Assembly: GCA_938048185.1 (NCBI GenBank)
Contig: CALIVT010000013.1
Span: forward strand, 1 to 64,000
Length of the DNA stretch: 64,000 nucleotides
Direction: 5' to 3'
Source: an uncultured Arenicella sp.
Lineage (GTDB): Bacteria > Pseudomonadota > Gammaproteobacteria > Arenicellales > Arenicellaceae
Position 1 is the first letter of the stretch. Each line of letters starts with the position of its first letter. The position numbers and the translations under genes are program-made. The notes beneath the pieces are model-generated. The model saw nothing but the letters and a program-made list of their open reading frames with translations. It ran no database searches and had not been told where the DNA came from. Of the stretch, positions 1 to 64,000 are shown in pieces.

Positions 1-357
1 TCTAGGCGGCATATACGCACGACACTCCGCCAAACCCTGATAGCAATCGTGCATAAAAACCTGCATTTCAACCTCGGCAAAGCGCGACCAATGTTTGATT
101 AGAAAGTAATCAAACGCGATATCAGTGATTACCCCAGCGAAACGTCGGCGGGCAACGCTGAATAAAGGCTTAAGCGCGTTCACTTGCGCGAAGCCGTCGG
201 TTGCTCTGTCTACTAGTTTATGATTATCAATGCCGAGCAGAATTTCTTTTGGCAGCGCTGAACGCAGCTCAGGCGTTGGCTTGAAATCGCCCATTAGGTT
301 GCCGGTAAACGACATTGGCGTGCGCTGTGAGAAAAATAAATGGCTCAAATAATTCAT
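1..357 (-). CDS. acpH: Acyl carrier protein phosphodiesterase (AcpH/DUF479 family), 3' end cut by window
   Basis: Reading the minus strand from an ATG at 357 gives an open frame that runs off the window at base 1 (119 codons seen). The N-terminus (MNYLSHLFF), the NLMGDF motif near residue 20, GIDNHKLVD, the [17 protein letters not shown] stretch and a following Trp match the DUF479 family. AcpH removes the 4'-phosphopantetheine arm from holo-ACP in the cytoplasm. Family members are about 190-200 residues, so roughly 40% is missing. The gene is divergent from the lipoprotein gene that begins at 413, and the 55-bp gap must hold both promoters. The family call is from motif memory, and the biochemical role is known mainly from E. 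coli. Confidence 0.8.
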
Positions 358-412
358 CGAGGCTAGTATACGGTGAAGCTCAAGCAAAACAATTACATCT
401 AAGTATTTATCT

Positions 413-874
413 ATGTGTGTCTACAAGCCTTTGACGTCTTTCATTTGTTGCTTTCTGATCGCGCTGCTAACCGCGTGCTCAAGCGATGCGCCTCTTAGCC
501 CCGAACAACAAGTAAAAGCTGTGCTTGAGCAAATTGAGCTAGCTGCAGAAGAGCGTTCGCTGTCGGGCATGATGGAACACGTAAGTGATGCCTATCGTGA
601 TCACAATGGCAATGGTAAAGACGACATTCAACGCTACACACAAATGCAGTTCATCGCTCGTCAGAACATTAACATCTTCAGCGTCATTCGCTCGCTGGAC
701 ATTACCGATGGTATCGCCGCCGTTGAACTGTCGGTGGCGATGGCCGGGCGTGACGTTGACCTGAACCAACAAGCGAACCGTCTACGTGCCGACACGATCA
801 AATTTTCGCTCGTGCTGGCACAAGAAAACCAACAATGGCTGATCAAAAGCGCGAGTTGGCAACAAGGATGGTAG
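413..874 (+). CDS. Small lipoprotein of unknown function, possible NTF2-like fold
   Basis: The 153-residue product begins with a lipoprotein signal: a hydrophobic stretch followed by the lipobox L19-T20-A21-C22. The mature protein should be lipidated and face the periplasm. The rest alternates helix and strand (a helical stretch with [20 protein letters not shown], then [20 protein letters not shown] and a terminal [12 protein letters not shown]). This pattern resembles small NTF2-like or SnoaL-like lipoproteins, but no binding or catalytic residues can be assigned. It is divergent from acpH and about 170 bp upstream of trhO, so it is probably transcribed alone. No Shine-Dalgarno sequence is obvious before the ATG. 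Confidence 0.7.
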
Positions 875-942
875 TGCGTTTTTTAGCGATAACACGCTCG
901 CGTTGCTAAACCGCCCATCAAAAATGAGTTTTTTGTAAAAAC

Positions 943-957
943 CTGACAGTTTGTCAG
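943..957. other. Perfect 6-bp inverted repeat in the gap before trhO
   Basis: CTGACA and TGTCAG face each other across a GTT spacer, downstream of the lipoprotein gene and about 87 bp upstream of the preferred trhO ATG. An A/T-rich tract precedes the repeat. It could be a small operator, or a weak terminator for the lipoprotein gene. No U-tract directly follows, so a terminator call is not secure. Confidence 0.3.
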
Positions 958-1043
958 CTTGTTTATAAGCGCCACCTATTGGATAATACTCAAAATATTT
1001 AATCGATTTGCGCCAGACTTACGCTCTGGAGTTGCTAACGACA

Positions 1044-2087
1044 ATGACTGATTTAAACCCAAGCGATCAGCAAAGTTCAAAGAACAGGCCAAGCAATGGC
1101 GAATACGCTGTTGCTGCGCTGTATAAATTTGTCACTTTGCCTGACTATCAAGATCTAAAACCGGCTGTGCTTACGCAATTGCTTGAGCGCAATTTGCGTG
1201 GGACTTTACTGCTTGCCGAAGAAGGCATCAACGGAACCATCTCCGGTACTCTAACAGAGCTCAACGAGTTCTTAACGTGGCTGCAAGGCGATGCTCGGTT
1301 TGTTGGTATTGATTACAAGCTGTCTTTTCATGCGCGTCCGCCCTTTCATCGCACCAAGGTAAAGCTAAAAAAAGAGATTGTTACAATGGGTATTGAGGGT
1401 ATCGACCCCAACAAAACAGTCGGCACCTATGTTGATCCAACTGAGTGGAACGCATTAATTGAAGATTCCGAAACTTTATTGATCGACACTCGCAATGACT
1501 ACGAAGTAAATATCGGCACATTTAAGAACGCTATTAACCCAAATACTGAAAATTTCAGAGAGTTTCCGAGCTATATTGAGCAACATCTCGACCCAGAAAA
1601 GCACAAGAAAATTGCCATGTTTTGCACCGGTGGCATTCGTTGTGAGAAAGCGTCGGCGTATATGAAAGAAAAGGGGTTCGATGAGGTGTATCATCTTAAA
1701 GGTGGTGTATTGAAGTATCTTGAAACAATCGATGCGCAAGACTCGCTTTGGGATGGAGAATGCTTTGTGTTTGACGATCGGGTTGCGGTAAATCATGACC
1801 TAGAAAAAGGCCGGTACGATCAATGCCACGCGTGTCGCCATCCTATTACCGAGGCACACAAGCTATCAGAGCAATATGTGCCTGGCGTTAGCTGCCCGCG
1901 ATGCTACGCCACTCTTAGCGAAGAACAAAAGCTTCGGTTTAGTGAGCGTGAAAAACAAGTTCAGTTGGCGAAGCAGCGTGGCGAGTCACACATCGGCACC
2001 CAAAGCCGTGTGGCGGCTGACCTGAATAGAAGTGAAAAACAGGCCGAAAAAGAACGACAACGAGCCGCAGTAACGAATACTTTATGA
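1044..2087 (+). CDS. trhO: tRNA uridine(34) hydroxylase TrhO (YceA, rhodanese-domain protein)
   Basis: The family hydroxylates U34 of certain tRNAs on the way to 5-(carboxy)methoxyuridine, using oxygen rather than prephenate. The product has an N-terminal UPF0176-type domain ([44 protein letters not shown]), then a rhodanese domain with the catalytic-loop motif [14 protein letters not shown]-terminal Cys-rich tail ([12 protein letters not shown]) could bind a metal. From the ATG at 1044 the protein has 347 residues, close to the E. coli homologue. An upstream in-frame TTG at 1008 would add 12 residues. I prefer 1044 because GGAG lies about 12 bp before it and the added residues look unconserved. 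The gene appears monocistronic. Confidence 0.93.
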
Positions 2088-2153
2088 GTGGGCGTTGTCG
2101 GCCAAGATGAAGAAATGTGATTTTAAAATGAGTTTTACAGGGGAAACTGACCA

Positions 2154-2738
2154 ATGAGCAGAATGATTAAAACAGTGATGACGGTTATTGCGACAGTTGC
2201 TTTAACGAGCACGGCGCAAGCCGAAGTTGCGAGTATTGCGCCTGAAAATTTCGCGCAATACGACAAAGACGAAGCCTATTGGGTGGCTGAAGTTAGTTGT
2301 AAGCAAACTGACGGCACACGCACAATTCAACGCAAGACGGATGGCAATGAATGGTGCGGCAAGGACTTGCCCGGTTTTTGCGACACAGATAAAGACGATG
2401 CGGCTAATAAAGTATGTGGCGCAGAGTACACTTCAGCGTTAGCAGCAATAGACGACAAAATTAAAGCCGAGAAAGCGGCCGCTGTTGCCCAAGCGCGCGC
2501 CACTAAAGCCGAACAAGACAGCGCGGCAGCGCAGCGGCGCCAAGCACAGCAAGAACGTGTTCGAGCACAAAATGAGCGCGACCGACAAGCGGCGGCCGCG
2601 CCTTTGAAAAAGAAAATTTCCATTGAAGAGCAGCTCATTAAAATCGAGCAAGAAAAGTTGGACCTGCGCCGTCAAGAGCTTGAACTGCAGCGACGTGCTG
2701 TAGACATCCAAAAGCTACTCGACAAGAACGAGGGCTAG
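2154..2738 (+). CDS. Exported coiled-coil protein of unknown function
   Basis: The 194-residue product has a Sec signal peptide ending near ALTSTAQA-EV. A compact N-terminal region follows with four to five cysteines (VSCKQ, WCGKD, GFCDTD, KVCGAE), which could form disulfides in the periplasm. From about residue 95 on, the protein is rich in Ala, Gln, Arg, Lys and Glu and should form a long helix or coiled coil (AEKAAAVAQARATKAEQ, KIEQEKLDLRRQELELQR). GGGGAAA about 10 bp before the ATG is a good ribosome binding site. No family was recognised. A coiled coil after a disulfide-stabilised head suggests a scaffolding or envelope role, but that is inference. Confidence 0.7.
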   Translation: MSRMIKTVMTVIATVALTSTAQAEVASIAPENFAQYDKDEAYWVAEVSCKQTDGTRTIQRKTDGNEWCGKDLPGFCDTDKDDAANKVCGAEYTSALAAIDDKIKAEKAAAVAQARATKAEQDSAAAQRRQAQQERVRAQNERDRQAAAAPLKKKISIEEQLIKIEQEKLDLRRQELELQRRAVDIQKLLDKNEG

Positions 2739-2838
2739 CGAGTAGCGAGCTCTAAACTAGGCGTTTTTGATGCGGACCAATCGTTGCCAGCACTTGAACG
2801 CCTTTGTAGATCAAGGTTTTAGTTAAGCTTGCCAGCTC

Positions 2839-2867
2839 GCGACGCGTTACCAGTTTGCGACGCGTTA
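2839..2867. repeat. Spaced 11-bp direct repeat in intergenic gap
   Basis: GCGACGCGTTA occurs at 2839-2849 and again at 2857-2867, separated by 7 bp. It lies in the gap between the coiled-coil gene and the convergent acetyltransferase gene. It may be a remnant of a local duplication. No function is implied. Confidence 0.5.
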
Positions 2868-2901
2868 AAAGTCACGCATTAGGGTCACAGTGCGTTGGCA
2901 G

Positions 2902-3528
2902 CTAACCATAGTGCGTTAAGCGGTCTTCTAAGAAAGCTTTTGATGCAGGCCACTCCTCGTCCAGCATGGAAAAGCAATGTGTGTGCCTGATTCGACCGTC
3001 CGGCAGAATTTGGGCATTGCGTAAAATTCCTTCAAACTTTGCCCCCAAGCGTTTGATTGCCGCTTGCGAACGCGTATTCTCGTGATGAGTATGCCATTGA
3101 ACACTGATCGCGCCCGCTTGTTCAAAGGCGTGCTGCAGTAACATGTGTTTGCACTCAGTGTTTATCAGGGTCCGCTGTGCTGAAGCGGAATACCAAGTAT
3201 AGCCAATAGAGAGATTGCGATTGCTCGAGTTGATAAAGTAGTAGCGCGTGCTACCAACGATTTTTTGATCTGAGGCGCGGCGAATCACAAATGGTAACTC
3301 GCTGCCCTCTTCTCGGTTCTCCAATGCCTTCTTGACGTAGGCAGTCATACCGAGTTTGTCTGGCACCGACGTTACTTTCAGGTTCCACAACTCACCGTCG
3401 GAGGCCGCGTTGTTAAGGTCGACTATATGCGGCAACTGCAATGGCTCTAGACTCGCGTGTTGTCCATTGAACGCAAGATCTTTGGGCAAGGCCTCGCGAA
3501 ATTTTAGTGCCTCTAGACTGCTCTGCAT
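2902..3528 (-). CDS. GNAT-family N-acetyltransferase, RimJ/RimL-like
   Basis: The 208-residue protein matches the acetyltransferase_3 (RimL-like) branch of the GNAT fold. It has an N-terminal segment LEPLQLPHIVDLNNAASDGELW, a central strand region with FVIRRASDQKIVGSTRYYF, the motif NLSIGYTWYSASAQRTLINTE leading to the acetyl-CoA loop, and HHENTRSQAAIKRLGAKFEGILR at the C-terminus. These enzymes transfer acetyl from acetyl-CoA to N-terminal or small-molecule amines. The substrate here is unknown. The gene starts 19 bp after the fabY stop on the same strand, so the two are probably co-transcribed. A purine-rich AAAAGAAAA precedes the ATG. Confidence 0.85.
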   Translation of the reverse strand: MQSSLEALKFREALPKDLAFNGQHASLEPLQLPHIVDLNNAASDGELWNLKVTSVPDKLGMTAYVKKALENREEGSELPFVIRRASDQKIVGSTRYYFINSSNRNLSIGYTWYSASAQRTLINTECKHMLLQHAFEQAGAISVQWHTHHENTRSQAAIKRLGAKFEGILRNAQILPDGRIRHTHCFSMLDEEWPASKAFLEDRLTHYG

Positions 3529-3547
3529 TTTTCTTTTCTGAATTGAA

Positions 3548-5446
3548 TTAGGATGGATCGATCATGTCAGCAAATGGGTTATCAAACGTCAAATTAATAC
3601 TTTGCGCAAAGCCATCAACCGTAATTTCTGAATCGCTAATCGCAATTTCGTGATCCTCTATAATTCCGGTGCCAAAATTATAGATAACGTTCAGCTCACC
3701 GTTGCACGCTTGACGATCATAATCGTCGGCTGTCTGGCGGACCTTTTCGCGTTTAGTAACATACTCAGCCCAGGCTTCATCGCCATAGCGTTGTAGTAAC
3801 ATACTTTCGGCTACGCTTGGCGAAAATATGGTCGCGGTGGCGTTGTTGCCGCCAAAGCCTTTAGAGTTCAAAAACGCGACATCCATCTGTGCTGGCCGAT
3901 CCTTAAGAATAATGTCTAATCGTTGATCGGCGACGTCAGCGGCTACTTTTTCTACCGTTTTAATTCCGGGCAAGATTTGATCCGCGAAAACACCCAGTGT
4001 GTTGGCTAATTGATCGCCGCTCGCAGGCCCTAAGGAATGGCCGACGAAGGTTTTAACCGCGGTTACCGGCCAATTCTCAATACCAAACCCTGCAGCAACT
4101 CGATCAAAAATTATCGATTCCGTAACCCTATTTTGCGGGGTGCTCGAGCCATGTGCTTGAACGAAAGACCGATGTTTAATCGCGTCATCACCGACAATCG
4201 CGCGTGCACTGGCAACGGCTTTAGACATGGTCACATAGTTGCCGGCGCCGGGCGATGATATGGATTTTTTAAAACCGTCGGCGTTCACAAATACGTTAGG
4301 CACTGCGGCGTATATTTCAGCGCCCAGCTCGAGCGCCAATTCGTCGTCCATCAATACGAAAAACTGCCCAGACTCCCCCATTGTAAAGCCGGCACTTTCG
4401 CCAAATGGTCTCGATGCGCGGCGATGATCGCATTCATCTGCAGCATCGAGCTTAGCCAATCGATCATCGGTTCCGAGCGCGCTCATCGCGGCAAAACCTT
4501 CCATCACTTCCGGCGTCACCGGTGCTTCACCAGAGCCACAAACAACAACCCTATGCCTGCCAGCACTAATGTCATCAACGGCCAGTCGGAGGTTATATAA
4601 AAAGGTCGCACACGCCCCGGCGGCAGCGCCAGTGGTGCCAACACTGCCGAGCAGATACGCGTTAACAAAATCGGCCGGCATCGAGTTTAGACTGAGCGGC
4701 ATCTGTTTTGATGTTGGGCGGCCCGACTTCAAACGTGCTTGTGCGTAACCGGTTGTGCCGTGTTCGTCGGTTTGCCCCAGCGCGCTCGCCGCGAATACGG
4801 CAATTTCATCTGGGCGAACCTTCTGGGTGACTTCGTTCCAAGGAATGCCCATTGAATTGATCGCATCAGATGCACCCAAGACGGTGAGCTGTAAACCTTT
4901 AGGGTGAAAACGTGCATTATAGTGATTAGCCGGCACAAACCCAGTCGGCAAGACGCCCGCTGATTGCACATCAAATTTACGAAAGGTTTCCATTTTTATC
5001 GAGATGTCACCAGTGATGGTTATTTTTACCGCCTTATCGTCCACGGTCTCGACTTTCCAATTGTCTGGAATGGGGTTTGGCAGATCGCGCCGCTTAACCA
5101 AAAAGCTTGATTCTTCAACACTGTTTAGCTCTATATCTCGAATGGACGAAACCTTATCCGCGTTAAACTGCTCCGAGTTAACGCGGCGAACCAATGAGTT
5201 CTGTTCAACAACAGCTTGATACTTGTCGGCTACCTGCGACGCTGTCATCGAAACTTCGTCGCTGTCGATATAAGCACCATCACGGAACTCGACCAGTTTC
5301 ATCATCGTGGCCAACGATAAAACAGTGCTGATTCTCTTTGTATCGTCAAGGCTGCCCAATACGGTGCGGCGGTATGCGTGGTGAAAGGAGCTGCGTCCGG
5401 CTGCGTTATAGCCACCGAAACCGACAATTACAGGCAAACGATTCAT
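3548..5446 (-). CDS. fabY: Beta-ketoacyl-ACP synthase FabY
   Basis: At 632 residues this is the long ketosynthase form known as FabY in Pseudomonas aeruginosa, which starts fatty acid synthesis by condensing acetyl-CoA with malonyl-ACP in place of FabH. The thiolase fold shows the nucleophile Cys in GAAAGACATFLYN, the first His in VQAHGSSTPQN and the second in VKTFVGHSLGPASG. The N-terminal start MNRLPVIVGFGGYNAAGRSS is typical. The glycine-rich LNSKGFGGNNATATIF near the C-terminus closes the core. It leads a likely two-gene operon with the acetyltransferase and is divergent from a GlxA-type regulator across a gap with repeated GCCATA half-sites. Only in vitro work would settle the primer specificity. 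Confidence 0.88.
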   Translation of the reverse strand: MNRLPVIVGFGGYNAAGRSSFHHAYRRTVLGSLDDTKRISTVLSLATMMKLVEFRDGAYIDSDEVSMTASQVADKYQAVVEQNSLVRRVNSEQFNADKVSSIRDIELNSVEESSFLVKRRDLPNPIPDNWKVETVDDKAVKITITGDISIKMETFRKFDVQSAGVLPTGFVPANHYNARFHPKGLQLTVLGASDAINSMGIPWNEVTQKVRPDEIAVFAASALGQTDEHGTTGYAQARLKSGRPTSKQMPLSLNSMPADFVNAYLLGSVGTTGAAAGACATFLYNLRLAVDDISAGRHRVVVCGSGEAPVTPEVMEGFAAMSALGTDDRLAKLDAADECDHRRASRPFGESAGFTMGESGQFFVLMDDELALELGAEIYAAVPNVFVNADGFKKSISSPGAGNYVTMSKAVASARAIVGDDAIKHRSFVQAHGSSTPQNRVTESIIFDRVAAGFGIENWPVTAVKTFVGHSLGPASGDQLANTLGVFADQILPGIKTVEKVAADVADQRLDIILKDRPAQMDVAFLNSKGFGGNNATATIFSPSVAESMLLQRYGDEAWAEYVTKREKVRQTADDYDRQACNGELNVIYNFGTGIIEDHEIAISDSEITVDGFAQSINLTFDNPFADMIDPS

Positions 5447-5535
5447 CTAGTTATAAGCTCTCTGTTAGGCGGGGGAAAAAATACGATATAAATAGAAGTA
5501 TATGGTTGCAGCCACTTAATTTATATTTCAAATAA

Positions 5536-5562
5536 GCCATAATATATGGCATTAAAGCCATA
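5536..5562. promoter_or_regulatory. Candidate operator with three GCCATA half-sites between fabY and the GlxA-type regulator
   Basis: GCCATA (5536-5541) and TATGGC (5545-5550) form a perfect inverted repeat with a 3-bp spacer. A third GCCATA lies at 5557-5562, exactly 21 bp (two helical turns) from the first. The cluster ends 29 bp before the preferred ATG of the regulator gene. AraC-family proteins often bind direct repeats spaced by two turns, so this is a plausible site for autoregulation and control of fabY. The surrounding sequence is A/T-rich, which raises the chance of coincidence. Confidence 0.5.
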
Positions 5563-5591
5563 AAATTGACCTTTCTTGTTGTGAGTTGCTC

Positions 5592-6593
5592 ATGAAAATC
5601 GCATTTCTAATTATTCCAAATATGCTTTCAACCAGTATGAGCAATGCGTTTGAGCTCTTTTTTGCCGCGAATGAAGTCGCCAAGATGCGCGATGGTCGCA
5701 GTGCCTTGCAGGCAAATTTGGTGAAAGTAGCGCGCGCCAATAGCCGCTTAGAGATGAATTCTGGTTTGTCCTTAATGCCTGACGAAGTCGTGAGTGACTC
5801 AATATTCGATATTGTTTACGTGCCGGCATTATGGAGAAACCCTAAACCGGTGGTTAAGAGAAACCCAGAAATTGTCGAATGGCTTAGATGGCAGTACGAA
5901 CACGGGGCAATACTAAATGGCACGGGCACGGGCGTGCGGTTCATCGCCGAAACCGGTTTACTCAATAATCGCCCTGCCACTACTCATTGGCACCATTTCG
6001 ACAATTTCGCGGAGGACTTTCCAACGGTTGAGCTAAAGCGTCAGCACTTTATAACCAGCGCCGGACGACTTTTTTGTGCCGCGAGCATTAATGCACAAAC
6101 GGACCTTACGTTACATCACATTCATCGCGTCTTCAGCAAGGCAATATCCGACCATTTAGCGCGCCACTTCTCGCACGAAGTACGCCAGCCGTTTGACCGC
6201 TTGAGCTTCACCCAAAAAGAAAACACCAATCACCCTGACGAATTAATTCTACAAAGCCAATTGTGGATGCAGAATAACTTGAGTAAAACCGAAATTTCGA
6301 TGCAACAATTAGCGCATATTTTTGGCATGAGCACGCGTAACTTTAGCCGTCGTTTTCGCAATGCGACGAATATGAGTCCTCTGCAATATCTACAGCGTCA
6401 GCGTTTTAACGAGGCACGAGAACTATTGCAGAACAGCAATCTTAGTATTAGTGAGATTGCGTATCGAGTCGGCTATGTTGACGTAAGCTACTTTACTAAG
6501 CTCTTCAAACAACTCTCGTCAACGACACCTAAAGATTATCGAAAGACCGTACGCGCCAAGCTCTTTAGTTCACGCAAGCATTCGCTCAGATAA
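5592..6593 (+). CDS. GlxA/AraC-family transcriptional regulator (DJ-1/PfpI-like sensor plus AraC HTH)
   Basis: The N-terminal half (IAFLIIPNMLSTSMSNAFELFF, then VYVPALWRNP and GAILNGTGTGVRFIAETGLL) resembles the glutamine-amidotransferase-like DJ-1/PfpI sensor domain of GlxA regulators. The usual nucleophile Cys of active PfpI enzymes is not evident in NGTGTG, as expected for a sensor domain. The C-terminal 100 residues hold the double AraC helix-turn-helix (MQQLAHIFGMSTRNFSRRF and SISEIAYRVGYVDVSYFTKL). I chose the ATG at 5592; an in-frame TTG two codons upstream is less likely. The gene is divergent from fabY, so control of fatty acid synthesis is a natural hypothesis. The ligand is unknown. 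Confidence 0.85.
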   Translation: MKIAFLIIPNMLSTSMSNAFELFFAANEVAKMRDGRSALQANLVKVARANSRLEMNSGLSLMPDEVVSDSIFDIVYVPALWRNPKPVVKRNPEIVEWLRWQYEHGAILNGTGTGVRFIAETGLLNNRPATTHWHHFDNFAEDFPTVELKRQHFITSAGRLFCAASINAQTDLTLHHIHRVFSKAISDHLARHFSHEVRQPFDRLSFTQKENTNHPDELILQSQLWMQNNLSKTEISMQQLAHIFGMSTRNFSRRFRNATNMSPLQYLQRQRFNEARELLQNSNLSISEIAYRVGYVDVSYFTKLFKQLSSTTPKDYRKTVRAKLFSSRKHSLR

Positions 6594-6627
6594 GCATTAA
6601 GCAGGGCCAATGGCCGCTGCTTAATGC
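6594..6627. terminator. Probable bidirectional terminator hairpin between the GlxA-type regulator and nhaA
   Basis: GCATTAAGCAGGGCC (6594-6608) pairs with GGCCGCTGCTTAATGC (6612-6627), apart from one bulged base and a 3-nt loop. It fills the gap between two convergent genes. The outer arms are A/T-rich but no clean U-tract follows, so efficiency is uncertain. Confidence 0.55.
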
Positions 6628-7820
6628 TAGCCAGTTTTGTCGACTTTCGGAAGATACTTGGCCAACACTAAGTAACCCAATAAACCAGACGCGAGTGAGC
6701 CGCCAATAATACCTAAGCGCTCATCGAACAATAAGTTCACACCAGTCTCTTCAAACGCCAGCGAGCCCACGAACAAACTCATTGTGAAGCCGATACCGCA
6801 TAAGGCGCTTACTCCAAATAGCGCCTTCATGTCCATGTTTTTTGGCAGCTTCACCCAGCCTAGCACCACCGCCAGACTACATAAGCCAAAAATACCGATG
6901 GGTTTGCCTAGGAACAGACCCAGGGCCACGCCGACCGAGACGTCGTGCAACATGACGTCGGGCGTAATACCAATTAAGCTGATGCCTGCGTTGGCAAATG
7001 CGAATACTGGTAGCACGAAAAACGCAACCACCGAATGTAGGTCATGCTCTAGACTTTTGAGCGGGGAAACATCTGGATTGTCTTTATCCTTCATCGGAAT
7101 GAAAAGCGCTAGCAAAACTCCAGCCAAGGTGGCGTGCACGCCCGATTTCAGTAGCCCGATCCAAACCAATACTCCAATCAGAATGTAGGGGCTTCGAGAA
7201 GCTACCCCTCGGCGGTTCATAAAGTACAATAGTGGAATGCACACAAGCGCGAACACCAAGGCCGTGATCGAAATCTTGGAGGTATAGAACAAGGCGATAA
7301 TGACAATTGCGCCAATATCATCGAAAATTGCGAGAGACGTTAGAAAGACTTTCAAGGTAAGCGGCACACGCGAACCGAGCAAAGCAAGTACACCCAGCGC
7401 AAATGCAATATCGGTGGCGGCAGGAATCGCCCAGCCGTCGACTGCTTGCGGGTCATTTACGTTAAACGCAAGATAGATCGCCGCCGGTACCACCATGCCG
7501 CCAACCGCCCCGATGCCGGGCAGGATAATATTCTTTGGGTCAGACAACTCGCCATCAACCATTTCTCGCTTGAGCTCTAGGCCAACTAAGAAAAAGAAAA
7601 TGGCCATCAGCCCGTCATTGATCCAAAGCAACAGTGGTTTGGCTATCTCCAACCCGCCTATCCGCACCTCAACCGGCGTGTCGAGCAGCAAATTGTAGTA
7701 CACCGCGAGCGGCGTGTTGGCGATGATGATTGCCAAGGTTGCGGTGAACATCAATATCAGACCGCCAGCGGACTCTAAGCGTAAAAAACGGGTGATCGGG
7801 GTATCAGATGGATTTTGCAT
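6627..7820 (-). CDS. nhaA: Na+/H+ antiporter NhaA
   Basis: This inner-membrane antiporter exchanges two H+ for one Na+. It is highly hydrophobic with about 12 membrane segments. The family's key acidic residues are present: the Asp of PAATDIAFALG (E. coli D133) and the paired Asp of AIFDDIGAIV (E. coli D163/D164). The early motif FFFLVGLELKREMVDGEL is diagnostic. I place the start at the ATG at 7820, preceded by AAGAGG, giving 397 residues. An upstream in-frame TTG at 7841 would add seven residues. It lies between oxyR and a convergent regulator gene and has no obvious operon partner. Expression is probably salt- or pH-dependent, by analogy only. Confidence 0.95.
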   Translation of the reverse strand: MQNPSDTPITRFLRLESAGGLILMFTATLAIIIANTPLAVYYNLLLDTPVEVRIGGLEIAKPLLLWINDGLMAIFFFLVGLELKREMVDGELSDPKNIILPGIGAVGGMVVPAAIYLAFNVNDPQAVDGWAIPAATDIAFALGVLALLGSRVPLTLKVFLTSLAIFDDIGAIVIIALFYTSKISITALVFALVCIPLLYFMNRRGVASRSPYILIGVLVWIGLLKSGVHATLAGVLLALFIPMKDKDNPDVSPLKSLEHDLHSVVAFFVLPVFAFANAGISLIGITPDVMLHDVSVGVALGLFLGKPIGIFGLCSLAVVLGWVKLPKNMDMKALFGVSALCGIGFTMSLFVGSLAFEETGVNLLFDERLGIIGGSLASGLLGYLVLAKYLPKVDKTG

Positions 7821-7865
7821 TAGCCTCTTAAGACCGTTCAAGGGTGTTGTGTTATGGGTTTTGGT

Positions 7866-8762
7866 TCAGTGTTTAAGCGAGCTTATCAACTCTCCTAATT
7901 CGCCAAATTCATCCGCTCTGGGTGAGTTTTTACGCCACACCAACGCGATTGTTCGGCTCATATCTCGTTTCGTTTCGATGCGCCGTATTTCGGCGTCGGT
8001 GTCGTGCGTGATATTGGCTTTAACCGCCATCTCAGGTAACAGCGCAATACCGATATTATTCACCACCATTTGTACTAGCGTATTTAAGCTTGTAGCCTGA
8101 TACGGGATACTCAAGTTATTTGGTTCCAAATTACACGCTTTCAACGACTGATCGCGTAAACAATGACCGTCTTCGAGCAATAAAATATCTTGTTGCTTCA
8201 AATCTGCGATTGACACTGCCAATTTTTCAGTTAGCCGATGATCTTTGGGTAAGCACAACACCAATTCGTCTTTGAATAGCGGCTGTGCATGTAAACTCCC
8301 GGTATCATACGGCAAGGCGAACAAAAGTACGTCAAGCTGCCCCTTGGTTAGCATATCTACTAAGTTCGGGCTCAAATCTTCACGAATATAGAGCTTATTG
8401 CCACCATATTGATGTTGGATGCCTTTAATTATCTTGGGCAATAAAAACGGCGCAATCGTCGGAATAACGCCTAAGCGCAAATCACTTTGAAAGTTACCTT
8501 GCGCCTGCTTAGCGTGCTCTAAAAAATTATCGAGCTGGTTCAGCACTTCTCGCGCTTCGCCAACTAAACGCTCGCCGATCGGTGTCAGTAATAGGGTTGG
8601 GCCGCGCTCAAACAGGGACACGCCCAGGTTTTGTTCTAACTCGTTAATCGCGGTACTGAGGGCTGATTGCGAGACAAAGCAAGCTTGCGCTGCTCGTCCG
8701 AAATGTCGCTGCTCAGCAAGCTCACTCAAATATCTAAGTTGTTTTACGGTGGGCAGGTGCAT
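7866..8762 (-). CDS. oxyR: Hydrogen peroxide-sensing LysR-type regulator OxyR
   Basis: A 298-residue LysR-family protein with an N-terminal winged HTH (LRYLSELAEQRHFGRAAQAC, SQSALSTAINELEQNLG) and a two-lobed sensor domain. The OxyR redox motif is intact: C201 and C210 in GHCLRDQSLKAC match E. coli C199 and C208, which form the activating disulfide on peroxide exposure. The ALLPEMAV stretch is also typical. It is divergent from the rubrerythrin gene across a 202-bp gap that contains a dyad. That geometry fits OxyR control of the rubrerythrin module. nhaA lies downstream on the same strand, with a 45-bp gap to its ATG. Confidence 0.93.
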   Translation of the reverse strand: MHLPTVKQLRYLSELAEQRHFGRAAQACFVSQSALSTAINELEQNLGVSLFERGPTLLLTPIGERLVGEAREVLNQLDNFLEHAKQAQGNFQSDLRLGVIPTIAPFLLPKIIKGIQHQYGGNKLYIREDLSPNLVDMLTKGQLDVLLFALPYDTGSLHAQPLFKDELVLCLPKDHRLTEKLAVSIADLKQQDILLLEDGHCLRDQSLKACNLEPNNLSIPYQATSLNTLVQMVVNNIGIALLPEMAVKANITHDTDAEIRRIETKRDMSRTIALVWRKNSPRADEFGELGELISSLKH

Positions 8763-8862
8763 GATCTAAAAAACAGATTAGGTTTACATAAATAATTAAT
8801 TGGATTGATTGTAGTGGATTTAATATCATTCACCTAACTTTGAGAGATTAAGCCCACGCATT

Positions 8863-8887
8863 ACTGATAAGGGTCACAAATATCAGT
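8863..8887. promoter_or_regulatory. Candidate OxyR-type dyad upstream of rubrerythrin
   Basis: ACTGATA (8863-8869) and TATCAGT (8881-8887) are perfectly inverted across an 11-bp spacer, in the gap between oxyR and the rubrerythrin gene and about 78 bp before the latter's ATG. LysR-type proteins bind interrupted dyads of this kind. It does not match the ATAG-N7-CTAT pattern of E. coli OxyR, so assignment to OxyR is by context only. Confidence 0.4.
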
Positions 8888-8964
8888 ATCAAGGGTTGCG
8901 GCGCATCTAGCGAAGTAGTTTAACGTTAAATTTAAAACCCTTATATATTCACCGGAGGACATAC

Positions 8965-9384
8965 ATGTCTTTAAAAGGTTCAAAAACTGAGCAAGCGTTG
9001 AAAGATGCTTTCGCTGGCGAATCCCAAGCTAATCGCCGCTATTTATATTTTGCTGCCAAAGCCGATGTAGAAGGCTACAACGATGTAGCGGCTGTATTTC
9101 GCTCAACGGCGGAAGGCGAAACAGGCCACGCACATGGTCATTTAGAGTATCTAGAAGAAGTGGGGGACCCAGCGACGGGCCTTCCAATTGGCAGCACATC
9201 TGACAACTTGAAGTCCGCTATCGCTGGTGAAACGCACGAGTACACCGACATGTATCCAGGCATGGCCAAAGACGCACGTGACGAAGGCTTTGACGAGATT
9301 GCTGATTGGTTTGAGACGCTAGCGAAAGCAGAGCGTTCGCACGCCAACAAGTTCCAAAAAACGTTCGACACCTTAGACGACTAA
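8965..9384 (+). CDS. rbr: Rubrerythrin-family diiron protein without rubredoxin domain
   Basis: The 139-residue product is a ferritin-like four-helix bundle. Metal-binding Glu/His patterns are visible: [43 protein letters not shown] and [11 protein letters not shown]. It lacks the C-terminal rubredoxin Cys4 domain of classical rubrerythrins (about 190 residues), so electrons for peroxide reduction must come from another protein. A strong ribosome binding site (GGAGGA) lies 6 bp before the ATG. It is divergent from oxyR and followed by a strong terminator, then by an iron-sulfur protein and a DUF3501 protein on the same strand. Role inferred: peroxide scavenging in the cytoplasm. Confidence 0.92.
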
Positions 9385-9400
9385 CACATAGCCGTTTTGG

Positions 9401-9438
9401 CTAAAAAAGCCGAGGCACACACGCCCCGGCTTTTTTAG
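9401..9438 (+). terminator. Strong Rho-independent terminator after rubrerythrin
   Basis: A 16-bp stem is formed by 9401-9416 and 9423-9438 with one non-Watson-Crick position and a 6-nt loop. The 3' arm ends in six T and the 5' arm begins with six A, so it could work on both strands. It should separate most rubrerythrin transcripts from the downstream iron-sulfur gene. Confidence 0.88.
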
Positions 9439-9508
9439 CGACGCTATGCCTATATGTCCCTCACCCGCATTTCGATACCCTAACCCGCTAATTACACAGA
9501 TAACGTTC

Positions 9509-10837
9509 ATGAGAGAAGGCAGCTTAGAAGCCCCTACCCGGCACCCTGTAGATTGGAAGAATGATTTATTTTGGGACAAATCTGATCTAGAGGCCGAACT
9601 TGAACGCGTCTACGATATTTGCCACGGCTGTCGACGCTGCGTGAGTTTGTGTGATGCCTTTCCTACTCTCTTTGATTTGGTCGATGAATCCGAAACGATG
9701 GAAGTTGACGGTGTCGCAAAAACCGACTACAAGAAAGTGGTTGATCAGTGCTACCTATGTGATCTTTGCTACCTCACTAAGTGCCCCTATGTTCCACCGC
9801 ATGAGTGGAATGTTGATTTCCCGCACTTAATGCTGCGCGCCAAGGCCCAAGACTTTAAAGAAAATGGCACCAGCTTCCGCAATAAAACGCTGACCAATAC
9901 TGACGCGATGAACAAGTTGATGAAAATTCCGGTCATCAACCAAGCGGGTAACGCGCTCTTAGAAAACAAAACCTTTCGGTCGGTGTTTGAGAAAGGCTTC
10001 GGGGTGCATCGCGACGCACCGGTGCCCAAATATCATACGAAAAATGTTGCTAAGTTAACTAAAGGCTTGGCGCAGGTAAGCATCACGGCTAAGCCAGTAG
10101 GCCGCACAACAGGCAAGGTCGCGTTGTACGCGACGTGTTACGGAAACTACAACACACCAGACCTAGGCGCTGATTTCCTAAAGGTATTTCAACATAACGA
10201 GGTTGAAATTAAATTGGTACCCAAAGAACGCTGCTGCGGCATGCCCAAATTTGAGCTTGGCGACCTAGATTCGGTCGAACAAAGCATGCAATACAATATC
10301 CCCGTCTTAGCCAAATTGGTCGACGAAGGCTATGACTTAGTTGCACCAATCCCTTCTTGCGTGTTGATGTATAAGCAAGAGCTGCCCCTGATGTTTCCTG
10401 ATAACAAAGACGTTATAAAGGTGCGAAACGCATTTTTTGATCCGTTCGAGTATTTGATGATTCGGCATAAAGGTGGCGAGCTAAAAACCGACTTTAAACA
10501 AGAGCTTGGCGACATATCTTATCAAGTTGCCTGTCATCAACGGGTGCAAAAAATTGGTGGTAAAACCAAAGATTTATTAAGCCTGGTGCCCGGCACCCAA
10601 GTCTTATCCATCGAACGTTGCTCAGGTCATGATGGCACGTATGCGGTCAAGCAAGAGACGTACGATAAATCGGTTAAAATAGCGCGGCCGGTGGTGCGCA
10701 AGGTGACTGAACAAGCCGCCAACCATTTCACCAGCGATTGCCCGATGGCCAATGCTCATATCGCTAAACTGGCGGGTGATGCAATTAAAAGTAACGAACA
10801 TCCAATGACTCTGCTGCGCAGAGCATACAGCCTATAG
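9509..10837 (+). CDS. Iron-sulfur CCG-domain oxidoreductase (GlpC/HdrD-like) of the rubrerythrin-DUF3501 module
   Basis: The protein has two ferredoxin-type [4Fe-4S] motifs: CHGCRRCVSLC (C38, C41, C44, C48 from the ATG at 9509) and CYLCDLCYLTKCP (C81, C84, C87, C92). Two CCG-like domains follow, as in GlpC and heterodisulfide reductase subunits: ERCCGMPKFE, and a variant IERCSGHDG near the C-terminus. It should be a soluble electron carrier or thiol/disulfide-type reductase. I prefer the ATG at 9509 (442 residues) over the in-frame ATG at 9446, which lies only 8 bp past the terminator stem and encodes an unconserved-looking leader. The DUF3501 gene follows by 14 bp. Proposed role: electron supply to the rubrerythrin. 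Confidence 0.88.
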   Translation: MREGSLEAPTRHPVDWKNDLFWDKSDLEAELERVYDICHGCRRCVSLCDAFPTLFDLVDESETMEVDGVAKTDYKKVVDQCYLCDLCYLTKCPYVPPHEWNVDFPHLMLRAKAQDFKENGTSFRNKTLTNTDAMNKLMKIPVINQAGNALLENKTFRSVFEKGFGVHRDAPVPKYHTKNVAKLTKGLAQVSITAKPVGRTTGKVALYATCYGNYNTPDLGADFLKVFQHNEVEIKLVPKERCCGMPKFELGDLDSVEQSMQYNIPVLAKLVDEGYDLVAPIPSCVLMYKQELPLMFPDNKDVIKVRNAFFDPFEYLMIRHKGGELKTDFKQELGDISYQVACHQRVQKIGGKTKDLLSLVPGTQVLSIERCSGHDGTYAVKQETYDKSVKIARPVVRKVTEQAANHFTSDCPMANAHIAKLAGDAIKSNEHPMTLLRRAYSL

Positions 10838-10851
10838 CGGAAGCAAAACCC

Positions 10852-11451
10852 ATGAATAAACTAACGCGCGAAAGCCTAATGTCACTTGAAACCTACTCTG
10901 AAAGACGCCCAGAGTTTCGAGCCGAAATTATGCAATACAAGAAAACTCGGCAGCTACCCTTGGGCGATAACGCACGACTTTACTTCGAAAATATCAAAAC
11001 CATTCAATATCAGGTTCAAGAGGTTTTACGAGTCGAGAAGACCTTTGACGCAGCTGGTATCGAAGAAGAATTAGAGGCCTACAATCCGTTAATTCCGGAC
11101 GGCCGTAATCTTAAAGCAACTTTCATGCTGGAATTCCCAGACATCGAAGAACGCACCGCGATGACCGTCGAGCTTCGTGGGATTGAGAACAAGGTTTGGT
11201 TGCAAGCACACGATTGCGACAAGGTTTACCCGATAGCGAATGAAGACTTATCGCGCGATGACGGCTCGCGCACGTCGACAGTGCACTTCTTTCGCTACGA
11301 ATTTACTCCGACGATGATCGCGGCGTTGAAAAATGGCGCCAAGATGTTCGCTGGAATCGAGCACCCTGGCTACCGTGTTGAGGGCCTTGAAGTCGCCCCG
11401 GTGATTCGTGATTCTTTGGTTGCTGATTTTGACAAAGTCGCGATTAATTGA
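10852..11451 (+). CDS. DUF3501 family protein
   Basis: The 199-residue soluble protein matches the DUF3501 family: MNKLTRESLMSLETYSERRPEF at the start, NARLYFENIKTIQYQVQEVLR, AYNPLIPDGRNLKATFMLEFPD, and a C-terminal segment ending with KMFAGIEHPGY. It contains a single Cys (AHDCDKVYP), so it is unlikely to carry its own Fe-S cluster. The ATG is 14 bp after the stop of the iron-sulfur gene, which implies co-transcription. Members are found next to rubrerythrin and CCG-domain genes in many proteobacteria, as I recall, but no biochemical role is established. It may be a partner subunit of the reductase. Confidence 0.85.
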   Translation: MNKLTRESLMSLETYSERRPEFRAEIMQYKKTRQLPLGDNARLYFENIKTIQYQVQEVLRVEKTFDAAGIEEELEAYNPLIPDGRNLKATFMLEFPDIEERTAMTVELRGIENKVWLQAHDCDKVYPIANEDLSRDDGSRTSTVHFFRYEFTPTMIAALKNGAKMFAGIEHPGYRVEGLEVAPVIRDSLVADFDKVAIN

Positions 11452-11585
11452 GGGCGATAAACCTTCTCGTTAAATTCTCTATAAATTCATTTAAATTCAA
11501 TGACTTATAAAATATTCATAACGCAAAAAAAGACTGTAATTTAAGTTATTATTTAGAGCATTTCTTAGTACATTAGTCCAACATT

Positions 11586-11621
11586 CGGCGCGCACTCAAA
11601 GACCACTGGAGTCTCGCGCCG
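11586..11621 (+). other. G/C-rich inverted repeat in the leader of mksF
   Basis: CGGCGCG (11586-11592) pairs with CGCGCCG (11615-11621). Inside it, ACTC (11594-11597) pairs with GAGT (11609-11612), leaving an 11-nt loop and small internal bulges. It ends 22 bp before the mksF ATG at 11644, in a gap that is otherwise A/T-rich. It could be an operator, an mRNA stability element, or a hairpin that limits translation. No U-tract follows, so it is unlikely to be a terminator. Confidence 0.45.
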
Positions 11622-11643
11622 CCGCCGCCTATACTCAGCGCTT

Positions 11644-13113
11644 ATGTTTTTTTCTGACGCTAGAGTTCACTTTTTTAAACCGCTCACAGGCAAGTATCGC
11701 GAGCACGTGCGCAGCAGCTTGTGCCTACTCTATCGCCGTCAGTATGGCGCGTCAGCCGACTATGGACAGTCGCTAACCCGTGAACAGCTGATTGAGATTA
11801 TCGAAGAGGCGTTAATTCAACTCGGTGACGTTTCCTTTGATGTTGATACAGACGAAGACGCCCCCATCGAAGAACGCTTCAAAACCCCTCGCGAACATGC
11901 AAATTGGGTGCTTAAACAGCTGCTTGATTTCGGCTGGATCGATAGGCAAGTAGACACGGCGACCTTACAGTCAAGCTACCCTTTCAGTCGCCTTGGTCGT
12001 ATTTTCTCGCACGCGCTGATCGAAGCCGACAGTGCCCGCGTGCGCACTCGTCATCGCAATACTCGAAATACCCTTAACGCACTGGACGCGTTTGCCAGTC
12101 GCGGGGAAATTTACGATTTGCTCGATGCCTTTGATTACTCCGAGCGCATTGTCACCGACTTCACCGACGTGATCGCAGAGCTTGAGGAGAAGAAACGTGC
12201 GCTAGTGCAAGAAATGGAATCAAGGCAGTTAATACAACAGGCTGCAGAACAATTCTTTGATTTTATGGAAAAACGCTTTCAACCTGATATTCAAGTGCGC
12301 TTATCGGCTGACAGCGTTGAAAAGCATCGCGACCACATCGACAAACGCATCCGCTCGATACGACGTAAAAATGATGAATTTAAACGTGATGCAGAGGCTG
12401 AGCTGCGCCGCACCGTACCGGATTTGTGCGAAGCGCATCAATCCTACCTCTACTATATTTTGGATACGATCGAACGCCGCATGCACAACGCGGCTGACGT
12501 TATGCTGCCCTCTTTACGTCGCGCCTTACATGGTTTCACTAAACGCGCCGACATTATTATTCGTCAGCTCAGCTACTTAAATACGCAACAAGACAGTGAT
12601 TTAGTTGAAGTGTGTCGAGAACTTGCAGACCTTGACCCGGCAGCGTACGCCCAACGCATTGAGAATGCCGCGAACGCCATACCGGTGTTTAAGCTGCGTC
12701 TGATCGACCCGCAACAAATCAAGCTCGCTGAGCGCAAAGCGCAAGACGTGGTCGATAGCCAAGTCGCCACAATTCAAACACCCGACCAAGATGCGCAGTG
12801 CGAGCTATTGGTTCAGCAGTTGTTAGACCAAGCGTTTGTAATGAATAGCCAAGGCGTTAAGGACTATGTACTGCAAACACTTAAGCAGTCGCGAAAGCTT
12901 ACGACCAGTGATCTGCCTATTGAAAATGCCGATGACCTACTGGCCATGGCCCACGCGATTGAAGTGGGTGGCATAAACAACTTGAGTTCTGAGCTGCGAT
13001 TCCAGGTACGCCGTAAGGGCCAGCAAACCGCGAGTAATGAATACTATGAACGCTTTGATGAGCATGAAATTGAATTGATTAATAATCACCCCGACGGGCA
13101 AACAAAAAACTAA
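11644..13113 (+). CDS. mksF: MksF/JetA, kleisin-like subunit of an SMC complex
   Basis: The 489-residue protein begins MFFSDARVHFFKPLTGKYRE and continues with a winged-helix-like N-terminal region (LTREQLIEIIEEAL, REHANWVLKQLLDFGWIDRQ). A long helical middle section follows (IAELEEKKRALVQEMESRQ), then a C-terminal part. This fits the MksF/JetA family, which plays the part of MukF: a kleisin that bridges the SMC heads and binds MksE. It starts a three-gene operon (spacings 34 and 15 bp). The complex either condenses the chromosome (MksBEF) or excludes plasmids (Wadjet). The lack of a JetD gene nearby favours the first. A G/C-rich hairpin sits just upstream. Confidence 0.85.
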   Translation: MFFSDARVHFFKPLTGKYREHVRSSLCLLYRRQYGASADYGQSLTREQLIEIIEEALIQLGDVSFDVDTDEDAPIEERFKTPREHANWVLKQLLDFGWIDRQVDTATLQSSYPFSRLGRIFSHALIEADSARVRTRHRNTRNTLNALDAFASRGEIYDLLDAFDYSERIVTDFTDVIAELEEKKRALVQEMESRQLIQQAAEQFFDFMEKRFQPDIQVRLSADSVEKHRDHIDKRIRSIRRKNDEFKRDAEAELRRTVPDLCEAHQSYLYYILDTIERRMHNAADVMLPSLRRALHGFTKRADIIIRQLSYLNTQQDSDLVEVCRELADLDPAAYAQRIENAANAIPVFKLRLIDPQQIKLAERKAQDVVDSQVATIQTPDQDAQCELLVQQLLDQAFVMNSQGVKDYVLQTLKQSRKLTTSDLPIENADDLLAMAHAIEVGGINNLSSELRFQVRRKGQQTASNEYYERFDEHEIELINNHPDGQTKN

Positions 13114-13147
13114 TGACAATGACGATAAGCAAAACCAACATCTACCT

Positions 13148-13864
13148 ATGGAACGACTAAGCGAATTACTCGAGACCAAGCTCGATGCGCTTGGTCTCAG
13201 CGCAAGCGCATTCTCCGAACTGCTGATACGCCTGCTCGACTATGGCGTGGTTAGTCGTCATGAGAGCCAAATTGAAGCGAACCTTTACGACCGCTACCTG
13301 CAATGCGCCGATCTATTAGAAGACTACCTCGCACCATTGCATTTAGTGGTTCTGCACGATGCGCAATTCCAATTTGTTCGGATCTTTCCACCCGCGTCGG
13401 TAGTGCCAGGCATCGCTGATGACGATAAAGCACAGGATTCGCCGTTTCAATCAGGCTTTAGAACCAAACCTTCACCGGCCGCTATCGCCGTAATTCTCGT
13501 GTTGCGGGTTGAGTATGAAAAGGCGTTGCGTGAGGGCAAGGTCGATGAGCTGGGCCATGTCTTACTGCCACTTGAAGAACTCGTTATTACGATGAAGAAT
13601 TTACTTAAACAGTCCTTACCTGAGTCGCAGACTGAACGCCAAGCGATCTTTCGTCAGCTACGCCAACTGCGCTTGATTAAATACACCAACGAGTCCGAAC
13701 TTAGCATTGAGAACAGTCAAGACAGTTGGTTGCGAGTGGAGCCCAGCATTACTAGCTTTGTAAGTCAGGAAATGCTTGATCAACTCTACCCAAGCGCGGC
13801 AGATCTCGACGAGAATACGCGTTTAGAAACAACGACCAACGCGGCGCTAACTCCCAAACACTAG
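13148..13864 (+). CDS. mksE: MksE/JetB (DUF4194-like), accessory winged-helix subunit of the SMC complex
   Basis: This 238-residue protein sits between the kleisin-like and SMC genes, the usual place of MksE/JetB. It has winged-helix-like segments (FSELLIRLLDYGVVSRHESQ; ERQAIFRQLRQLRLIKYTNE) and the family's pattern of an early YDRYLQCADLLEDYLAPLHL and a late VEPSITSFVSQEMLDQLY. MukE-type subunits dimerise and bind the kleisin. The start ATG lies 34 bp after the mksF stop. The assignment rests on size, order and weak motif resemblance, so it is less certain than that of the SMC gene. Confidence 0.82.
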   Translation: MERLSELLETKLDALGLSASAFSELLIRLLDYGVVSRHESQIEANLYDRYLQCADLLEDYLAPLHLVVLHDAQFQFVRIFPPASVVPGIADDDKAQDSPFQSGFRTKPSPAAIAVILVLRVEYEKALREGKVDELGHVLLPLEELVITMKNLLKQSLPESQTERQAIFRQLRQLRLIKYTNESELSIENSQDSWLRVEPSITSFVSQEMLDQLYPSAADLDENTRLETTTNAALTPKH

Positions 13865-13879
13865 GTCTAGTCGATAACT

Positions 13880-16800
13880 ATGTATTGTAAAAAAGCAATC
13901 CTTGTAAATTGGGGTAACATTCCGAACCTTGAGTTTGATTTTGGTCCGGTAAATTTATTTTCGGGAGGCAATGGCTCAGGCAAAACCACCGCAGCCGATG
14001 CCTTGCAGTCACTGATGACGGCATCCTATGAAAACCTCTTTAATTATAATCCCGGACAAGACGAGACGACGCAGCGCGGCCGCGGCGGCAAGCAAGTGCG
14101 CACCCTCGCCTCTTACGTTTTAGGCTGTGACGATGGCAGCTATGCCCGTACTAATCCGACTGACGGCTATATTATCGGCGTCTTTCACCCCACCAAGGGC
14201 GAACCAGGAACACGTTTCACGGCAATCATGGCGGTACGAGCCGCGATCGAAACCAGCGGCAAGCTACGCCAAGCGCGACAACGACAGCTTTGCTTTTACA
14301 TTGTAAATGACGAAGAGCTTGGCATCGACCGCTTCGTCAAAGACAAGACTGTCATCAAGCTAGACGAATTGGGTCACGAATTAACTAACGCCTATGGCAA
14401 AGGCAGCGTAGAGATATACGACAAAAAAGGCTTATATTTAAACCGCTTATACGGCGCGTTACGCGGTCAAAAAGGCTCGGTTTCCAAACGAGAAGCGCAA
14501 CACGCAGCCAAAACGTTTTCTAATTTCATGGCCTATAAGCCAGTAAAGAGCATTAATGAGTTTGTCGCCAGAGAAATCTTAGAACCGCGAGATTTAAGCG
14601 AAGATATTAAACAAGTATCCGAGCTAATGAAGACAATTCACAGCATGGAATCCGAAACCCGTCAGATTACCGACGTGATCAGCAATTTGGATCAGACCGA
14701 GGGCTTGTCAAAGCGCTATATTGAGCAATGGCTTAATTGGAAGCTGTGTGAATACCGAGAGCTAGTGCGTCAGTCTTGGGTAAAGCAACGCGACTACCTT
14801 GACGCAAAAACTAAGCAAAGTGAGAACAACCTTGAGCAAAAAGAAGCGCAAGCGAAGCTCAACAATATCAGCGACAAACGCGGCTCTCTTCACGCACAAT
14901 TAGTTGAATTAGAAGCCCAGCGCCAAGGTATTCCAGCACTAAAAGACAAAGATCAGCTCGAGCAAAAAATTGAGCAAAACAGCGCCCGCCTCACGCAACA
15001 AGCTCGGCCATTACTCGAGCAAGATCAACAACTTAATACAAACAAGGCACGCGCTAAAGAGTTAAAAGCTCAAATCGCTGAAGCCGGGCTCGCCGCCGAA
15101 GTACCCGCCTTGGAACGCAAAGCGTTCACGCTTGAATTGAACGCTGTAAGTGATGCCAATGCCGACACCGGCATCAATATGCAAACCCTACTTACGCAAG
15201 ACTTGGTTGGCATTGCAAACCTAGAAAGTAAGCTGGATAGGCTGATCGAATTCGAAAAATCGCATCAAGCGCTGGCGTCGCGCTTGCATGATGTCTCAGG
15301 TGGCGGCGTTAGTTTGCGTGATTCCGTGTTGGACATCACAAACCAGCGGCGGCAAAAGCTTGCCCGTTTAAAAGAACAGGCTCATGCCAAAAAACGTGAG
15401 GTTCACCGTTTAGAAAACCAAACGGTAAGCTATCCGCCATTTATTGAAGCGGCACTAAAGGCCGTTGCTCAACAGTGTCCTCAAGCCCGTCCAAGCGTGT
15501 TGTGCGACTTTATTAGCATTACAGAACCGAGCTGGCAAATGGCGATTGAAGGCTATCTAGGGGGTAGCCGATTCTGCATATTGGTTGATCCTGACTACGA
15601 AGCTGAAGCCGCGCGTATTGTGCGCAATATGCCGGGGCGTCGTAACGGCGCTAAGGTAATTCAGGGCTGGAAGGCACAGCGCGATGCAAGCCGTCTATCG
15701 CTGGCACGGGACTCGATTATCGAGGTAATGGCGTTTGAGCACAAAATCGCCGAGTATTACATCAAAGGAGCGTATGGCAACGTGCTGCGAGTGGCCGATG
15801 AAAATGCACTGCGCGACACCGCCCGCGGCATCACCCCAGACGGATTAGGGTCTGGCGGCTACAGCATGTTTCGTTGTGATATCGAGGAATCAGACTTGGT
15901 GTTTGGCCGCGGCGCCCGCGAGCGTGCCTTGCACGCAAAACAGGCACAACTTGAAGACTTGCAAACCTCAATGTTCAGAGCCGAACGTGCGTTTGAAAGT
16001 GCCCTAGCCGCACTGACAACCATTGATAAAATTCGTGCGGTCAACTTATCTGAGGTGGTGCGGGCGATGTTAGAGCTCTATCGTGCGATCGAAGCCGACA
16101 ATACGCGCCTAGGCACGCTTGATCTAGGCGACCATAAGAATCTAGAGCAAGAACTAAACGCGAAACGCGACGAACTTAGCGAAGCCGAAGAGCAAGCTAA
16201 GGAACTGCAAACCAATTTAGGTCGGCTTGAGAGCGAAGCGAGTGCCTTGACACAACGAGCACTTGATTTCAGCAATGCAAACGACAAATTACAGGCCCGG
16301 CAAGAGCAATCCGAGGCCCTACTCGAGTCGATTAACACTCATTATCAAGAGTTTGCGGCGGATCAAGCCCTAGAAGAGGCCGAGAAAGCCGCACTGCAAC
16401 ACGCCAAAGCCAGCGACGCTAAAGATGACTTTATTAGCGAACTCGAGGAATATGAGCAACAATGCACCGTGCTCGAACGCGCCTTAGACAAATCGGTGTT
16501 ACAGCACAATCAAGTATGCCGAAAAGAGGACAGTATTCTCTATATGGTAGACACCGGCACTGACGGTTCAATGGCCCACAACACGGAGTGGTTTAAGCGC
16601 ATCACTATTGTGCTGAGAGAATCGAAATCGATCACTAATCGTTTAAAAAACAATGTGTTAGTGGGTAAGCATGAGAAGCTTTCAGATTTGAAAGACAGTT
16701 TTAATACCGCATTTGTAACGAACCTTTGCCATTCGATTTACCAATCGATTAATGATGGCAAGCGCATTCTAGACGAACTGAATAAAGAGCTAGAATCGCA

Positions 16801-17539
16801 CCTGTTTGGCACGGACCAAGAGCGCTATCACTTTGGCTACTCATGGGTGCCCGAATTTCAAGAGTATCAACGTTTTTTTAAAGACGTCATCAATTTGCCA
16901 GGCCTGGGTGATGGCAGTAGCTTGTTTGAGGCCGACTTAAGCCAAAAGTCGACTCAAGTGCGTGATAAATTATTGTCTATGCTGCTCGACAATGACGAGC
17001 AGACAGCGCTCAGAGAGCTAAAACGCCTGAGCGACTATCGACACTATCGGGCTTATGAAATCTACAAAACCCCGAAAGGCAAAGAACCGATTGCCTTAAG
17101 CCAGTACGGAACAGGGTCAGGCGGTCAATTGGAAACGCCGGCCTACATTATTCGCTCAGCGGCGGTTACCTCTGCGTTTAAATTTAACCAAGGCAGTACT
17201 CATTGCCGCATGGTGCTTGTAGACGAGGCGTTCTCTAAGATGGACGAAGCGCGTTCGCGCGAGGTCATTCACTATTTAACCAACGAGTTAGGCCTGCAAT
17301 TAATTTTCATCATGCCAACCAGTAAATCTGGCCCGTTTATGGATCTGATCAGTCATCAAACCATTTTCAGCAAATGCCCTTCTCCCGCCAAGGTCGGCGA
17401 GTTGGACACGCAAGTTTTGGTTGATCGGAGAATTTGCAATCAAGATAAGATTAAGGAACTCTGGGCGCAACACCGCAGAAACATCCGTGTGCAGACCAGC
17501 TTAGATTTTATGCAAGGGTTTGCAGAACGCCAGAACTGA
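13880..17539 (+). CDS. mksB: MksB/JetC, SMC-family ATPase (MukB/SbcC-like)
   Basis: The 1219-residue protein has the full SMC layout. Walker A is GGNGSGKTT (residues 29-37). Long coiled coils flank a central hinge-like segment around residues 540-600 (GYLGGSRFCILVDPDY). A signature motif GTGSGGQ lies near 1077-1083, and Walker B LVDEAFSKMDEARS has D1115/E1116. The ATG follows the mksE stop by 15 bp. It is shorter than E. coli MukB (about 1480) and matches MksB/JetC sizes. ATP-driven head engagement should power DNA loop extrusion. The neighbour downstream is htpX on the opposite strand, so no JetD/MksG toprim nuclease gene belongs to the operon. Confidence 0.92.
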   Translation: MYCKKAILVNWGNIPNLEFDFGPVNLFSGGNGSGKTTAADALQSLMTASYENLFNYNPGQDETTQRGRGGKQVRTLASYVLGCDDGSYARTNPTDGYIIGVFHPTKGEPGTRFTAIMAVRAAIETSGKLRQARQRQLCFYIVNDEELGIDRFVKDKTVIKLDELGHELTNAYGKGSVEIYDKKGLYLNRLYGALRGQKGSVSKREAQHAAKTFSNFMAYKPVKSINEFVAREILEPRDLSEDIKQVSELMKTIHSMESETRQITDVISNLDQTEGLSKRYIEQWLNWKLCEYRELVRQSWVKQRDYLDAKTKQSENNLEQKEAQAKLNNISDKRGSLHAQLVELEAQRQGIPALKDKDQLEQKIEQNSARLTQQARPLLEQDQQLNTNKARAKELKAQIAEAGLAAEVPALERKAFTLELNAVSDANADTGINMQTLLTQDLVGIANLESKLDRLIEFEKSHQALASRLHDVSGGGVSLRDSVLDITNQRRQKLARLKEQAHAKKREVHRLENQTVSYPPFIEAALKAVAQQCPQARPSVLCDFISITEPSWQMAIEGYLGGSRFCILVDPDYEAEAARIVRNMPGRRNGAKVIQGWKAQRDASRLSLARDSIIEVMAFEHKIAEYYIKGAYGNVLRVADENALRDTARGITPDGLGSGGYSMFRCDIEESDLVFGRGARERALHAKQAQLEDLQTSMFRAERAFESALAALTTIDKIRAVNLSEVVRAMLELYRAIEADNTRLGTLDLGDHKNLEQELNAKRDELSEAEEQAKELQTNLGRLESEASALTQRALDFSNANDKLQARQEQSEALLESINTHYQEFAADQALEEAEKAALQHAKASDAKDDFISELEEYEQQCTVLERALDKSVLQHNQVCRKEDSILYMVDTGTDGSMAHNTEWFKRITIVLRESKSITNRLKNNVLVGKHEKLSDLKDSFNTAFVTNLCHSIYQSINDGKRILDELNKELESHLFGTDQERYHFGYSWVPEFQEYQRFFKDVINLPGLGDGSSLFEADLSQKSTQVRDKLLSMLLDNDEQTALRELKRLSDYRHYRAYEIYKTPKGKEPIALSQYGTGSGGQLETPAYIIRSAAVTSAFKFNQGSTHCRMVLVDEAFSKMDEARSREVIHYLTNELGLQLIFIMPTSKSGPFMDLISHQTIFSKCPSPAKVGELDTQVLVDRRICNQDKIKELWAQHRRNIRVQTSLDFMQGFAERQN

Positions 17540-17576
17540 CGCATTCGGCTTCTTTTAATATCGTTTTGCCGAACGC

Positions 17577-17608
17577 AAAAGTGGTCAGCCATCTGGCCGA
17601 CCACTTTT
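17577..17608. terminator. Bidirectional terminator hairpin after the SMC operon
   Basis: AAAAGTGGTCAGCCA (17577-17591) pairs with TGGCCGACCACTTTT (17594-17608), with a single mismatch. A run of T follows on one strand and of A precedes on the other. A second weaker inverted repeat (17541-17549 with 17568-17576, one mismatch) lies just upstream. Both are between the convergent mksB and htpX genes. Confidence 0.8.
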
Positions 17609-17675
17609 AAAAACCAACTTCAAATCAACGACTTATAGCTATTATTTAACCTTAAGCACAAACGTTAGATGTTCC

Positions 17676-18503
17676 TTATCTATTCTTAAGCGCCGCAATT
17701 CGATCATCCAAGGGAGGGTGTGTTGAGAAAAGCTTCTTCACGCCACTATTGATTCCGAACGCCGCGAGCTGGTCGGGCAAGTTACCCGCTTGGCCGGTTT
17801 TCAAACGTTCTAACGCTGCGATCATTTTCTGTGTACTGGCAAACTCGGCGCCGCCTTGATCCGCTTTAAATTCGCGCATACGGCTGAAAAAGCTGACGAT
17901 GATACTCGCCAAGAATCCGAACACAACTTGCCCCACCATATAGCCAATGTAATAGCCAAAGCCGCGCCCGTCACGGTCAATCATCATGGCCAATGCCCGT
18001 GCAAGAATGATAACAAAGGTGTTTACCACACCTTGAATCAGCGTAAGAGTGATCATGTCGCCATTGGCAACGTGCGCTATTTCGTGCGCCATAACCGCTT
18101 CGGCTTCATCACGAGTCATGTTTTGTAACAAGCCCGTGCTCACCGCAACCAACGCGTTATTTCGATTGGCGCCGGTCGCAAACGCATTCATTTCGGGCGT
18201 TTCGAAAATACCAACCTCCGGCATACCAATACCTGCCTGCTGCGCTTGCCGCGCCACAGTCGTCATTAACCATTGCTCAGTTTCATTACGAGGGGCTTCG
18301 ATAACATGAACACCCGCGCCGCGTTTGGCCATTGATTTAGACATCAGTAGCGAAATTATCGAGCCACCAAAGCCAAACAATAATGCCATGATAAGAAAAC
18401 TGGTATTTTGATTGCGCAGTTCCGGCGGCAAAAACAGCATGATAATGCTCATTACTATCATCACAGCGGCATTCGTGGCTATAAAATATAAAACACGTCT
18501 CAC
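17676..18503 (-). CDS. htpX: Membrane zinc protease HtpX
   Basis: The 275-residue protein has two N-terminal membrane segments (residues 4-25 and 35-55), the metalloprotease motif H140-E-I-A-H144 and two further hydrophobic segments ([21 protein letters not shown], then [21 protein letters not shown]). The downstream [13 protein letters not shown] provides the third zinc ligand (Glu). Family members degrade misfolded inner-membrane proteins with FtsH. The [14 protein letters not shown] tail is typical. It is convergent with the SMC operon and has its own upstream gap. Heat or envelope-stress control is expected by analogy, but no sigma-32-type promoter was identified with confidence. Confidence 0.95.
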
Positions 18504-18683
18504 AATTTTTTCCTCTAAGTTAGTACTCTAAACCTCTACAACGCCTATAATATGCGTATTGCTAATGAGTGTTTCAAGTAGAGTTTTCGATTTTTAACCT
18601 CATTGATCGTTTTATCCAGACTCGAATCGATAATTATCTAAATGTTATCAAGCAACCGATAAACCAGATTACGGACATAACTT

Positions 18684-19145
18684 GTGCTGACCTCATTTAA
18701 GACCCTATTCAAAGCAGGCAAAGACAACAAAGACAAAAAGGAGCCTAGCGAGCAAGAACTGAAGCTAGCCGCAGCCACGTTAATGTTCGAGGTGATCCGC
18801 TCCGACGGACGCGTGGACCAAGTTGAGTTAATTTATATGGGTGATATCTTGCGACGAGAGTTCAAGCTCAACGAGGCGGAACTCGATGAGTTATTTAAGC
18901 TTGCGAAGGAAACCGCGCATGAATCAACAAGCCTACAAGGTTTTACCCGTGAAATTTGCGACAACTGGGGCAATAGTAAGCGCGCGAAACTGCTGGAGTA
19001 CTTATGGATGTTGGCACTGGCGGACGACCAAATTGATCCGCACGAGCGTCATTTAGTTCGCAAAGTTGCGGGCTTATTGTATTTAAACGAAGCCGAGATT
19101 CGCAACGCTCGGGAAGCCGCAAAGAAGCAACTCGGTATCGAATAA
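18684..19145 (+). CDS. TerB-like protein (tellurite-resistance/Co-chaperone-like helical fold), copy 1
   Basis: The 153-residue protein matches the TerB domain: LAAATLMFEVIRSDGRVDQVEL, an acidic helix pair, and LWMLALADDQIDPHERHLVRKVA. The paired Asp residues (SDGRVD and ADDQID) sit where TerB proteins bind metal. A basic N-terminal leader (FKAGKDNKDKKEPSEQ) precedes the domain. The frame opens with GTG at 18684; no good ribosome binding site was seen. A paralogue follows at 19278. TerB proteins of this single-domain kind are common in marine gammaproteobacteria and have no settled role. A tellurite phenotype should not be assumed. Confidence 0.82.
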   Translation: MLTSFKTLFKAGKDNKDKKEPSEQELKLAAATLMFEVIRSDGRVDQVELIYMGDILRREFKLNEAELDELFKLAKETAHESTSLQGFTREICDNWGNSKRAKLLEYLWMLALADDQIDPHERHLVRKVAGLLYLNEAEIRNAREAAKKQLGIE

Positions 19146-19277
19146 ATGGATCAACACTGGCTTTTTAGTTAAGCCGGCTACAACAACTAGTCTATCTGTC
19201 GTATATCGTCACCCCAACAAACTTCGTAATATTGCTCTGGCAGTAACAAATGGGTAACTAAACTTACGGAGCAGACA

Positions 19278-19736
19278 ATGTTTTTCTCAAAGACATTAAA
19301 CGACAATCATTTAAAATTCGATCAAGAAAGCAGTAATATTGACCTACATTTAGTATCCGCAATGCTGATGTTTTCAGTTATTCGCTCCGATGGCGATACC
19401 GCCAAAATCGAACTAGCGCATATGGTGGATATTTTACGGTCACGTCACGCATTAAGCTCAGAAGAGATCGGCAGCCTACTCTCCATCGCGCGCAGTGCGT
19501 CTATTGATGACAATGCCATCGCACAACTCAGTAAAACATTATGCAAGCACTGGGGCCCGAAAGAGCGAGCTCAATTGCTAAACGATTTTTGGGAAATCGC
19601 CACGGCCGATGAAGAAATCAAGATTGATGAGCGCTTAACCATTGAATTGATTGCAAATAATCTAGAGCTTGACCCGGAAGAAATCACTCGCGCTCGTTAC
19701 TCTGCGGAGCAAAGGCTAGAATTAAACATTTTCTAG
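19278..19736 (+). CDS. TerB-like protein, diverged copy 2
   Basis: The 152-residue product repeats the TerB plan of its neighbour: LVSAMLMFSVIRSDGDTAKIEL and DFWEIATADEEIKIDERLTIEL. It has diverged strongly, and the first acidic loop reads SDGDTAK instead of SDGRVDQ, losing one of the paired Asp residues. Overall length and spacing of helices match copy 1, so an old tandem duplication is likely. ACGGAG about 8 bp before the ATG is a good ribosome binding site. The 132-bp gap between the copies allows separate promoters. Function unknown. Confidence 0.8.
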   Translation: MFFSKTLNDNHLKFDQESSNIDLHLVSAMLMFSVIRSDGDTAKIELAHMVDILRSRHALSSEEIGSLLSIARSASIDDNAIAQLSKTLCKHWGPKERAQLLNDFWEIATADEEIKIDERLTIELIANNLELDPEEITRARYSAEQRLELNIF

Positions 19737-19800
19737 CCCTACAATACTGGTCAACCATCGCCCAAATTGAAAAGTGTCGCAACGGCGCTTAGGGCAGCGA

Positions 19801-20904
19801 ATGAAAAATATGACCAGACGATCCACACTCGCAGTTTGCGCCCTGCTGTTACTCAGCGCTTGCTCCAACCAAGAAACGACCAATGCGCCCGACAGTCAGG
19901 TTGCAAAACAAGAGACAATCAAGCTCACCTTGGCACACGGTTGGCCCAAAGGTTATCCAATTTTTGGCGAATCTGTCGAAGACTACGCCAAGTTGGTCGA
20001 GCAAATGTCAGACGGACGCATTCAAGTAAGCGTAGACAGCACAAATAAGCACAAATCTGCGTTCGGTATTTTCGACTTCGTGAAAAGCGGCCAGTACGAT
20101 ATTGGTCAATCTGCATCGTATTATTACGGCGGCAAGGACCCAGACGCCTTGTTCTTCTCCTCAATGCCATTTAGCATGACCGCCCAAGAACAACAGGCAT
20201 GGTTTTATGAAGGTGGCGGCCTAGCACTGGCGAACGAGGTGTATGCCAAGCACAACATGGAAGTCATGTTAGGCGGTAATACTGGTATGCAAATGGGTGG
20301 TTGGTTCCGCAAGGAAATCAACTCTCTCGACGACCTAAAAGGCCTCAAAATGCGAATACCCGGCTTTGGCGGTAAGGTTATCGCGGGCGTAGGCGGCGTA
20401 CCAACCAACATACCGGCGGGCGAACTCTATCAATCGCTTGAACGCGGCACCATTGACGCGTTGGAATGGGTAGGCCCAGGCCTGGATTTGCGCATGGGGT
20501 TTCATAAAGTCGCACCCTACTATTACACCGGTTGGCATGAACCGGGCACCGAATTAATGTATTTCTTTAATAAAGACAGCATGGCCAAGCTGCCTAAGTG
20601 GGCAAAGTCAATTTTATTTAATGCTGCACGCTTAACCTCTTACAATATGACGACGTCTACGTTTGCCGCCAACGCAGAAAATTGGAACACGATTTCCAGT
20701 CAGTACCCGAACGTGCAAGTTAAACAGTTCCCGCCCAAGGTTATCGCAGCTCTAAAACAGTCCAATGCTGACTTGCTTGAGGCCGAACGAGCGCGCAGCC
20801 CGATGGCACAAAAAATAGTGGACTCACGCGCCAGCTACCTTAAGAAGGCGCGCGCGTGGACCGAAATTGGCGATCAATCATATCTAGAGTCCGTTGCTAA
20901 TTAA
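19801..20904 (+). CDS. dctP: TRAP transporter substrate-binding lipoprotein (DctP family)
   Basis: This is the extracytoplasmic solute receptor of a TRAP uptake system. From the ATG at 19801 the product has a lipoprotein signal with lipobox L18-S19-A20-C21, so it is probably membrane-anchored instead of freely soluble as in most DctP proteins. Typical DctP elements follow: LTLAHGWPKGYPIFGESVED, the LKGLKMRIPGFGGKV strand with the Arg that usually binds a carboxylate, and GTIDALEWVGPGLD. AGGG lies about 8 bp upstream of the ATG. An in-frame GTG at 19774 is a weaker start. The subfamily resembles receptors for 2-oxo acids or lactate, but the substrate cannot be assigned. dctQ follows by 3 bp. 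Confidence 0.9.
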   Translation: MKNMTRRSTLAVCALLLLSACSNQETTNAPDSQVAKQETIKLTLAHGWPKGYPIFGESVEDYAKLVEQMSDGRIQVSVDSTNKHKSAFGIFDFVKSGQYDIGQSASYYYGGKDPDALFFSSMPFSMTAQEQQAWFYEGGGLALANEVYAKHNMEVMLGGNTGMQMGGWFRKEINSLDDLKGLKMRIPGFGGKVIAGVGGVPTNIPAGELYQSLERGTIDALEWVGPGLDLRMGFHKVAPYYYTGWHEPGTELMYFFNKDSMAKLPKWAKSILFNAARLTSYNMTTSTFAANAENWNTISSQYPNVQVKQFPPKVIAALKQSNADLLEAERARSPMAQKIVDSRASYLKKARAWTEIGDQSYLESVAN

Positions 20905-20907
20905 GCG

Positions 20908-21480
20908 ATGAGAGTTTTCATTCGCGCCGTCAATCGTCTGATGGCTTTACTCGGAGCGATCGCCAGCCTGTTGCTGATTTTCTTGGTGCTGGCGATGGCG
21001 TATAACGTGTTAGCGCGCTACGCCTTTAGCAATTCATCAATCGGCCTAGAAGAGCTGACATGGCATTGCTATGCGGCCGTGTTCTTACTCGGAATTCCCT
21101 ATGCTTTGCAGTCAGGTGCGCATGTTCGCGTCGACCTGCTGTTCGAAAAGCTGCCTCCAAGAACTCAAAATTTAATCGACTTAATTGGCACGGCGCTATT
21201 TCTAATACCAACGTGTTTAGTTGTGGTCTGGGCCGGTTGGCAGTTTACAGCAGCCGCGTACCAGCTTGGGGTGCAACCGTCGTCGGTCAGCGAATTTTTT
21301 AGTCAACTCGTCAGTAGCGGCATTGGCGAGAGATCACAAGACCCCGGCGGCTTGCTCAACCGCTGGGTAATCAAGGGCGTAATTCCCTTGTCGTTCTTCT
21401 TTTTATTATTAGCGGCGCTATCAATGCTGCTCGAACGCTGGCTCGCATTTCGCGACGACAATCAATTAGAGGCCGACTAA
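20908..21480 (+). CDS. dctQ: TRAP transporter small permease (DctQ family)
   Basis: The 190-residue protein has four predicted membrane helices, with the family features NVLARYAFSNSSIGLEELTW in the first half and LLFEKLPPRTQNLIDLIG between helices two and three. It forms the membrane complex with DctM. The loop between helices three and four (PSSVSEFFSQLVSSGIGERSQDPGG) is longer than in classic DctQ proteins, as in the subgroup paired with 2-oxo-acid-type receptors. It starts 3 bp after dctP and ends 1 bp before dctM, so all three are translationally linked. Confidence 0.9.
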   Translation: MRVFIRAVNRLMALLGAIASLLLIFLVLAMAYNVLARYAFSNSSIGLEELTWHCYAAVFLLGIPYALQSGAHVRVDLLFEKLPPRTQNLIDLIGTALFLIPTCLVVVWAGWQFTAAAYQLGVQPSSVSEFFSQLVSSGIGERSQDPGGLLNRWVIKGVIPLSFFFLLLAALSMLLERWLAFRDDNQLEAD

Positions 21481-21481
21481 C

Positions 21482-22804
21482 ATGATTGGCATATCTATCT
21501 TCTTGGTCGCGCTGCTTTTGCTGTTGTTTGGTTACCCGGTGGCCTTTACCTTTGCCGGTATTGGCATATTGTTCGTGGTGTTGTTCGCCGAGCCCAGTCA
21601 GCTCGCACAAATTCCGTATCGCATCTACGCGAATATGGGGGATAACGGCGAAGGACAAGTGTTGATGGCGGTGCCGCTGTTCATATTTATGGGCATTATC
21701 TTGCAACGCACCAAATTGGCCGAGCAGCTATTAGAGTCGATGGGGCAGCTATTTGGTTCACTGCGTGGTGGTCTCGCAATTTCAACCATCTTAGTCGGTG
21801 CATTGCTCGCGGCCTCCACCGGAGTTGTCGGCGCCAGCGTCGTCGCGATGGGTTTGATTTCATTGCCGGTCATGTTACGGCATGGCTATAAGACCGAATT
21901 AGCGACCGGCACCATTACCGCCGCCGGCACGCTGGGCCAATTAATACCCCCGTCTATCGTACTTATTATTCTTGGTGATGTGCTGAATGTGCCCGTCGGA
22001 GACCTGTTTCGCGCAGCTTTAAAACCAGGGCTGGTGCTAGTCGGCTGTTATATCGCTTATGTGCTCATCTATTGCCTGATTAAGCCTGAGGCTGCTCCGG
22101 TGGTTGAAAGGCACAATCCCGAACACTCCAACGGACGCGTCATCATCAATGCCTTGATCGCGGTCGTGCCTCCGTTGGCGCTGATCTTGGTCGTCTTAGG
22201 GTCTATTTTCAATGCGATCGCCACCCCAACCGAGTCATCAGCATTAGGGTGTGTTGGCGCTGTTGTGTTGGCGATTTTGTATCGTAAATTCTCGTTAGCC
22301 ATGCTGTGGGAAAGTGCTCACGAGACCGTAAAAATAACGGCGATGGTGTTTGCGGTCTTGCTCGGCGCGTCGATTTTTTCCATGGGCTTTTCCTATACGG
22401 GTGGCGAACACCAAGTAGAACAACTCTTACTCTCAATTCCCGGCGAAAAATGGGGTTTTCTGATCGCAATTATGTTGCTAATCACTCTGCTTGGCTTCTT
22501 TCTGGACTATATTGAAATCTCCTATATCGTTCTGCCCCTGGTGTATGCGGTAGTGGTTGAGCTTGGTATTAATCAAGTATGGTTCGCGATTTTAGTGGCG
22601 ATGAATTTACAGACGTCCTTCCTTACTCCGCCGTTTGGCTTTGCCTTATTCTACTTAAAGGGCGTGGCGCCAAACTCAGTGCAAACCGCGCAAATATACC
22701 GTGGCGTGATACCCTTCATCGCGATTCAACTGGCCGTGCTCATGAGCATCTTACTATTCCCCGAATGGTATGGCATGAGCTCGGTACAACCGAGTCTGTG
22801 GTAA
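21482..22804 (+). CDS. dctM: TRAP transporter large permease (DctM family)
   Basis: The 440-residue protein is hydrophobic throughout, with about 11-12 membrane segments. It contains the DctM motifs YANMGDNGEGQVLMAVPLFI, AASTGVVGASVVAMGLISLP, TGTITAAGTLGQLIPPSIVL and FLDYIEISYIVLPL. It is the sodium-driven transport channel that receives solute from the DctP receptor. The ATG lies 1 bp after the dctQ stop. It is the last gene of the operon, and mfd starts 113 bp later with its own probable promoter. Confidence 0.93.
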   Translation: MIGISIFLVALLLLLFGYPVAFTFAGIGILFVVLFAEPSQLAQIPYRIYANMGDNGEGQVLMAVPLFIFMGIILQRTKLAEQLLESMGQLFGSLRGGLAISTILVGALLAASTGVVGASVVAMGLISLPVMLRHGYKTELATGTITAAGTLGQLIPPSIVLIILGDVLNVPVGDLFRAALKPGLVLVGCYIAYVLIYCLIKPEAAPVVERHNPEHSNGRVIINALIAVVPPLALILVVLGSIFNAIATPTESSALGCVGAVVLAILYRKFSLAMLWESAHETVKITAMVFAVLLGASIFSMGFSYTGGEHQVEQLLLSIPGEKWGFLIAIMLLITLLGFFLDYIEISYIVLPLVYAVVVELGINQVWFAILVAMNLQTSFLTPPFGFALFYLKGVAPNSVQTAQIYRGVIPFIAIQLAVLMSILLFPEWYGMSSVQPSLW

Positions 22805-22917
22805 CGACCCAGAGCACTTGCTGATTGCGGATGATTAGCGTGTTGTGAAATTTAGCGATGAATCAACCAAAACGCGCCGAATACTCACGCTCAAGGTGAT
22901 AGAATCTGGCGCTGATT

Positions 22918-25900
22918 TTGAGCCAATTATTCGAGCCTGTGCAATCTCCTAACCACCCTATTCTACCCGACAATCGTGGCGATATTTTACATTGGCGTAA
23001 GCTCTACGGTGCAGCGTCGAGCCTCGCCGTTGCCGAATTAGCCAAACAACGCGGGCCAATCGTTTACGTTTGTTCAGAAGCGCAACACATGTCATTAGTC
23101 ACGAAAGAACTGGCGTTCTTTCTGGACGACAGCGTGCCATTATTCACGTTTCCTGATTGGGAATGTCTACCCTACGACCGTGTGTCACCGCACCCAGATA
23201 TCGTGTCACAACGCTTACTGGCGCTGCACCGAATACCGCAACTCGATCGTGGCATTTTAGTTATTCCAATCACCGCCCTAATGCAGCGTTTAGCGCCAAG
23301 CAGTTATATTGATGCGCACAGCTTCAATCTTAAAGTAGATGACGAATTCAATACCGAAGACTTTCGGCAACGACTCGTCGACGCTGGCTATTATAGCGTC
23401 GATACGGTGATGTCGGCCGGCGAGTTCGCAATTCGAGGCGGGATTGTTGACGTATTTCCTTCCGGTATGGACACACCCTTTCGGTTGGACTTATTCGACA
23501 CGACCATTGAAAGCATTCGCTTGTTCGACACCGAAACCCAACGTTCGACTGAGTCACTCGATAAAATCGAACTCTTACCAGCTCGCGAGTTCCCGCTTGA
23601 TGCTGCGAGCATTGAATTTTTTCGACAATCATTTCGCGCCACCGTTGAAGGCGACCCGAAGCAATCGATTATTTATCGTGAAGTCAGCAAGGGTCTCGCG
23701 CCTACCGGCAGCGAATTTTATTTGCCACTATTTTTCGAGCAAACCAATACCTTGTTCGATTTTTTACCGCAAAACACGGCATTCGTTTTGGAAGAAGGCG
23801 TGATGGAAAACGCAGAGACCCTGAACCAAGAGGTAATTGAGCGTTTTGAGAACGCAAGTTTAAACCCAGAATGGCCACCGCTAGAACCTGATTTACTATT
23901 TTTAGCGCCGGATAAAATTTTCGCTGGTCTGAAAGACTATCCGCGCGCACAACTGCTTAACCTAAACTTGAAAGCCGCGAAACATTTAGTGGATTACGAC
24001 GCCGCGGCCCCGAGCAAATTCAATATTAATGCGCGCTCGGAGAACCCCTATATGGAATTCATGAGCCACCTACGTTCTGGCGCGCAACGCACGTTGATTG
24101 TCGCCGAATCAGCCGGCCGGCGGGAGAGCCTAGCAGGCTTACTTAAAGAGCATAAGCAAACGTTCACGACGCTGACGACTTGGCAAGAGTTTGTTGATGG
24201 AGATGCACCGCTAGCATTGGCCGTGGCCGAGGTCGATAGAGGGCTGGTGTTGCCGAATGCCAACATCGAGATCATTACCGAATCTCAGCTGTACGGGGAA
24301 CGAACCTTTCAACGTCGGCGACGCTCGGACAAAAATCGCGACCCAGACGCTATTATAAAATCACTTGCCGAGCTAAATATTGGTGACCCAGTGGTGCATG
24401 AAGACCATGGTGTTGGTCGTTACCGAGGTTTAGAAACGCTGAATGTTGACGGCAGCGACAATGAATTTGCAACGCTCGAATATCACGGCGGCGATAAAAT
24501 TTATATTCCGGTGTTATCGCTCGACAAAGTCTCGCGCTATGTTGGCGGCGGACCTGAAACGGCGCCATTACATAAAATGGGCAGTGACACCTGGATTAAA
24601 CTGCGCAATAAAGCCAAAGAAAAAGCATACGATGTAGCCACCGAACTGCTTGAAATTCAAGCCTTGCGTATGGCTCGAGTTGGGCATGCCTTCCCGCCAG
24701 CCGATCACAGCTACGACGCCTTCGCGTCGGGTTTTGGCTTTGAAGAGACACCCGATCAAGATCAAGTGATTAACGACGTGATCAACGATATGACGGCTGC
24801 TAAACCGATGGACCGATTGGTGTGCGGCGATGTTGGCTTTGGAAAAACCGAGATCGCGCTGCGTGCGGCCTACATGGCGATCGCCGGTAATAAACAAGTG
24901 GTTATGCTGGTGCCCACCACTCTGTTGGCGCAGCAACACTACAATAGCTTTTGTGATCGGTTCGCTGATTGGCCAGTCAATATCGAATTGTTCTCGCGCT
25001 TTCGAACGCCCAAGCAAACCGAGGAAGGCATCAAAGGCATTAAAACCGGCACGATTGATATCGCGGTTGGCACCCATAAGCTAATTCAGAAAGGCGTTGA
25101 ATTTAACGACCTCGGTTTGATGATTATCGATGAAGAACATCGTTTTGGTGTGCGACAAAAAGAACAGCTTAAGAAGCTGCGCAGCCAGGTTGATATTCTC
25201 ACCCTGACCGCGACGCCAATTCCACGCACCCTCAATTTTGCCTTAAGTGGTCTGCGCGACATTTCGGTGATTGCAACTCCGCCACGGGCTCGTTTGTCAG
25301 TGAAAACCTTCGTGCGCGAATGGGATGACGCTTTGCTTAAAGAAGCCTTAGTGCGGGAAATTCGCCGTGGCGGACAGGTTTATTTCTTACACAACGAAGT
25401 GCAAACCATCGAGAAAATGCAGGCACGCATTCAAGATTTAGTGCCCGAGGCGAGAATTCGTATTGGCCATGGACAGATGCGCGAACGCGAACTCGAAAGC
25501 GTTATGCGCGACTTCTACCATCAGCGCTTCAACGTATTGCTGTGCACCACCATTGTTGAAAGTGGAATTGATGTCCCAACCGCCAATACCATCATCATTA
25601 ATAAGGCTGACCGTTTTGGGCTAGCGCAATTGCACCAGCTGCGCGGCCGTGTGGGCCGCTCACACCATCAAGCCTACGCGTATATGGTGTCGCCCCCGCT
25701 TAACTCGATGACCGACGACGCGCGCAAACGCCTAACGGCAATCGAAGCCCTAGACACCCTAGGCGCCGGTTTCGCCCTTGCCTCACAGGATTTAGAAATA
25801 CGTGGTGCCGGCGAGCTTCTAGGCGAGTCACAAAGCGGTATGATTGACCAAATCGGCTACAGCATGTACAGCTCATTTTTAGAACAAGCGATCAGCAGCA

Positions 25901-26412
25901 TTGAGCGCGCGCGCAAAATAAAACGCGGTGAGACTGTTGCTGACAAAACGTTGGACGAAAAATACAGCCACGGCACCGTCGATATTAATCTCAATATCCC
26001 AGCGCGATTCCCCGACGCGTATATTCCCGATGTGCATTTACGTTTAACAATGTACAAGCGCATTGCCAGCGCCATCAATCAAGAGCAGCTCGAGGAGCTA
26101 CAGGTAGAGTCCATAGACCGTTTTGGTTTGTTACCTGACTCAGCAAAGAATCTGTTTAAAATTGCTGAACTTAAACTCGAGGCAGTTCACCATGACATTA
26201 AAACCTTAGACGTTGGGCCCACTGGCGGAGTGATAAAATTTGTTGCGAACCCGCAAATAAATATTGACCGCTTAATGCGGGCCATTGCCAACAGCCCTAG
26301 GGAATTTCGCTTCACTGGTGCAGAGTCAATTCACGTAAGCCGCGACATGCCAGACCCCGAGCAACGTTTTGAGATGATCGCCAACGTGTTTGATTTACTG
26401 CGCAATGACTAA
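22918..26412 (+). CDS. mfd: Transcription-repair coupling factor Mfd
   Basis: At 1164 residues this matches Mfd, which displaces stalled RNA polymerase at lesions and recruits UvrA. Order of domains: a UvrB-like N-terminal module (SLAVAELAKQ, FPDWECLPYD, GEFAIRGGIVDVFP), the CarD-like RNA-polymerase interaction domain near residue 484 (GDPVVHEDHGVGRYRG), the SF2 translocase with Walker A GDVGFGKTEIA near 643 and IIDEEHRFGV near 740, then motif VI and the TRCF domain. The frame opens with TTG at 22918; no better in-frame ATG precedes the conserved N-terminus. A metallopeptidase gene overlaps its 3' end by 8 bp. Confidence 0.97.
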   Translation: MSQLFEPVQSPNHPILPDNRGDILHWRKLYGAASSLAVAELAKQRGPIVYVCSEAQHMSLVTKELAFFLDDSVPLFTFPDWECLPYDRVSPHPDIVSQRLLALHRIPQLDRGILVIPITALMQRLAPSSYIDAHSFNLKVDDEFNTEDFRQRLVDAGYYSVDTVMSAGEFAIRGGIVDVFPSGMDTPFRLDLFDTTIESIRLFDTETQRSTESLDKIELLPAREFPLDAASIEFFRQSFRATVEGDPKQSIIYREVSKGLAPTGSEFYLPLFFEQTNTLFDFLPQNTAFVLEEGVMENAETLNQEVIERFENASLNPEWPPLEPDLLFLAPDKIFAGLKDYPRAQLLNLNLKAAKHLVDYDAAAPSKFNINARSENPYMEFMSHLRSGAQRTLIVAESAGRRESLAGLLKEHKQTFTTLTTWQEFVDGDAPLALAVAEVDRGLVLPNANIEIITESQLYGERTFQRRRRSDKNRDPDAIIKSLAELNIGDPVVHEDHGVGRYRGLETLNVDGSDNEFATLEYHGGDKIYIPVLSLDKVSRYVGGGPETAPLHKMGSDTWIKLRNKAKEKAYDVATELLEIQALRMARVGHAFPPADHSYDAFASGFGFEETPDQDQVINDVINDMTAAKPMDRLVCGDVGFGKTEIALRAAYMAIAGNKQVVMLVPTTLLAQQHYNSFCDRFADWPVNIELFSRFRTPKQTEEGIKGIKTGTIDIAVGTHKLIQKGVEFNDLGLMIIDEEHRFGVRQKEQLKKLRSQVDILTLTATPIPRTLNFALSGLRDISVIATPPRARLSVKTFVREWDDALLKEALVREIRRGGQVYFLHNEVQTIEKMQARIQDLVPEARIRIGHGQMRERELESVMRDFYHQRFNVLLCTTIVESGIDVPTANTIIINKADRFGLAQLHQLRGRVGRSHHQAYAYMVSPPLNSMTDDARKRLTAIEALDTLGAGFALASQDLEIRGAGELLGESQSGMIDQIGYSMYSSFLEQAISSIERARKIKRGETVADKTLDEKYSHGTVDINLNIPARFPDAYIPDVHLRLTMYKRIASAINQEQLEELQVESIDRFGLLPDSAKNLFKIAELKLEAVHHDIKTLDVGPTGGVIKFVANPQINIDRLMRAIANSPREFRFTGAESIHVSRDMPDPEQRFEMIANVFDLLRND

Positions 26413-27136
26413 ACCCGTTGACGCCGATCAAGAGAGCTTCCTGCTCGGCGACACGGTTGTCGTCATTGTTCGCAGCGTACGACGCAAAAGCCTTTCGATT
26501 GAAGTTGGCCAGCAGGGTGTAAAAGCGAGAGCGCCGCTGCGCATGCGAATCTCGACCATCACTCAGTTTGTCGAGTCTAAAGAGCGTTGGATTAATAGAC
26601 ATCTCGCTGCTCTTCCCGCGCCGGTTCCAGAGTTAGCTTTACGTAGCGGTGCGCAACTATCACTGCTCGGGTCCCCTTTGGAGTTACGGGTGATGCCGAA
26701 TCAGCATGGTAAAGTTGTAATTGACCACGGGCAGCTAAACCTGCCGGTGAAACAATCGCATTTACCCATTGAGTCCAGCGTTCGAAACAAATTAATTCGA
26801 TGGTACAAAGAGTTTGCGCAAACTGAATTGGAGCAACGGGTAGTGCAATTTGCCGCACAAATGGACGTGCCCGCGAATAAGCGACTCAATATTCGAGTAC
26901 GCGATTACAAACGCCGCTGGGGAAGCTGTGATCATCAAGGCGAGCTGTCATTTAATTGGCGAATTATCCAAGCGCCGAGTCAAGTACTGGACTATGTGGT
27001 CATTCACGAGCTAGCCCATTGCCACGAATTTAATCATTCAAAACGATTTTGGGCGATTGTCGCGACACATATGCCTGACTGGAAAACACATCAGTCTTGG
27101 CTAAACATCAACGGTGCTGACCTGTACCGACTCTGA
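26405..27136 (+). CDS. YgjP-like metallopeptidase (DUF45/M48 family)
   Basis: The protein has an N-terminal beta-rich region (VVIVRSVRRKSLSIEVGQQG, LSLLGSPLELRVM), the family motif RVRDYKRRWGSCDHQGELSF, and a zinc-metalloprotease site HELAHCHEFNHS with HExxH and a third ligand downstream. YgjP-like proteins are proposed metal-dependent hydrolases of unknown substrate, possibly nucleotide-linked. The start ATG at 26405 overlaps the mfd stop by 8 bp, which suggests coupled translation. An in-frame upstream codon at 26390 would overlap mfd by 23 bp and is less likely. The product from 26405 has 243 residues. Confidence 0.87.
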   Translation: MTKPVDADQESFLLGDTVVVIVRSVRRKSLSIEVGQQGVKARAPLRMRISTITQFVESKERWINRHLAALPAPVPELALRSGAQLSLLGSPLELRVMPNQHGKVVIDHGQLNLPVKQSHLPIESSVRNKLIRWYKEFAQTELEQRVVQFAAQMDVPANKRLNIRVRDYKRRWGSCDHQGELSFNWRIIQAPSQVLDYVVIHELAHCHEFNHSKRFWAIVATHMPDWKTHQSWLNINGADLYRL

Positions 27137-27192
27137 TTTATATTTTTTATCAATTACTTACAATCTATTTAGAGAATCTCTCAACACTAAGA

Positions 27193-28191
27193 TCAGCTAT
27201 TAAGAATAATATCCAAGGCCGTTTGATCTTGCCAACAGTCACCACGCCAGTTTGAAATATAGCCACAGTGCCCACCGTGCTTGGTTACGGTGACGTGCAC
27301 ATTGGGGTTGCTGGATAACTCTTTCACCCCGGCTACCGGAATGATCATATCGTCTTCGGCGAAGTATAAATGACAGGGTGCGATCAGCTTATCGAGGCGA
27401 TCACCAGAGATTGCGTAAGCGTCAAAGTAGTCGTCTAGACTCTTGAACGCAGTGTACTTGGGGATCAACTGCTGATTCATTTGATCTAGGGTTTTCAAGC
27501 TGTCCAAGGTTTCGCCGTATGTGTAGTTAGGCCAATGCTCTAACTTCTTGCGTAAAGACCGTTTCCATTTACGCACAAAGTATTGCCCATACACCCAGTT
27601 GGCGGTTTGATTGAGCACCACGTTACTTTGCGCTGCGTGTATTGCCGGACAAAAGGCAATGACGCTGCTTAAACTGATTGTGTGACTATGTGCCATTGCC
27701 GCCAAACGCAGACTGAAATTCCCCCCCAGAGAGAAGCCAATCAGATGGTATGCAGGATAGACTAATCGAGCCTGAAGGTTTTCGACCGCATTCATCACCT
27801 CGTCGATTAAGGTCGAGTTGAATACCCCTTCGTTTAAATGGTGAGTGTCACCGTGATCACGCAAGTTTAAACGAAAGACATCGACCCCTTGCTCCAACAG
27901 GCTCATGGCCATCGATTGCATGTAGGTCGACTGGTGGCTGCCCTCCCAGCCGTGAATAAGGATCGCAAGCTTGCCGGCCTTGGTCCTAACCGCTTTATTG
28001 TAAATGCCCGTTAGGCGCACGCCTTGTCCGCCATCGAGGTCAAACACCTGCTCAGCACTCAAATAGGGTCTAAAGCGTCTCGCTATCAGGGCTTTACGCG
28101 GGCCAACACTCGAAAAAATAGTTTGTACATGAGTGTTTTTTAAGCCGAGCGCGGGCTTAAATTGTTTGTATGATCTTTGATTAGACGTCAT
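27193..28191 (-). CDS. YheT-like alpha/beta-fold hydrolase
   Basis: The 332-residue protein matches the AB-hydrolase-4 (YheT/ABHD1-3) family. It opens with a substrate-cap region (FKPALGLKNTHVQTIF), then AILIHGWEGS (oxyanion loop), VFRLNLRDHGDTHHLNEG (diagnostic for the family) and the nucleophile elbow GFSLGGNFSL. The acid and base are visible as YFAEDDMIIP and KHGGHCGYI. These enzymes act on esters such as medium-chain lipids, though the bacterial substrate is uncertain. It is convergent with the metallopeptidase gene and divergent from the CsiV-like gene, so it is probably monocistronic. Confidence 0.9.
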   Translation of the reverse strand: MTSNQRSYKQFKPALGLKNTHVQTIFSSVGPRKALIARRFRPYLSAEQVFDLDGGQGVRLTGIYNKAVRTKAGKLAILIHGWEGSHQSTYMQSMAMSLLEQGVDVFRLNLRDHGDTHHLNEGVFNSTLIDEVMNAVENLQARLVYPAYHLIGFSLGGNFSLRLAAMAHSHTISLSSVIAFCPAIHAAQSNVVLNQTANWVYGQYFVRKWKRSLRKKLEHWPNYTYGETLDSLKTLDQMNQQLIPKYTAFKSLDDYFDAYAISGDRLDKLIAPCHLYFAEDDMIIPVAGVKELSSNPNVHVTVTKHGGHCGYISNWRGDCWQDQTALDIILNS

Positions 28192-28335
28192 GGCGATTAC
28201 TGTGCGGTGGAAATGATGTTGCGATACTTTATTACCGCAATAATATTAAGATTTTGGCGCTTTGTCGCTGAGCAAGGTAAACTTAAGACTTGAGTCTACT
28301 GAGACCGCGCACCCAAACGCAAGCGCTATAAACGT

Positions 28336-28938
28336 ATGAGCCATATTCAGAAAAAAAATAATAAACCCGCATCATCAAAAGCGGCCTTAGCTGCTTTTAT
28401 TATCGGCGCAGTGCTATTAAGTTCGACATTTTTGGCCACCGCCCGCGACTATAAAGTGGAAGTTATCCTATTTGAAAATAACAACCCTTCCGCTGCGACC
28501 GAGAGCCACGACTACCAAGAACCTAAGCGCATGAAATCTGGCTCAAAAGCCTGGCTTCTGTCACCGACGATGCTCAACGACGAAGCGAAAACCCTCAGCG
28601 CATCGCCCAAATACACCGTCAAACATCATTATTCCTGGGGCATCGAATCATTACCATATCAGCAGTCGGCCAGCTATAGCATTGCCGAACGCGATGCCCA
28701 TGGCTATATAAAGGTCTACGCCGATCAACTCTTATTTACTAACATTGACTTGGACTACAATGGCTTTCGCTTGAAAGAAAAGCGCCGCCTAAAACTCAAC
28801 GAGAGACACTTCTTCGATCACCCTAAATTCGGTTTATTGATGCAAGTCTCACGGCTTGAGCCTAAACTTGAGCCCAAAACTGAGACAGAGGACGAACCCG
28901 AGGCCGAACCCAAGGCCACGCTAAGCAGTTCGCGCTAG
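28336..28938 (+). CDS. CsiV-like exported peptidoglycan-binding protein
   Basis: The 200-residue protein has an N-terminal signal or anchor (AALAAFIIGAVLLSSTFLATA), then YKVEVILFE, typical of CsiV, which is often encoded near mfd in gammaproteobacteria. The C-terminal motif HFFDHPKFGLLMQV matches the family's conserved core, in which CsiV is reported to bind peptidoglycan and help D-amino-acid or autoinducer responses in Vibrio. The last 25 residues are a run of Glu/Pro/Lys (EPKLEPKTETEDEPEAEP), low-complexity and possibly disordered. Two genes separate it from mfd here. The call rests on these two short motifs. Confidence 0.7.
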   Translation: MSHIQKKNNKPASSKAALAAFIIGAVLLSSTFLATARDYKVEVILFENNNPSAATESHDYQEPKRMKSGSKAWLLSPTMLNDEAKTLSASPKYTVKHHYSWGIESLPYQQSASYSIAERDAHGYIKVYADQLLFTNIDLDYNGFRLKEKRRLKLNERHFFDHPKFGLLMQVSRLEPKLEPKTETEDEPEAEPKATLSSSR

Positions 28939-28961
28939 CCGTATTCGTTGCGCGAGTTAGC

Positions 28962-29624
28962 CTAAACACCCCGAGCGCGGCGCTTGCGCGCGACTAGCAC
29001 CATGCTCTTCCAAAGTAATGGCACGCGGCCAACGCCCGAGAACTCGATAACATCGAAGCCATTATCATTGAGCAAGCTCGTCAATGTTTTTTTGCTCCAA
29101 AATTTGATGTGGCCACCATGCCATAACGCGGTGTGATGATCGTCCCATTTGTTTAGCAGTGATAATGCTAAGTTTTTGAGGTAGCCGTGATACGGCGTTG
29201 TGATAATTAATACACCGTCGTCAGCCAGCAAAGAACCCGCAAACTGTGGTAACAAATGGGGCGCGAACAAATGTTCAACTACCTCTGTCGAAATCGCTGC
29301 TTCAAATTTTTCTTGCTCAACCAGAACTGTCTCGGGGTCACCCTGCACCCCAAGATTGTAGAACTGTAACTCAGGGTTCTGTCGTCGCGCAATCTCAACG
29401 CCGCGTGCGTCAACTTCAACACCGACGACTCGGTCACATAACGCTTTTAGGTGGGTGCAAAGACGGCCATTACCAGCACCGATGTCCACTATGCTTTGTA
29501 CTCTCAAACGTCGAACTATATCGATAATTTCAGGCGTAATATAGTCACAGGAATGAGGCCCTTCAGGGGATGACCATCCATAGTTATCAACTGTAGTCGT
29601 GTCGCCAACCGTATTCTTAGTCAT
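28962..29624 (-). CDS. Class I SAM-dependent methyltransferase at the 3' end of the polysaccharide locus
   Basis: The 220-residue protein has the Rossmann SAM-binding motif VDIGAGNGRLCTHL (near residue 45), an acidic residue after strand two (VGVEVDARG) and AISTEVVEHLFAPHLL, as in UbiG/Coq3-like enzymes. The late HIKFWSKKTLTSLLNDNGF is typical of polysaccharide-locus methyltransferases. It starts 13 bp after the stop of the WbpM-like gene, on the same strand, and is the last gene of the locus. It probably O- or N-methylates a sugar of the glycan. A ubiquinone role is less likely from context. Confidence 0.85.
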   Translation of the reverse strand: MTKNTVGDTTTVDNYGWSSPEGPHSCDYITPEIIDIVRRLRVQSIVDIGAGNGRLCTHLKALCDRVVGVEVDARGVEIARRQNPELQFYNLGVQGDPETVLVEQEKFEAAISTEVVEHLFAPHLLPQFAGSLLADDGVLIITTPYHGYLKNLALSLLNKWDDHHTALWHGGHIKFWSKKTLTSLLNDNGFDVIEFSGVGRVPLLWKSMVLVARKRRARGV

Positions 29625-29637
29625 TGCGCGACACCCT

Positions 29638-31476
29638 TCAATCTATCTTCTGATACTCAGGAACCAGTCTCGAAATACATTCAGATAAACTGCTGTCGTA
29701 GTTGTCTAAGCGCGCGGAGATATCGTTAAATACTGAGTCCACCAACTCGGCACTCACTTCGCGAGTTGCCGCCAAATGAATTTTTTCATATTCTGTTGAC
29801 TCCAAATTTTCATCCGTATGAAACAACTCTTCATGCAGCTTTTCACCTGGTCTTAGGCCGGTAAACATAATTTCAATTTCGTCGTCGGGTACTTTGCCAG
29901 AAAGACGTATTAACTGTTCCGCCAGCTCTGAGATTAACACCGGCTGCCCCATATCCAACACATAAATCCGCCCGTCTTCACCCATCGCACTCGCTTCTAA
30001 AATAAGTTGAGCGGCCTCTGCAATGGTCATAAAGTAACGCGTCATTTCCGGATGAGTTACGGTAACCGGCCCGCCGAGCTTAATCTGTTGTTGAAACTTA
30101 GGCACGACACTGCCAGCTGAACCCAGCACATTACCAAAGCGTACCGTAATGAACTTAGTCTTACTTTGATGCGCCAACTGCTGGCAATATATCTCTGCCA
30201 CGCGTTTGCATGCCCCCATAAGGCTGCTTGGGTTGACCGCTTTATCAGTGGAAATTAGAACAAATTTCTCAACGTTATTCTGGTGCGACAGATCGGCAAT
30301 GATTCGGGTTCCCAATGCATTATTCTTAATTGCCTCACGTACTTGCCCTTCGAGTAGCGGCACATGTTTGTACGCTGCGGCGTGAAATACCGACGTGGGT
30401 TTATATTGATCAAACACATGTTGCGCCGCCGCCGCATCACATACATCACCTAATACTGGTGTGACTTTTATGTCCGGGTAGCGCTCGATCATCTCTTCTT
30501 GGATGCGGTATAAGCTGTATTCACTTTGATCAAATAAAACGATATGCGACGAACAAACGGACGCCAATTGTCGGCACAGTTCCGAGCCGATAGAGCCGCC
30601 AGCACCCGTTACCAGCACCGTCTTATCACATAAACTGTGTTGCACTCGCTGCCAATCGAGCTTAACTGGGTCACGGCCCAATAGGTCGTCAATGCGTACC
30701 TCGCGCATATCGCCGAGCTGCACTTGCCCGCTTAACAGTTCGTGCGCGCCTGGCAGAGTTCTAAATTCAACACTACTGCGCTCGCAAATGCCGACAAGAC
30801 GCCGCATTTGCTCATCATTGGCGGATGGTACGGCGATCAAGACTAGATCGATGTCCCAACGATTAATCAAATCTTGTAAAACATCTGGCGATGCGACAAT
30901 TGGAACGCGATGAATTTGGCGGCCAATCTTAGTCGGATCATCGTCCAAGAACGCGACGATATTGTATCGATTTGGGTGGTTACGTCGCAGATCACGCAAT
31001 AGTTGTTCACCCGCTGCGCCAGCGCCTAGAATAACCACTTTACGGCCAGACCGAGCAGAAAAGTGGCGCTCTTTAATCAAGCGATAGAACAAGCGCGAAC
31101 CGCACATCAAGAGCGCAAGAATCAAGATATACAGAATAAAAACGGAGCGCGGCACGTAGGCTAACCGCTCCGCGACGACGAATAAGCTAATGGCAATTAC
31201 ACCAGCGCCAATTATGACGGAACGTAAAATCAAACTGAGGTCTGACAGGGATACAAAGCGCCATTCGCCACGATGCACCCCAACAAAGATGTTAGACACA
31301 GTTTGCACCGTGACCACCGCCGGCAAGGCAAATATCGCGCCCTGCCAAAATATATCGGGAATAGTTTCTAAATTGTAGCGCAGCCAATACGCGCCCAGCC
31401 AAGCGATCGGAACCACTAACATGTCGTGGAGAACGATTCTCCAACGGTATATCAGGCTAGTAAGCGACTTCACCAT
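29638..31476 (-). CDS. Membrane-bound UDP-HexNAc 4,6-dehydratase, WbpM/FlaA1-like
   Basis: The 612-residue protein has four or five N-terminal membrane helices, a CoA-binding-like Rossmann domain (VVILGAGAAGEQLLRDLR) and a C-terminal SDR domain with GAGGSIGSELCRQ. The catalytic Tyr of normal SDR enzymes is replaced by Met in M420-x3-K424 (LMGACK), which is the mark of WbpM-type C6 dehydratases that convert UDP-GlcNAc to UDP-4-keto-6-deoxy-GlcNAc. This is the first step towards UDP-D-QuiNAc and UDP-D-FucNAc. A WbpL-like transferase and an SDR protein lie just upstream in the operon, as in O-antigen loci that start on these sugars. Confidence 0.9.
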   Translation of the reverse strand: MVKSLTSLIYRWRIVLHDMLVVPIAWLGAYWLRYNLETIPDIFWQGAIFALPAVVTVQTVSNIFVGVHRGEWRFVSLSDLSLILRSVIIGAGVIAISLFVVAERLAYVPRSVFILYILILALLMCGSRLFYRLIKERHFSARSGRKVVILGAGAAGEQLLRDLRRNHPNRYNIVAFLDDDPTKIGRQIHRVPIVASPDVLQDLINRWDIDLVLIAVPSANDEQMRRLVGICERSSVEFRTLPGAHELLSGQVQLGDMREVRIDDLLGRDPVKLDWQRVQHSLCDKTVLVTGAGGSIGSELCRQLASVCSSHIVLFDQSEYSLYRIQEEMIERYPDIKVTPVLGDVCDAAAAQHVFDQYKPTSVFHAAAYKHVPLLEGQVREAIKNNALGTRIIADLSHQNNVEKFVLISTDKAVNPSSLMGACKRVAEIYCQQLAHQSKTKFITVRFGNVLGSAGSVVPKFQQQIKLGGPVTVTHPEMTRYFMTIAEAAQLILEASAMGEDGRIYVLDMGQPVLISELAEQLIRLSGKVPDDEIEIMFTGLRPGEKLHEELFHTDENLESTEYEKIHLAATREVSAELVDSVFNDISARLDNYDSSLSECISRLVPEYQKID

Positions 31477-31494
31477 AGTGTCTATACGGTCTAG

Positions 31495-32517
31495 TTAACG
31501 GTTTATTGAGGCGCGACGTTCTAATTGAATGACCGCAAAAATGGCGGCAATAAGGCTGATCAAAACCCCTAAAACCGAGAACTCGATTGTATCATGGTAT
31601 GCCACACTGAGCGTTGCCAACAGCGAACAGAGAATCATCAAAATAATTGCGGCTAAGGCGATGTAAGAATGCGAGTAACCGGCGCTCGCCAAACGCTGAT
31701 AAAAGTGTTGACGATGTGGCAACCAAATCTTTTCGCGTCTAAGTGCGCGCCGGACAATGGTGAAACTCGAATCAACGATAAACACCGCAAATAGGCTTAT
31801 AAAGCTGAGCACCGAAATGTCGTGCCACACACTGCCAACAATAATCAATATGCCGAAAAATGCGCCAATAGTGATACTGCCGACGTCCCCCATGAAAATC
31901 GTCGCAGGGCTCCAATTATGCAGAATAAAGCCGTAGCTGGCGGCCGCTAACACTAAACAAACAATGGCCAGCGACGCGTCACCGCTGATGTAGAACCAAA
32001 AACTGAGAGTACTACTGGCGATAATGGTTTGAGCCGCAGCTAGGCCATCTAAGCCGTCCATGAAATTATACAAGTTGGCCATCCAGAGAACGCCAATCAG
32101 TGAGATAAATGCCCCGACAATCCCGAGTTGAAAGCCGTATATTTGGTCTACCCAACCAAAGCCTGAGACCGTCAAACAACACAAAATTAACTGCACGGCG
32201 AGGCGATAACGCGGGCTTAGGTCATGCTTATCATCCCACCAACTGAGCGCTGCCCACGCGAGTACCAAGAAGGTTAAACTTAAAAAAAACACAGGCCTTA
32301 GCGAGGTGACGGCAACGCACATTAACGCGAGCACCAGTGCGAGAACAATAACCAAACCACCACCGCGCGGCACCGCACCTTGGTGCAGGGTTCTATGATT
32401 TGGTCGATCAACAATGTCGCGTACAATCAAAATCTTGATTAAGCGCGCGACCAACCACCACGACAACGTCGCGATAACCACGAAGATTAGCGCCAACAGC
32501 AAAGCGGCCTCGCTCAT
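31495..32517 (-). CDS. WecA/WbpL-like undecaprenyl-phosphate sugar-1-phosphate transferase
   Basis: The 340-residue protein has about 10-11 membrane helices and the MraY/WecA family motifs: VDRPNHRTLHQGAVPRGGG near the N-terminus, NLYNFMDGLDGLAAAQ in the active site, and FMGDVGSITIG. It transfers a HexNAc-1-phosphate, probably FucNAc or QuiNAc given the WbpM-like neighbour, to undecaprenyl phosphate and so starts the glycan chain. The short size and sequence favour WbpL over WecA, but motif inspection cannot fix the donor sugar. It starts at the very base where the upstream SDR gene stops. Confidence 0.88.
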   Translation of the reverse strand: MSEAALLLALIFVVIATLSWWLVARLIKILIVRDIVDRPNHRTLHQGAVPRGGGLVIVLALVLALMCVAVTSLRPVFFLSLTFLVLAWAALSWWDDKHDLSPRYRLAVQLILCCLTVSGFGWVDQIYGFQLGIVGAFISLIGVLWMANLYNFMDGLDGLAAAQTIIASSTLSFWFYISGDASLAIVCLVLAAASYGFILHNWSPATIFMGDVGSITIGAFFGILIIVGSVWHDISVLSFISLFAVFIVDSSFTIVRRALRREKIWLPHRQHFYQRLASAGYSHSYIALAAIILMILCSLLATLSVAYHDTIEFSVLGVLISLIAAIFAVIQLERRASINR

Positions 32518-33374
32518 TACCTTAGGTCCTGCTGGGGGTGTTGTAAAAACATCTGTGGCTGGTAATCAAAGTCCTTACTCGCATCGCTATAGTCATAATT
32601 TAAATTTTGAGACATTCGATCTGCCATCTCTGGTGTGTATGCGAAGCGTGTGAGTTTAGAAGCTAAGCTCAACGCCAGCCGAAGTAACCATAGAGGTATC
32701 GTAATTATTCTCGGTTTCAGCTTCAGCCCAGCGAACACTCTCTCAACCATGTTGCGATAACTCAAGACCTCGGCACCGGCTAAATTATAAACCTTAGAGA
32801 ACGTATTGTGCTTATCAACGATGGATAAACTGGCGCTAACCAGATCATCAGCGTGCACCGGTTGGCGCAGGCCATCGGCATTTCCCGCTAAGACTGCAAA
32901 ACCAAAACGTCTAATAAATCTCGCTATGTGCGAAATATTTTGATCGCGTCCGTGGCCGTATATCATGCTTGGACGAAGAATTGTCAGCCTCATATTATTA
33001 GCATTACAAAACTCGCTAAGCTGACGCTCGCTGTTACCTAATTGAGTTACCAACACCTGCTCTGACTCGCTACTTGATTCTTGTTTGCTTATCACACTCG
33101 TAGAGCTGAACACGATAAGCCGGTTAATGCCTGCGGCCCGCAAGCTCTCAAGATGTTTGGGCAACAGCCAAATAGGCGCACAATGAATCAGGGTAGCGAC
33201 ACTGTTTAGTGTCGCTAAGGTAGTTGCGTCGGGCTCTAACGTAAGGTCCCATTGCACGTTCTGTTTCGAGCGAGAGGTTTGGCGAGACACCGCTATAAAC
33301 GCGTCACCATCGGCGGTTAAGCGCTCGACTAAAGGTTGACCAACAACGCCCTTGGCACCGGTTACAAGAATCAT
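32517..33374 (-). CDS. NAD-dependent epimerase/reductase-like SDR protein with a changed YxxxK site
   Basis: The 285-residue protein has the extended-SDR nucleotide motif TGAKGVVGQPL and the late RPSMIYGHGRDQN, as in WbpV/WbpK-type 4-keto reductases. They complete UDP-QuiNAc or UDP-FucNAc after WbpM. At the position where such enzymes have YxxxK, this protein reads L112-GNS-E116. Both catalytic residues are absent in the six-frame reading of the DNA, so it is not an obvious frameshift. The protein may be an atypical SDR, a non-catalytic partner, or use other residues. Its start overlaps the upstream GT2 stop in ATGA. Confidence 0.85.
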   Translation of the reverse strand: MILVTGAKGVVGQPLVERLTADGDAFIAVSRQTSRSKQNVQWDLTLEPDATTLATLNSVATLIHCAPIWLLPKHLESLRAAGINRLIVFSSTSVISKQESSSESEQVLVTQLGNSERQLSEFCNANNMRLTILRPSMIYGHGRDQNISHIARFIRRFGFAVLAGNADGLRQPVHADDLVSASLSIVDKHNTFSKVYNLAGAEVLSYRNMVERVFAGLKLKPRIITIPLWLLRLALSLASKLTRFAYTPEMADRMSQNLNYDYSDASKDFDYQPQMFLQHPQQDLR

Positions 33375-34249
33375 CGGCGTATTAGTGCGAGGCTTGCGCG
33401 CGCGACAAAACTCAGCGCAATGCCAAGCTTAACTGAATAACGTATCGGCCACGCGTATTGAGTTTTGTAGAACTTATCGAAAAAACGATTCATGCCCTGG
33501 TGTAGAGTCAATAATACCCGAACTGGGCGCGAACTTGAGCTCACACCTTTTGCATGCACCACCGCGGTGACTGGTATAAAGGCGACCTTCCAGCCGGCTA
33601 GTTCGAAACGCTTGCACCAATCTAGATCCTCACAATGCATAAAATAGTCTTCGTCAAGAAGACCAATTTCTTGAATCGCACTACTGCGTGCAACCATAAA
33701 TGCACCGGAAATGGCCTCCACCATTTCAACCGGACCATCAGCACTAACGTCACTGCCGTAATCAAAATCAGCAAATTTCTTGCTACTGGGAAACATACGA
33801 TGCAACTGCAGCATTCGGACTAAGGCGCTCCAAGGGGTTGGGAAGCGACGTCGACACGTTGTCTGTAAGCTACCGTCTTCATTGAGTATACGACAGCTCG
33901 CTATTCCAATCTGCGGGTCAGACTGCATTACGGCTACAATCTCACTTAGAGTATCTTTCTGGAGCTCACAATCGGGATTGAGCAGCACTGCGTAATCAGC
34001 GTTTACGAGTGTCAACACTTGATTATTTGCCGCAGCAAAACCAACATTAGTGTCGTTCAGTTGCCAATCTACCCGAACGTTATCGTCTCGTTCAGCGATA
34101 TGCTGTGTTGCCAGATCAACGCTATTGTCGCTCGAGTTATTGTCAACCACGGTAATGTCGCCAACGCTGAAATTCAACGCCGACGTTAACGAGCGCGCAA
34201 GCCACTCACCGGCGTTAAAGTTAACGATAATGATATTCGTAGTTGCCAC
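33371..34249 (-). CDS. GT2 glycosyltransferase (WbbL/rhamnosyltransferase-like)
   Basis: This is a GT-A fold family 2 transferase: IIIVNFNAGEWLARSL, VVDNNSSDNSVD, LLNPDCELQKDTL (metal-binding loop) and GAFMVARSSAIQEIGLLDEDYFMHCEDLDWCKR, the last being typical of rhamnosyltransferases. I set the start at the GTG at 34249, which gives 292 residues, has GAAGG about 9 bp upstream and sits just past the stop of the upstream gene. A longer reading from the TTG at 34300 would run into that gene. A C-terminal hydrophobic helix (VKLGIALSFVARASLALI) may tether it to the membrane. Sugar and acceptor are unknown. Confidence 0.88.
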   Translation of the reverse strand: MATTNIIIVNFNAGEWLARSLTSALNFSVGDITVVDNNSSDNSVDLATQHIAERDDNVRVDWQLNDTNVGFAAANNQVLTLVNADYAVLLNPDCELQKDTLSEIVAVMQSDPQIGIASCRILNEDGSLQTTCRRRFPTPWSALVRMLQLHRMFPSSKKFADFDYGSDVSADGPVEMVEAISGAFMVARSSAIQEIGLLDEDYFMHCEDLDWCKRFELAGWKVAFIPVTAVVHAKGVSSSSRPVRVLLTLHQGMNRFFDKFYKTQYAWPIRYSVKLGIALSFVARASLALIRR

Positions 34250-34254
34250 GCGCT

Positions 34255-35175
34255 TTAGCCTTCGCCTAGCGGGCCTGATTTGCCTCGCAATCCGTCCCAA
34301 ATACCGTGCATCATCATTTTTAAATTACCGAGTCTGGGCTGAGTAAAGAGGCCAAACATGATTGCAATCATAGCGAGACGTTGCAGGTCATTCCACTTCC
34401 ATAGCGCACTGGCGTAACCGCGTTTATACAGCAGCACGCTGTTGCGAAAGATATAGTAATAACGAAACGGCTTATGTTGCGGCACATTGCGTTGACGACC
34501 CCCAATTGAAACTCGATGAGTATTTTCGCCCAAACCATGTTGCATCACCGCATTACACACACCAAATGCTTTATAACCCGCATGACGTGCACGCAAAAAC
34601 CATTCAGTGTCTACGTGATCGATGAACAGTGCTTCGTCCATGGCACCAATGGTGTTAAAGCTTTCGAGCGAGACTAAGCTACCAGACGAGATCAAAAAAT
34701 CCGCTTCAATACATTGATCACGGTCTTTGCTCGCGCAATACTGACGCGCGAATTTTAAGGCGCCAAAACGCACGAAGAAAGATTCGCTGCCGTTGTCCGC
34801 ATTTAAATAAGTCACACCAACCGCGCTGACTTGGTGGCCCTTTGCCTTGACTCGATGCGCGGTAAGCAGCGCGGCGACCATGCCCTCTAAGGGAATACTG
34901 TCCTGATCCAGTATCAAAGCATATTCATAGCCCTGAGCTTGAGCATGACGAAAGCCCAAATTATGCGCGGCGCCTAAGCCTACGTTGCGCGACTGCTCGG
35001 CCACTATTGTTCTTTGCAACCCCGCGACCAACGTGTGTAGATCGGCTAAGTTGTTCGACGCATTATCCACCACAAGTACGTCACAGTCTTGCGCTTCAAG
35101 CGACTTGAGCGCGCGCTTTAGCGGCCCAATCTTTGGGTTATAGCTTACAACTATCGCCAGTACGCGACCATTCAT
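34255..35175 (-). CDS. GT2 glycosyltransferase (RfbF/rhamnosyltransferase-like)
   Basis: A family 2 transferase with LAIVVSYNPKIGPLKRALKSL, VDNASNNLADL, ILDQDSIPLEGMVAALL and a C-terminal ALFIDHVDTEWFLRARHAGYKAF, which is close to RfbF-type rhamnosyltransferases. The ATG at 35175 gives 306 residues and starts 13 bp after the upstream GT2 stop. A start at 35235 would overlap that gene by 47 bp. The long hydrophobic segment near LAMIAIMFGLFTQPRLGN suggests membrane association. Together with rmlAB it would make sense if L-rhamnose or a related 6-deoxyhexose is used, but the rhamnose genes rmlC and rmlD are not in the window. Confidence 0.87.
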   Translation of the reverse strand: MNGRVLAIVVSYNPKIGPLKRALKSLEAQDCDVLVVDNASNNLADLHTLVAGLQRTIVAEQSRNVGLGAAHNLGFRHAQAQGYEYALILDQDSIPLEGMVAALLTAHRVKAKGHQVSAVGVTYLNADNGSESFFVRFGALKFARQYCASKDRDQCIEADFLISSGSLVSLESFNTIGAMDEALFIDHVDTEWFLRARHAGYKAFGVCNAVMQHGLGENTHRVSIGGRQRNVPQHKPFRYYYIFRNSVLLYKRGYASALWKWNDLQRLAMIAIMFGLFTQPRLGNLKMMMHGIWDGLRGKSGPLGEG

Positions 35176-35188
35176 GAGCGATAAGCTG

Positions 35189-36151
35189 CTAGCTACCGTG
35201 CTCGCTGTCCTCAATACCAATGGTTTTGCGCACATGGTATATCGGTTTATTTTGGCTTTCGTAATAAGTGCGAGTTTGCATCTCGCCTATGAGTCCAAAT
35301 AGGATAAATTGCAGTCCGATAATTAATAACATGAACGCAAATATCAATAATGGACGGTCACCCAGCGGTATGCCAAAAAATAAACGGGCAATACTAAGAT
35401 AGGTGATTAGTGCGCCACCGATGGCACCCAAAGCAAGCCCGGGCATACCGAAGAAATGCAGTGGCCGTGCGTGAAAGCGTAGTAAGAACTTAACCGTGAT
35501 TAAATCTAAAACCACCCGAAAGGTGCGCGAAATTCCGTATTTCGACTCGCCGGCCGTACGCGCCCGATGATTTACCTTCACTTCCGCAATCTTGGCGCCC
35601 ACGCCACTCGCTACCGCCGGGATAAAACGATGCATCTCACCGTACAGCGTGACTCGTTTGGACAGCTCTTTGCGCATTGCTTTAAGTGTACAACCATAAT
35701 CGTGTAAGTTGACGTCGGTGATTTTTGAAATCAAACGATTGGCTAACATCGACGGCAATTTTCGCGATAAATACGTATCTTGGCGGTCATGACGCCACCC
35801 GCATGCCATGTCATAACCTTCTTCGATTTTTGCGACCATTGCCGGAATATCATTTGGGTCGTTTTGGCGGTCTGCGTCGAGCGTTACCACGATCTCGCCT
35901 TGCGCATAGTCTAAGCCGGCAACCATGGCGGCGGTTTGCCCGAAGTTACGGCGAAAGCTCACCACTTTAATTTGTGGCATCTCATTGCGAAAGCGTTCTA
36001 AGACATCCACCCCATCATCGGTACTGCCATCATCAATAAATAAGACTTCGTACTCGCGTTCCATTGGGTCAAGAGCGGCTTTAAGCTCCTCACATAACGG
36101 TTTTAAGTTGGGGGATTCGTTTAGAAACGGAATGACAATCGAGACGTCCAT
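35189..36151 (-). CDS. Membrane GT2 glycosyltransferase, DPM1/GtrB-like
   Basis: The 320-residue protein begins with SIVIPFLNESPNLKPLCEEL and has IDDGSTDDGVDVL, VVTLDADRQNDPNDIP, and YGCTLKAMRKELSKRV, matching the GtrB/ArnC/DPM1 subgroup. Two membrane helices follow at the C-terminus (LALGAIGGALITYLSIARLF and LLIFAFMLLIIGLQFILFGL). Such enzymes usually move a sugar from a nucleotide donor onto undecaprenyl phosphate for use on the other face of the membrane, or modify lipid A or O-antigen. That would make a lipid-linked side-chain donor here, but it is inference. Confidence 0.88.
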   Translation of the reverse strand: MDVSIVIPFLNESPNLKPLCEELKAALDPMEREYEVLFIDDGSTDDGVDVLERFRNEMPQIKVVSFRRNFGQTAAMVAGLDYAQGEIVVTLDADRQNDPNDIPAMVAKIEEGYDMACGWRHDRQDTYLSRKLPSMLANRLISKITDVNLHDYGCTLKAMRKELSKRVTLYGEMHRFIPAVASGVGAKIAEVKVNHRARTAGESKYGISRTFRVVLDLITVKFLLRFHARPLHFFGMPGLALGAIGGALITYLSIARLFFGIPLGDRPLLIFAFMLLIIGLQFILFGLIGEMQTRTYYESQNKPIYHVRKTIGIEDSEHGS

Positions 36152-36281
36152 TACGGCTTACCTATTTGCTAGTCAAGTAGCTACTATTTATAACAACCAG
36201 CATCACGCGCCTAACTGGTCATATTAATTATTAAAGCGCGATTATACGAAAATACCGTTCAAAGAGTACGGTAATCGAGTC

Positions 36282-38267
36282 TCAAAGATGAATAAGTTCA
36301 CCCTCTTTGCGATGTTCTAATTGTGGGAATACGCCCTCATCGGTGATACGTAAATGTTTGCTGTAATATTTGTCGACAAACCCTTTACACTTCCAACGGC
36401 TTTGCAAGGCTTCAAGTTCAGTGAAATAACGTTCGATGTGCTGCTCAGACATGTCGTCACCTCGGCTAACCGATTCGTGGTGAAACAGCCGTGCCTCGGG
36501 CGTCCAAATTATCTCGCGACCGAGTGCTTCAACCTTAAGGCAGTAGTCAATATCGTTATACGCGACCTTGAAATTCTCTTCATCAAGACCGCCTATGCTT
36601 TCAAATAAGGCCCTGGGAGTCAGCAAACAAGCGGCGGTAACCGCCATCATGTTTTGAGTTGCTAGACAGCGTAATTGATAACCCGGCGCGTCACCCTCTT
36701 CCAAGCGGTGAATATGACCCGCCGCGTTGCCCATGCCAATGGTTACCCCAGCATGTTGAACCTTGCCGTTACCAAATAAAAGTTTGGCTCCAACGATGCC
36801 AACCGACGGCTGTACCGCCCAGACCATCATCTGGGTTAACCAATCGCCATCTATTACTTCAATATCATTGTTAATCAGGCCAATATAATCTGACGAACCG
36901 GTGGACGCGGCAAAGTTATTAATGGCGGAGTAGTTAAATTCACCCGGATATTCAACAATCGATACTCGGTCATCGTGTTTGAGTTCAGCAAAATACGCGT
37001 GCGTCTCAGCAAGCTCACTGCCATTATCAACAATAATGATTTTATAATGCTTATAACTGGTTTTCGTCAGAATACTATCAACACACGGTTTGAGTACTGC
37101 GAGGCCATCACGTGTGGGAATGACTAGATCGATCGAGGGATGATCTTGCCAAGCCTCATTCGCGACGAGAGCATTGTAATTGGTGCGACGTTGCCACGCG
37201 ATATTTGGCCAAGCTGAGTCAGCGTTGCTTGGTTCAGGCGTCGTGAGCCCTTCTTTGCGACTGGAATTAAATAGGGCTTCGCTCACCCCGAGCACCGACG
37301 ACGTCGACTCAAACGCTTGCAAGGCAATACGATACTTAAGCTCGTCCGTCATTAGTTCTTGAGTGTTATGCCCACTCACCGACTCCACCGAGAACACCAC
37401 CGCAAAACCGATATAGTTAAAACAATGAAGGTACGCGTGACTTGGTTGTGGTTTAAATACCGGCTCTAGGCCGCTAATCGGCTTGTTTTCAGTTAATTGG
37501 TAATCGTGATCGGTGTAAACCAAAGAAGGTCGCACCGCCGTTTTCTTGATGGCTCGTTTGAGCATAAGAATAGCGGGCGCTCGTAATTTTTCCGTTGCAT
37601 TTAGCGGAATTAGATAGTCGATATTGCTCGGCACTGGCTCGCCCGCCATTAGTATGGCATCTGGCGCGACTAACAAGTCGCTTAGGTCTTGGCGCTGCCC
37701 CTCATGCTCGATAATCACGGCAATGGTAACCCCATGACCAAGCCACGCTAACTGCTTGCCAAACCCGTGAAACTTCTGCCAGCCATCAATCTGCTCCAAA
37801 TACGCATCTCCACCACGCGCGGGAGCGTAAAAATGCAGCAAGTTACTCGACAACTCAATGTTGTCTTGAAATTGCATCAAAAGCATTTTAAACACGACTT
37901 TGATGCTAAAAAAATCACGTAAATATCGGGCGCAAATAAGTAGCACGCGTGCACGGCCCTCTAAGGTCGAGACTCGAGCCAACCGCTCGAACTCTATGGA
38001 TTTGCTATGAGCACTTAACTCACCATCTACTAGGTAAACCAGCATGCGGTTACGGCCTGCATGACTACCGACCAATACCCGTTCTTGGGACTTACCGTTT
38101 GCCTTGTGAATAATTAGGCGAGGAATATGGTCGAGACTGCCCTGAAGTAAAAATTCAGTGACGTACCAACCTTTATAAATCTTGGGTCTAGGCGTACTAA
38201 AATCGATAATGCGCCAAGTAGACTCAAGCTTATTATTAAGCTTAATCAATTGCTTACGAATATTCAT
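36282..38267 (-). CDS. Tandem GT2 glycosyltransferase with degenerate first module
   Basis: At 661 residues this is larger than its neighbours. The C-terminal 300 residues form an intact GT2 domain: IDLVIPTRDGLAVLKPC, IIVDNGSEL, LINNDIEVIDGDWL, and KVAYNDIDYCLKVEALGRE. The middle region (LVYTDHDYQLTENKPISG followed by FKPQPSHAYLHCFNYIGF) matches the second half of the first GT2 module in tandem-module rhamnan-type transferases (usual form YSDEDKLD...FKPDWSPD...NYIGH). The first half of that module and its substrate motif are not recognisable, so the N-terminal module is likely inactive or truncated. A 130-bp gap separates this gene from the downstream GT2 gene. Confidence 0.85.
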   Translation of the reverse strand: MNIRKQLIKLNNKLESTWRIIDFSTPRPKIYKGWYVTEFLLQGSLDHIPRLIIHKANGKSQERVLVGSHAGRNRMLVYLVDGELSAHSKSIEFERLARVSTLEGRARVLLICARYLRDFFSIKVVFKMLLMQFQDNIELSSNLLHFYAPARGGDAYLEQIDGWQKFHGFGKQLAWLGHGVTIAVIIEHEGQRQDLSDLLVAPDAILMAGEPVPSNIDYLIPLNATEKLRAPAILMLKRAIKKTAVRPSLVYTDHDYQLTENKPISGLEPVFKPQPSHAYLHCFNYIGFAVVFSVESVSGHNTQELMTDELKYRIALQAFESTSSVLGVSEALFNSSRKEGLTTPEPSNADSAWPNIAWQRRTNYNALVANEAWQDHPSIDLVIPTRDGLAVLKPCVDSILTKTSYKHYKIIIVDNGSELAETHAYFAELKHDDRVSIVEYPGEFNYSAINNFAASTGSSDYIGLINNDIEVIDGDWLTQMMVWAVQPSVGIVGAKLLFGNGKVQHAGVTIGMGNAAGHIHRLEEGDAPGYQLRCLATQNMMAVTAACLLTPRALFESIGGLDEENFKVAYNDIDYCLKVEALGREIIWTPEARLFHHESVSRGDDMSEQHIERYFTELEALQSRWKCKGFVDKYYSKHLRITDEGVFPQLEHRKEGELIHL

Positions 38268-38300
38268 TAACGTGCTCTAGTATGAATGCTTAAAGCACTT

Positions 38301-39533
38301 TTAGATGGTTGTCTTGCCAAACAGCCGACGTATACCGTTGAGAAACCGCCAACCGATTGAACCACTCATTAGATCAACTTTAGCCTGCAAATTACCCGCG
38401 TGCGATTGCAGCTGCACGATCTCGGCGTTTAAATGTCGCTGAACTTTGCCGGGGATTTTTACTTCTAGAACGGGGCTGGGTGTCGCCCTAGGATTAACCA
38501 CATCAAGGTATTTCAAGGGCTCTGCACGATAGGACGCAATACTAAAATCACACAGAGTATCGATAGACTCGGGCCGGTCTGACAATACAATTAGAAATGA
38601 GTTTGCGTGTTGCGCCAGGCTGCCAGATTGAGCTAAGCCTTGCCATATATAATGCTCGTGGTCGCCAAGCTCAAATGCACTTAAATAGTCACGTGACTGA
38701 ATTCCTTTCGCGCCCTCGCTGAGTTCGTGAATCGCGCTTTCGTTAACGACCATAGTTGGCACTTTATAGTCAGGAAACGGATACAAAAACTGAGTATGGT
38801 TAAAAGCGTGCGTGTGCCCTAACCATTCTTCACGGCTATAAGTACGGATTCCAGTAGACGCAGGGTAATGATCAATGCCGACGAATGGGACCCCATAATG
38901 ATCTTCGCTTGCGCCAAGCAAGTACTTGAGTCCCAGGCGATTTTCGATCGCAATAACCACGCAGCCCTCGTGCGTCACCGCATTTTTGCCGAGGGCAAGT
39001 AAATCACGCAACGCTTCTTCGTCGCTTTCTCGCTCGGAAAAACGGCCTGCGTATTCAGTGACGCCAACAAACAACACCAAGTCGTAATAGTTCTCAGGAA
39101 ACTTTATCTCATTAAAGTTCGCTGTTGAGACCGTCACATTGGGTAGATCACGACAACGCAATGCAGCAAGGCCTGCACGAGTAGAGCTGCCTTCGACCGC
39201 GTCAATTTGTAAATTAGTTTGTTCGCCAAGGTAACGCGTAATCGCTCCGCAGCCACAGCCCAACTCAAGCACGCGCACCACGCCGTCGAGATTTAGCGGG
39301 CGCAGTAGGTTTGCTCGGGTGCTCGATAAGTGATATTCAGTAGGCCAATCAGAAATGGCTTCTTGCAGCTCGGCTGAGGTAGAAGACAGATCTGTTACAG
39401 TACTGAGCACTTTATAGAGCTGCGCCTCGGATTCTTCGCCATCCGAATAGTTAAACTCACGTTCAGCACTGCCTGCTTGATATACGCCGTCAATGCCTTG
39501 CGAAAAACCGTTTAACTCAATCAAATCATTCAT
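38301..39533 (-). CDS. SAM methyltransferase with C-terminal coiled coil, possible glycan chain terminator
   Basis: The 410-residue protein has a SAM-binding motif VLELGCGCGAITRYLGE near residue 88, then VEGSSTRAGLAA and FVGVTEYAGRFSE. After the methyltransferase domain, the last 50 residues (VQRHLNAEIVQLQSHAGNLQAKVD) look like a short coiled coil and end in a basic amphipathic stretch. It lies directly after wzt, whose product has an extended C-terminal domain that reads chain ends in ABC-dependent systems. A chain-capping role like that of WbdD is attractive, but WbdD has a kinase domain that is missing here. Confidence 0.8.
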   Translation of the reverse strand: MNDLIELNGFSQGIDGVYQAGSAEREFNYSDGEESEAQLYKVLSTVTDLSSTSAELQEAISDWPTEYHLSSTRANLLRPLNLDGVVRVLELGCGCGAITRYLGEQTNLQIDAVEGSSTRAGLAALRCRDLPNVTVSTANFNEIKFPENYYDLVLFVGVTEYAGRFSERESDEEALRDLLALGKNAVTHEGCVVIAIENRLGLKYLLGASEDHYGVPFVGIDHYPASTGIRTYSREEWLGHTHAFNHTQFLYPFPDYKVPTMVVNESAIHELSEGAKGIQSRDYLSAFELGDHEHYIWQGLAQSGSLAQHANSFLIVLSDRPESIDTLCDFSIASYRAEPLKYLDVVNPRATPSPVLEVKIPGKVQRHLNAEIVQLQSHAGNLQAKVDLMSGSIGWRFLNGIRRLFGKTTI

Positions 39534-39557
39534 GATGCTTACCTAAGCGCCGTCAAA

Positions 39558-40859
39558 TTAAACATCGGAATCGTCCGCAACCAAACTCATTTTCGCATCT
39601 AACGCAGCATAGCCAAACGCTTCTGAGGTTTGACCAATATGTAAATGAATCAGGTCATAACGACGATCAACGGGAATCGCGTCCTTACTCTCGTGGTCTT
39701 GCGCGACGCCAAGCGAGACAAAATAATCGCCGGCAAGTAAGTTAAGCGTAAGCTCATACTCCACTGACACTAAGTCCCCCGCGTTTTGTGTGGTCGGTAG
39801 GCTACCCACCAAGCGAGAGTTAGTGCCGTACACCGCATTCCCATCGTTGGTTTTTACAGTAATACCGTAAATAATATCGTCAACATCATGTTCAAAAAGC
39901 ACCGACATTCGAATGCGCAAATTATCGCCGCGGTGTACCAGTCCAGAGGTTTGCGCCCCATTTTGTAATACCTCATAGTGACAAATCTTAGCGCGTCCAT
40001 CGCCCCAGCGTTCTTCATTAGAATTATAAGTCGGGTGGCGCAGGCAATTGTCTTGTGTCGGGTCGAAGTCAACGTTGTAGTCTTCGGGGACTATCACAAC
40101 GGGTTTACTAACCGTAACGTCAGACGCGAACATCATTTCCAAATAGGCTTGTACTACTTGCTTTGGACTACCGGTGAGCTTCAACTCTCCGTCGTCTAAC
40201 ATAATCGCACGGTCACAATATTTTAAAACACTGTCGGTCGAGTGAGTCACAAATAGAATTGACACGCCCTGCTCCTTCAACTGATCTAGGCGTCGAAAAC
40301 ACTTTCGCTGGAAACGCACATCGCCCACCGCTAAGGCCTCGTCGACGATCAAGATGTCTGGGTTCATGTTAATCGCAACGGCAAACGCCAAACGCACAAA
40401 CATGCCGCTAGAGTAGGTTTTAACGGGCCGCTGCAAAAAATCGCCTAAGCCACAAAATTCAACAATATCGGGCAGCTTTTGATGAAACTCTTCGCGCGTC
40501 AAGCCCATAATAGACGCGTTGAGACGTGCGTTTTCCATACCCGTGAACTCAGGGTTAAACCCAGCGCCCAGCTCGAGCAAGGCGGAAATACGCCCGTCGG
40601 TTTTACACTCACCGTCAGTGGCTTGCAGAATGCCTGTGATGATCTGCAATAAGGTCGACTTACCAGACCCATTTTTACCAACAATACCGACCGTCTCGCC
40701 TTTATTAACGGTAAGGTCAATGCCTTTAAGGGCCCAGAATTCTTGATAAAATTGCTTCTTAGTGGCAAAACTTTGCCATAAGCGATGGATTGGCTTTTGG
40801 TAACTTTGGTAACACTTGGTGATACCTTCTACTTCGATAACTGGCGTGCTAGATGACAT
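39558..40859 (-). CDS. wzt: ABC transporter ATPase Wzt with extended C-terminal glycan-binding domain
   Basis: The N-terminal 240 residues form an ABC ATPase: Walker A GIVGKNGSGKSTLL, LLELGAGFNPEFTGMEN (typical of polysaccharide exporters), the signature TYSSGMFVRLAF and Walker B ILIVDEALAVGD. The extra C-terminal domain (about residues 270-433) is the beta-sandwich Wzt_C type that recognises the non-reducing end of finished chains. I use the ATG at 40859, which overlaps the wzm stop. GTG at 40874 would add five residues. Presence of an extended Wzt means the exported glycan is probably end-modified. Confidence 0.92.
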   Translation of the reverse strand: MSSSTPVIEVEGITKCYQSYQKPIHRLWQSFATKKQFYQEFWALKGIDLTVNKGETVGIVGKNGSGKSTLLQIITGILQATDGECKTDGRISALLELGAGFNPEFTGMENARLNASIMGLTREEFHQKLPDIVEFCGLGDFLQRPVKTYSSGMFVRLAFAVAINMNPDILIVDEALAVGDVRFQRKCFRRLDQLKEQGVSILFVTHSTDSVLKYCDRAIMLDDGELKLTGSPKQVVQAYLEMMFASDVTVSKPVVIVPEDYNVDFDPTQDNCLRHPTYNSNEERWGDGRAKICHYEVLQNGAQTSGLVHRGDNLRIRMSVLFEHDVDDIIYGITVKTNDGNAVYGTNSRLVGSLPTTQNAGDLVSVEYELTLNLLAGDYFVSLGVAQDHESKDAIPVDRRYDLIHLHIGQTSEAFGYAALDAKMSLVADDSDV

Positions 40860-41640
40860 CGGCAAACCCATCACGTGTGCGCTTAAAAAACCACACTCCT
40901 AGAAAGAACATCGCGAACGCGCAAACAGTGTAAATACCTAGTTGCTCCCAATTTGGCATCTGCCCAAACAAAATGACTGCGCGCAGCTGCTCAACAATGA
41001 TGGTTAATGGGTTCAACCATAAAACATAGGGCTGCAGTTCAATGGGCAGGCGGTCAAACGGAAACAGGATCGAGCACAAGAACATCAATACGGTCATTAA
41101 CACGCCGACAACTTGACCTAAATCTCTAACGTAAACGCCCAACACCGAGACAAACCACGAAGCACCCAACAAAAAGACGATAAACGGAAAAAGCACCACC
41201 GGCACTAGCAGCAACGTCCACTCTAGCGCATTACCGCTAATGATATAGATTACCAATAGAATCAACATGCCCAACAGCATATGAAACAACGCGTTGGCTA
41301 GGCTTACTAAGCTCAGAATCTCTAGTGGAAACACCACTTTTTTGACGTATTGAGAGTTGCCTGTAATTAAGCCGACGGCGCCAATCATCACCTCGGCTAA
41401 TAATCCATGACACAGCAGTCCGGTAAAGAGGATCAAGCCAAAATCAATGTTATCTTGCCCTTCTACCCCCCACTTGACCCTCATCACCATGCCAAAGACG
41501 AAGGTGTAGACCAAGAGCATGAGTACAGGGTAGAAAAAAGCCCATAGAAAGCCGAGCTGAGAGCCGCGATAACGTTGTTGAATATCGCGTTTAAGCATCT
41601 GTAAAAACAAATACTTATGATTTAGTAAACCTAAAAGCAT
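40849..41640 (-). CDS. wzm: ABC-2 type polysaccharide export permease Wzm
   Basis: The 263-residue membrane protein begins MLLGLLNHKYLFLQMLKRDIQQRYRGSQLG, with the amphipathic N-terminal helix and RYRGS motif of Wzm/KpsM-like permeases. About six membrane helices follow. The partner Wzt gene overlaps its end by about 10 bp, so they are translated together. With it, lipid-linked glycan is moved across the inner membrane. The locus has no Wzx flippase or Wzy polymerase, which supports ABC-dependent export. Confidence 0.92.
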   Translation of the reverse strand: MLLGLLNHKYLFLQMLKRDIQQRYRGSQLGFLWAFFYPVLMLLVYTFVFGMVMRVKWGVEGQDNIDFGLILFTGLLCHGLLAEVMIGAVGLITGNSQYVKKVVFPLEILSLVSLANALFHMLLGMLILLVIYIISGNALEWTLLLVPVVLFPFIVFLLGASWFVSVLGVYVRDLGQVVGVLMTVLMFLCSILFPFDRLPIELQPYVLWLNPLTIIVEQLRAVILFGQMPNWEQLGIYTVCAFAMFFLGVWFFKRTRDGFADVI

Positions 41641-41645
41641 ATCAA

Positions 41646-42536
41646 CTAGTCGATGCCGAGGAATTGATGCTTGTTTTCCAAAATCATTTTAAGGTACGCC
41701 CCGTAGCCGCTCTTCCCGTATTGGTGGGCCGCGTTTTCCAGCATTTCTTCATTGATATACCCTTTTCGGTACGCAATTTCCTCTAAACAAGCCACCTTCA
41801 AGCCTTGTCGGCTTTCAATAGTCTCAATAAACATCGACGCCTGCAAAAGCGACTCATGAGTGCCCATATCTAGCCATGCTAAGCCACGGCCGAAAACCTG
41901 TACCGACAGCTCACCCCATTCAAGGTATTGCTTATTGACGTCAGTGATCTCAAGTTCGCCGCGCGGCGATGGTTGAATATTTTTAGCAACATCGACCACG
42001 CGATTATCGTAAAAATACAAACCGGTGACCGCATAATTTGATTTAGCTTGCGCGGGCTTTTCTTCTAAGCTCAAGGCATTCCATTCTGGGTCAAACTCAA
42101 CCACGCCGTAGCGCTCAGGGTCGTGCACTGGATACGCAAACACGGTAGCGCCTTTCTTTTGCTCGCCAGCTTGCGCCAAGTCTTTACTTAAATCGGCGCC
42201 ATGAAACACGTTGTCGCCTAACACTAAGGCGCAGTCATCTTTGCCAATAAATTCCGAGCCGATAATAAAGGCTTGCGCTAGACCGTCGGGCGATGGCTGA
42301 ACCGCATAAGAAATATTAATGCCCCATTGCGAGCCGTCGCGCATAAGTTGCTGAAAACGCGGAGTATCTTGCGGGGTCGAAATGATCAAGATATCTCGAA
42401 TTCCAGCCAACATTAATGACGACAACGGGTAGTAAATCATCGGCTTGTCGTACACCGGCAGCAGCTGCTTTGATACCGCTTGAGTAACTGGGTGCAGCCG
42501 AGTGCCCGAACCGCCCGCTAATACAATGCCTCTCAT
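41646..42536 (-). CDS. rfbA: Glucose-1-phosphate thymidylyltransferase RmlA
   Basis: The 296-residue protein matches RmlA/RfbA closely: [18 protein letters not shown] (nucleotide loop GxGTR), [30 protein letters not shown], and [21 protein letters not shown]. It makes dTDP-glucose from glucose-1-phosphate and dTTP. rfbB lies 42 bp upstream on the same strand and wzm 5 bp downstream, so it belongs to the same long transcript. The product feeds RmlB, but the later steps of dTDP-L-rhamnose synthesis are not encoded in the window. Confidence 0.96.
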
Positions 42537-42578
42537 GTTGTTCTCCTAAACTGTTATTTCTAAGTTACTGTGCACTAG

Positions 42579-43634
42579 TTATTCAGTGCCCAACCGGTCA
42601 CCGCTGTAATCGCCGGACACCTTGGCGATCCACTCCGAATTAGCGAGATACCATTCAACCGTTTTGCGAATACCCGTTTCAAAGGTTTCTTCCGGCGTCC
42701 AGCCAAGCTCGCGCTCGATTTTGGTGGCATCAATCGCATAGCGACGGTCGTGCCCTGGCCTATCCGCCACAAAGGTAATTTGATCGGCATAAGGCTTACC
42801 ATCAGCGCGAGGGGTAATATCATCTAAGATCGAACACATTGTTTGTACTACTTCAATATTCGTCTTCTCGTTGTGCCCACCAACGTTATAGACCTGACCG
42901 TTTTGTCCTTCGGTCACGATGCGCCACAAGGCTTTGACGTGATCATCCACAAACAGCCAATCGCGAATATTGTCGCCCTTACCGTAAATTGGCAATGGCT
43001 CACCTGCCACCGCTTTTTGAATAATCAACGGCACCAGTTTTTCAGGGAATTGGAATGGCCCATAATTGTTAGAGCAATTAGACACCACAACCGGTAACTT
43101 ATACGTTTTGTTCCACGCTCGTACCAAGTGGTCAGAGCTGGCTTTACTGGCGGAATACGGTGAATTAGGTTTGTAGCGCGTGGTCTCGGTAAAAAGCCCG
43201 GTCTCGCCCAAGCTGCCGTAAACCTCGTCAGTCGATATATGGTGAAACTTAAACGCTTCTTTTTTCGCGCCGGCTAATCCCTCGTAATATTCGCGTGCAA
43301 TTTGCAATAAATTATAGGTGCCTACGATATTGGTTTGAATAAACTCGCCGGGGCCGTCAATTGAGCGATCGACGTGTGATTCGGCCGCCAAGTGCATGAT
43401 GTAGTCGGGTTGATATCGCTCGACCAAGTTACGCATCGCATCAGCGTCAACGATATCACTTTGGTGGAAATGGTGCCGCTCACTCGCGTCGGCTCCACCC
43501 AATGAATGCAAGCTACCTGCGTAGGTCAGTTTGTCGACGTTAACCACCGTGGTGTCGGTCTGATCAATCAAATACCTGACGAGTGCTGAGCCAATAAAGC
43601 CCGCGCCGCCGGTTAACAATACAGTTTTACTCAT
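42579..43634 (-). CDS. rfbB: dTDP-glucose 4,6-dehydratase RmlB
   Basis: A 351-residue extended [18 protein letters not shown] (NAD loop), [28 protein letters not shown] with the catalytic Asp-Glu, and [16 protein letters not shown] with the YxxxK pair. It converts dTDP-glucose to dTDP-4-keto-6-deoxyglucose. The gene starts 55 bp downstream of the wHTH regulator gene and is the first enzyme gene of the locus. No RmlC epimerase or RmlD reductase follows, so the final dTDP sugar may be something other than rhamnose, or those genes lie elsewhere. Confidence 0.96.
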
Positions 43635-43689
43635 GTGTGTTTCCGCGCTGATCTGCTGTGTGTTTTTGTTGTGCGTTGAAAGTTCATAG

Positions 43690-44388
43690 TCAAGTGTCGT
43701 GGTCTAGCCTATTACGGTAATTCATAGTTAATAACATATCAGGCACCACAACGAGTTCTTCACCATAGCGCTGGCGCAGCTCCGTGATTAACTCACCGGT
43801 TTGCTCCATCGCCGATATGACGATTACGTCAAACTTTAAAGCCGCGCATTCTACTGGTTTCGAGTACACGGGTACACCAAAAAACTCATCTCGTTCGCTG
43901 GCAGGCTGGTAGACACCCACTACCCGCGCATCGCTTTGTAAAGAACGCATTAACGCAATCTCAGTTAAGTCGGATAAACCGGCCAGTAATATGGATGCTT
44001 TACCATTTTCTGCGCAGCTTTCGAAGACAGCCGAATATTCATCGCCCGCCTGCCTGAACAGTGCTAAGGAGGTACTGAAAAACTCGGCGGTCAAACGCGC
44101 TTTTTCACTAAAACCATTTGGCGTTAAATAGTAAAGGTAGCGATTCGCGGGCGCGGTGGTGATTTTTATCCAGCCCTTTTTCACGCACCGTTTCAGATAA
44201 GAGTTCGCTAAGCCCAATGCCACCCCCATCTCCTGTGCGAGATGCCGCTGACTGATATCGTCCTTTTGCTCAATGGCTTGCAACAACTCCAACGTAAGCT
44301 GGCTCTGCTTGTCATTAACCGACTGACCGGATGCTCTTTTCATAGAGTCTGGCTGCTCAGCGTGGCGTGTATTAGATAGAGCGTTCAT
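43690..44388 (-). CDS. Winged-helix regulator at the head of the polysaccharide locus (EPS-associated MarR-like)
   Basis: The 232-residue protein has an N-terminal wHTH of the MarR-like EPS-associated type: [41 protein letters not shown] and [22 protein letters not shown]. The C-terminal half ([47 protein letters not shown]) looks like a Rossmann-type fold with a possible nucleotide or nucleotide-sugar loop. Regulators of this family sit at the head of exopolysaccharide loci. The gene is the first of the minus-strand block and is divergent from the PHP-GT4 gene, sharing a 222-bp control region with it. Confidence 0.83.
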
Positions 44389-44457
44389 AGCGTGAACACT
44401 ATAGAGACTTAACTATTACCAGTCAAAAATATTTAACGCTTACACCGGCCAAGAACG

Positions 44458-44497
44458 CTGTCACAAAAGCGTCATAGACTCGTCTTCATTTAGTCAC
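44458..44497 (+). promoter_or_regulatory. Candidate PhoB box array: four 7-bp units at 11-bp spacing
   Basis: The units are CTGTCAC (44458), GCGTCAT (44469), TCGTCTT (44480) and TAGTCAC (44491), each followed by a 4-bp spacer (AAAA, AGAC, CATT). The known PhoB repeat is CTGTCAT with an 11-bp period. Matches to it are 6, 5, 4 and 4 of 7, and all four units keep GTC at positions 3-5. The first pair with its AAAA spacer is the strongest. The array reads in the direction of the PHP-GT4 gene, whose ATG lies 113 bp downstream. It is also 70 bp from the divergent regulator gene. A TAAATAT follows at 44500 as a possible -10 region. Confidence 0.6.
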
Positions 44498-44610
44498 AGT
44501 AAATATCTACGCTTGCACGCTCTAACGCTCGAAAACCGTAATATTTGCGACAGCAATAAAGAACCGGCATCAGCCATCCGAATTCAAACCTACTCAAAAC
44601 AGATCAAGTC

Positions 44611-47097
44611 ATGGCCAAAGCGGATTTACACGTTCATTCTAAGTATTCAGATCACCCAAGCACATGGGGTCATAAGGTTTATAACTCACCGGAAAGCTTT
44701 ACCGAGATAGAGACCGTTTATTTACAAGCAAAAATGCGCGGTATGGACTTTGTGACGATTACCGACCACGATGATATTCGAGGTAGCTTAGAGCTGGTTG
44801 CGAGCTACCCGCAGGACAGTTTCGTATCCTGTGAGGTCACCACGTATTTCCCTGAAGATGGCTGCAAAGCTCACGTATTGGTATTCGGCATAGATGAACT
44901 GCAATACAACCGTATTATGGCTGTTGCGCAAGATATTTACGTGCTACGCGATTATATAGTCGAACAAGACATCGCTTGCTCAGTGGCTCATGCAACCTAC
45001 GATCAAGACAACAAGCTTAGCTTTGAGCACATTGAAAAACTGGTCGTACTATTTGACGTATTTGAGGTAGTTAACGGCGCATCGGCGGCCCAAAACAGCC
45101 TGTTGTTGTGCCGATATTTACAAGGTTTGGATGAAAAGTCCCTTAACGCGTTAATTGAGAAGCACCAATTAGAGCCAATGAGTCACGACCCTTGGAATAA
45201 AGGGTTTACTGGCGGTTCAGACGATCATTGTGGCATCTTAATTGGCAGCGCGTATACCCAAAACAAGTCGACAAACATCGCCGAATTTCTCGACTCAATT
45301 CGCAAAAAGAAGAGTTCGGGCAGCGGGCTACATGGCAGTTTTGAATCCTTCGCCACCGGTGTAATCAAACACATTCATGATTACCGCGGTAATCGTGACT
45401 CGAAATACTCGACGACTAACAAATATTCCAAAACTAAGATGAACGACTTTCTAGAACTCTTCTTTGCAGGCAAGGAGGGTAATCTGGTCAAACGCTTCAA
45501 AAAGAGCCAATCATTACGGTATCTCAAAAAGAAAAACACCAAAACTCACGCTGCCCTGCATACCTTATTAATGCAAATCAGCGATGACATCGATCATGAT
45601 ATCGCAAGCAAGATTCCTCGAACCTATGAGCAAATCTCAAACCTGCACGATGAAATGTTTCGTTCGGTTGTAAGCGCCCTGTCCAAACACTTACCGAGCG
45701 GCGATATATTCAAAGGCTTTAACCGTCTAGCCGCCCTATTCCCGATGACCCTACTTATCGCTCCGTTTATCGGCTCTATGCGGCATCAAGTTCTTAAATC
45801 GAGCATCAAACGCGGTTTGATTGAAGCCACCCGAGAGCAATACACCGAAAAAGCGCTTTGGTTTACCGATACAATTGATGATTTAAACGGCGTTTCGGTC
45901 ACCTTGCGGCAAATCGCGAAACATAGCCGGACACACCGCTACCAACTAAAACTAGTGACCTGCGTCGATGAACAAAGACTGACGACCCCGCTACCCAAAG
46001 ATGCCCTTAACTTCACGCCGATTAAAGCAGTCTCGGTGCCGGGCTACAAGACGCAAGAAATTAACTTCCCGTCAATCTTGACCACGATGCGTGCCATAAT
46101 TCTAGAGCAAGCCGACCAGATCGTCATCTCAACTCCCGGCCCCCTCGGTTTGACCGCAATGATGTGCGGCAAATTAATGGGCCTACCGGTTAAAACTGTG
46201 TACCACACCGACTTTGCTGAGCAGATAATGCGCATCAACAACGAACCAACACTGGCGGCCGTGGTGGACTATTGTGTCAACTCGTTTTATAAGCTCGCAG
46301 ATCAAGTATTTGTGCCCAGTGATTTCTACATCAATAAACTAGTTAAAGCAGGTTTGGCTAGCAACAAGCTCTCAATTTTCCCACGCGGGCTTGATCTGGA
46401 CCTTTATTGCCCTAGCGCGAAGCCCGCTACCCTTGCGCGCAGACACCAACTGCATGGCAGCTTTACACTTCTTTTCGCGGGCCGTATTTCCGAGGATAAA
46501 AACCTGTCATTACTGGTAAAGATAATCAAACAAGCTAATCAGGAAAAACCAGGAATCTACAACCTGGTTGTTGCGGGCGATGGCCCCGCCCAATCGCAAT
46601 TAAAGCAGGACTTGGCTAAACAAAGTAATGTCCATTTTACCGGCAGACTGGCTCCAGAAGATCTCGTAGAGTGGTATCGCAGCACTGACTTGCTGGTTTT
46701 TCCAAGCCATACTGACACCTTTGGCATGGTGGTTCTTGAAGCGCAAGCCTGCGGTGTACCGTGCCTCGTTACCGCCACCGGAGGCCCCAAAGAAATAATC
46801 AAACCAACGATAACGGGCGACGTAATCGCCGGTGATTTGCCGCAAGAATGGCTGGACAAGATTGACTATTATCGTCAACTAAAAAACAACGACAAGTGTG
46901 CTTGGAACAAACTTAAAAGCGAATGCGCTGAACATGTGCACACTCAGAACAATTGGCAACCGGTGTTCGACGCGGTGTTGGGTGACGCATGTCGTTCACC
47001 AACGACCGCAACCAGAAGCACCTCTCTCGCGCTACTCGACGAGCGGAAGCAACGCGCAGAACCTATCCCCAAACCCAGCCCAGACAAAGCGGCCTAG
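44611..47097 (+). CDS. PHP-domain phosphoesterase fused to GT4 glycosyltransferase
   Basis: The 828-residue protein joins two families. The N-terminal 270 residues form a PHP metallo-phosphoesterase domain with intact metal motifs: DLHVHSKYSDH (H7, H9), TDHDD (51-55), E75, H127, and GGSDDH (201-206). Residues 280-400 are a basic linker with a hydrophobic patch (LFPMTLLIAPFIGSM). From about 430 to the end is a GT4 domain of the MgtA/SqdX-like type: FAGRISEDKNLSLLVK, VVAGDGPAQSQLK and D702-TFGMVVL-E710. It may make a glycolipid or a glycan. A PhoB-like box array lies upstream and a histidine phosphatase gene follows 58 bp downstream. Confidence 0.88.
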   Translation: MAKADLHVHSKYSDHPSTWGHKVYNSPESFTEIETVYLQAKMRGMDFVTITDHDDIRGSLELVASYPQDSFVSCEVTTYFPEDGCKAHVLVFGIDELQYNRIMAVAQDIYVLRDYIVEQDIACSVAHATYDQDNKLSFEHIEKLVVLFDVFEVVNGASAAQNSLLLCRYLQGLDEKSLNALIEKHQLEPMSHDPWNKGFTGGSDDHCGILIGSAYTQNKSTNIAEFLDSIRKKKSSGSGLHGSFESFATGVIKHIHDYRGNRDSKYSTTNKYSKTKMNDFLELFFAGKEGNLVKRFKKSQSLRYLKKKNTKTHAALHTLLMQISDDIDHDIASKIPRTYEQISNLHDEMFRSVVSALSKHLPSGDIFKGFNRLAALFPMTLLIAPFIGSMRHQVLKSSIKRGLIEATREQYTEKALWFTDTIDDLNGVSVTLRQIAKHSRTHRYQLKLVTCVDEQRLTTPLPKDALNFTPIKAVSVPGYKTQEINFPSILTTMRAIILEQADQIVISTPGPLGLTAMMCGKLMGLPVKTVYHTDFAEQIMRINNEPTLAAVVDYCVNSFYKLADQVFVPSDFYINKLVKAGLASNKLSIFPRGLDLDLYCPSAKPATLARRHQLHGSFTLLFAGRISEDKNLSLLVKIIKQANQEKPGIYNLVVAGDGPAQSQLKQDLAKQSNVHFTGRLAPEDLVEWYRSTDLLVFPSHTDTFGMVVLEAQACGVPCLVTATGGPKEIIKPTITGDVIAGDLPQEWLDKIDYYRQLKNNDKCAWNKLKSECAEHVHTQNNWQPVFDAVLGDACRSPTTATRSTSLALLDERKQRAEPIPKPSPDKAA

Positions 47098-47155
47098 GCA
47101 TAATTTCAGCCCCCTAATACCCAGAATCTTGATTCTTGATACTATGAGCAATTGA

Positions 47156-47791
47156 ATGAAACCAGCATCATACACCTCTGCAATGCCCCGCAAGAAAAGC
47201 AACCGATACTACCTAATGCGTCACGGTCAAAGCGAGGCAAACCGTCAGGGAATCATCGTAAGCCGCCCTGAAAACGCAATAGATCACTATGGTTTAACGA
47301 CCAAAGGTGCCGAACAGGTAATGGCAAGCGCCTTAAACACTCGATTAGACCGCGACACAATCATCGTTTCATCAGACTACAAGCGCGCGATTGAGAGCGC
47401 GCGAATAGTTAAAAGTGTTATCGACTGCCAGCATGAAATCATTATCGACAAATCTCTGCGCGAACGCGACTTTGGTAACTGGGAGCTAAAGGGCGACGAA
47501 CACTACGCCAGCATTTGGCATCAAGATGTAGCACAACCGTCCAGCTCGATGAATGGCGTTGAAACCGTAAACGCAACGCTTGAGCGTGGCTTACATGCGA
47601 TCGAATTACTTGAGACTCAGTTCAACGGTAAAAAAATTTTGTTAGTGAGCCACGGAGACGTATTACAAATATTGTTAACGCACTATCACAATATCAACCC
47701 GCGCTTTCACCGCAGCGTAAACAGCATTGGAAATGCGGATATCCGAAGTTTGACTAAACTGGATTTAGCGAGTAAAACCCCCGCGGCGTAA
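47156..47791 (+). CDS. Histidine phosphatase (phosphoglycerate-mutase-like)
   Basis: The 211-residue protein has the RHG motif R22-H23-G24 in LMRHGQSEANRQG, E103 in LRERDFGNWE and the second catalytic His H166 in LLVSHGDVLQ, so the active site is complete. Members dephosphorylate sugars, nucleotides or phospho-proteins. The substrate is not evident. It lies 58 bp after the PHP-GT4 gene on the same strand and probably shares its transcript. A phosphatase beside a phosphoesterase-glycosyltransferase fusion, under a possible PhoB box, would fit phosphate salvage or removal of phosphate from a glycan or lipid intermediate. Confidence 0.88.
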   Translation: MKPASYTSAMPRKKSNRYYLMRHGQSEANRQGIIVSRPENAIDHYGLTTKGAEQVMASALNTRLDRDTIIVSSDYKRAIESARIVKSVIDCQHEIIIDKSLRERDFGNWELKGDEHYASIWHQDVAQPSSSMNGVETVNATLERGLHAIELLETQFNGKKILLVSHGDVLQILLTHYHNINPRFHRSVNSIGNADIRSLTKLDLASKTPAA

Positions 47792-48144
47792 GGTTGTCAC
47801 TTTTTCATTTTACGTGCTTTAGTAACGCTTACCTGAGGTGATACGGTTCGCACGAATTTCTTCGAGGCAACCGCGTTAAGATTCTTATATTTCAACCTAT
47901 TATTTGGCGCGTTAGTGCTGAAGGCGCACTGGACTAAATCAAATTTAAAAACGAGCGCAAACATTCACATCATAACTATTAGTCATTTCGCGGAACCGCG
48001 TAAATTCAATAAACTCGTAAATTCAATAAACTTAGGCCTGTCGAAACAAACGACACAGACATTGGTTTGCATATAGATAACTCTCCGGTTGACGGCATGG
48101 TAACGTCTGTTCGGGTGAGTTGTTTGAGGTCAAAGCTTTGCAGT
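47792..48144. other. Noncoding gap before the NADH dehydrogenase gene
   Basis: This 350-bp stretch lies between the histidine phosphatase stop and the ndh promoter. No convincing reading frame, tRNA or terminator was found. It contains an exact 17-bp tandem duplication (listed separately). The sequence is A/T-rich in the middle and could hold a terminator for the phosphatase operon that I could not resolve. Confidence 0.5.
47999..48032. repeat. Exact 17-bp tandem duplication
   Basis: CGTAAATTCAATAAACT occurs at 47999-48015 and immediately again at 48016-48032, in the gap upstream of ndh. It lies about 110 bp upstream of the proposed ndh -35 element, so it may be neutral slippage or an upstream regulatory element. 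Confidence 0.85.
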
Positions 48145-48173
48145 TAGACAGTCATAATAACGGCTACGATAAT
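48145..48173 (+). promoter_or_regulatory. Sigma-70 type promoter for ndh
   Basis: TAGACA (48145-48150, 5 of 6 to the -35 consensus) and GATAAT (48168-48173, 5 of 6 to the -10 consensus) are separated by 17 bp. Transcription would start near 48180, about 40 bp before the ATG. ATAATAACG is repeated at 48154 and 48169, so one copy overlaps the -10 element. Confidence 0.6.
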
Positions 48174-48219
48174 AACGACTGCGCAGCGCTGACCTGAAAC
48201 AACTTTTTAGGAACCTCAA

Positions 48220-49563
48220 ATGCAAACCGTAATAGATACGCCGACGGCTTCTCAGGCACTAAACACGCTGAAGAACCCACATATAGTCGTTGTAGGTGGA
48301 GGCGCGGGCGGGCTAGAACTCGTCGCCGCGCTTGGACGTAAACTTGGTCGTAAGGGAAAGGCCAAAATCACTTTAATCGATAAACATCGTGTCCACATTT
48401 GGAAGCCACTGCTGCATGAAGTGGCAACCGGCTCACTCGATACTGAAATCGACGGTGTTGTTTATCGCGCTCATGCCGCGAGACACGGTTATAACTTTCA
48501 ACTTGGTTCAGTATCCGCCATCAATCGCGCTAGCAAAGAACTCACCTTAGACTCGATCAGCGACGAGCGCGGCAACGTCATCGTCAACGCGCGCACAATT
48601 AGCTTCGACCGACTGGTGCTCGCGATCGGCAGCGTGAGTAATGACTTTGGCACACCCGGCGTGAGTGAGCATTGCTATATGCTTGACTCAAAGCATCAAG
48701 CGCAGCGTTTTCAACAAAGGCTTTTAAACCAATTCTTGCGCAAGAGCCAAGACCAAGACGACCAGCTCACCCCTACCAAATTGGCGATTGTAGGCGCTGG
48801 CGCAACCGGCGTCGAACTGTCGGCCGAACTGCATCATGTGGTCGAAGCGCTCAGTATTTACGACTTAGATCGTAAACAACAACGCCTTGCAATCGATCTA
48901 ATCGAAGCTGGGCCGAGAATTCTACCGGCGCTACCCGAACGCATTGCTGAAGCTGCAACCAATGAGCTCGAAAAACTAGGCGTGAAGGTTCGCACCAGCA
49001 CCCGCATAACCGCTGCCAACGCCGACGGCTTTATCGATGCGCAAGGCGGCCACATCGACGCTGATCTAATGGTCTGGGCCGCCGGCGTTAAAGTAGACTC
49101 GTGGATGGTCGCGACCGGCCTCGAGGTGAATCGAATCAACCAAGTTGAATGCCATTTAAACCTCAAATCCAAAAGCGATGATGCCATTTATGTCATTGGC
49201 GATTGCTGCGCGGTACAAATGCCGGGCGGCGCGCGCGTACCACCGCGCGCTCAAGCCGCACATCAAATGGCGAGCGTTGTTACTAAAAACATTCTGCGAG
49301 AGCTTAAAAGTAAACCACTGGTGGACTTTAGCTACACCGATTACGGCTCATTGATAAACCTGAGCCGCTTCTCGACCATTGGCAGCTTGATGGGCAACCT
49401 AATGAAAGGCAGCATGTTTATTGAAGGTAAAATCGCGCGCATCATGTATTTATCGCTGTATAGAATGCATCAGTTAGCGGTTCACGGCATCGTCAAAGGC
49501 CCGTTTATTATAGTCCTTAGTCGTTTGTCAAAAATTATTCGCCCGAAGATCAAGCTTCACTAA
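48220..49563 (+). CDS. ndh: Type II NADH:quinone oxidoreductase (NDH-2)
   Basis: The 447-residue flavoprotein has the FAD motif VVVGGGAGGLELVAALGR near residue 22 and the NAD motif LAIVGAGATGVELSAEL near 187, with TLIDKHRVHIWKPLLHEVA and YVIGDCCAVQ as NDH-2 landmarks. It oxidises NADH and passes electrons to quinone without pumping protons. The C-terminal 100 residues (MYLSLYRMHQLAVHGIVKGPFIIVLSRLSKIIRP) contain amphipathic and hydrophobic helices for membrane attachment. AGGAA precedes the ATG. A molybdopterin oxidoreductase gene follows 85 bp downstream on the same strand, but the gap suggests independent initiation is possible. Confidence 0.93.
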   Translation: MQTVIDTPTASQALNTLKNPHIVVVGGGAGGLELVAALGRKLGRKGKAKITLIDKHRVHIWKPLLHEVATGSLDTEIDGVVYRAHAARHGYNFQLGSVSAINRASKELTLDSISDERGNVIVNARTISFDRLVLAIGSVSNDFGTPGVSEHCYMLDSKHQAQRFQQRLLNQFLRKSQDQDDQLTPTKLAIVGAGATGVELSAELHHVVEALSIYDLDRKQQRLAIDLIEAGPRILPALPERIAEAATNELEKLGVKVRTSTRITAANADGFIDAQGGHIDADLMVWAAGVKVDSWMVATGLEVNRINQVECHLNLKSKSDDAIYVIGDCCAVQMPGGARVPPRAQAAHQMASVVTKNILRELKSKPLVDFSYTDYGSLINLSRFSTIGSLMGNLMKGSMFIEGKIARIMYLSLYRMHQLAVHGIVKGPFIIVLSRLSKIIRPKIKLH

Positions 49564-49648
49564 ACACGCTTACGCCATGCTCGGCAGACAAAGCACCGTT
49601 ACTGAGCTATTCTATTGAGTAATATAAATAGAAATAGTTGGAGAGCGA

Positions 49649-51775
49649 ATGTCCGAGTCTGCCGTACAAACCCATTACCGTGCCTGCCATTTATGCGAGG
49701 CGATTTGTGGTCTAGAGATCAAGACCCAAGGCAAGGAAATTCTTTCAATACGCGGCGATAAAGACGACCCGATCAGCCAAGGCTACATCTGTCCGAAAGC
49801 GACGGCTATTGCGGACATACATAACGACCCGGACCGCCTGCGCAAGCCGGTTAAAAAGGTTGACGGTCAATGGGTGGAAATCTCGTGGCAAGAAGCCATT
49901 GATACGGTGGCGCAACGCCTAGTCGACATGCAAAACCGTTTCGGCGACGACTCAGTAGGCTTTTACGCTGGCAACCCAGGGGTGCATAACTATGGCAACT
50001 TAACGCACGGCTCATTACTGCGCCGCGCGGTAAAAACTAAAAACCACTTTTCGGCTACCTCGCTTGACCAGCTGCCCCATCAACTGACGTCCTACGCCAT
50101 GTATGGACACCAGTTTTTAATTCCTATTCCCGACATTGACCGCACAGACTTGTTGGTAATTCTGGGTGGTAATCCGATGGCCTCTAACGGCAGTATCATG
50201 ACCATGCCAAACGCACCGAAGCGACTTAAGGACCTTCAAGCACGCGGCGGCAAATTAGTGGTTCTGGACCCGCGCCGCAGCGAGACCGCAGAGGTTGCCG
50301 ATCAGCATATCTTTGTAAAACCGGGCGCGGACGCTTATGTCTTGATGGCGATTATCAACACCCTGTTTGACGAAAACCTGCTCAAACTTGGTCACTTAGA
50401 ACAACACCTAGAAGACCTAGAAACCGTTCGTGTGGCCGCTAAACCCTTCGACTTAGAGCTAGCCGAGAAACAGTCAGGCGTTAGCGCCGGCGTGATCAAA
50501 ACCTTAGCCCATGAGCTGGCCAACACCGAGCGCGCGGTAATTTATGGGCGCATGGGCGTTTCAGTACAAGAGTTTGGCACCGTATGCCAGTGGGCCATTC
50601 AGGTAATCAATATTTTGATCGGTGCGCTTGATCGAGAAGGTGGCGCACTGCCCACCTCCCCCGCGTTTGCCTACGTTCAGAAAGGCACTAAAGGCGGCGG
50701 TCATTTTAAGCTGTTTAACTCACGCGTCAGCGGTTTACCCGAATTCGGAGGCGAATTGCCTGCGGTTGTGATGGCCGAGGAGATGCTGACACCCGGCGAA
50801 GGTCAAATTAAAGCAATGGTGACGATTGCGGGAAACCCGGTGATATCAAGTGCAAACGCGTCTGATTTAGACAGCGCCTTCGCGGGTTTGGAGTTCTTTG
50901 TCGCCTTTGATTTTTATATCAACGCCACCACCCGTCACGCCGACATTATTCTGCCGCCCACGAGCCCGCTAGAACATGACCACTATGACATCGCCTTCTT
51001 TCGTCTGGCCGTGCGCAACAGCACTCGATACAACCCCGCCGTATTTGCCGCAAACGATGATTCAATGCACGACTGGGAGATATTCAACGCACTCGCAGCC
51101 AAGGTCGCAGAACTCAAAGGTAACGACTTCAGACCACTGCCCGCCCCCGATTTATTAGTGGCCCACGGTATTGAGCACGACCACTATGGCGTACACAACA
51201 ATCCCGACATTGCGCTTGATATGAACAAGATAAAAGCGGCGCCACACGGTATTGACTTGGGCCCCTTGGTGCCCGGTTTACCAGATCGCTTAGCAACCGA
51301 ATCGGGCAAAATCGATTGCGCACCTGACTTTATTATCAATGACTTAGAAAGACTAAGTAATGTAGCATCTAAGGTAAAGAGCGGCGAATTACTGCTGATC
51401 GGTAGACGACATGTGCGCAGTAACAACTCATGGATGCACAACTATCACCGGCTTGTAAAAGGCAAACCAAGGTGGCAACTGATGATGCACCCCGATGACA
51501 TGCACGCGCGCGGCATAGACAATAACGCTCAAGTAACCATCGAATCAAGAGTTGGAAAAGTTACGACGACGGTAATCGCCACCGATGAAGTCATGCCCGG
51601 CGTGGTAAGCCTACCGCACGGTTGGGGGCATAAAAAACCTGGTGTAAAAATGAACATTGCGACTCAACAAGAAGGCGTGAATTGCAACGAGCTCACCGAT
51701 GATAAATTCATTGATGCGGCGAGTGGTAATGCGGCGTTGAACGGCGTGCCGGTACAAGTATCAACCGTAGTTTAG
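49649..51775 (+). CDS. Molybdopterin-dependent oxidoreductase (DMSO reductase family)
   Basis: The 708-residue protein has an N-terminal [4Fe-4S] site (C13, C16, C20, C48; CxxCxxxC...C) and the bis-MGD-binding core: GFYAGNPGVHNYG, LVILGGNPMASNGS, GGKLVVLDPRRSETA and the C-terminal LLIGRRHVRSNNSW and VTIESRVGKVTT. At the usual position of the metal ligand the sequence reads FSATSLDQLPHQ, with no Cys or Sec, so the metal is probably held by Ser or Asp. There is no Tat signal, so the enzyme is likely cytoplasmic. The substrate is unknown. GGAGAG lies about 6 bp before the ATG. Confidence 0.87.
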   Translation: MSESAVQTHYRACHLCEAICGLEIKTQGKEILSIRGDKDDPISQGYICPKATAIADIHNDPDRLRKPVKKVDGQWVEISWQEAIDTVAQRLVDMQNRFGDDSVGFYAGNPGVHNYGNLTHGSLLRRAVKTKNHFSATSLDQLPHQLTSYAMYGHQFLIPIPDIDRTDLLVILGGNPMASNGSIMTMPNAPKRLKDLQARGGKLVVLDPRRSETAEVADQHIFVKPGADAYVLMAIINTLFDENLLKLGHLEQHLEDLETVRVAAKPFDLELAEKQSGVSAGVIKTLAHELANTERAVIYGRMGVSVQEFGTVCQWAIQVINILIGALDREGGALPTSPAFAYVQKGTKGGGHFKLFNSRVSGLPEFGGELPAVVMAEEMLTPGEGQIKAMVTIAGNPVISSANASDLDSAFAGLEFFVAFDFYINATTRHADIILPPTSPLEHDHYDIAFFRLAVRNSTRYNPAVFAANDDSMHDWEIFNALAAKVAELKGNDFRPLPAPDLLVAHGIEHDHYGVHNNPDIALDMNKIKAAPHGIDLGPLVPGLPDRLATESGKIDCAPDFIINDLERLSNVASKVKSGELLLIGRRHVRSNNSWMHNYHRLVKGKPRWQLMMHPDDMHARGIDNNAQVTIESRVGKVTTTVIATDEVMPGVVSLPHGWGHKKPGVKMNIATQQEGVNCNELTDDKFIDAASGNAALNGVPVQVSTVV

Positions 51776-51824
51776 AAGCTGGGGAGACCTAACAGCCGCT
51801 AACGTATTTCTAATTTTACCGAAG

Positions 51825-52922
51825 TTAGCGTTCGGCAGGAATTTTCGGCGTGTCTACCACTACGTCGGCGCACTGTGCGCGGTGCCGCAGATAGTGATCC
51901 ATAATCACAATCGCGAGCATCGCTTCGGCGATGGGCACGGCACGAATACCGACACACGGGTCGTGCCGGCCTTTGGTAACAACTTGCGCAGCGTTGCCAT
52001 GTCGGTCAATACTATTGCCCGGTTTTGTAATGCTGGAAGTTGGCTTCAAGGCTAAGCTGGCGACCACATCTTGACCCGATGAGATGCCACCGAGAATGCC
52101 GCCTGCATTGTTTGAGCCAAAACCATCCGGGAATAGCTCGTCTCGATGCTCTGAGCCGCGTTGCGCGACCGACTCGAAACCCGCGCCAATTTCAACGCCT
52201 TTAACCGCATTAATGCTCATCAATGCTTTGGCAATATCGGCATCGAGTTCATTGAATACAGGCTCGCCCAGGCCCACCGGCATATTATTCGCGACCACGG
52301 TAATTTTCGCACCGACTGAATCGCCATCGCGCCGTAGCTGAGTGATTAGCGCCTCCATTTCGGCTATTTTTGAGGCGTCAGGGCAATTAAATGGGTTGTT
52401 TGAAATCTCGTCAAAATCAACTGACTCTACTGCCACATCACCCATTTGCGCAAGATAAGCGCGAATTTCTATGCCCTCTTTCTGGCTAAGGTATTTCTTG
52501 GCGATACCCCCAGCGGCGACAATCATCGCGGTGGTTCGCGCAGATGAACGACCGCCGCCGCGATAGTCACGATTGCCATATTTATGGTGATACGTATAGT
52601 CCGCGTGACCAGGGCGAAAGGTGTCCATAATGTTGGAGTAGTCTTTCGATTTCTGATCAGTATTGTGGATAATCATGCCAATCGACGTGCCGGTGGTTTT
52701 ACCCTCGAATACGCCTGAGAAAATTTGCACCTCGTCGGCTTCGCGACGCTGTGTTGTGAACTTCGATTGGCCCGGTTTGCGGCGATCTAAGTCAGGTTGT
52801 AAATCAACTTCGCTTAGCGCTAGATTAGGTGGGCAACCATCAACAATGCAACCAATGCCTTTGCCGTGGCTTTCGCCAAAAGTAGTAACTTTAAACAGTT
52901 TACCTATGCTGCTATCGCTCAC
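51825..52922 (-). CDS. aroC: Chorismate synthase AroC
   Basis: The 365-residue protein shows the AroC signatures [31 protein letters not shown] and [17 protein letters not shown]. It makes chorismate from EPSP, needing reduced FMN. The start is GTG at 52922, whose first base is the last base of the upstream mrp/apbC stop codon, so the two are translationally coupled on the minus strand. The arrangement is unusual: in most genomes the two are apart. Length is normal, and no residue of the FMN site seems changed. It is convergent with the molybdopterin enzyme gene. Confidence 0.96.
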
Positions 52923-54028
52923 TATGTATTCTCCACGACGATGTTCGGAAATGCGGCGCTAAAGTCCTTCTTTTTCACGGACAATTTGCCCGCAATTTTA
53001 AGCGCAATACGTTGATAGCGCTGCGCGGTCTCAGATTCGGGTTGTGCGATAACCGTTGGCGTGCCGGAATCGGCTAGCTCGCGGATCGCCATTTCCAGGG
53101 GAATTTCGCCCAGTACATCAAGCTCGTAGTCATCGGCCATTTTCGCGGCACCATGAGCCCCGAAGATCGCTTCCTCATGCCCACATTTACTGCATACGTG
53201 CGTGCTCATGTTTTCGATTACGCCAAAGATCGGCACATCGACTTTCTCAAACATTTTGTATGCCTTGCGCGCATCAAGTAATGCAATGTCTTGTGGTGTA
53301 GTCACAATCACGGCGCCGGAAACCGGTACTTTTTGCGATAAGGTCAGCTGAATGTCGCCAGTACCCGGCGGAAGATCGATCACTAAATAGTCAACGTCAT
53401 GCTCGTCATGGTTCCAGGCAGTACCACGCAACATCTGCTCTAAGGCCTGAGTCACCATCGGCCCACGCCAAATCATCGGCGTATCCTCTTCAACCAAAAA
53501 ACCAATCGACATCACCTTAAGGCCATGATTTTGCATCGGCACCAGCATTTTATTTTCTAATGCGTCAGGCTTGCCGCTAATCCCCAGCATACGCGGCTGA
53601 CTTGGACCATAAATGTCTGCGTCTAAAACAGCAACCTTCGCACCTGCAGCCGCTAACGCCAAGCTTAGGTTAGCTGATACGGTCGACTTACCGACCCCGC
53701 CTTTACCAGACGCCACGGCGATAATATTTTTTATGCCAGTCACCGCCTGCACGCCCTGCTGGACTGAGTGCGAAATAATATCTTGCTCAATCACCACTTC
53801 TAGATCACGGTTTTCGAAGGGCAGGTTTTTTAGCGCGGCGTGCACTAACTGTGATAACTCTTCAACCACGGGCGCAACGGGGTAACCTTTGGATAAGCTC
53901 ACGGTGACGCTATTGTCATCAACCGTGACTGATTTGAGCCCCTTAGATGCGGTTATTTTTACGTTGGTATACGGGTCAATCACGCCGTGCAACTGATTCG
54001 TAACGGCACTGATAATTTGTTCTGACAT
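52922..54028 (-). CDS. apbC: Iron-sulfur cluster carrier ATPase ApbC/Mrp
   Basis: The 368-residue protein has an N-terminal MIP18/DUF59-like domain (residues 1-85), then a P-loop ATPase of the Mrp/NBP35 type with deviant Walker [16 protein letters not shown] and the CxxC pair in HVCSKCGHE for a shared [4Fe-4S] cluster. It helps deliver Fe-S clusters to apo-proteins in the cytoplasm. The stop overlaps the aroC start codon by one base. The gene is about 120 bp downstream of glcB on the same strand. The window is rich in Fe-S clients (the CCG protein, the molybdopterin enzyme), but a direct link is speculation. Confidence 0.94.
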
Positions 54029-54150
54029 AGAGTTATAAAGTCGCCGTGCCTAACGTTGTAAACACGCTGGGCACTGATAGATCAATTAGGTGCGTAATGC
54101 TAACACTGTGCACCTAAAGACTCCATTGCCACTGCAGCTAAATCGTCTCC

Positions 54151-56319
54151 CTAGCTCGCGGCTTTCAAACGTAAACGATATTGATGCAATAACGGCTCGG
54201 TGTAACCATTAGGTTGATCCTTGCCCCGTAAGCACAGCTCCAAGGCTGCTTGATACGCTAAGCTAGTCTCGAAATTAGCCGACATTGGCTTGTACAGCGA
54301 ATCGCCCGAGTTTTGAGCGTCGACCACGCCGGCCATGCGTTGGAAGGTGGTTTGAATTTGCGCCTCGTCAGTGATGCCGTGTTCTAACCAATTTGCAATA
54401 TGTTGGCTCGAAATGCGTAAGGTTGCTCGATCTTCCATTAAGCCGACATTATTAATATCCGGCACTTTCGAGCAGCCTACGCCTTGGTCAATCCAACGTA
54501 CAACGTAACCCAAAATGCCTTGTGCATTATTGTCTAGCTCGCTTTGTATTTCGTCAGCGCTAAAACCGCTTGGATCATTGCTTAAGGGGATCGTTAAAAT
54601 ATCGTCAAGCGACGCACGCGCTCTCGCTTTGAGTGCAGCCTGAACTGAAAACACGTCAACCTGATGGTAGTGCATTGCATGCAGCGTTGCGCCATTCGGT
54701 GACGGCACCCAGGCCGTGGATGCGCCCGACTTAGGGTGCCCTACTTTCTGTTCCAACATGTCGGACATTTCATCCGGCATGGCCCACATGCCTTTCCCAA
54801 TTTGCGCCTTACCCGCTAAGCCGCACTGCAACCCAACATCCACGTTCCAATCTTCATAGGCGCTGATCCAAGGCTGCTTTTTGATGTCGGCCTTGGGCGC
54901 CATCGCCCCAAGCAACATACTGGTGTGAATCTCATCGCCGGTGCGGTCAAGAAACCCAGTGTTGATAAAAACCACTCGGTCTTTAACTTGTCGAATGCAC
55001 TCTTTCAAATTGACGGTGGTCCTGCGTTCTTCGTCCATCACGCCGATTTTTACCGTATGTCTGGCTAGCCCGAGCTCATCTTCGACGCGGTTGAACATCG
55101 TGTTTGCGAACTCGACCTCCTTAGGGCCATGCATTTTTGGCTTAACAATATAAACACTGCCTTTGCGTGAATTCTTCAACGTGCTGTTGCCTTGCAAGTC
55201 ATGCTTAGCAATCAGCACGCTGATCATCGCGTCCATAATGCCTTCTTGAATTTCGTCGCCATTGCGGTCAATTACCGCAGGGTTACTCATCAAATGCCCA
55301 ACGTTTCGACAGAAAAGTAAGCTGCGGCCGTGCAGGGTCAACTCAGAACCGTCCAGCGCAGTATAAGACTTATCACTGAGCAACGAGCGCGTAGTAACGT
55401 GTCCGCCTTTCGTGAAGGTTTCGCTTAAGTTGCCCTTCATCAAGCCAAGCCAATTGCGATACACGCCAACCTTATCGTCGGCGTCTACGGCGGCGACCGA
55501 GTCTTCAAAATCTTGAATGGTGGTAAGGGCGGCTTCCATCGTTAAATCTTTAACGCCAGCTTTATCGATCTTGCCAATGGCCGAATTCTTATCAATTTCA
55601 ATCGCAATGTGCAAACCATTGTGCTTAAGCAAAATTGACTCTGGAGCATTCGCGTCGCCTTGATAGCCTACACACTGTTGCGCGTTTTCAAGCTCGGCCG
55701 AACCTTGCTCTAAGTTCATGGCTAAGGCCCCAGATTCAACCTTATAGGCTGTCACGTCTGCATGGCTGCCATTCGTGAGTGGAAAATACTGGTCGAGTAA
55801 ATCACGCGCAAATTTAACAACTTTATCGCCGCGAACGTGGTTATAGGGGCCGTAACGATGCGCACCCTTGTCTTCAGAGATCACGTCGGTGCCATATAGG
55901 GCATCGTATAAACTTCCCCAACGCGCGTTGGTGGCGTTCAATGCAAAACGGGCGTTAGACGTCGGCACCACCAATTGTGGCCCAGCCTGCCGGGCTATTT
56001 CGTCATCGACGTTAGTAGTGGCAATGTCAAAATCGTCACCCTCTTCTACTAAGTAACCAATTTCCGCTAGAAACTCTTTATACCGACTTGAATCGAACTG
56101 ACCACTGTTTGCAGCATTCCACGTATCCAACTTGCGCTGCAAGTCGTGACGCTCAGCAAGCAGCGCTTTGTTTTGGGGCGTAAGATCATTGACCACTGTC
56201 GACAACGACTGCCAAAACGCATCAATACTAATTTCAAGGCCTGGCAGTACCTCTGACTCGATGAAGTCAGCAAGTAAGGGGCTGACTTTTAGGTCAGCTC
56301 GATCAATATGGTTGCTCAT
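54151..56319 (-). CDS. glcB: Malate synthase G
   Basis: The 722-residue protein is the size of the G-form of malate synthase (E. coli GlcB 723). Recognisable parts are [20 protein letters not shown] near residue 130, [59 protein letters not shown] and [17 protein letters not shown]. It condenses glyoxylate and acetyl-CoA to malate, completing the glyoxylate shunt. It is divergent from aceA across a 490-bp gap containing short tandem repeats, a compact layout for joint control by acetate or fatty acid regulators. The gene is followed by apbC. Confidence 0.97.
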
Positions 56320-56367
56320 AAGGTTTCCTTATTTATTTAAGCTCACTCTTGTGCGTTAACGCCAAAA

Positions 56368-56406
56368 TCGACTCAAAGTCGACTCAAAGTCGACTCAAAG
56401 TCGACT
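56368..56406. repeat. 11-bp tandem array, three and a half copies
   Basis: TCGACTCAAAG is repeated at 56368, 56379 and 56390, followed by a partial copy TCGACT at 56401-56406. It starts about 50 bp before the glcB start codon. The period is close to one helical turn, which is the spacing expected for a protein that binds repeated half-sites on one face of the helix. Confidence 0.85.
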
Positions 56407-56738
56407 AAGGTTCAGCGATTAAATAGTCACGATCCGCGAACAGAGGTTTGCTGTATGTAATATCAAGTTTACTGACCGAAGTTTACACCGTGGCGGTTTC
56501 AACTTGGTTGAATCCCTGTTATTTCTTTGCTGAATAGTCAGCCGACTTTGCAGAAAAATGATGAATGAATCGCTTAAAATAAGGGCATTATTCAGGTTGC
56601 GAATGTCAATTATACGGTTTTCAGGCTTTATTCAGAGCGTTTAGGGCGTTAGAGTCGCTCCATCATCGAAAAAGATTACTCGCGCACTCTCTACCACGCA
56701 GATGCAGATTTACGCGTTTTAATCCATAAAACTTCAAA

Positions 56739-56764
56739 GCCGAGAAAATGGGCCGAGAAAATGG
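56739..56764. repeat. Exact 13-bp tandem duplication upstream of aceA
   Basis: GCCGAGAAAATGG occurs at 56739-56751 and 56752-56764, ending about 40 bp before the aceA start. It may affect aceA expression because it is in the promoter-leader region, or may be a replication slippage remnant. Confidence 0.85.
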
Positions 56765-56806
56765 ATCATTACGATCAACACATAAAATTTGAGCAGGATA
56801 CTTACT

Positions 56807-58402
56807 ATGTCTAACTACAAACAAACCATCGACGCCGCCAGCAAGCTGGTGAATGATAACGGCTCCAACTGGGGTTCTATTAACCCTGAGTATGCGGCCC
56901 GCATGAAATTGCAAAACCGCTTCCAATCAGGTATCGAAATTGCCAAATACACTGCCGATATCATGCGCAAGGACATGGACGAATATGATGCTGACTCAAG
57001 CAGCTACACACAGTCATTAGGTTGCTGGCACGGCTTTATTGGTCAGCAAAAATTGATCGCGATCAAAAAACATCACGGTACAACTAACAAGCGTTACTTA
57101 TACCTTTCAGGTTGGATGATTGCAGCATTGCGTTCTGAGTTTGGTCCGCTGCCAGACCAATCTATGCATGAGAAGACATCCGTTCCGGCGTTGATTGCTG
57201 AGTTATATACCTTCTTGCGTCAAGCTGACGCACGTGAACTTGGCCACCTTTTCCAAGAACTAGACGCCGCTCGTGCTGCTGGCAACACTGCCGCCGCTGA
57301 AGACGTTCAAAGCCAGATAGACAATTACCAAACTCACGTTGTGCCAATCATTGCAGATATCGATGCTGGTTTTGGTAACGAAGAAGCTACTTATTTACTT
57401 GCTAAGCAAATGATTGAAGCGGGCGCCTGTGCGATTCAAATCGAAAACCAAGTCTCTGACGAAAAACAGTGCGGTCACCAAGACGGTAAGGTAACGGTTC
57501 CTCACGCGGACTTCTTAGCGAAGATAAACGCGGTTCGTTATGCCTTTATCGAGCTCGGCGTAGACAATGGCGTAATCGTCGCGCGTACCGACTCATTGGG
57601 CGCGGGCTTAACTAAACAAATAGCGGTAACCAATGAAGCCGGTGATTTGGGTGACCAATACAACGCGTTCTTAGACTGCGAAGAAATGACGCCCGCGCAA
57701 ATGCAGAATGGCGACGTGGTTATCCACCGCGACGGCAGCTTGGTTCGCCCTAAGCGTTTAGCCAGCGGTCTATTCCAATTCAAAGACGGCACTGGCGAAG
57801 ACCGTTGCGTACTTGATTGCATCACTAGCCTACAAAACGGCGCTGACCTAATCTGGATTGAAACCGAGAAACCACATGTCGGTCAAATCGGTGGCATGGT
57901 CAACCGAATCCGTGAAGTGGTACCAAACGCTAAATTGGTCTACAACAACTCACCTTCATTTAACTGGACTCTCTCGTTCCGTCAACAAGCCTATGACGCG
58001 ATGGTTGAAGCCAGTGAGGACGTGAGCGCGTACAACCGAGATGAACTAATGGACATTAAATACGACGGCACAGAGCTTGCTGATCGTGCAGACTCGATGA
58101 TCCAAAGCTTCCAACGAGATGGCGCGCGTGAAGCCGGTATTTTCCATCACTTGATTACGTTACCGACTTACCACACAGCGGCGTTGTCGACCGACAATCT
58201 AGCAAAAGGTTATTTTGGTGAACAAGGCATGCTAGCGTATGTGAAAGGCGTGCAACGTAAAGAGATTCGTCAAGGTCTAGCGTGTGTTAAACACCAAGAC
58301 ATGGCCGGGTCGAATATGGGCGATGACCATAAAGAATACTTCTCTGGCGACGCCGCACTAAAAGCCTCTGGTGAAGACAATACGATGAATCAATTTGGTT
58401 AG
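56807..58402 (+). CDS. aceA: Isocitrate lyase (long AceA form)
   Basis: From the ATG at 56807, with AGGA about 8 bp upstream, the product has 531 residues, like the long isocitrate lyase of Pseudomonas. An upstream TTG at 56789 would add six residues. The catalytic loop motif KQCGH (C222) is present, with PIIADIDAGFGNEE near residue 175 for the Mg-isocitrate site and WIETEKPHVGQIGGMV. It splits isocitrate into glyoxylate and succinate for growth on acetate or fatty acids. It is divergent from glcB and ends at a strong terminator, so it is monocistronic. Confidence 0.97.
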   Translation: MSNYKQTIDAASKLVNDNGSNWGSINPEYAARMKLQNRFQSGIEIAKYTADIMRKDMDEYDADSSSYTQSLGCWHGFIGQQKLIAIKKHHGTTNKRYLYLSGWMIAALRSEFGPLPDQSMHEKTSVPALIAELYTFLRQADARELGHLFQELDAARAAGNTAAAEDVQSQIDNYQTHVVPIIADIDAGFGNEEATYLLAKQMIEAGACAIQIENQVSDEKQCGHQDGKVTVPHADFLAKINAVRYAFIELGVDNGVIVARTDSLGAGLTKQIAVTNEAGDLGDQYNAFLDCEEMTPAQMQNGDVVIHRDGSLVRPKRLASGLFQFKDGTGEDRCVLDCITSLQNGADLIWIETEKPHVGQIGGMVNRIREVVPNAKLVYNNSPSFNWTLSFRQQAYDAMVEASEDVSAYNRDELMDIKYDGTELADRADSMIQSFQRDGAREAGIFHHLITLPTYHTAALSTDNLAKGYFGEQGMLAYVKGVQRKEIRQGLACVKHQDMAGSNMGDDHKEYFSGDAALKASGEDNTMNQFG

Positions 58403-58420
58403 TAGCAATCGGGAATATTG

Positions 58421-58454
58421 ATAAAAAAGGCGGCCAAATGGTCGCCTTTTTTAT
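58421..58454. terminator. Strong bidirectional terminator after aceA
   Basis: ATAAAAAAGGCGGCC (58421-58435) pairs with GGTCGCCTTTTTTAT (58440-58454) along all 15 positions, one being a G-U wobble, with a 4-nt loop. It ends in six T on the plus strand and has six A on the other side, so it can serve aceA and the convergent NTF2-like gene. Confidence 0.9.
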
Positions 58455-58500
58455 TGAATCGCTCGCGCTAAGATTACCCACGTATTCTGCTTCTTATTAA

Positions 58501-58866
58501 CTAAAAGCTACCTTGGTAAACATTTGCGCTAAAAATTCTCCATTTTCCATTATGCTTTTGGCAAACATAAAGGGTCCTGAACTCCAATTCAGATTTGTCT
58601 AAATACACGCGCCAGCCCAATATAGCAGTTGCCGTCGTCGCATCCATATCAACGACATCCAAAATATTATAGACAGCGTATCGGTAGCCCATACCAAGCA
58701 ACGACTTGCAGTTGCCAGTAAATTTGCCTATCAGCGAATCTCGGTCAGTAAATACTTGGGCGCCATCCCCATCCGAGGCTGCGCAAGGAAGCATATATAA
58801 ATCTGCAATAGCTCGGGCATCCAGTAAGTCGAAAGCTTGATTGTATTGCTTAAAGAGCTCGTCCAC
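58501..58866 (-). CDS. NTF2-like/SnoaL-like small protein of unknown function
   Basis: The 121-residue protein has the shape of an NTF2-like fold: an N-terminal helix pair (LFKQYNQAFDLLDARAIADLYMLP), a strand with ATAILGWRVYLDKSELEFRTLYVCQK, and the closing WRIFSANVYQGSF. Similar proteins are described as SnoaL-like or ketosteroid-isomerase-like and are often uncharacterised. No signal peptide is seen. It is convergent with aceA, and ggt lies 70 bp downstream of its start on the same strand, so it may sit in a transcript with ggt. No conserved catalytic Asp could be assigned. Confidence 0.72.
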   Translation of the reverse strand: MDELFKQYNQAFDLLDARAIADLYMLPCAASDGDGAQVFTDRDSLIGKFTGNCKSLLGMGYRYAVYNILDVVDMDATTATAILGWRVYLDKSELEFRTLYVCQKHNGKWRIFSANVYQGSF

Positions 58867-58935
58867 TTTTTAAACTAGGCGCCGCGTTAATAAATCGAGT
58901 AAGTTCGAATACAACAAGAATCAGGTACTTGACAG

Positions 58936-60630
58936 CTAATAGCCCGCAGCGTGCCCATCTTTACGGGATTCTGTGGCTCCCCAATAGACGCCGTTCTCGG
59001 CACGCATAATTGCTTGATAGCCACCATACGGGCCATTTGCAAACTGGACTCGGTGGCCCATGCGCATGAGTTGGCGAATAGTCGCGTAGGGGTAGCCGGT
59101 CTCCAAGTTTAAAACACCGCCGTCAGTCATGACTTCACCGGTTGGTTCTGATGAGCCGGTGTGATGAATTCTTGGTGCGTCGCCAGCGGCTTGTATGTCC
59201 ATACCAAAGTCGATCATATTGACGATGATTTGGGCATGGCCTTGCGGTTGCATCGCGCCGCCCATCAGCCCAAAGCTCATAAAAGGTTTACCTTGCTTGG
59301 TCACGAATGCAGGAATGATGGTCTGGAAAGGACGCTTACCGCCTTCAAAAGAATTAAAGTGATTCTCGTCCAACGAAAATAGCTCTCCCCGGTCTTGCAG
59401 AATAAAGCCGAGACCTGGAGGGGCCATACCCGACCCCATACCGCGATAATTGCTTTGTATTAGCGAGACCATATTACCCTCAGCGTCGGCGGTGGTTAGG
59501 TAGATGGTATCGCCACGCTCAAGCTTCACGTCACCGGCCTCAAATTGGCGCCCGGCTCTCTGCAAGTCGATTAATTTGGCGCGCTTTTTGGCGTATTTCT
59601 TTGATACTAATTCTTTTACCGGGATTTTATTGAAATCATCGTCTGCGTAAAATTTAGCTCGGTCCTCGAATGCGACTTTCTTTGCTTCGGTAAACAGATG
59701 TACGTACTCAGCCGAACCGTGGCCCATTTTCGCGACATCAAACTGCTCTAGTATATTGAGTATCTGCAACGCCGCGATGCCCTGGCTATTCGGTGGTAGC
59801 TCCCAAACATCATAGCCACGGTAATTGCTGCTCACGGGTTCCACCCATTTACTGGTGTGCGTGGCCAAATCGTCTAAGCTTAGAAAACCTCCGTTGGCTT
59901 GCATATAGTCAGCGATCGTTTTTGCAACTTCGCCTTTATAAAAAACATCTCGTCCGCCATCGGCAATTTTTTTCAGCGTATTTGCCAGGTTCTGATTCTT
60001 CCAAATCTCGCCTTGTTTCGGAGCATCGCCGTCGAGAGTAAATTGCTCACTAAAACCGGGCCATTTACTCAAAATCGGAACTGAACGGTTCCAGTAATAG
60101 GCGATAAGCTGTGATACCGGAAACCCCTTTTCAGCGTAGTTGATTGCCGGTGCTAGATTTTCTTTCATTGGCAGTTTGCCAAAGCGGTTATGCAACATGA
60201 ACCAACCATCGACCGCGCCCGGCACCGATACGGGAAGTGGCCCGTGTGACGGAATTTTTGTGTGGCCATTCTCAATGAACCATTCACGACTGAGCGCCTT
60301 AGGTGAACGACCGGAGGCGTTTAGCCCATATAGTTTGGCTGTTTTGGCATCCCATACAATCGCATACAGATCACCGCCTATACCGTTGCCAGTGGGTTCG
60401 ACTAGACCCAGTAATGCGTTCGCGGCAATAGCAGCATCGATGGCGTTGCCACCCTTACGCATGATCTCGAGCGCGGCTTGGGTCGCGAGCGGTTGCGACG
60501 TGGCGGCCATGGCCTCGGTTGCAAGCACAGGTGAACGTAACGCGAAGGTCTCGCCAGTTACTCGATCAGCCGCATGCGTTGTTTGAAAAAGTAGACCTAA
60601 AATTAGAGTTATGCTTAAAACGTTCTTCAT
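58936..60630 (-). CDS. ggt: Gamma-glutamyltransferase, periplasmic
   Basis: The 564-residue protein has a Sec signal peptide (VLSITLILGLLFQTTHA). The large-subunit landmarks are NAIDAAIAANALLGLVEPTGNGIGGD, LPPNSQGIAAL and VPGAVDGWFMLHNRFGKLP. Maturation occurs before the Thr of DTIYLTTAD, where the autocatalytic Thr is kept, though the following residues differ from the usual TTH. The GSGMAPPGLGF and FGLMGGAMQPQGHAQ motifs for the small subunit are present. It cleaves glutathione and gamma-glutamyl compounds in the periplasm. The altered TIY in place of TTH may mean a substrate other than glutathione. NTF2-like gene follows downstream. Confidence 0.92.
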   Translation of the reverse strand: MKNVLSITLILGLLFQTTHAADRVTGETFALRSPVLATEAMAATSQPLATQAALEIMRKGGNAIDAAIAANALLGLVEPTGNGIGGDLYAIVWDAKTAKLYGLNASGRSPKALSREWFIENGHTKIPSHGPLPVSVPGAVDGWFMLHNRFGKLPMKENLAPAINYAEKGFPVSQLIAYYWNRSVPILSKWPGFSEQFTLDGDAPKQGEIWKNQNLANTLKKIADGGRDVFYKGEVAKTIADYMQANGGFLSLDDLATHTSKWVEPVSSNYRGYDVWELPPNSQGIAALQILNILEQFDVAKMGHGSAEYVHLFTEAKKVAFEDRAKFYADDDFNKIPVKELVSKKYAKKRAKLIDLQRAGRQFEAGDVKLERGDTIYLTTADAEGNMVSLIQSNYRGMGSGMAPPGLGFILQDRGELFSLDENHFNSFEGGKRPFQTIIPAFVTKQGKPFMSFGLMGGAMQPQGHAQIIVNMIDFGMDIQAAGDAPRIHHTGSSEPTGEVMTDGGVLNLETGYPYATIRQLMRMGHRVQFANGPYGGYQAIMRAENGVYWGATESRKDGHAAGY

Positions 60631-60771
60631 TGTGGTACCTCTCTGTGCGATTTATACGCAGTTTAGCCCGGCCAGTCGGGGCCGATCAACGTTATTGATG
60701 TGAAGCTTGGCATTATCTTTAAGAACACTGCTAACGCGGCTAACCTAGTGCCACGTAAAGGGCAACATGGC

Positions 60772-62538
60772 TTATAACACGTTCCCAGGAATCTTAATCG
60801 GCAAAGACAATAACATTTGAGCATAGGTTTTCGCTTGGGAATCGAGCCTCAGTGACGCCGTGCCGCCACCGCCAAGCGCGCGAGTTAAATAGAAGTTAAA
60901 GGCGTTAAAACCCGGAAGGTAGAAGCGCTCGACCTCACCCTCGATCAAGTGCGCGAAATAGTGTTTAACCGTTGCAGCCGTCAACTGCGATGCGACGTAG
61001 GGCAGATAATGTGGTTCACGGCAGATCAAACCGATGTTGGCGTTGTCGCCTTTGTCGCCACTGCGGGCATACACTAATTTTTCGAGTGGCACTTCAAGCA
61101 ATTCTTCACCTGGCGAGAGCGGTGCGCAGTCGACGCTCGGCTGCTTAGCCAATTGACTAGACTCTGACTCATAGCATTGCTCGAGAATTACCGTATCGTC
61201 CAATTGCACCGTAACCGGAACAAGCGCTTTATCGATAAGGCTCGAATGCACACGCATTAAAGGCTGAGGCCGGGCTCGACCCGCACCAAAGCCGCTCAAC
61301 GCGGGTGGGCCCGACGTAGCGAGATACGCCATTTCCATCGACGCAAACACAAGTGCTTCTTTACGATCATGATGCAGCCCATACTTGCCCATCACTTCTC
61401 GCGTTTCTGTTGTTCGCGCGTGCGGCCCATAGGTGTCTTCAGCACCGGCGATTTCGATACTGATTTGGCGGTAGTCATCCCAGCCTTTTTTGGTAAATTC
61501 TGTGCGTGTGCGTTTTACCCAAGCCTGTAAGGCGGTTCGCGCTTTATCGGCGGCTCTTGGCCCTGCCATAAAGAAGGTGCTGCTTAAGCGATAGCCGTCA
61601 GCCCAAGTCGTACAGACTTTGTACTGATTGCCAGGCGCACGACCCAGTGCACCTGAGACCTTGACTAAATTGGCTTCAACTTGTTCCACACGCACGTACG
61701 AGAAGTCGCACGCGACATCGGGCAATAGATAGTTGGCGGGGTCACCAATTTCGTAGACAATTTGTTCGGCGACCGATCCAACGCTAGCAATACCTCCCGT
61801 GTCTCTTGGAATGCCAATCGTAAAGCTGCCGTCCTGATCTACATCGGCCACGGGGTAACTCATAGTTGAAAAATCAGGTACGAGATGCCAGTCAGTAAAG
61901 TTACCACCGGTGCATTGCGCGCCGCACTCGATCACATGGCCGCACAAGGAGCCTTGAGCTAGCTTGTCGTAGTCTTCGCCGCTCCACCCGTATTCGTACA
62001 TTAGCGGCCCCAACACCAGTGCGCTGTCGACCACTCGGCCGGTCACCACCACATCCGCTCCGGCGGCCAAAGCATCGACAATGGGGGCAGCACCTAGATA
62101 AGCGTTCATGCTGATGGCAGAGTCTGGAAGCGCGTCGCCTGATTGCAACTCAGTCATCGTTTCGCGAGGTAAATCGTGACTGGTATCGGCGAGGTTATCG
62201 CCATACACACCGGCTATTTTTAGGTCTAAGCCTTGTTGCTGGCTTAACACTTGTAGCGCTTTTATGCACGCGGGGACATTGACACCACCCGCGTTCGCGA
62301 CAACTTTTATCCCTTTTTTCGCACAGTCAGCAAGCACATCGAACATGGCAACATTAACGAAATCAACAGCGTATCCAAGGTCAGGGTTACGGCTTGCTGA
62401 TCGCGCCAAAATTGCCATTGTCACCTCAGCCAAATAATCAAAAACCAAATAGTCAATGTCACCTTTATCGACCAGTTGGCGCGCCGCGAGTTGGCTATCG
62501 CCGTAAAATGCTGACGCACCGCCAATACGCACGCCCAT
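60772..62538 (-). CDS. AtuA-like (DUF1446) protein, acyclic terpene utilisation family
   Basis: The 588-residue protein matches AtuA: IGGASAFYGDSQLAARQLV, DYLVFDYLAEVTMAILAR, KVVANAGGVNVPACI, DALAAGADVVVTGRVVDSAL and GHVIECGAQCTGGNFTDW. The C-terminal AtuA-like domain (YARSGDKGDNANIG, LTRALGGGGTASLR) is fused as in full-length members. In Pseudomonas the atu cluster degrades citronellol and geraniol, though AtuA's own reaction is not known. It starts in the stop codon overlap of the upstream carboxylase alpha gene, so the two are coupled. Homologues also occur in branched-chain or propionate-type pathways, so the terpene role is not secure. Confidence 0.87.
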   Translation of the reverse strand: MGVRIGGASAFYGDSQLAARQLVDKGDIDYLVFDYLAEVTMAILARSASRNPDLGYAVDFVNVAMFDVLADCAKKGIKVVANAGGVNVPACIKALQVLSQQQGLDLKIAGVYGDNLADTSHDLPRETMTELQSGDALPDSAISMNAYLGAAPIVDALAAGADVVVTGRVVDSALVLGPLMYEYGWSGEDYDKLAQGSLCGHVIECGAQCTGGNFTDWHLVPDFSTMSYPVADVDQDGSFTIGIPRDTGGIASVGSVAEQIVYEIGDPANYLLPDVACDFSYVRVEQVEANLVKVSGALGRAPGNQYKVCTTWADGYRLSSTFFMAGPRAADKARTALQAWVKRTRTEFTKKGWDDYRQISIEIAGAEDTYGPHARTTETREVMGKYGLHHDRKEALVFASMEMAYLATSGPPALSGFGAGRARPQPLMRVHSSLIDKALVPVTVQLDDTVILEQCYESESSQLAKQPSVDCAPLSPGEELLEVPLEKLVYARSGDKGDNANIGLICREPHYLPYVASQLTAATVKHYFAHLIEGEVERFYLPGFNAFNFYLTRALGGGGTASLRLDSQAKTYAQMLLSLPIKIPGNVL

Positions 62539-64000
62539 TACTCTGCGCCTCCGATTGAGACGACACCTTGTCGTGCTTTTACTTGTTGCGCGACTTTGAC
62601 ACTAACTTCTTCGATAAACCCGTCGACCTGTGCTTTGAGTGGGTGCGCCATTTTCATTGCTTCTAAAACTGCAACCACCTGCCCTGCCTGCACTTGGTCA
62701 CCAACACGGACATTAATCTCAACAATGGCGCCGTCCATTGCCGCGCGCACGGTCGTGTCGCCCTGCGCTAACTTACTCGCCGCGGGTTTATAAGTGACGT
62801 CAGTGAATTCATAGTGGCCAGTGTCATCCTGCAGATAGATTTGCTGAAGTCCGAGAGCAAAACCGACCCGATGCTGTTGGCCGTGATGCGTAAACTCGAA
62901 ACGCCCTGGAGCTTGCTCGAACTCGGCGTTGAGCAATAACGTGGATTCACCGAGCGATACCTCGTAGGCACCCATTGTTGCGCTCACGCCGATGAGGTGA
63001 ACAGTTTGCTTGAACTCGATACTAATGCGGCTGGTTAATGGCGATGCACCACTCCAAGTTTGCGGGCTATAGTCTTCGCTCAACTGGGTTTTGCGATACA
63101 ACAAAACTGCCGCCACGGCTAACGTAAGTTCACTGGGCGGCCTAGCATCAAAAAGCGAATCATGAAAAAGCTCGTCATGAAAAAATTGGGCCGGAAACTC
63201 TTGTTGCAAAAACGCGGTTGTTGCTCGCCCTTCTACAAACGAGGGTTTAGCTAACATGTCGGCTAAAAAGCGTAGATTGTTGTTAACGCCTACGAGTGTG
63301 GTGTCTCGCAGTGCGTTGCGTAATTTAGCGACCGCTTGCGCTCGGGTGTCTGCCCACGCAATTACTTTTGCCAGCATTGGGTCGTAATATGGCGAGACAA
63401 CTTGACCCGCTTGAATGCCGCTATCTGTGCGCACGATAGGGCTTGGTTGCCACGCCAAAATTTTTCCAGTTTGTGGCAGAAAACCAGCGCGCGGGTCTTC
63501 GGCATAGAGCCTTACCTCAACGGCATGCCCACTAATCTCAAGTTGCTCTTGAGTAAGCGGCAATGTTTCTCCATTGGCAACGAGTAATTGCCATTGCACT
63601 AAATCTTGTCCGGTCACCAATTCTGTTACCGGGTGTTCAACCTGCAAACGCGTGTTCATTTCTAAAAAATAGAAATGTCTATCTTGATCAACCAAGAACT
63701 CAACCGTGCCCGCACCAATATAATTGCATGCGCGCGCTGCATTGATTGCCGCCTTGCCCATTGCCGAACGCAACTCAGCATCCATAAACGGCGATGGCGA
63801 CTCCTCAAGCACTTTTTGATGGCGGCGTTGAATCGAGCAATCGCGCTCACCAAGGTGAATAACGTTGCCGTGCGCATCAGCGAACACTTGAATTTCAATA
63901 TGCCGAGGTTCGAGCACTGCACGCTCTAGAATGACCTCGTCACTACCAAAAGCGCTCATAGCTTCATTGCGAGCAGTTCGCAGTTCACGCTCTAAATCTT
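62538..64000 (-). CDS. Biotin-dependent acyl-CoA carboxylase alpha subunit, 5' end cut by window
   Basis: Reading the minus strand, the frame is open to the window edge, and the residues before the first in-frame ATG at 63959 (DLERELRTARNEAMSAFGSD) continue the biotin carboxylase fold, so the true start lies outside. Visible parts are FGSDEVILERAVLEPRHIEIQ, CSIQRRHQKVLEESPSP, FLEMNTRLQVEHPVTE, and the C-terminal BCCP domain with the biotinyl Lys in VLEAMKMAHPLK. The TAA stop overlaps the ATG of the AtuA-like gene. Candidates are geranyl-CoA, 3-methylcrotonyl-CoA or propionyl-CoA carboxylase. The AtuA neighbour favours the first but does not prove it. Confidence 0.9.
   Translation of the reverse strand, partial: DLERELRTARNEAMSAFGSDEVILERAVLEPRHIEIQVFADAHGNVIHLGERDCSIQRRHQKVLEESPSPFMDAELRSAMGKAAINAARACNYIGAGTVEFLVDQDRHFYFLEMNTRLQVEHPVTELVTGQDLVQWQLLVANGETLPLTQEQLEISGHAVEVRLYAEDPRAGFLPQTGKILAWQPSPIVRTDSGIQAGQVVSPYYDPMLAKVIAWADTRAQAVAKLRNALRDTTLVGVNNNLRFLADMLAKPSFVEGRATTAFLQQEFPAQFFHDELFHDSLFDARPPSELTLAVAAVLLYRKTQLSEDYSPQTWSGASPLTSRISIEFKQTVHLIGVSATMGAYEVSLGESTLLLNAEFEQAPGRFEFTHHGQQHRVGFALGLQQIYLQDDTGHYEFTDVTYKPAASKLAQGDTTVRAAMDGAIVEINVRVGDQVQAGQVVAVLEAMKMAHPLKAQVDGFIEEVSVKVAQQVKARQGVVSIGGAE

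Follow-up and report, generated by a model that had tools for sequence, protein, structure and literature searches.

Swapping phospholipids for glycolipids when phosphate is scarce is an established strategy, for which PlcP and Agt are the known enzyme pair. The locus studied here, part of a 64,000-nucleotide stretch from an uncultured Arenicella genome (the window), raises the question of whether a single protein under PhoB control could take on both roles. The original prediction had described an array of PhoB-like repeats reading towards a gene that fuses a complete PHP phosphoesterase domain to a GT4 glycosyltransferase, followed by a phosphatase gene and with no plcP in the window, and had connected this arrangement with phosphorus-free membrane lipids. 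It also proposed scanning the upstream region with a PhoB matrix, comparing the same intergenic region in relatives, and searching for the PHP-GT4 architecture and its neighbors across genomes.

PhoB-Like Array and Promoter

Four direct repeats resembling CTGTCAT are found on the + strand (44458..44497), namely CTGTCAC at 44458, GCGTCAT at 44469, TCGTCTT at 44480, and TAGTCAC at 44491, matching at 6/7, 5/7, 4/7, and 4/7 positions, with the spacing of exactly 11 bp that characterizes Pho boxes. Their total of 19/28 occurs at a single place on the + strand of the window (the maximum on the - strand is 17), making this the best four-unit array on both strands as well as bearing out the units first described, and 500 dinucleotide shufflings of the intergenic region (222 bp) never reached it. 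Scored identically, the best four-unit values in Escherichia coli upstream regions are 16 (phoE), 18 (phoA and phnC), 19 (phoB), 21 (ugpB), and 25 (pstS), the lower of which lie near noise, because best scores of 12 to 16 arise by chance on the opposite strand in the upstream regions of the genus. With a matrix derived from seven PhoB boxes of E. coli, the two-box site of the array is the best of the window at 24.0 bits (runner-up 12.65), and a single box equaling the first one of the array occurs once, on the - strand.

The comparison within the genus comprised the 10 loci with readable upstream DNA, the window among them, and in all 10 the operon promoter is the top two-box match of its locus, as would be expected from the original prediction. 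For L023 and L017 the scanned upstream regions were fixed at 160 and 200 nt, respectively, because neighboring or own ORF starts were over-long, and loci L032-L039 are the same DNA as eight of ten other genus loci and add no further evidence. In L022 the operon sits in an unrelated neighborhood and the array is still the best two-box match. A putative -10 element, TACGCT (44508..44513, + strand), appears 10 nt past the fourth unit, and TAnnnT, with a frequency of 0.013 in the window, stands at this distance in 9/10 genus loci (registers set by eye). This is the layout of Pho promoters, where the array stands in for a -35 and a -10 follows its last unit at about 10 nt. Among five E. coli promoters read likewise, phoA (TATAGT) and pstS (TATTTT) fit and phoB (CATAAT) nearly does, while phoE and ugpB have no fitting -10 at that distance, given the unit chosen.

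One could argue that the array resembles Pho boxes only by chance and that the operon is not phosphate-regulated, since units 3 and 4 match only 4/7 and shuffles reach the simple unit count 27, 69, and 219 times out of 500 in L021, L022, and L023. Against this stand the window-wide top unit score, the two-box matrix scores throughout the 10 loci, and the -10 position fixed in nine of them, on which grounds we discard the idea as extremely improbable.

The genome also encodes PhoB (TIGR02154, 301.1 bits vs a cut-off of 296.2), near whose gene PstC, PstB, and PhoU are all found above cut-off. A lone PhoB-like box (18.4 bits) precedes a gene that we take to be pstS-like; the PstS model TIGR00975 matched none of the 18 genus genomes, and the genome's own phoB promoter shows no strong box with the E. 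coli matrix (3.6 bits). Taken together, the E. coli matrix, the ten genus promoters, the recurrent TAnnnT, and the presence of PhoB in the genome strongly support, at the level of sequence, the PhoB control predicted from this DNA switch.

Architecture of the PHP-GT4 Fusion

Both ORFs are as claimed, the fusion gene (44611..47097, + strand) coding for 828 aa and the phosphatase gene behind it for 211 aa. The AlphaFold2 model of the full fusion (pLDDT 88.6, pTM 0.87) predicts both folds well. Residues 1-240 (44611..45330) form a predicted PHP metallo-phosphoesterase domain, identified through its fold because the canonical PHP model, which finds three other PHP genes in the genome, misses the fusion gene. 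Since a full-length fold search was filled by the GT4 half, residues 1-272 were folded alone (pLDDT 93.0) and matched 3e38 with Z 18.2 (192 residues, 2.8 A), plus other PHP entries. The metal ligands of PHP domains follow the list HxH, H, E, H, H, and DxH, corresponding here to the presumed ligands H7, H9, H53, E75, H88, H127, D204, and H206. In an alignment of 61 rows, made up of the window plus 60 of 80 loci, H53, H127, D204, and H206 are present in 61/61, H88 in 60/61, and E75 in 57/61; the row filter required DLHxH, hence H7 and H9 were selected for. Two short loci were dropped, together with 18 that did not fit this pattern, in which few letters are allowed; 16 of the 18 visibly retain HxH at the start (DMH, DIH, ELH, GLH, or DLHA), and L084 and L090 have no HxH in the portion of sequence examined. 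The predicted fusion is therefore confirmed, with both folds well predicted and the presumed PHP ligands conserved. The claim of a complete PHP domain stands on model, fold match, and conserved ligands, while in profile terms both PF02811 (14.2 bits vs 26.4) and PHP_C (17.4 vs 21.3) stay under their Pfam cut-offs; this is a divergent PHP domain outside the canonical PF02811 model.

The domain is not vestigial, because it is the best conserved part of the protein across phyla, with a mean identity to 46 members from other phyla of 47%, compared to 35% for the GT4 domain and 19% for the linker. Its nearest PHP folds include enzymes acting on nucleotides or RNA (RNase AM and a Chromobacterium violaceum amidohydrolase with AMP bound), its sequence weakly resembles CehA/McbA hydrolases (33.8 of 80 bits), and there are no lipases among its fold and sequence matches; any exact job given to the PHP half is a prediction. 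RNase AM, the C. violaceum amidohydrolase, PsfC, and TM0559 have in common with it the PHP fold and the histidine/acid pattern, but these phosphoesterases carry no glycosyltransferase fusion, and the domain described here falls under the Pfam PHP cut-off.

A helical linker follows (residues 244-406, 45340..45828). Its residues from about 369 to 391 are hydrophobic, with a borderline 19-residue mean hydropathy of 1.55; contact with the membrane may be proposed. Residues 410-794 (45838..46992) constitute the GT4 domain, with PF00534 at 111.1 bits (cut-off 26.4), a GT-B fold, and the acidic-x7-E motif D702-x7-E710 (D702 in 58/61 rows, E710 in 59/61); the MgtA/SqdX-like subtype first suggested for it is putative. 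Its fold matches are MshA (3c4q, Z 37.0 over 358 residues), PimB' (31.4), PimA (30.9), and plant DGD2 (27.9), which share the GT-B fold at 14-18% identity, although their chains, of 361-393 residues, leave no room for an N-terminal PHP domain.

Operon Partners and Distribution

The probable operon partner (47156..47791, + strand) is a branch 1 histidine phosphatase (PF00300, 106.3 bits) for which a sequence search of the PDB at 1e-8 gave no match; a homolog follows the fusion in 9/10 relatives with downstream DNA read. An N-acyltransferase resembling the C-terminal half of OlsF, of the ornithine-lipid type, was detected in 7/18 genus genomes, all seven of which carry the fusion, and there it is the first gene of the operon, between the array and the fusion and directly upstream of the latter. 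By score it groups with OlsF/GlsB (399.5 and 150.4 bits, each below the model cut-off). It is only this half of the bifunctional ornithine lipid synthase that is found in these relatives, and the window's genome has no match to their acyltransferase at 1e-5, its operon not qualifying as an OlsF/OlsB operon. The array, the fusion, and the phosphatase are present in the window, L019, and L023, whose genomes lack an acyltransferase match, most simply explained by a single loss in the window's clade.

Searching beyond the genus, we found the PHP-GT4 fusion in many phyla, occasionally near PhoB/PhoR-like or OlsF-like genes. A PhoB/PhoR-like pair lies beside it or one gene off in 4 of 72 other-phylum loci, and an OlsF- or OlsB-like gene was found within the fetched locus in 4/72. 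When 68 other-phylum loci were scanned with the E. coli matrix, E. coli-like PhoB boxes were not clearly enriched upstream of the fusion (rank 1 in one locus vs 0.7 expected, rank <=5 in six vs 3.4). OlsF as a constant partner is ruled out, being present in only 9 of the 49 fusion-bearing genomes searched (from 50 of the 72 loci). The suggested role in phosphorus-free membrane lipids does gain support from the OlsF-C-like first gene of the seven relatives and from the PhoB/PhoR- or OlsF/OlsB-like neighbors in a minority of other-phylum loci.

Comparison with PlcP and Known Lipid-Remodeling Systems

The absence of plcP from the window, as first noted, extends to the genome (98.2% complete). Of the five PF00149 proteins encoded there, two are LpxH and ApaH, and the others are three Tat-like proteins of about 400 aa (no NCBIfam match at 1e-6); none of the five was recognized as PlcP, none is on the contig of the window, and the PlcP-Agt module, a PF00149 PlcP beside a glycosyltransferase, is not found. 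In marine heterotrophs, SAR11, and Agrobacterium, this module has upstream Pho boxes and a glycosyltransferase making glycolipids in phosphate starvation (PMC4796936). The locus resembles it in its Pho boxes, its glycosyltransferase, and its phosphoesterase partner (PMC4796936), and differs in having, instead of a separate PlcP, a PHP domain within the glycosyltransferase protein itself.

Desulfovibrio alaskensis G20 offers another comparison. There, Agt (Dde_3613) is the MGDG/GADG synthase, agt mutants are without any glycolipid under phosphate limitation, and olsF, known in phosphate-limited ornithine lipid synthesis, is also part of the phosphate response (PMC5193443). Dde_3613 is hence needed for glycolipids in phosphate limitation, as proposed for the fusion; it is described only as an Agt homolog, and the word PHP is absent from the main text (PMC5193443). 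In the order reached through CutC-bearing genomes, matches to PHP-GT4 are frequent, and one of these genomes (G870) has a full-length fusion gene and a CutC 97% identical to the solved chain. We assume that this chain is from D. alaskensis, whose own genome was not identified through CutC, 97% being the best match. Dde_3613 may be a member of the PHP-GT4 family. The available part of the Lipocone paper (PMC12419801) contains no PHP-GT4 link.

Proposed Function and Alternatives

What computation shows directly is the array with its conservation, how the genes are arranged, both folds, which residues are conserved, and the Pho and aminolipid genes nearby. Upon this we build the reading that we favor, with confidence evenly balanced, that of a PhoB-induced synthase of phosphorus-free glycolipids whose PHP domain works on the acceptor side, hydrolyzing a phosphate ester there. 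Under phosphate scarcity, PhoB in its phosphorylated form would bind the four repeats and recruit RNA polymerase to the -10 element at 44508, leading to transcription of the PHP-GT4 gene and probably of the histidine phosphatase gene. The protein would sit at the inner membrane via its helical linker, and the GT4 domain would use a nucleotide-sugar as donor to glycosylate a lipid, with diacylglycerol as the likeliest acceptor, the product being a glycolipid that contains no phosphorus. Its PHP domain would hydrolyze either phosphatidic acid or the head group of a phospholipid, yielding diacylglycerol and free phosphate. We infer that it could supply diacylglycerol in place of PlcP, and one protein would therefore cover the roles that PlcP and Agt have in other bacteria.

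The PHP domain could instead work on the donor side, cleaving the nucleotide released by the GT4 domain (UDP or a derivative), which would pull the transfer forward and recover phosphate. We regard this variant as unlikely, although not negligible: RNase AM and the AMP-bound amidohydrolase are among the nearest structures and phosphate recycling agrees with PhoB control, but a substrate cannot be read from similarity of fold and, to our knowledge, no GT4 enzyme with a built-in nucleotidase is known. Much less probable is that the acyltransferase takes part in making an aminolipid (of the ornithine- or glycine-lipid type) which the fusion then glycosylates, the PHP domain trimming the lipid or its precursor. 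The position of the acyltransferase directly before the fusion in seven genus genomes and its place in the OlsF/GlsB group agree with it, whereas the three loci that have array, fusion, and phosphatase without the acyltransferase, and the scarcity of OlsF among fusion-bearing genomes, do not.

An equally low probability is given to a role in surface polysaccharide, in which the operon would belong with an adjacent export cluster and modify the polysaccharide or its lipid carrier. Such a cluster (an ABC transporter, dTDP-sugar genes, and a MarR-like EPS regulator) adjoins the fusion in 8/9 relatives with the upstream side read, its regulator is MarR_EPS-like (69.4 bits, cut-off 88), and polysaccharide loci often contain GT4 enzymes. 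However, the cluster is divergently transcribed from the operon, L022 holds operon and array away from such genes, and the context is one of PhoB and aminolipid genes.

Carrying the favored acceptor-side reading further, we suggest tentatively, as a possible but less than probable outcome, that PHP-GT4 is a self-contained converter of phospholipid to glycolipid, replacing PlcP and Agt in many phyla and PhoB-controlled in this genus, with its PHP domain a new kind of lipid-acting phosphoesterase. A short list of PHP and GT4 residues is available for testing the coupling by mutation. If true, the widespread fusion could explain lipid replacement in bacteria without a recognizable PlcP, and PHP-GT4 would provide a second metagenome marker of phosphorus stress.

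Upstream Region and Its Conservation in the Genus

The four PhoB-like units at 44458-44497 (+), spaced by 11 bp, are followed by a putative -10 element (TACGCT, 44508-44513), the PHP-GT4 fusion gene (44611-47097, +) and a histidine phosphatase gene (47156-47791, +); array and genes were found at the coordinates of the original prediction. Against the repeat CTGTCAT the array matches at 19 of 28 positions, the top value in the window on both strands; when the intergenic region was shuffled 500 times, no shuffle equalled it. On the same four-unit scale, the upstream regions of E. coli phoE, phoA, phnC, phoB, ugpB and pstS score 16 to 25, and the opposite strands of the genus upstream regions 12 to 16. 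In a scan with a matrix built on seven boxes of E. coli, 44458 is the two-box site with the highest score (24.0 bits), the rest of the window reaching at most 12.65; single-box scoring gave one equally strong site on the other strand.

The genome carrying the window (3.12 Mb, 42 contigs) has as its nearest named relatives assemblies labelled uncultured Arenicella or Gammaproteobacteria. A fusion orthologue was found at 1e-60 in 11/18 genus genomes (8/11 of those at least 90% complete) and in 0/91 other genomes searched in the order, and in an even sample of the class, with two candidates scored per genome, the 4 of 369 genomes matching at 1e-80 all belong to this genus. The upstream comparison covered ten loci, the window and nine relatives; the tenth relative stops at a contig edge. 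The array proved conserved, the operon-upstream two-box site being the best of the whole locus on both strands in 10/10 loci (12.4 to 24.0), and with registers set by eye a TAnnnT hexamer begins exactly 10 nt past the fourth unit in nine of them, the exception being L019. Of five E. coli promoters given this reading, two (phoA and pstS) fit, phoB has CATAAT, and phoE and ugpB do not fit. By the four-unit count some relatives are weaker than the window, their values being reached by 4 (L016), 27 (L021), 69 (L022) and 219 (L023) of 500 shuffles, the last because an over-long neighbouring ORF cut the region to 87 nt, and for L022 and L019 this count favours another register than the one used for the -10 reading. 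The genus promoters are homologous and thus do not represent ten independent events.

Elsewhere in this genome, the pst-phoU and phoR-phoB genes lie together (G000:C28 24001-42000; L154/L114). A single PhoB-like box (18.4 bits) precedes the pstS-like gene, and with the E. coli matrix no box of note was seen at phoB itself.

The PHP-GT4 Protein

The AlphaFold2 model of the 828-aa fusion protein (55-row alignment) has a mean pLDDT of 88.6 and a pTM of 0.87. Residues 410-794 form a GT-B fold of the GT4 kind, matching MshA (Z 37.0), PimB' (31.4), PimA (30.9) and plant DGD2 (27.9). The fusion scores below the cut-off of the Pfam PHP model; residues 1-272, modelled alone (pLDDT 93.0), match PHP phosphoesterases with Z up to 18.2. 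The presumed metal ligands H53, H127, D204 and H206 are kept in 61/61 rows, H88 in 60 and E75 in 57; H7 and H9 are also kept, but the row filter required them, and D14 varies. We take these residues to correspond to the metal ligands seen in PHP enzyme structures. Compared with 46 members of other phyla, the PHP domain averages 47% identity, GT4 35% and the linker 19%, and because it is the best conserved part of the fusion, the PHP domain is very likely catalytic. Within the linker lies a hydrophobic segment, also present in the distant members inspected, which may contact the membrane.

Operon Partners in the Genus

In seven relatives the first gene past the array is not the fusion but one for an acyltransferase (~335 aa), which matches positions 248-569 of the 570 of the OlsF model at 399.5 bits, below the cut-off of 620. 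A search of the 18 genus genomes found it in these same seven and not in the genome of the window. Fusion and array occur without the acyltransferase in three genomes, which group as a single clade (96/94 support; 98% of bootstrap trees). In a tree with distant outgroups this clade is nested among carriers, so that one loss is the simplest reading. A single gain could also account for the pattern, given the long outgroup branches and the poorly separated base of the genus. Nine of ten relatives have the histidine phosphatase after the fusion. The tenth, L024 (G012), is the only genus member lacking it and has other genes there, including one for a 506-aa protein that, from its start, presumably resembles a flavin-dependent halogenase.

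Divergent from the operon, the window contains a surface-polysaccharide export cluster (39558-44388, -) with an ABC transporter pair, genes that we take from their sequence to be for dTDP-sugars, and a MarR_EPS-like regulator scoring below the model cut-off.

Relatives in Other Phyla

The PHP-GT4 architecture named in the original prediction recurs well beyond the genus. When 84,980 species genomes were scanned with a pattern-led search, 175 relatives emerged, and among the best 80 of 175, which were analysed, 72 lie outside the genus (Spirochaetes, Cloacimonadota, KSB1, Desulfobacula, Planctomycetes, Lentisphaerae, Verrucomicrobia and others), with 31-39% identity, mostly near full length. 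As raw counts, with many loci ending at contig edges, a PhoB/PhoR-like pair lies near the fusion in 4/72 (L040, L055, L072, L105), aminolipid genes in 4/72 (OlsF-like in L065, L070 and L110, OlsB-like in L076) and a PhoU-domain protein or its sequence kin in 3/72 (L044; L041, L047). The four regulators have PhoB as best model, below cut-off, and the kinases PnpS or WalK, then PhoR. OlsF occurs in 9/49 fusion-bearing genomes. Upstream of the fusion in 68 other-phylum loci, a matrix from E. coli boxes gave no clear excess of PhoB boxes, and the promoter evidence for PhoB control is therefore confined to the genus.

Several neighbourhoods have features of their own. In L044, the one locus of its kind scanned, PhoU domains are joined to an APH/choline-kinase-like domain in a protein adjoining the fusion (L044:2688-5854); the 404-aa protein next to it had no match in Pfam. 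In the Pirellulaceae-type loci L097 and L098, three units that contain TTCAT and are spaced by 11 bp lie ~150 nt ahead of the fusion, ranking only 22nd and 23rd in the locus. In seven loci (L050, L051, L068, L073, L078, L079 and L080) the gene just after the fusion encodes a GMC-type oxidoreductase, an assignment based on a scan of L050; a short-chain dehydrogenase comes next in 6/7. In six loci (L055 at 4259-5953, L058, L070, L084, L085 and L110) a protein of 564-676 aa directly follows the fusion; that of L055 had no Pfam or NCBIfam match and that of L110 no NCBIfam match, and this is an unnamed conserved partner of the fusion.

At 1e-60 the fusion matched 52/147 genomes in the class of Desulfobotulus, 23 as one long alignment over both halves, and 141/348 in the order around a CutC-bearing genome, which from the CutC link we infer to be Desulfovibrionales. 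Here 57 were single alignments over both halves, the others being separate halves or one half only, mostly inside long frames. According to PMC5193443, a D. alaskensis G20 mutant in Dde_3613, an Agt homologue, has no glycolipid at all in phosphate limitation, and an olsF mutant is without ornithine lipids. Since PHP-GT4 matches are common in both groups, Dde_3613 may itself be a PHP-GT4 protein.

Function of the Operon

The genome encodes five PF00149 proteins, two of them LpxH and ApaH (above NCBIfam cut-offs). The other three (L217, L218, L219; ~400 aa) had no NCBIfam match; they are related-looking metallophosphoesterases of exported type, starting with what we take to be a twin-arginine-like pattern, and are possible phosphate scavengers. 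This inventory makes the PHP domain a natural candidate for diacylglycerol supply in this organism. The main rival is that it acts on the donor side, on nucleotides; the PHP fold matches include RNase AM (Z 15.6) and, from C. violaceum, an amidohydrolase whose structure contains bound AMP and phosphate (Z 15.9).

PlcP and Agt are the pair established in marine heterotrophs, and some of them have Pho boxes (PMC4796936). Among the open-licence papers listed for PHP domains in connection with glycosyltransferases, glycolipids, phosphate or lipid remodelling, none was on the PHP-GT4 fusion; PHP, GT4, Pho boxes and glycolipid remodelling were already known separately, and what is new is their combination as a PhoB-controlled unit. 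Given the Pho control, a GT4 kind that includes lipid glycosyltransferases and the aminolipid acyltransferase in the operons of relatives, the role of this operon is most likely membrane lipid replacement under phosphate starvation.
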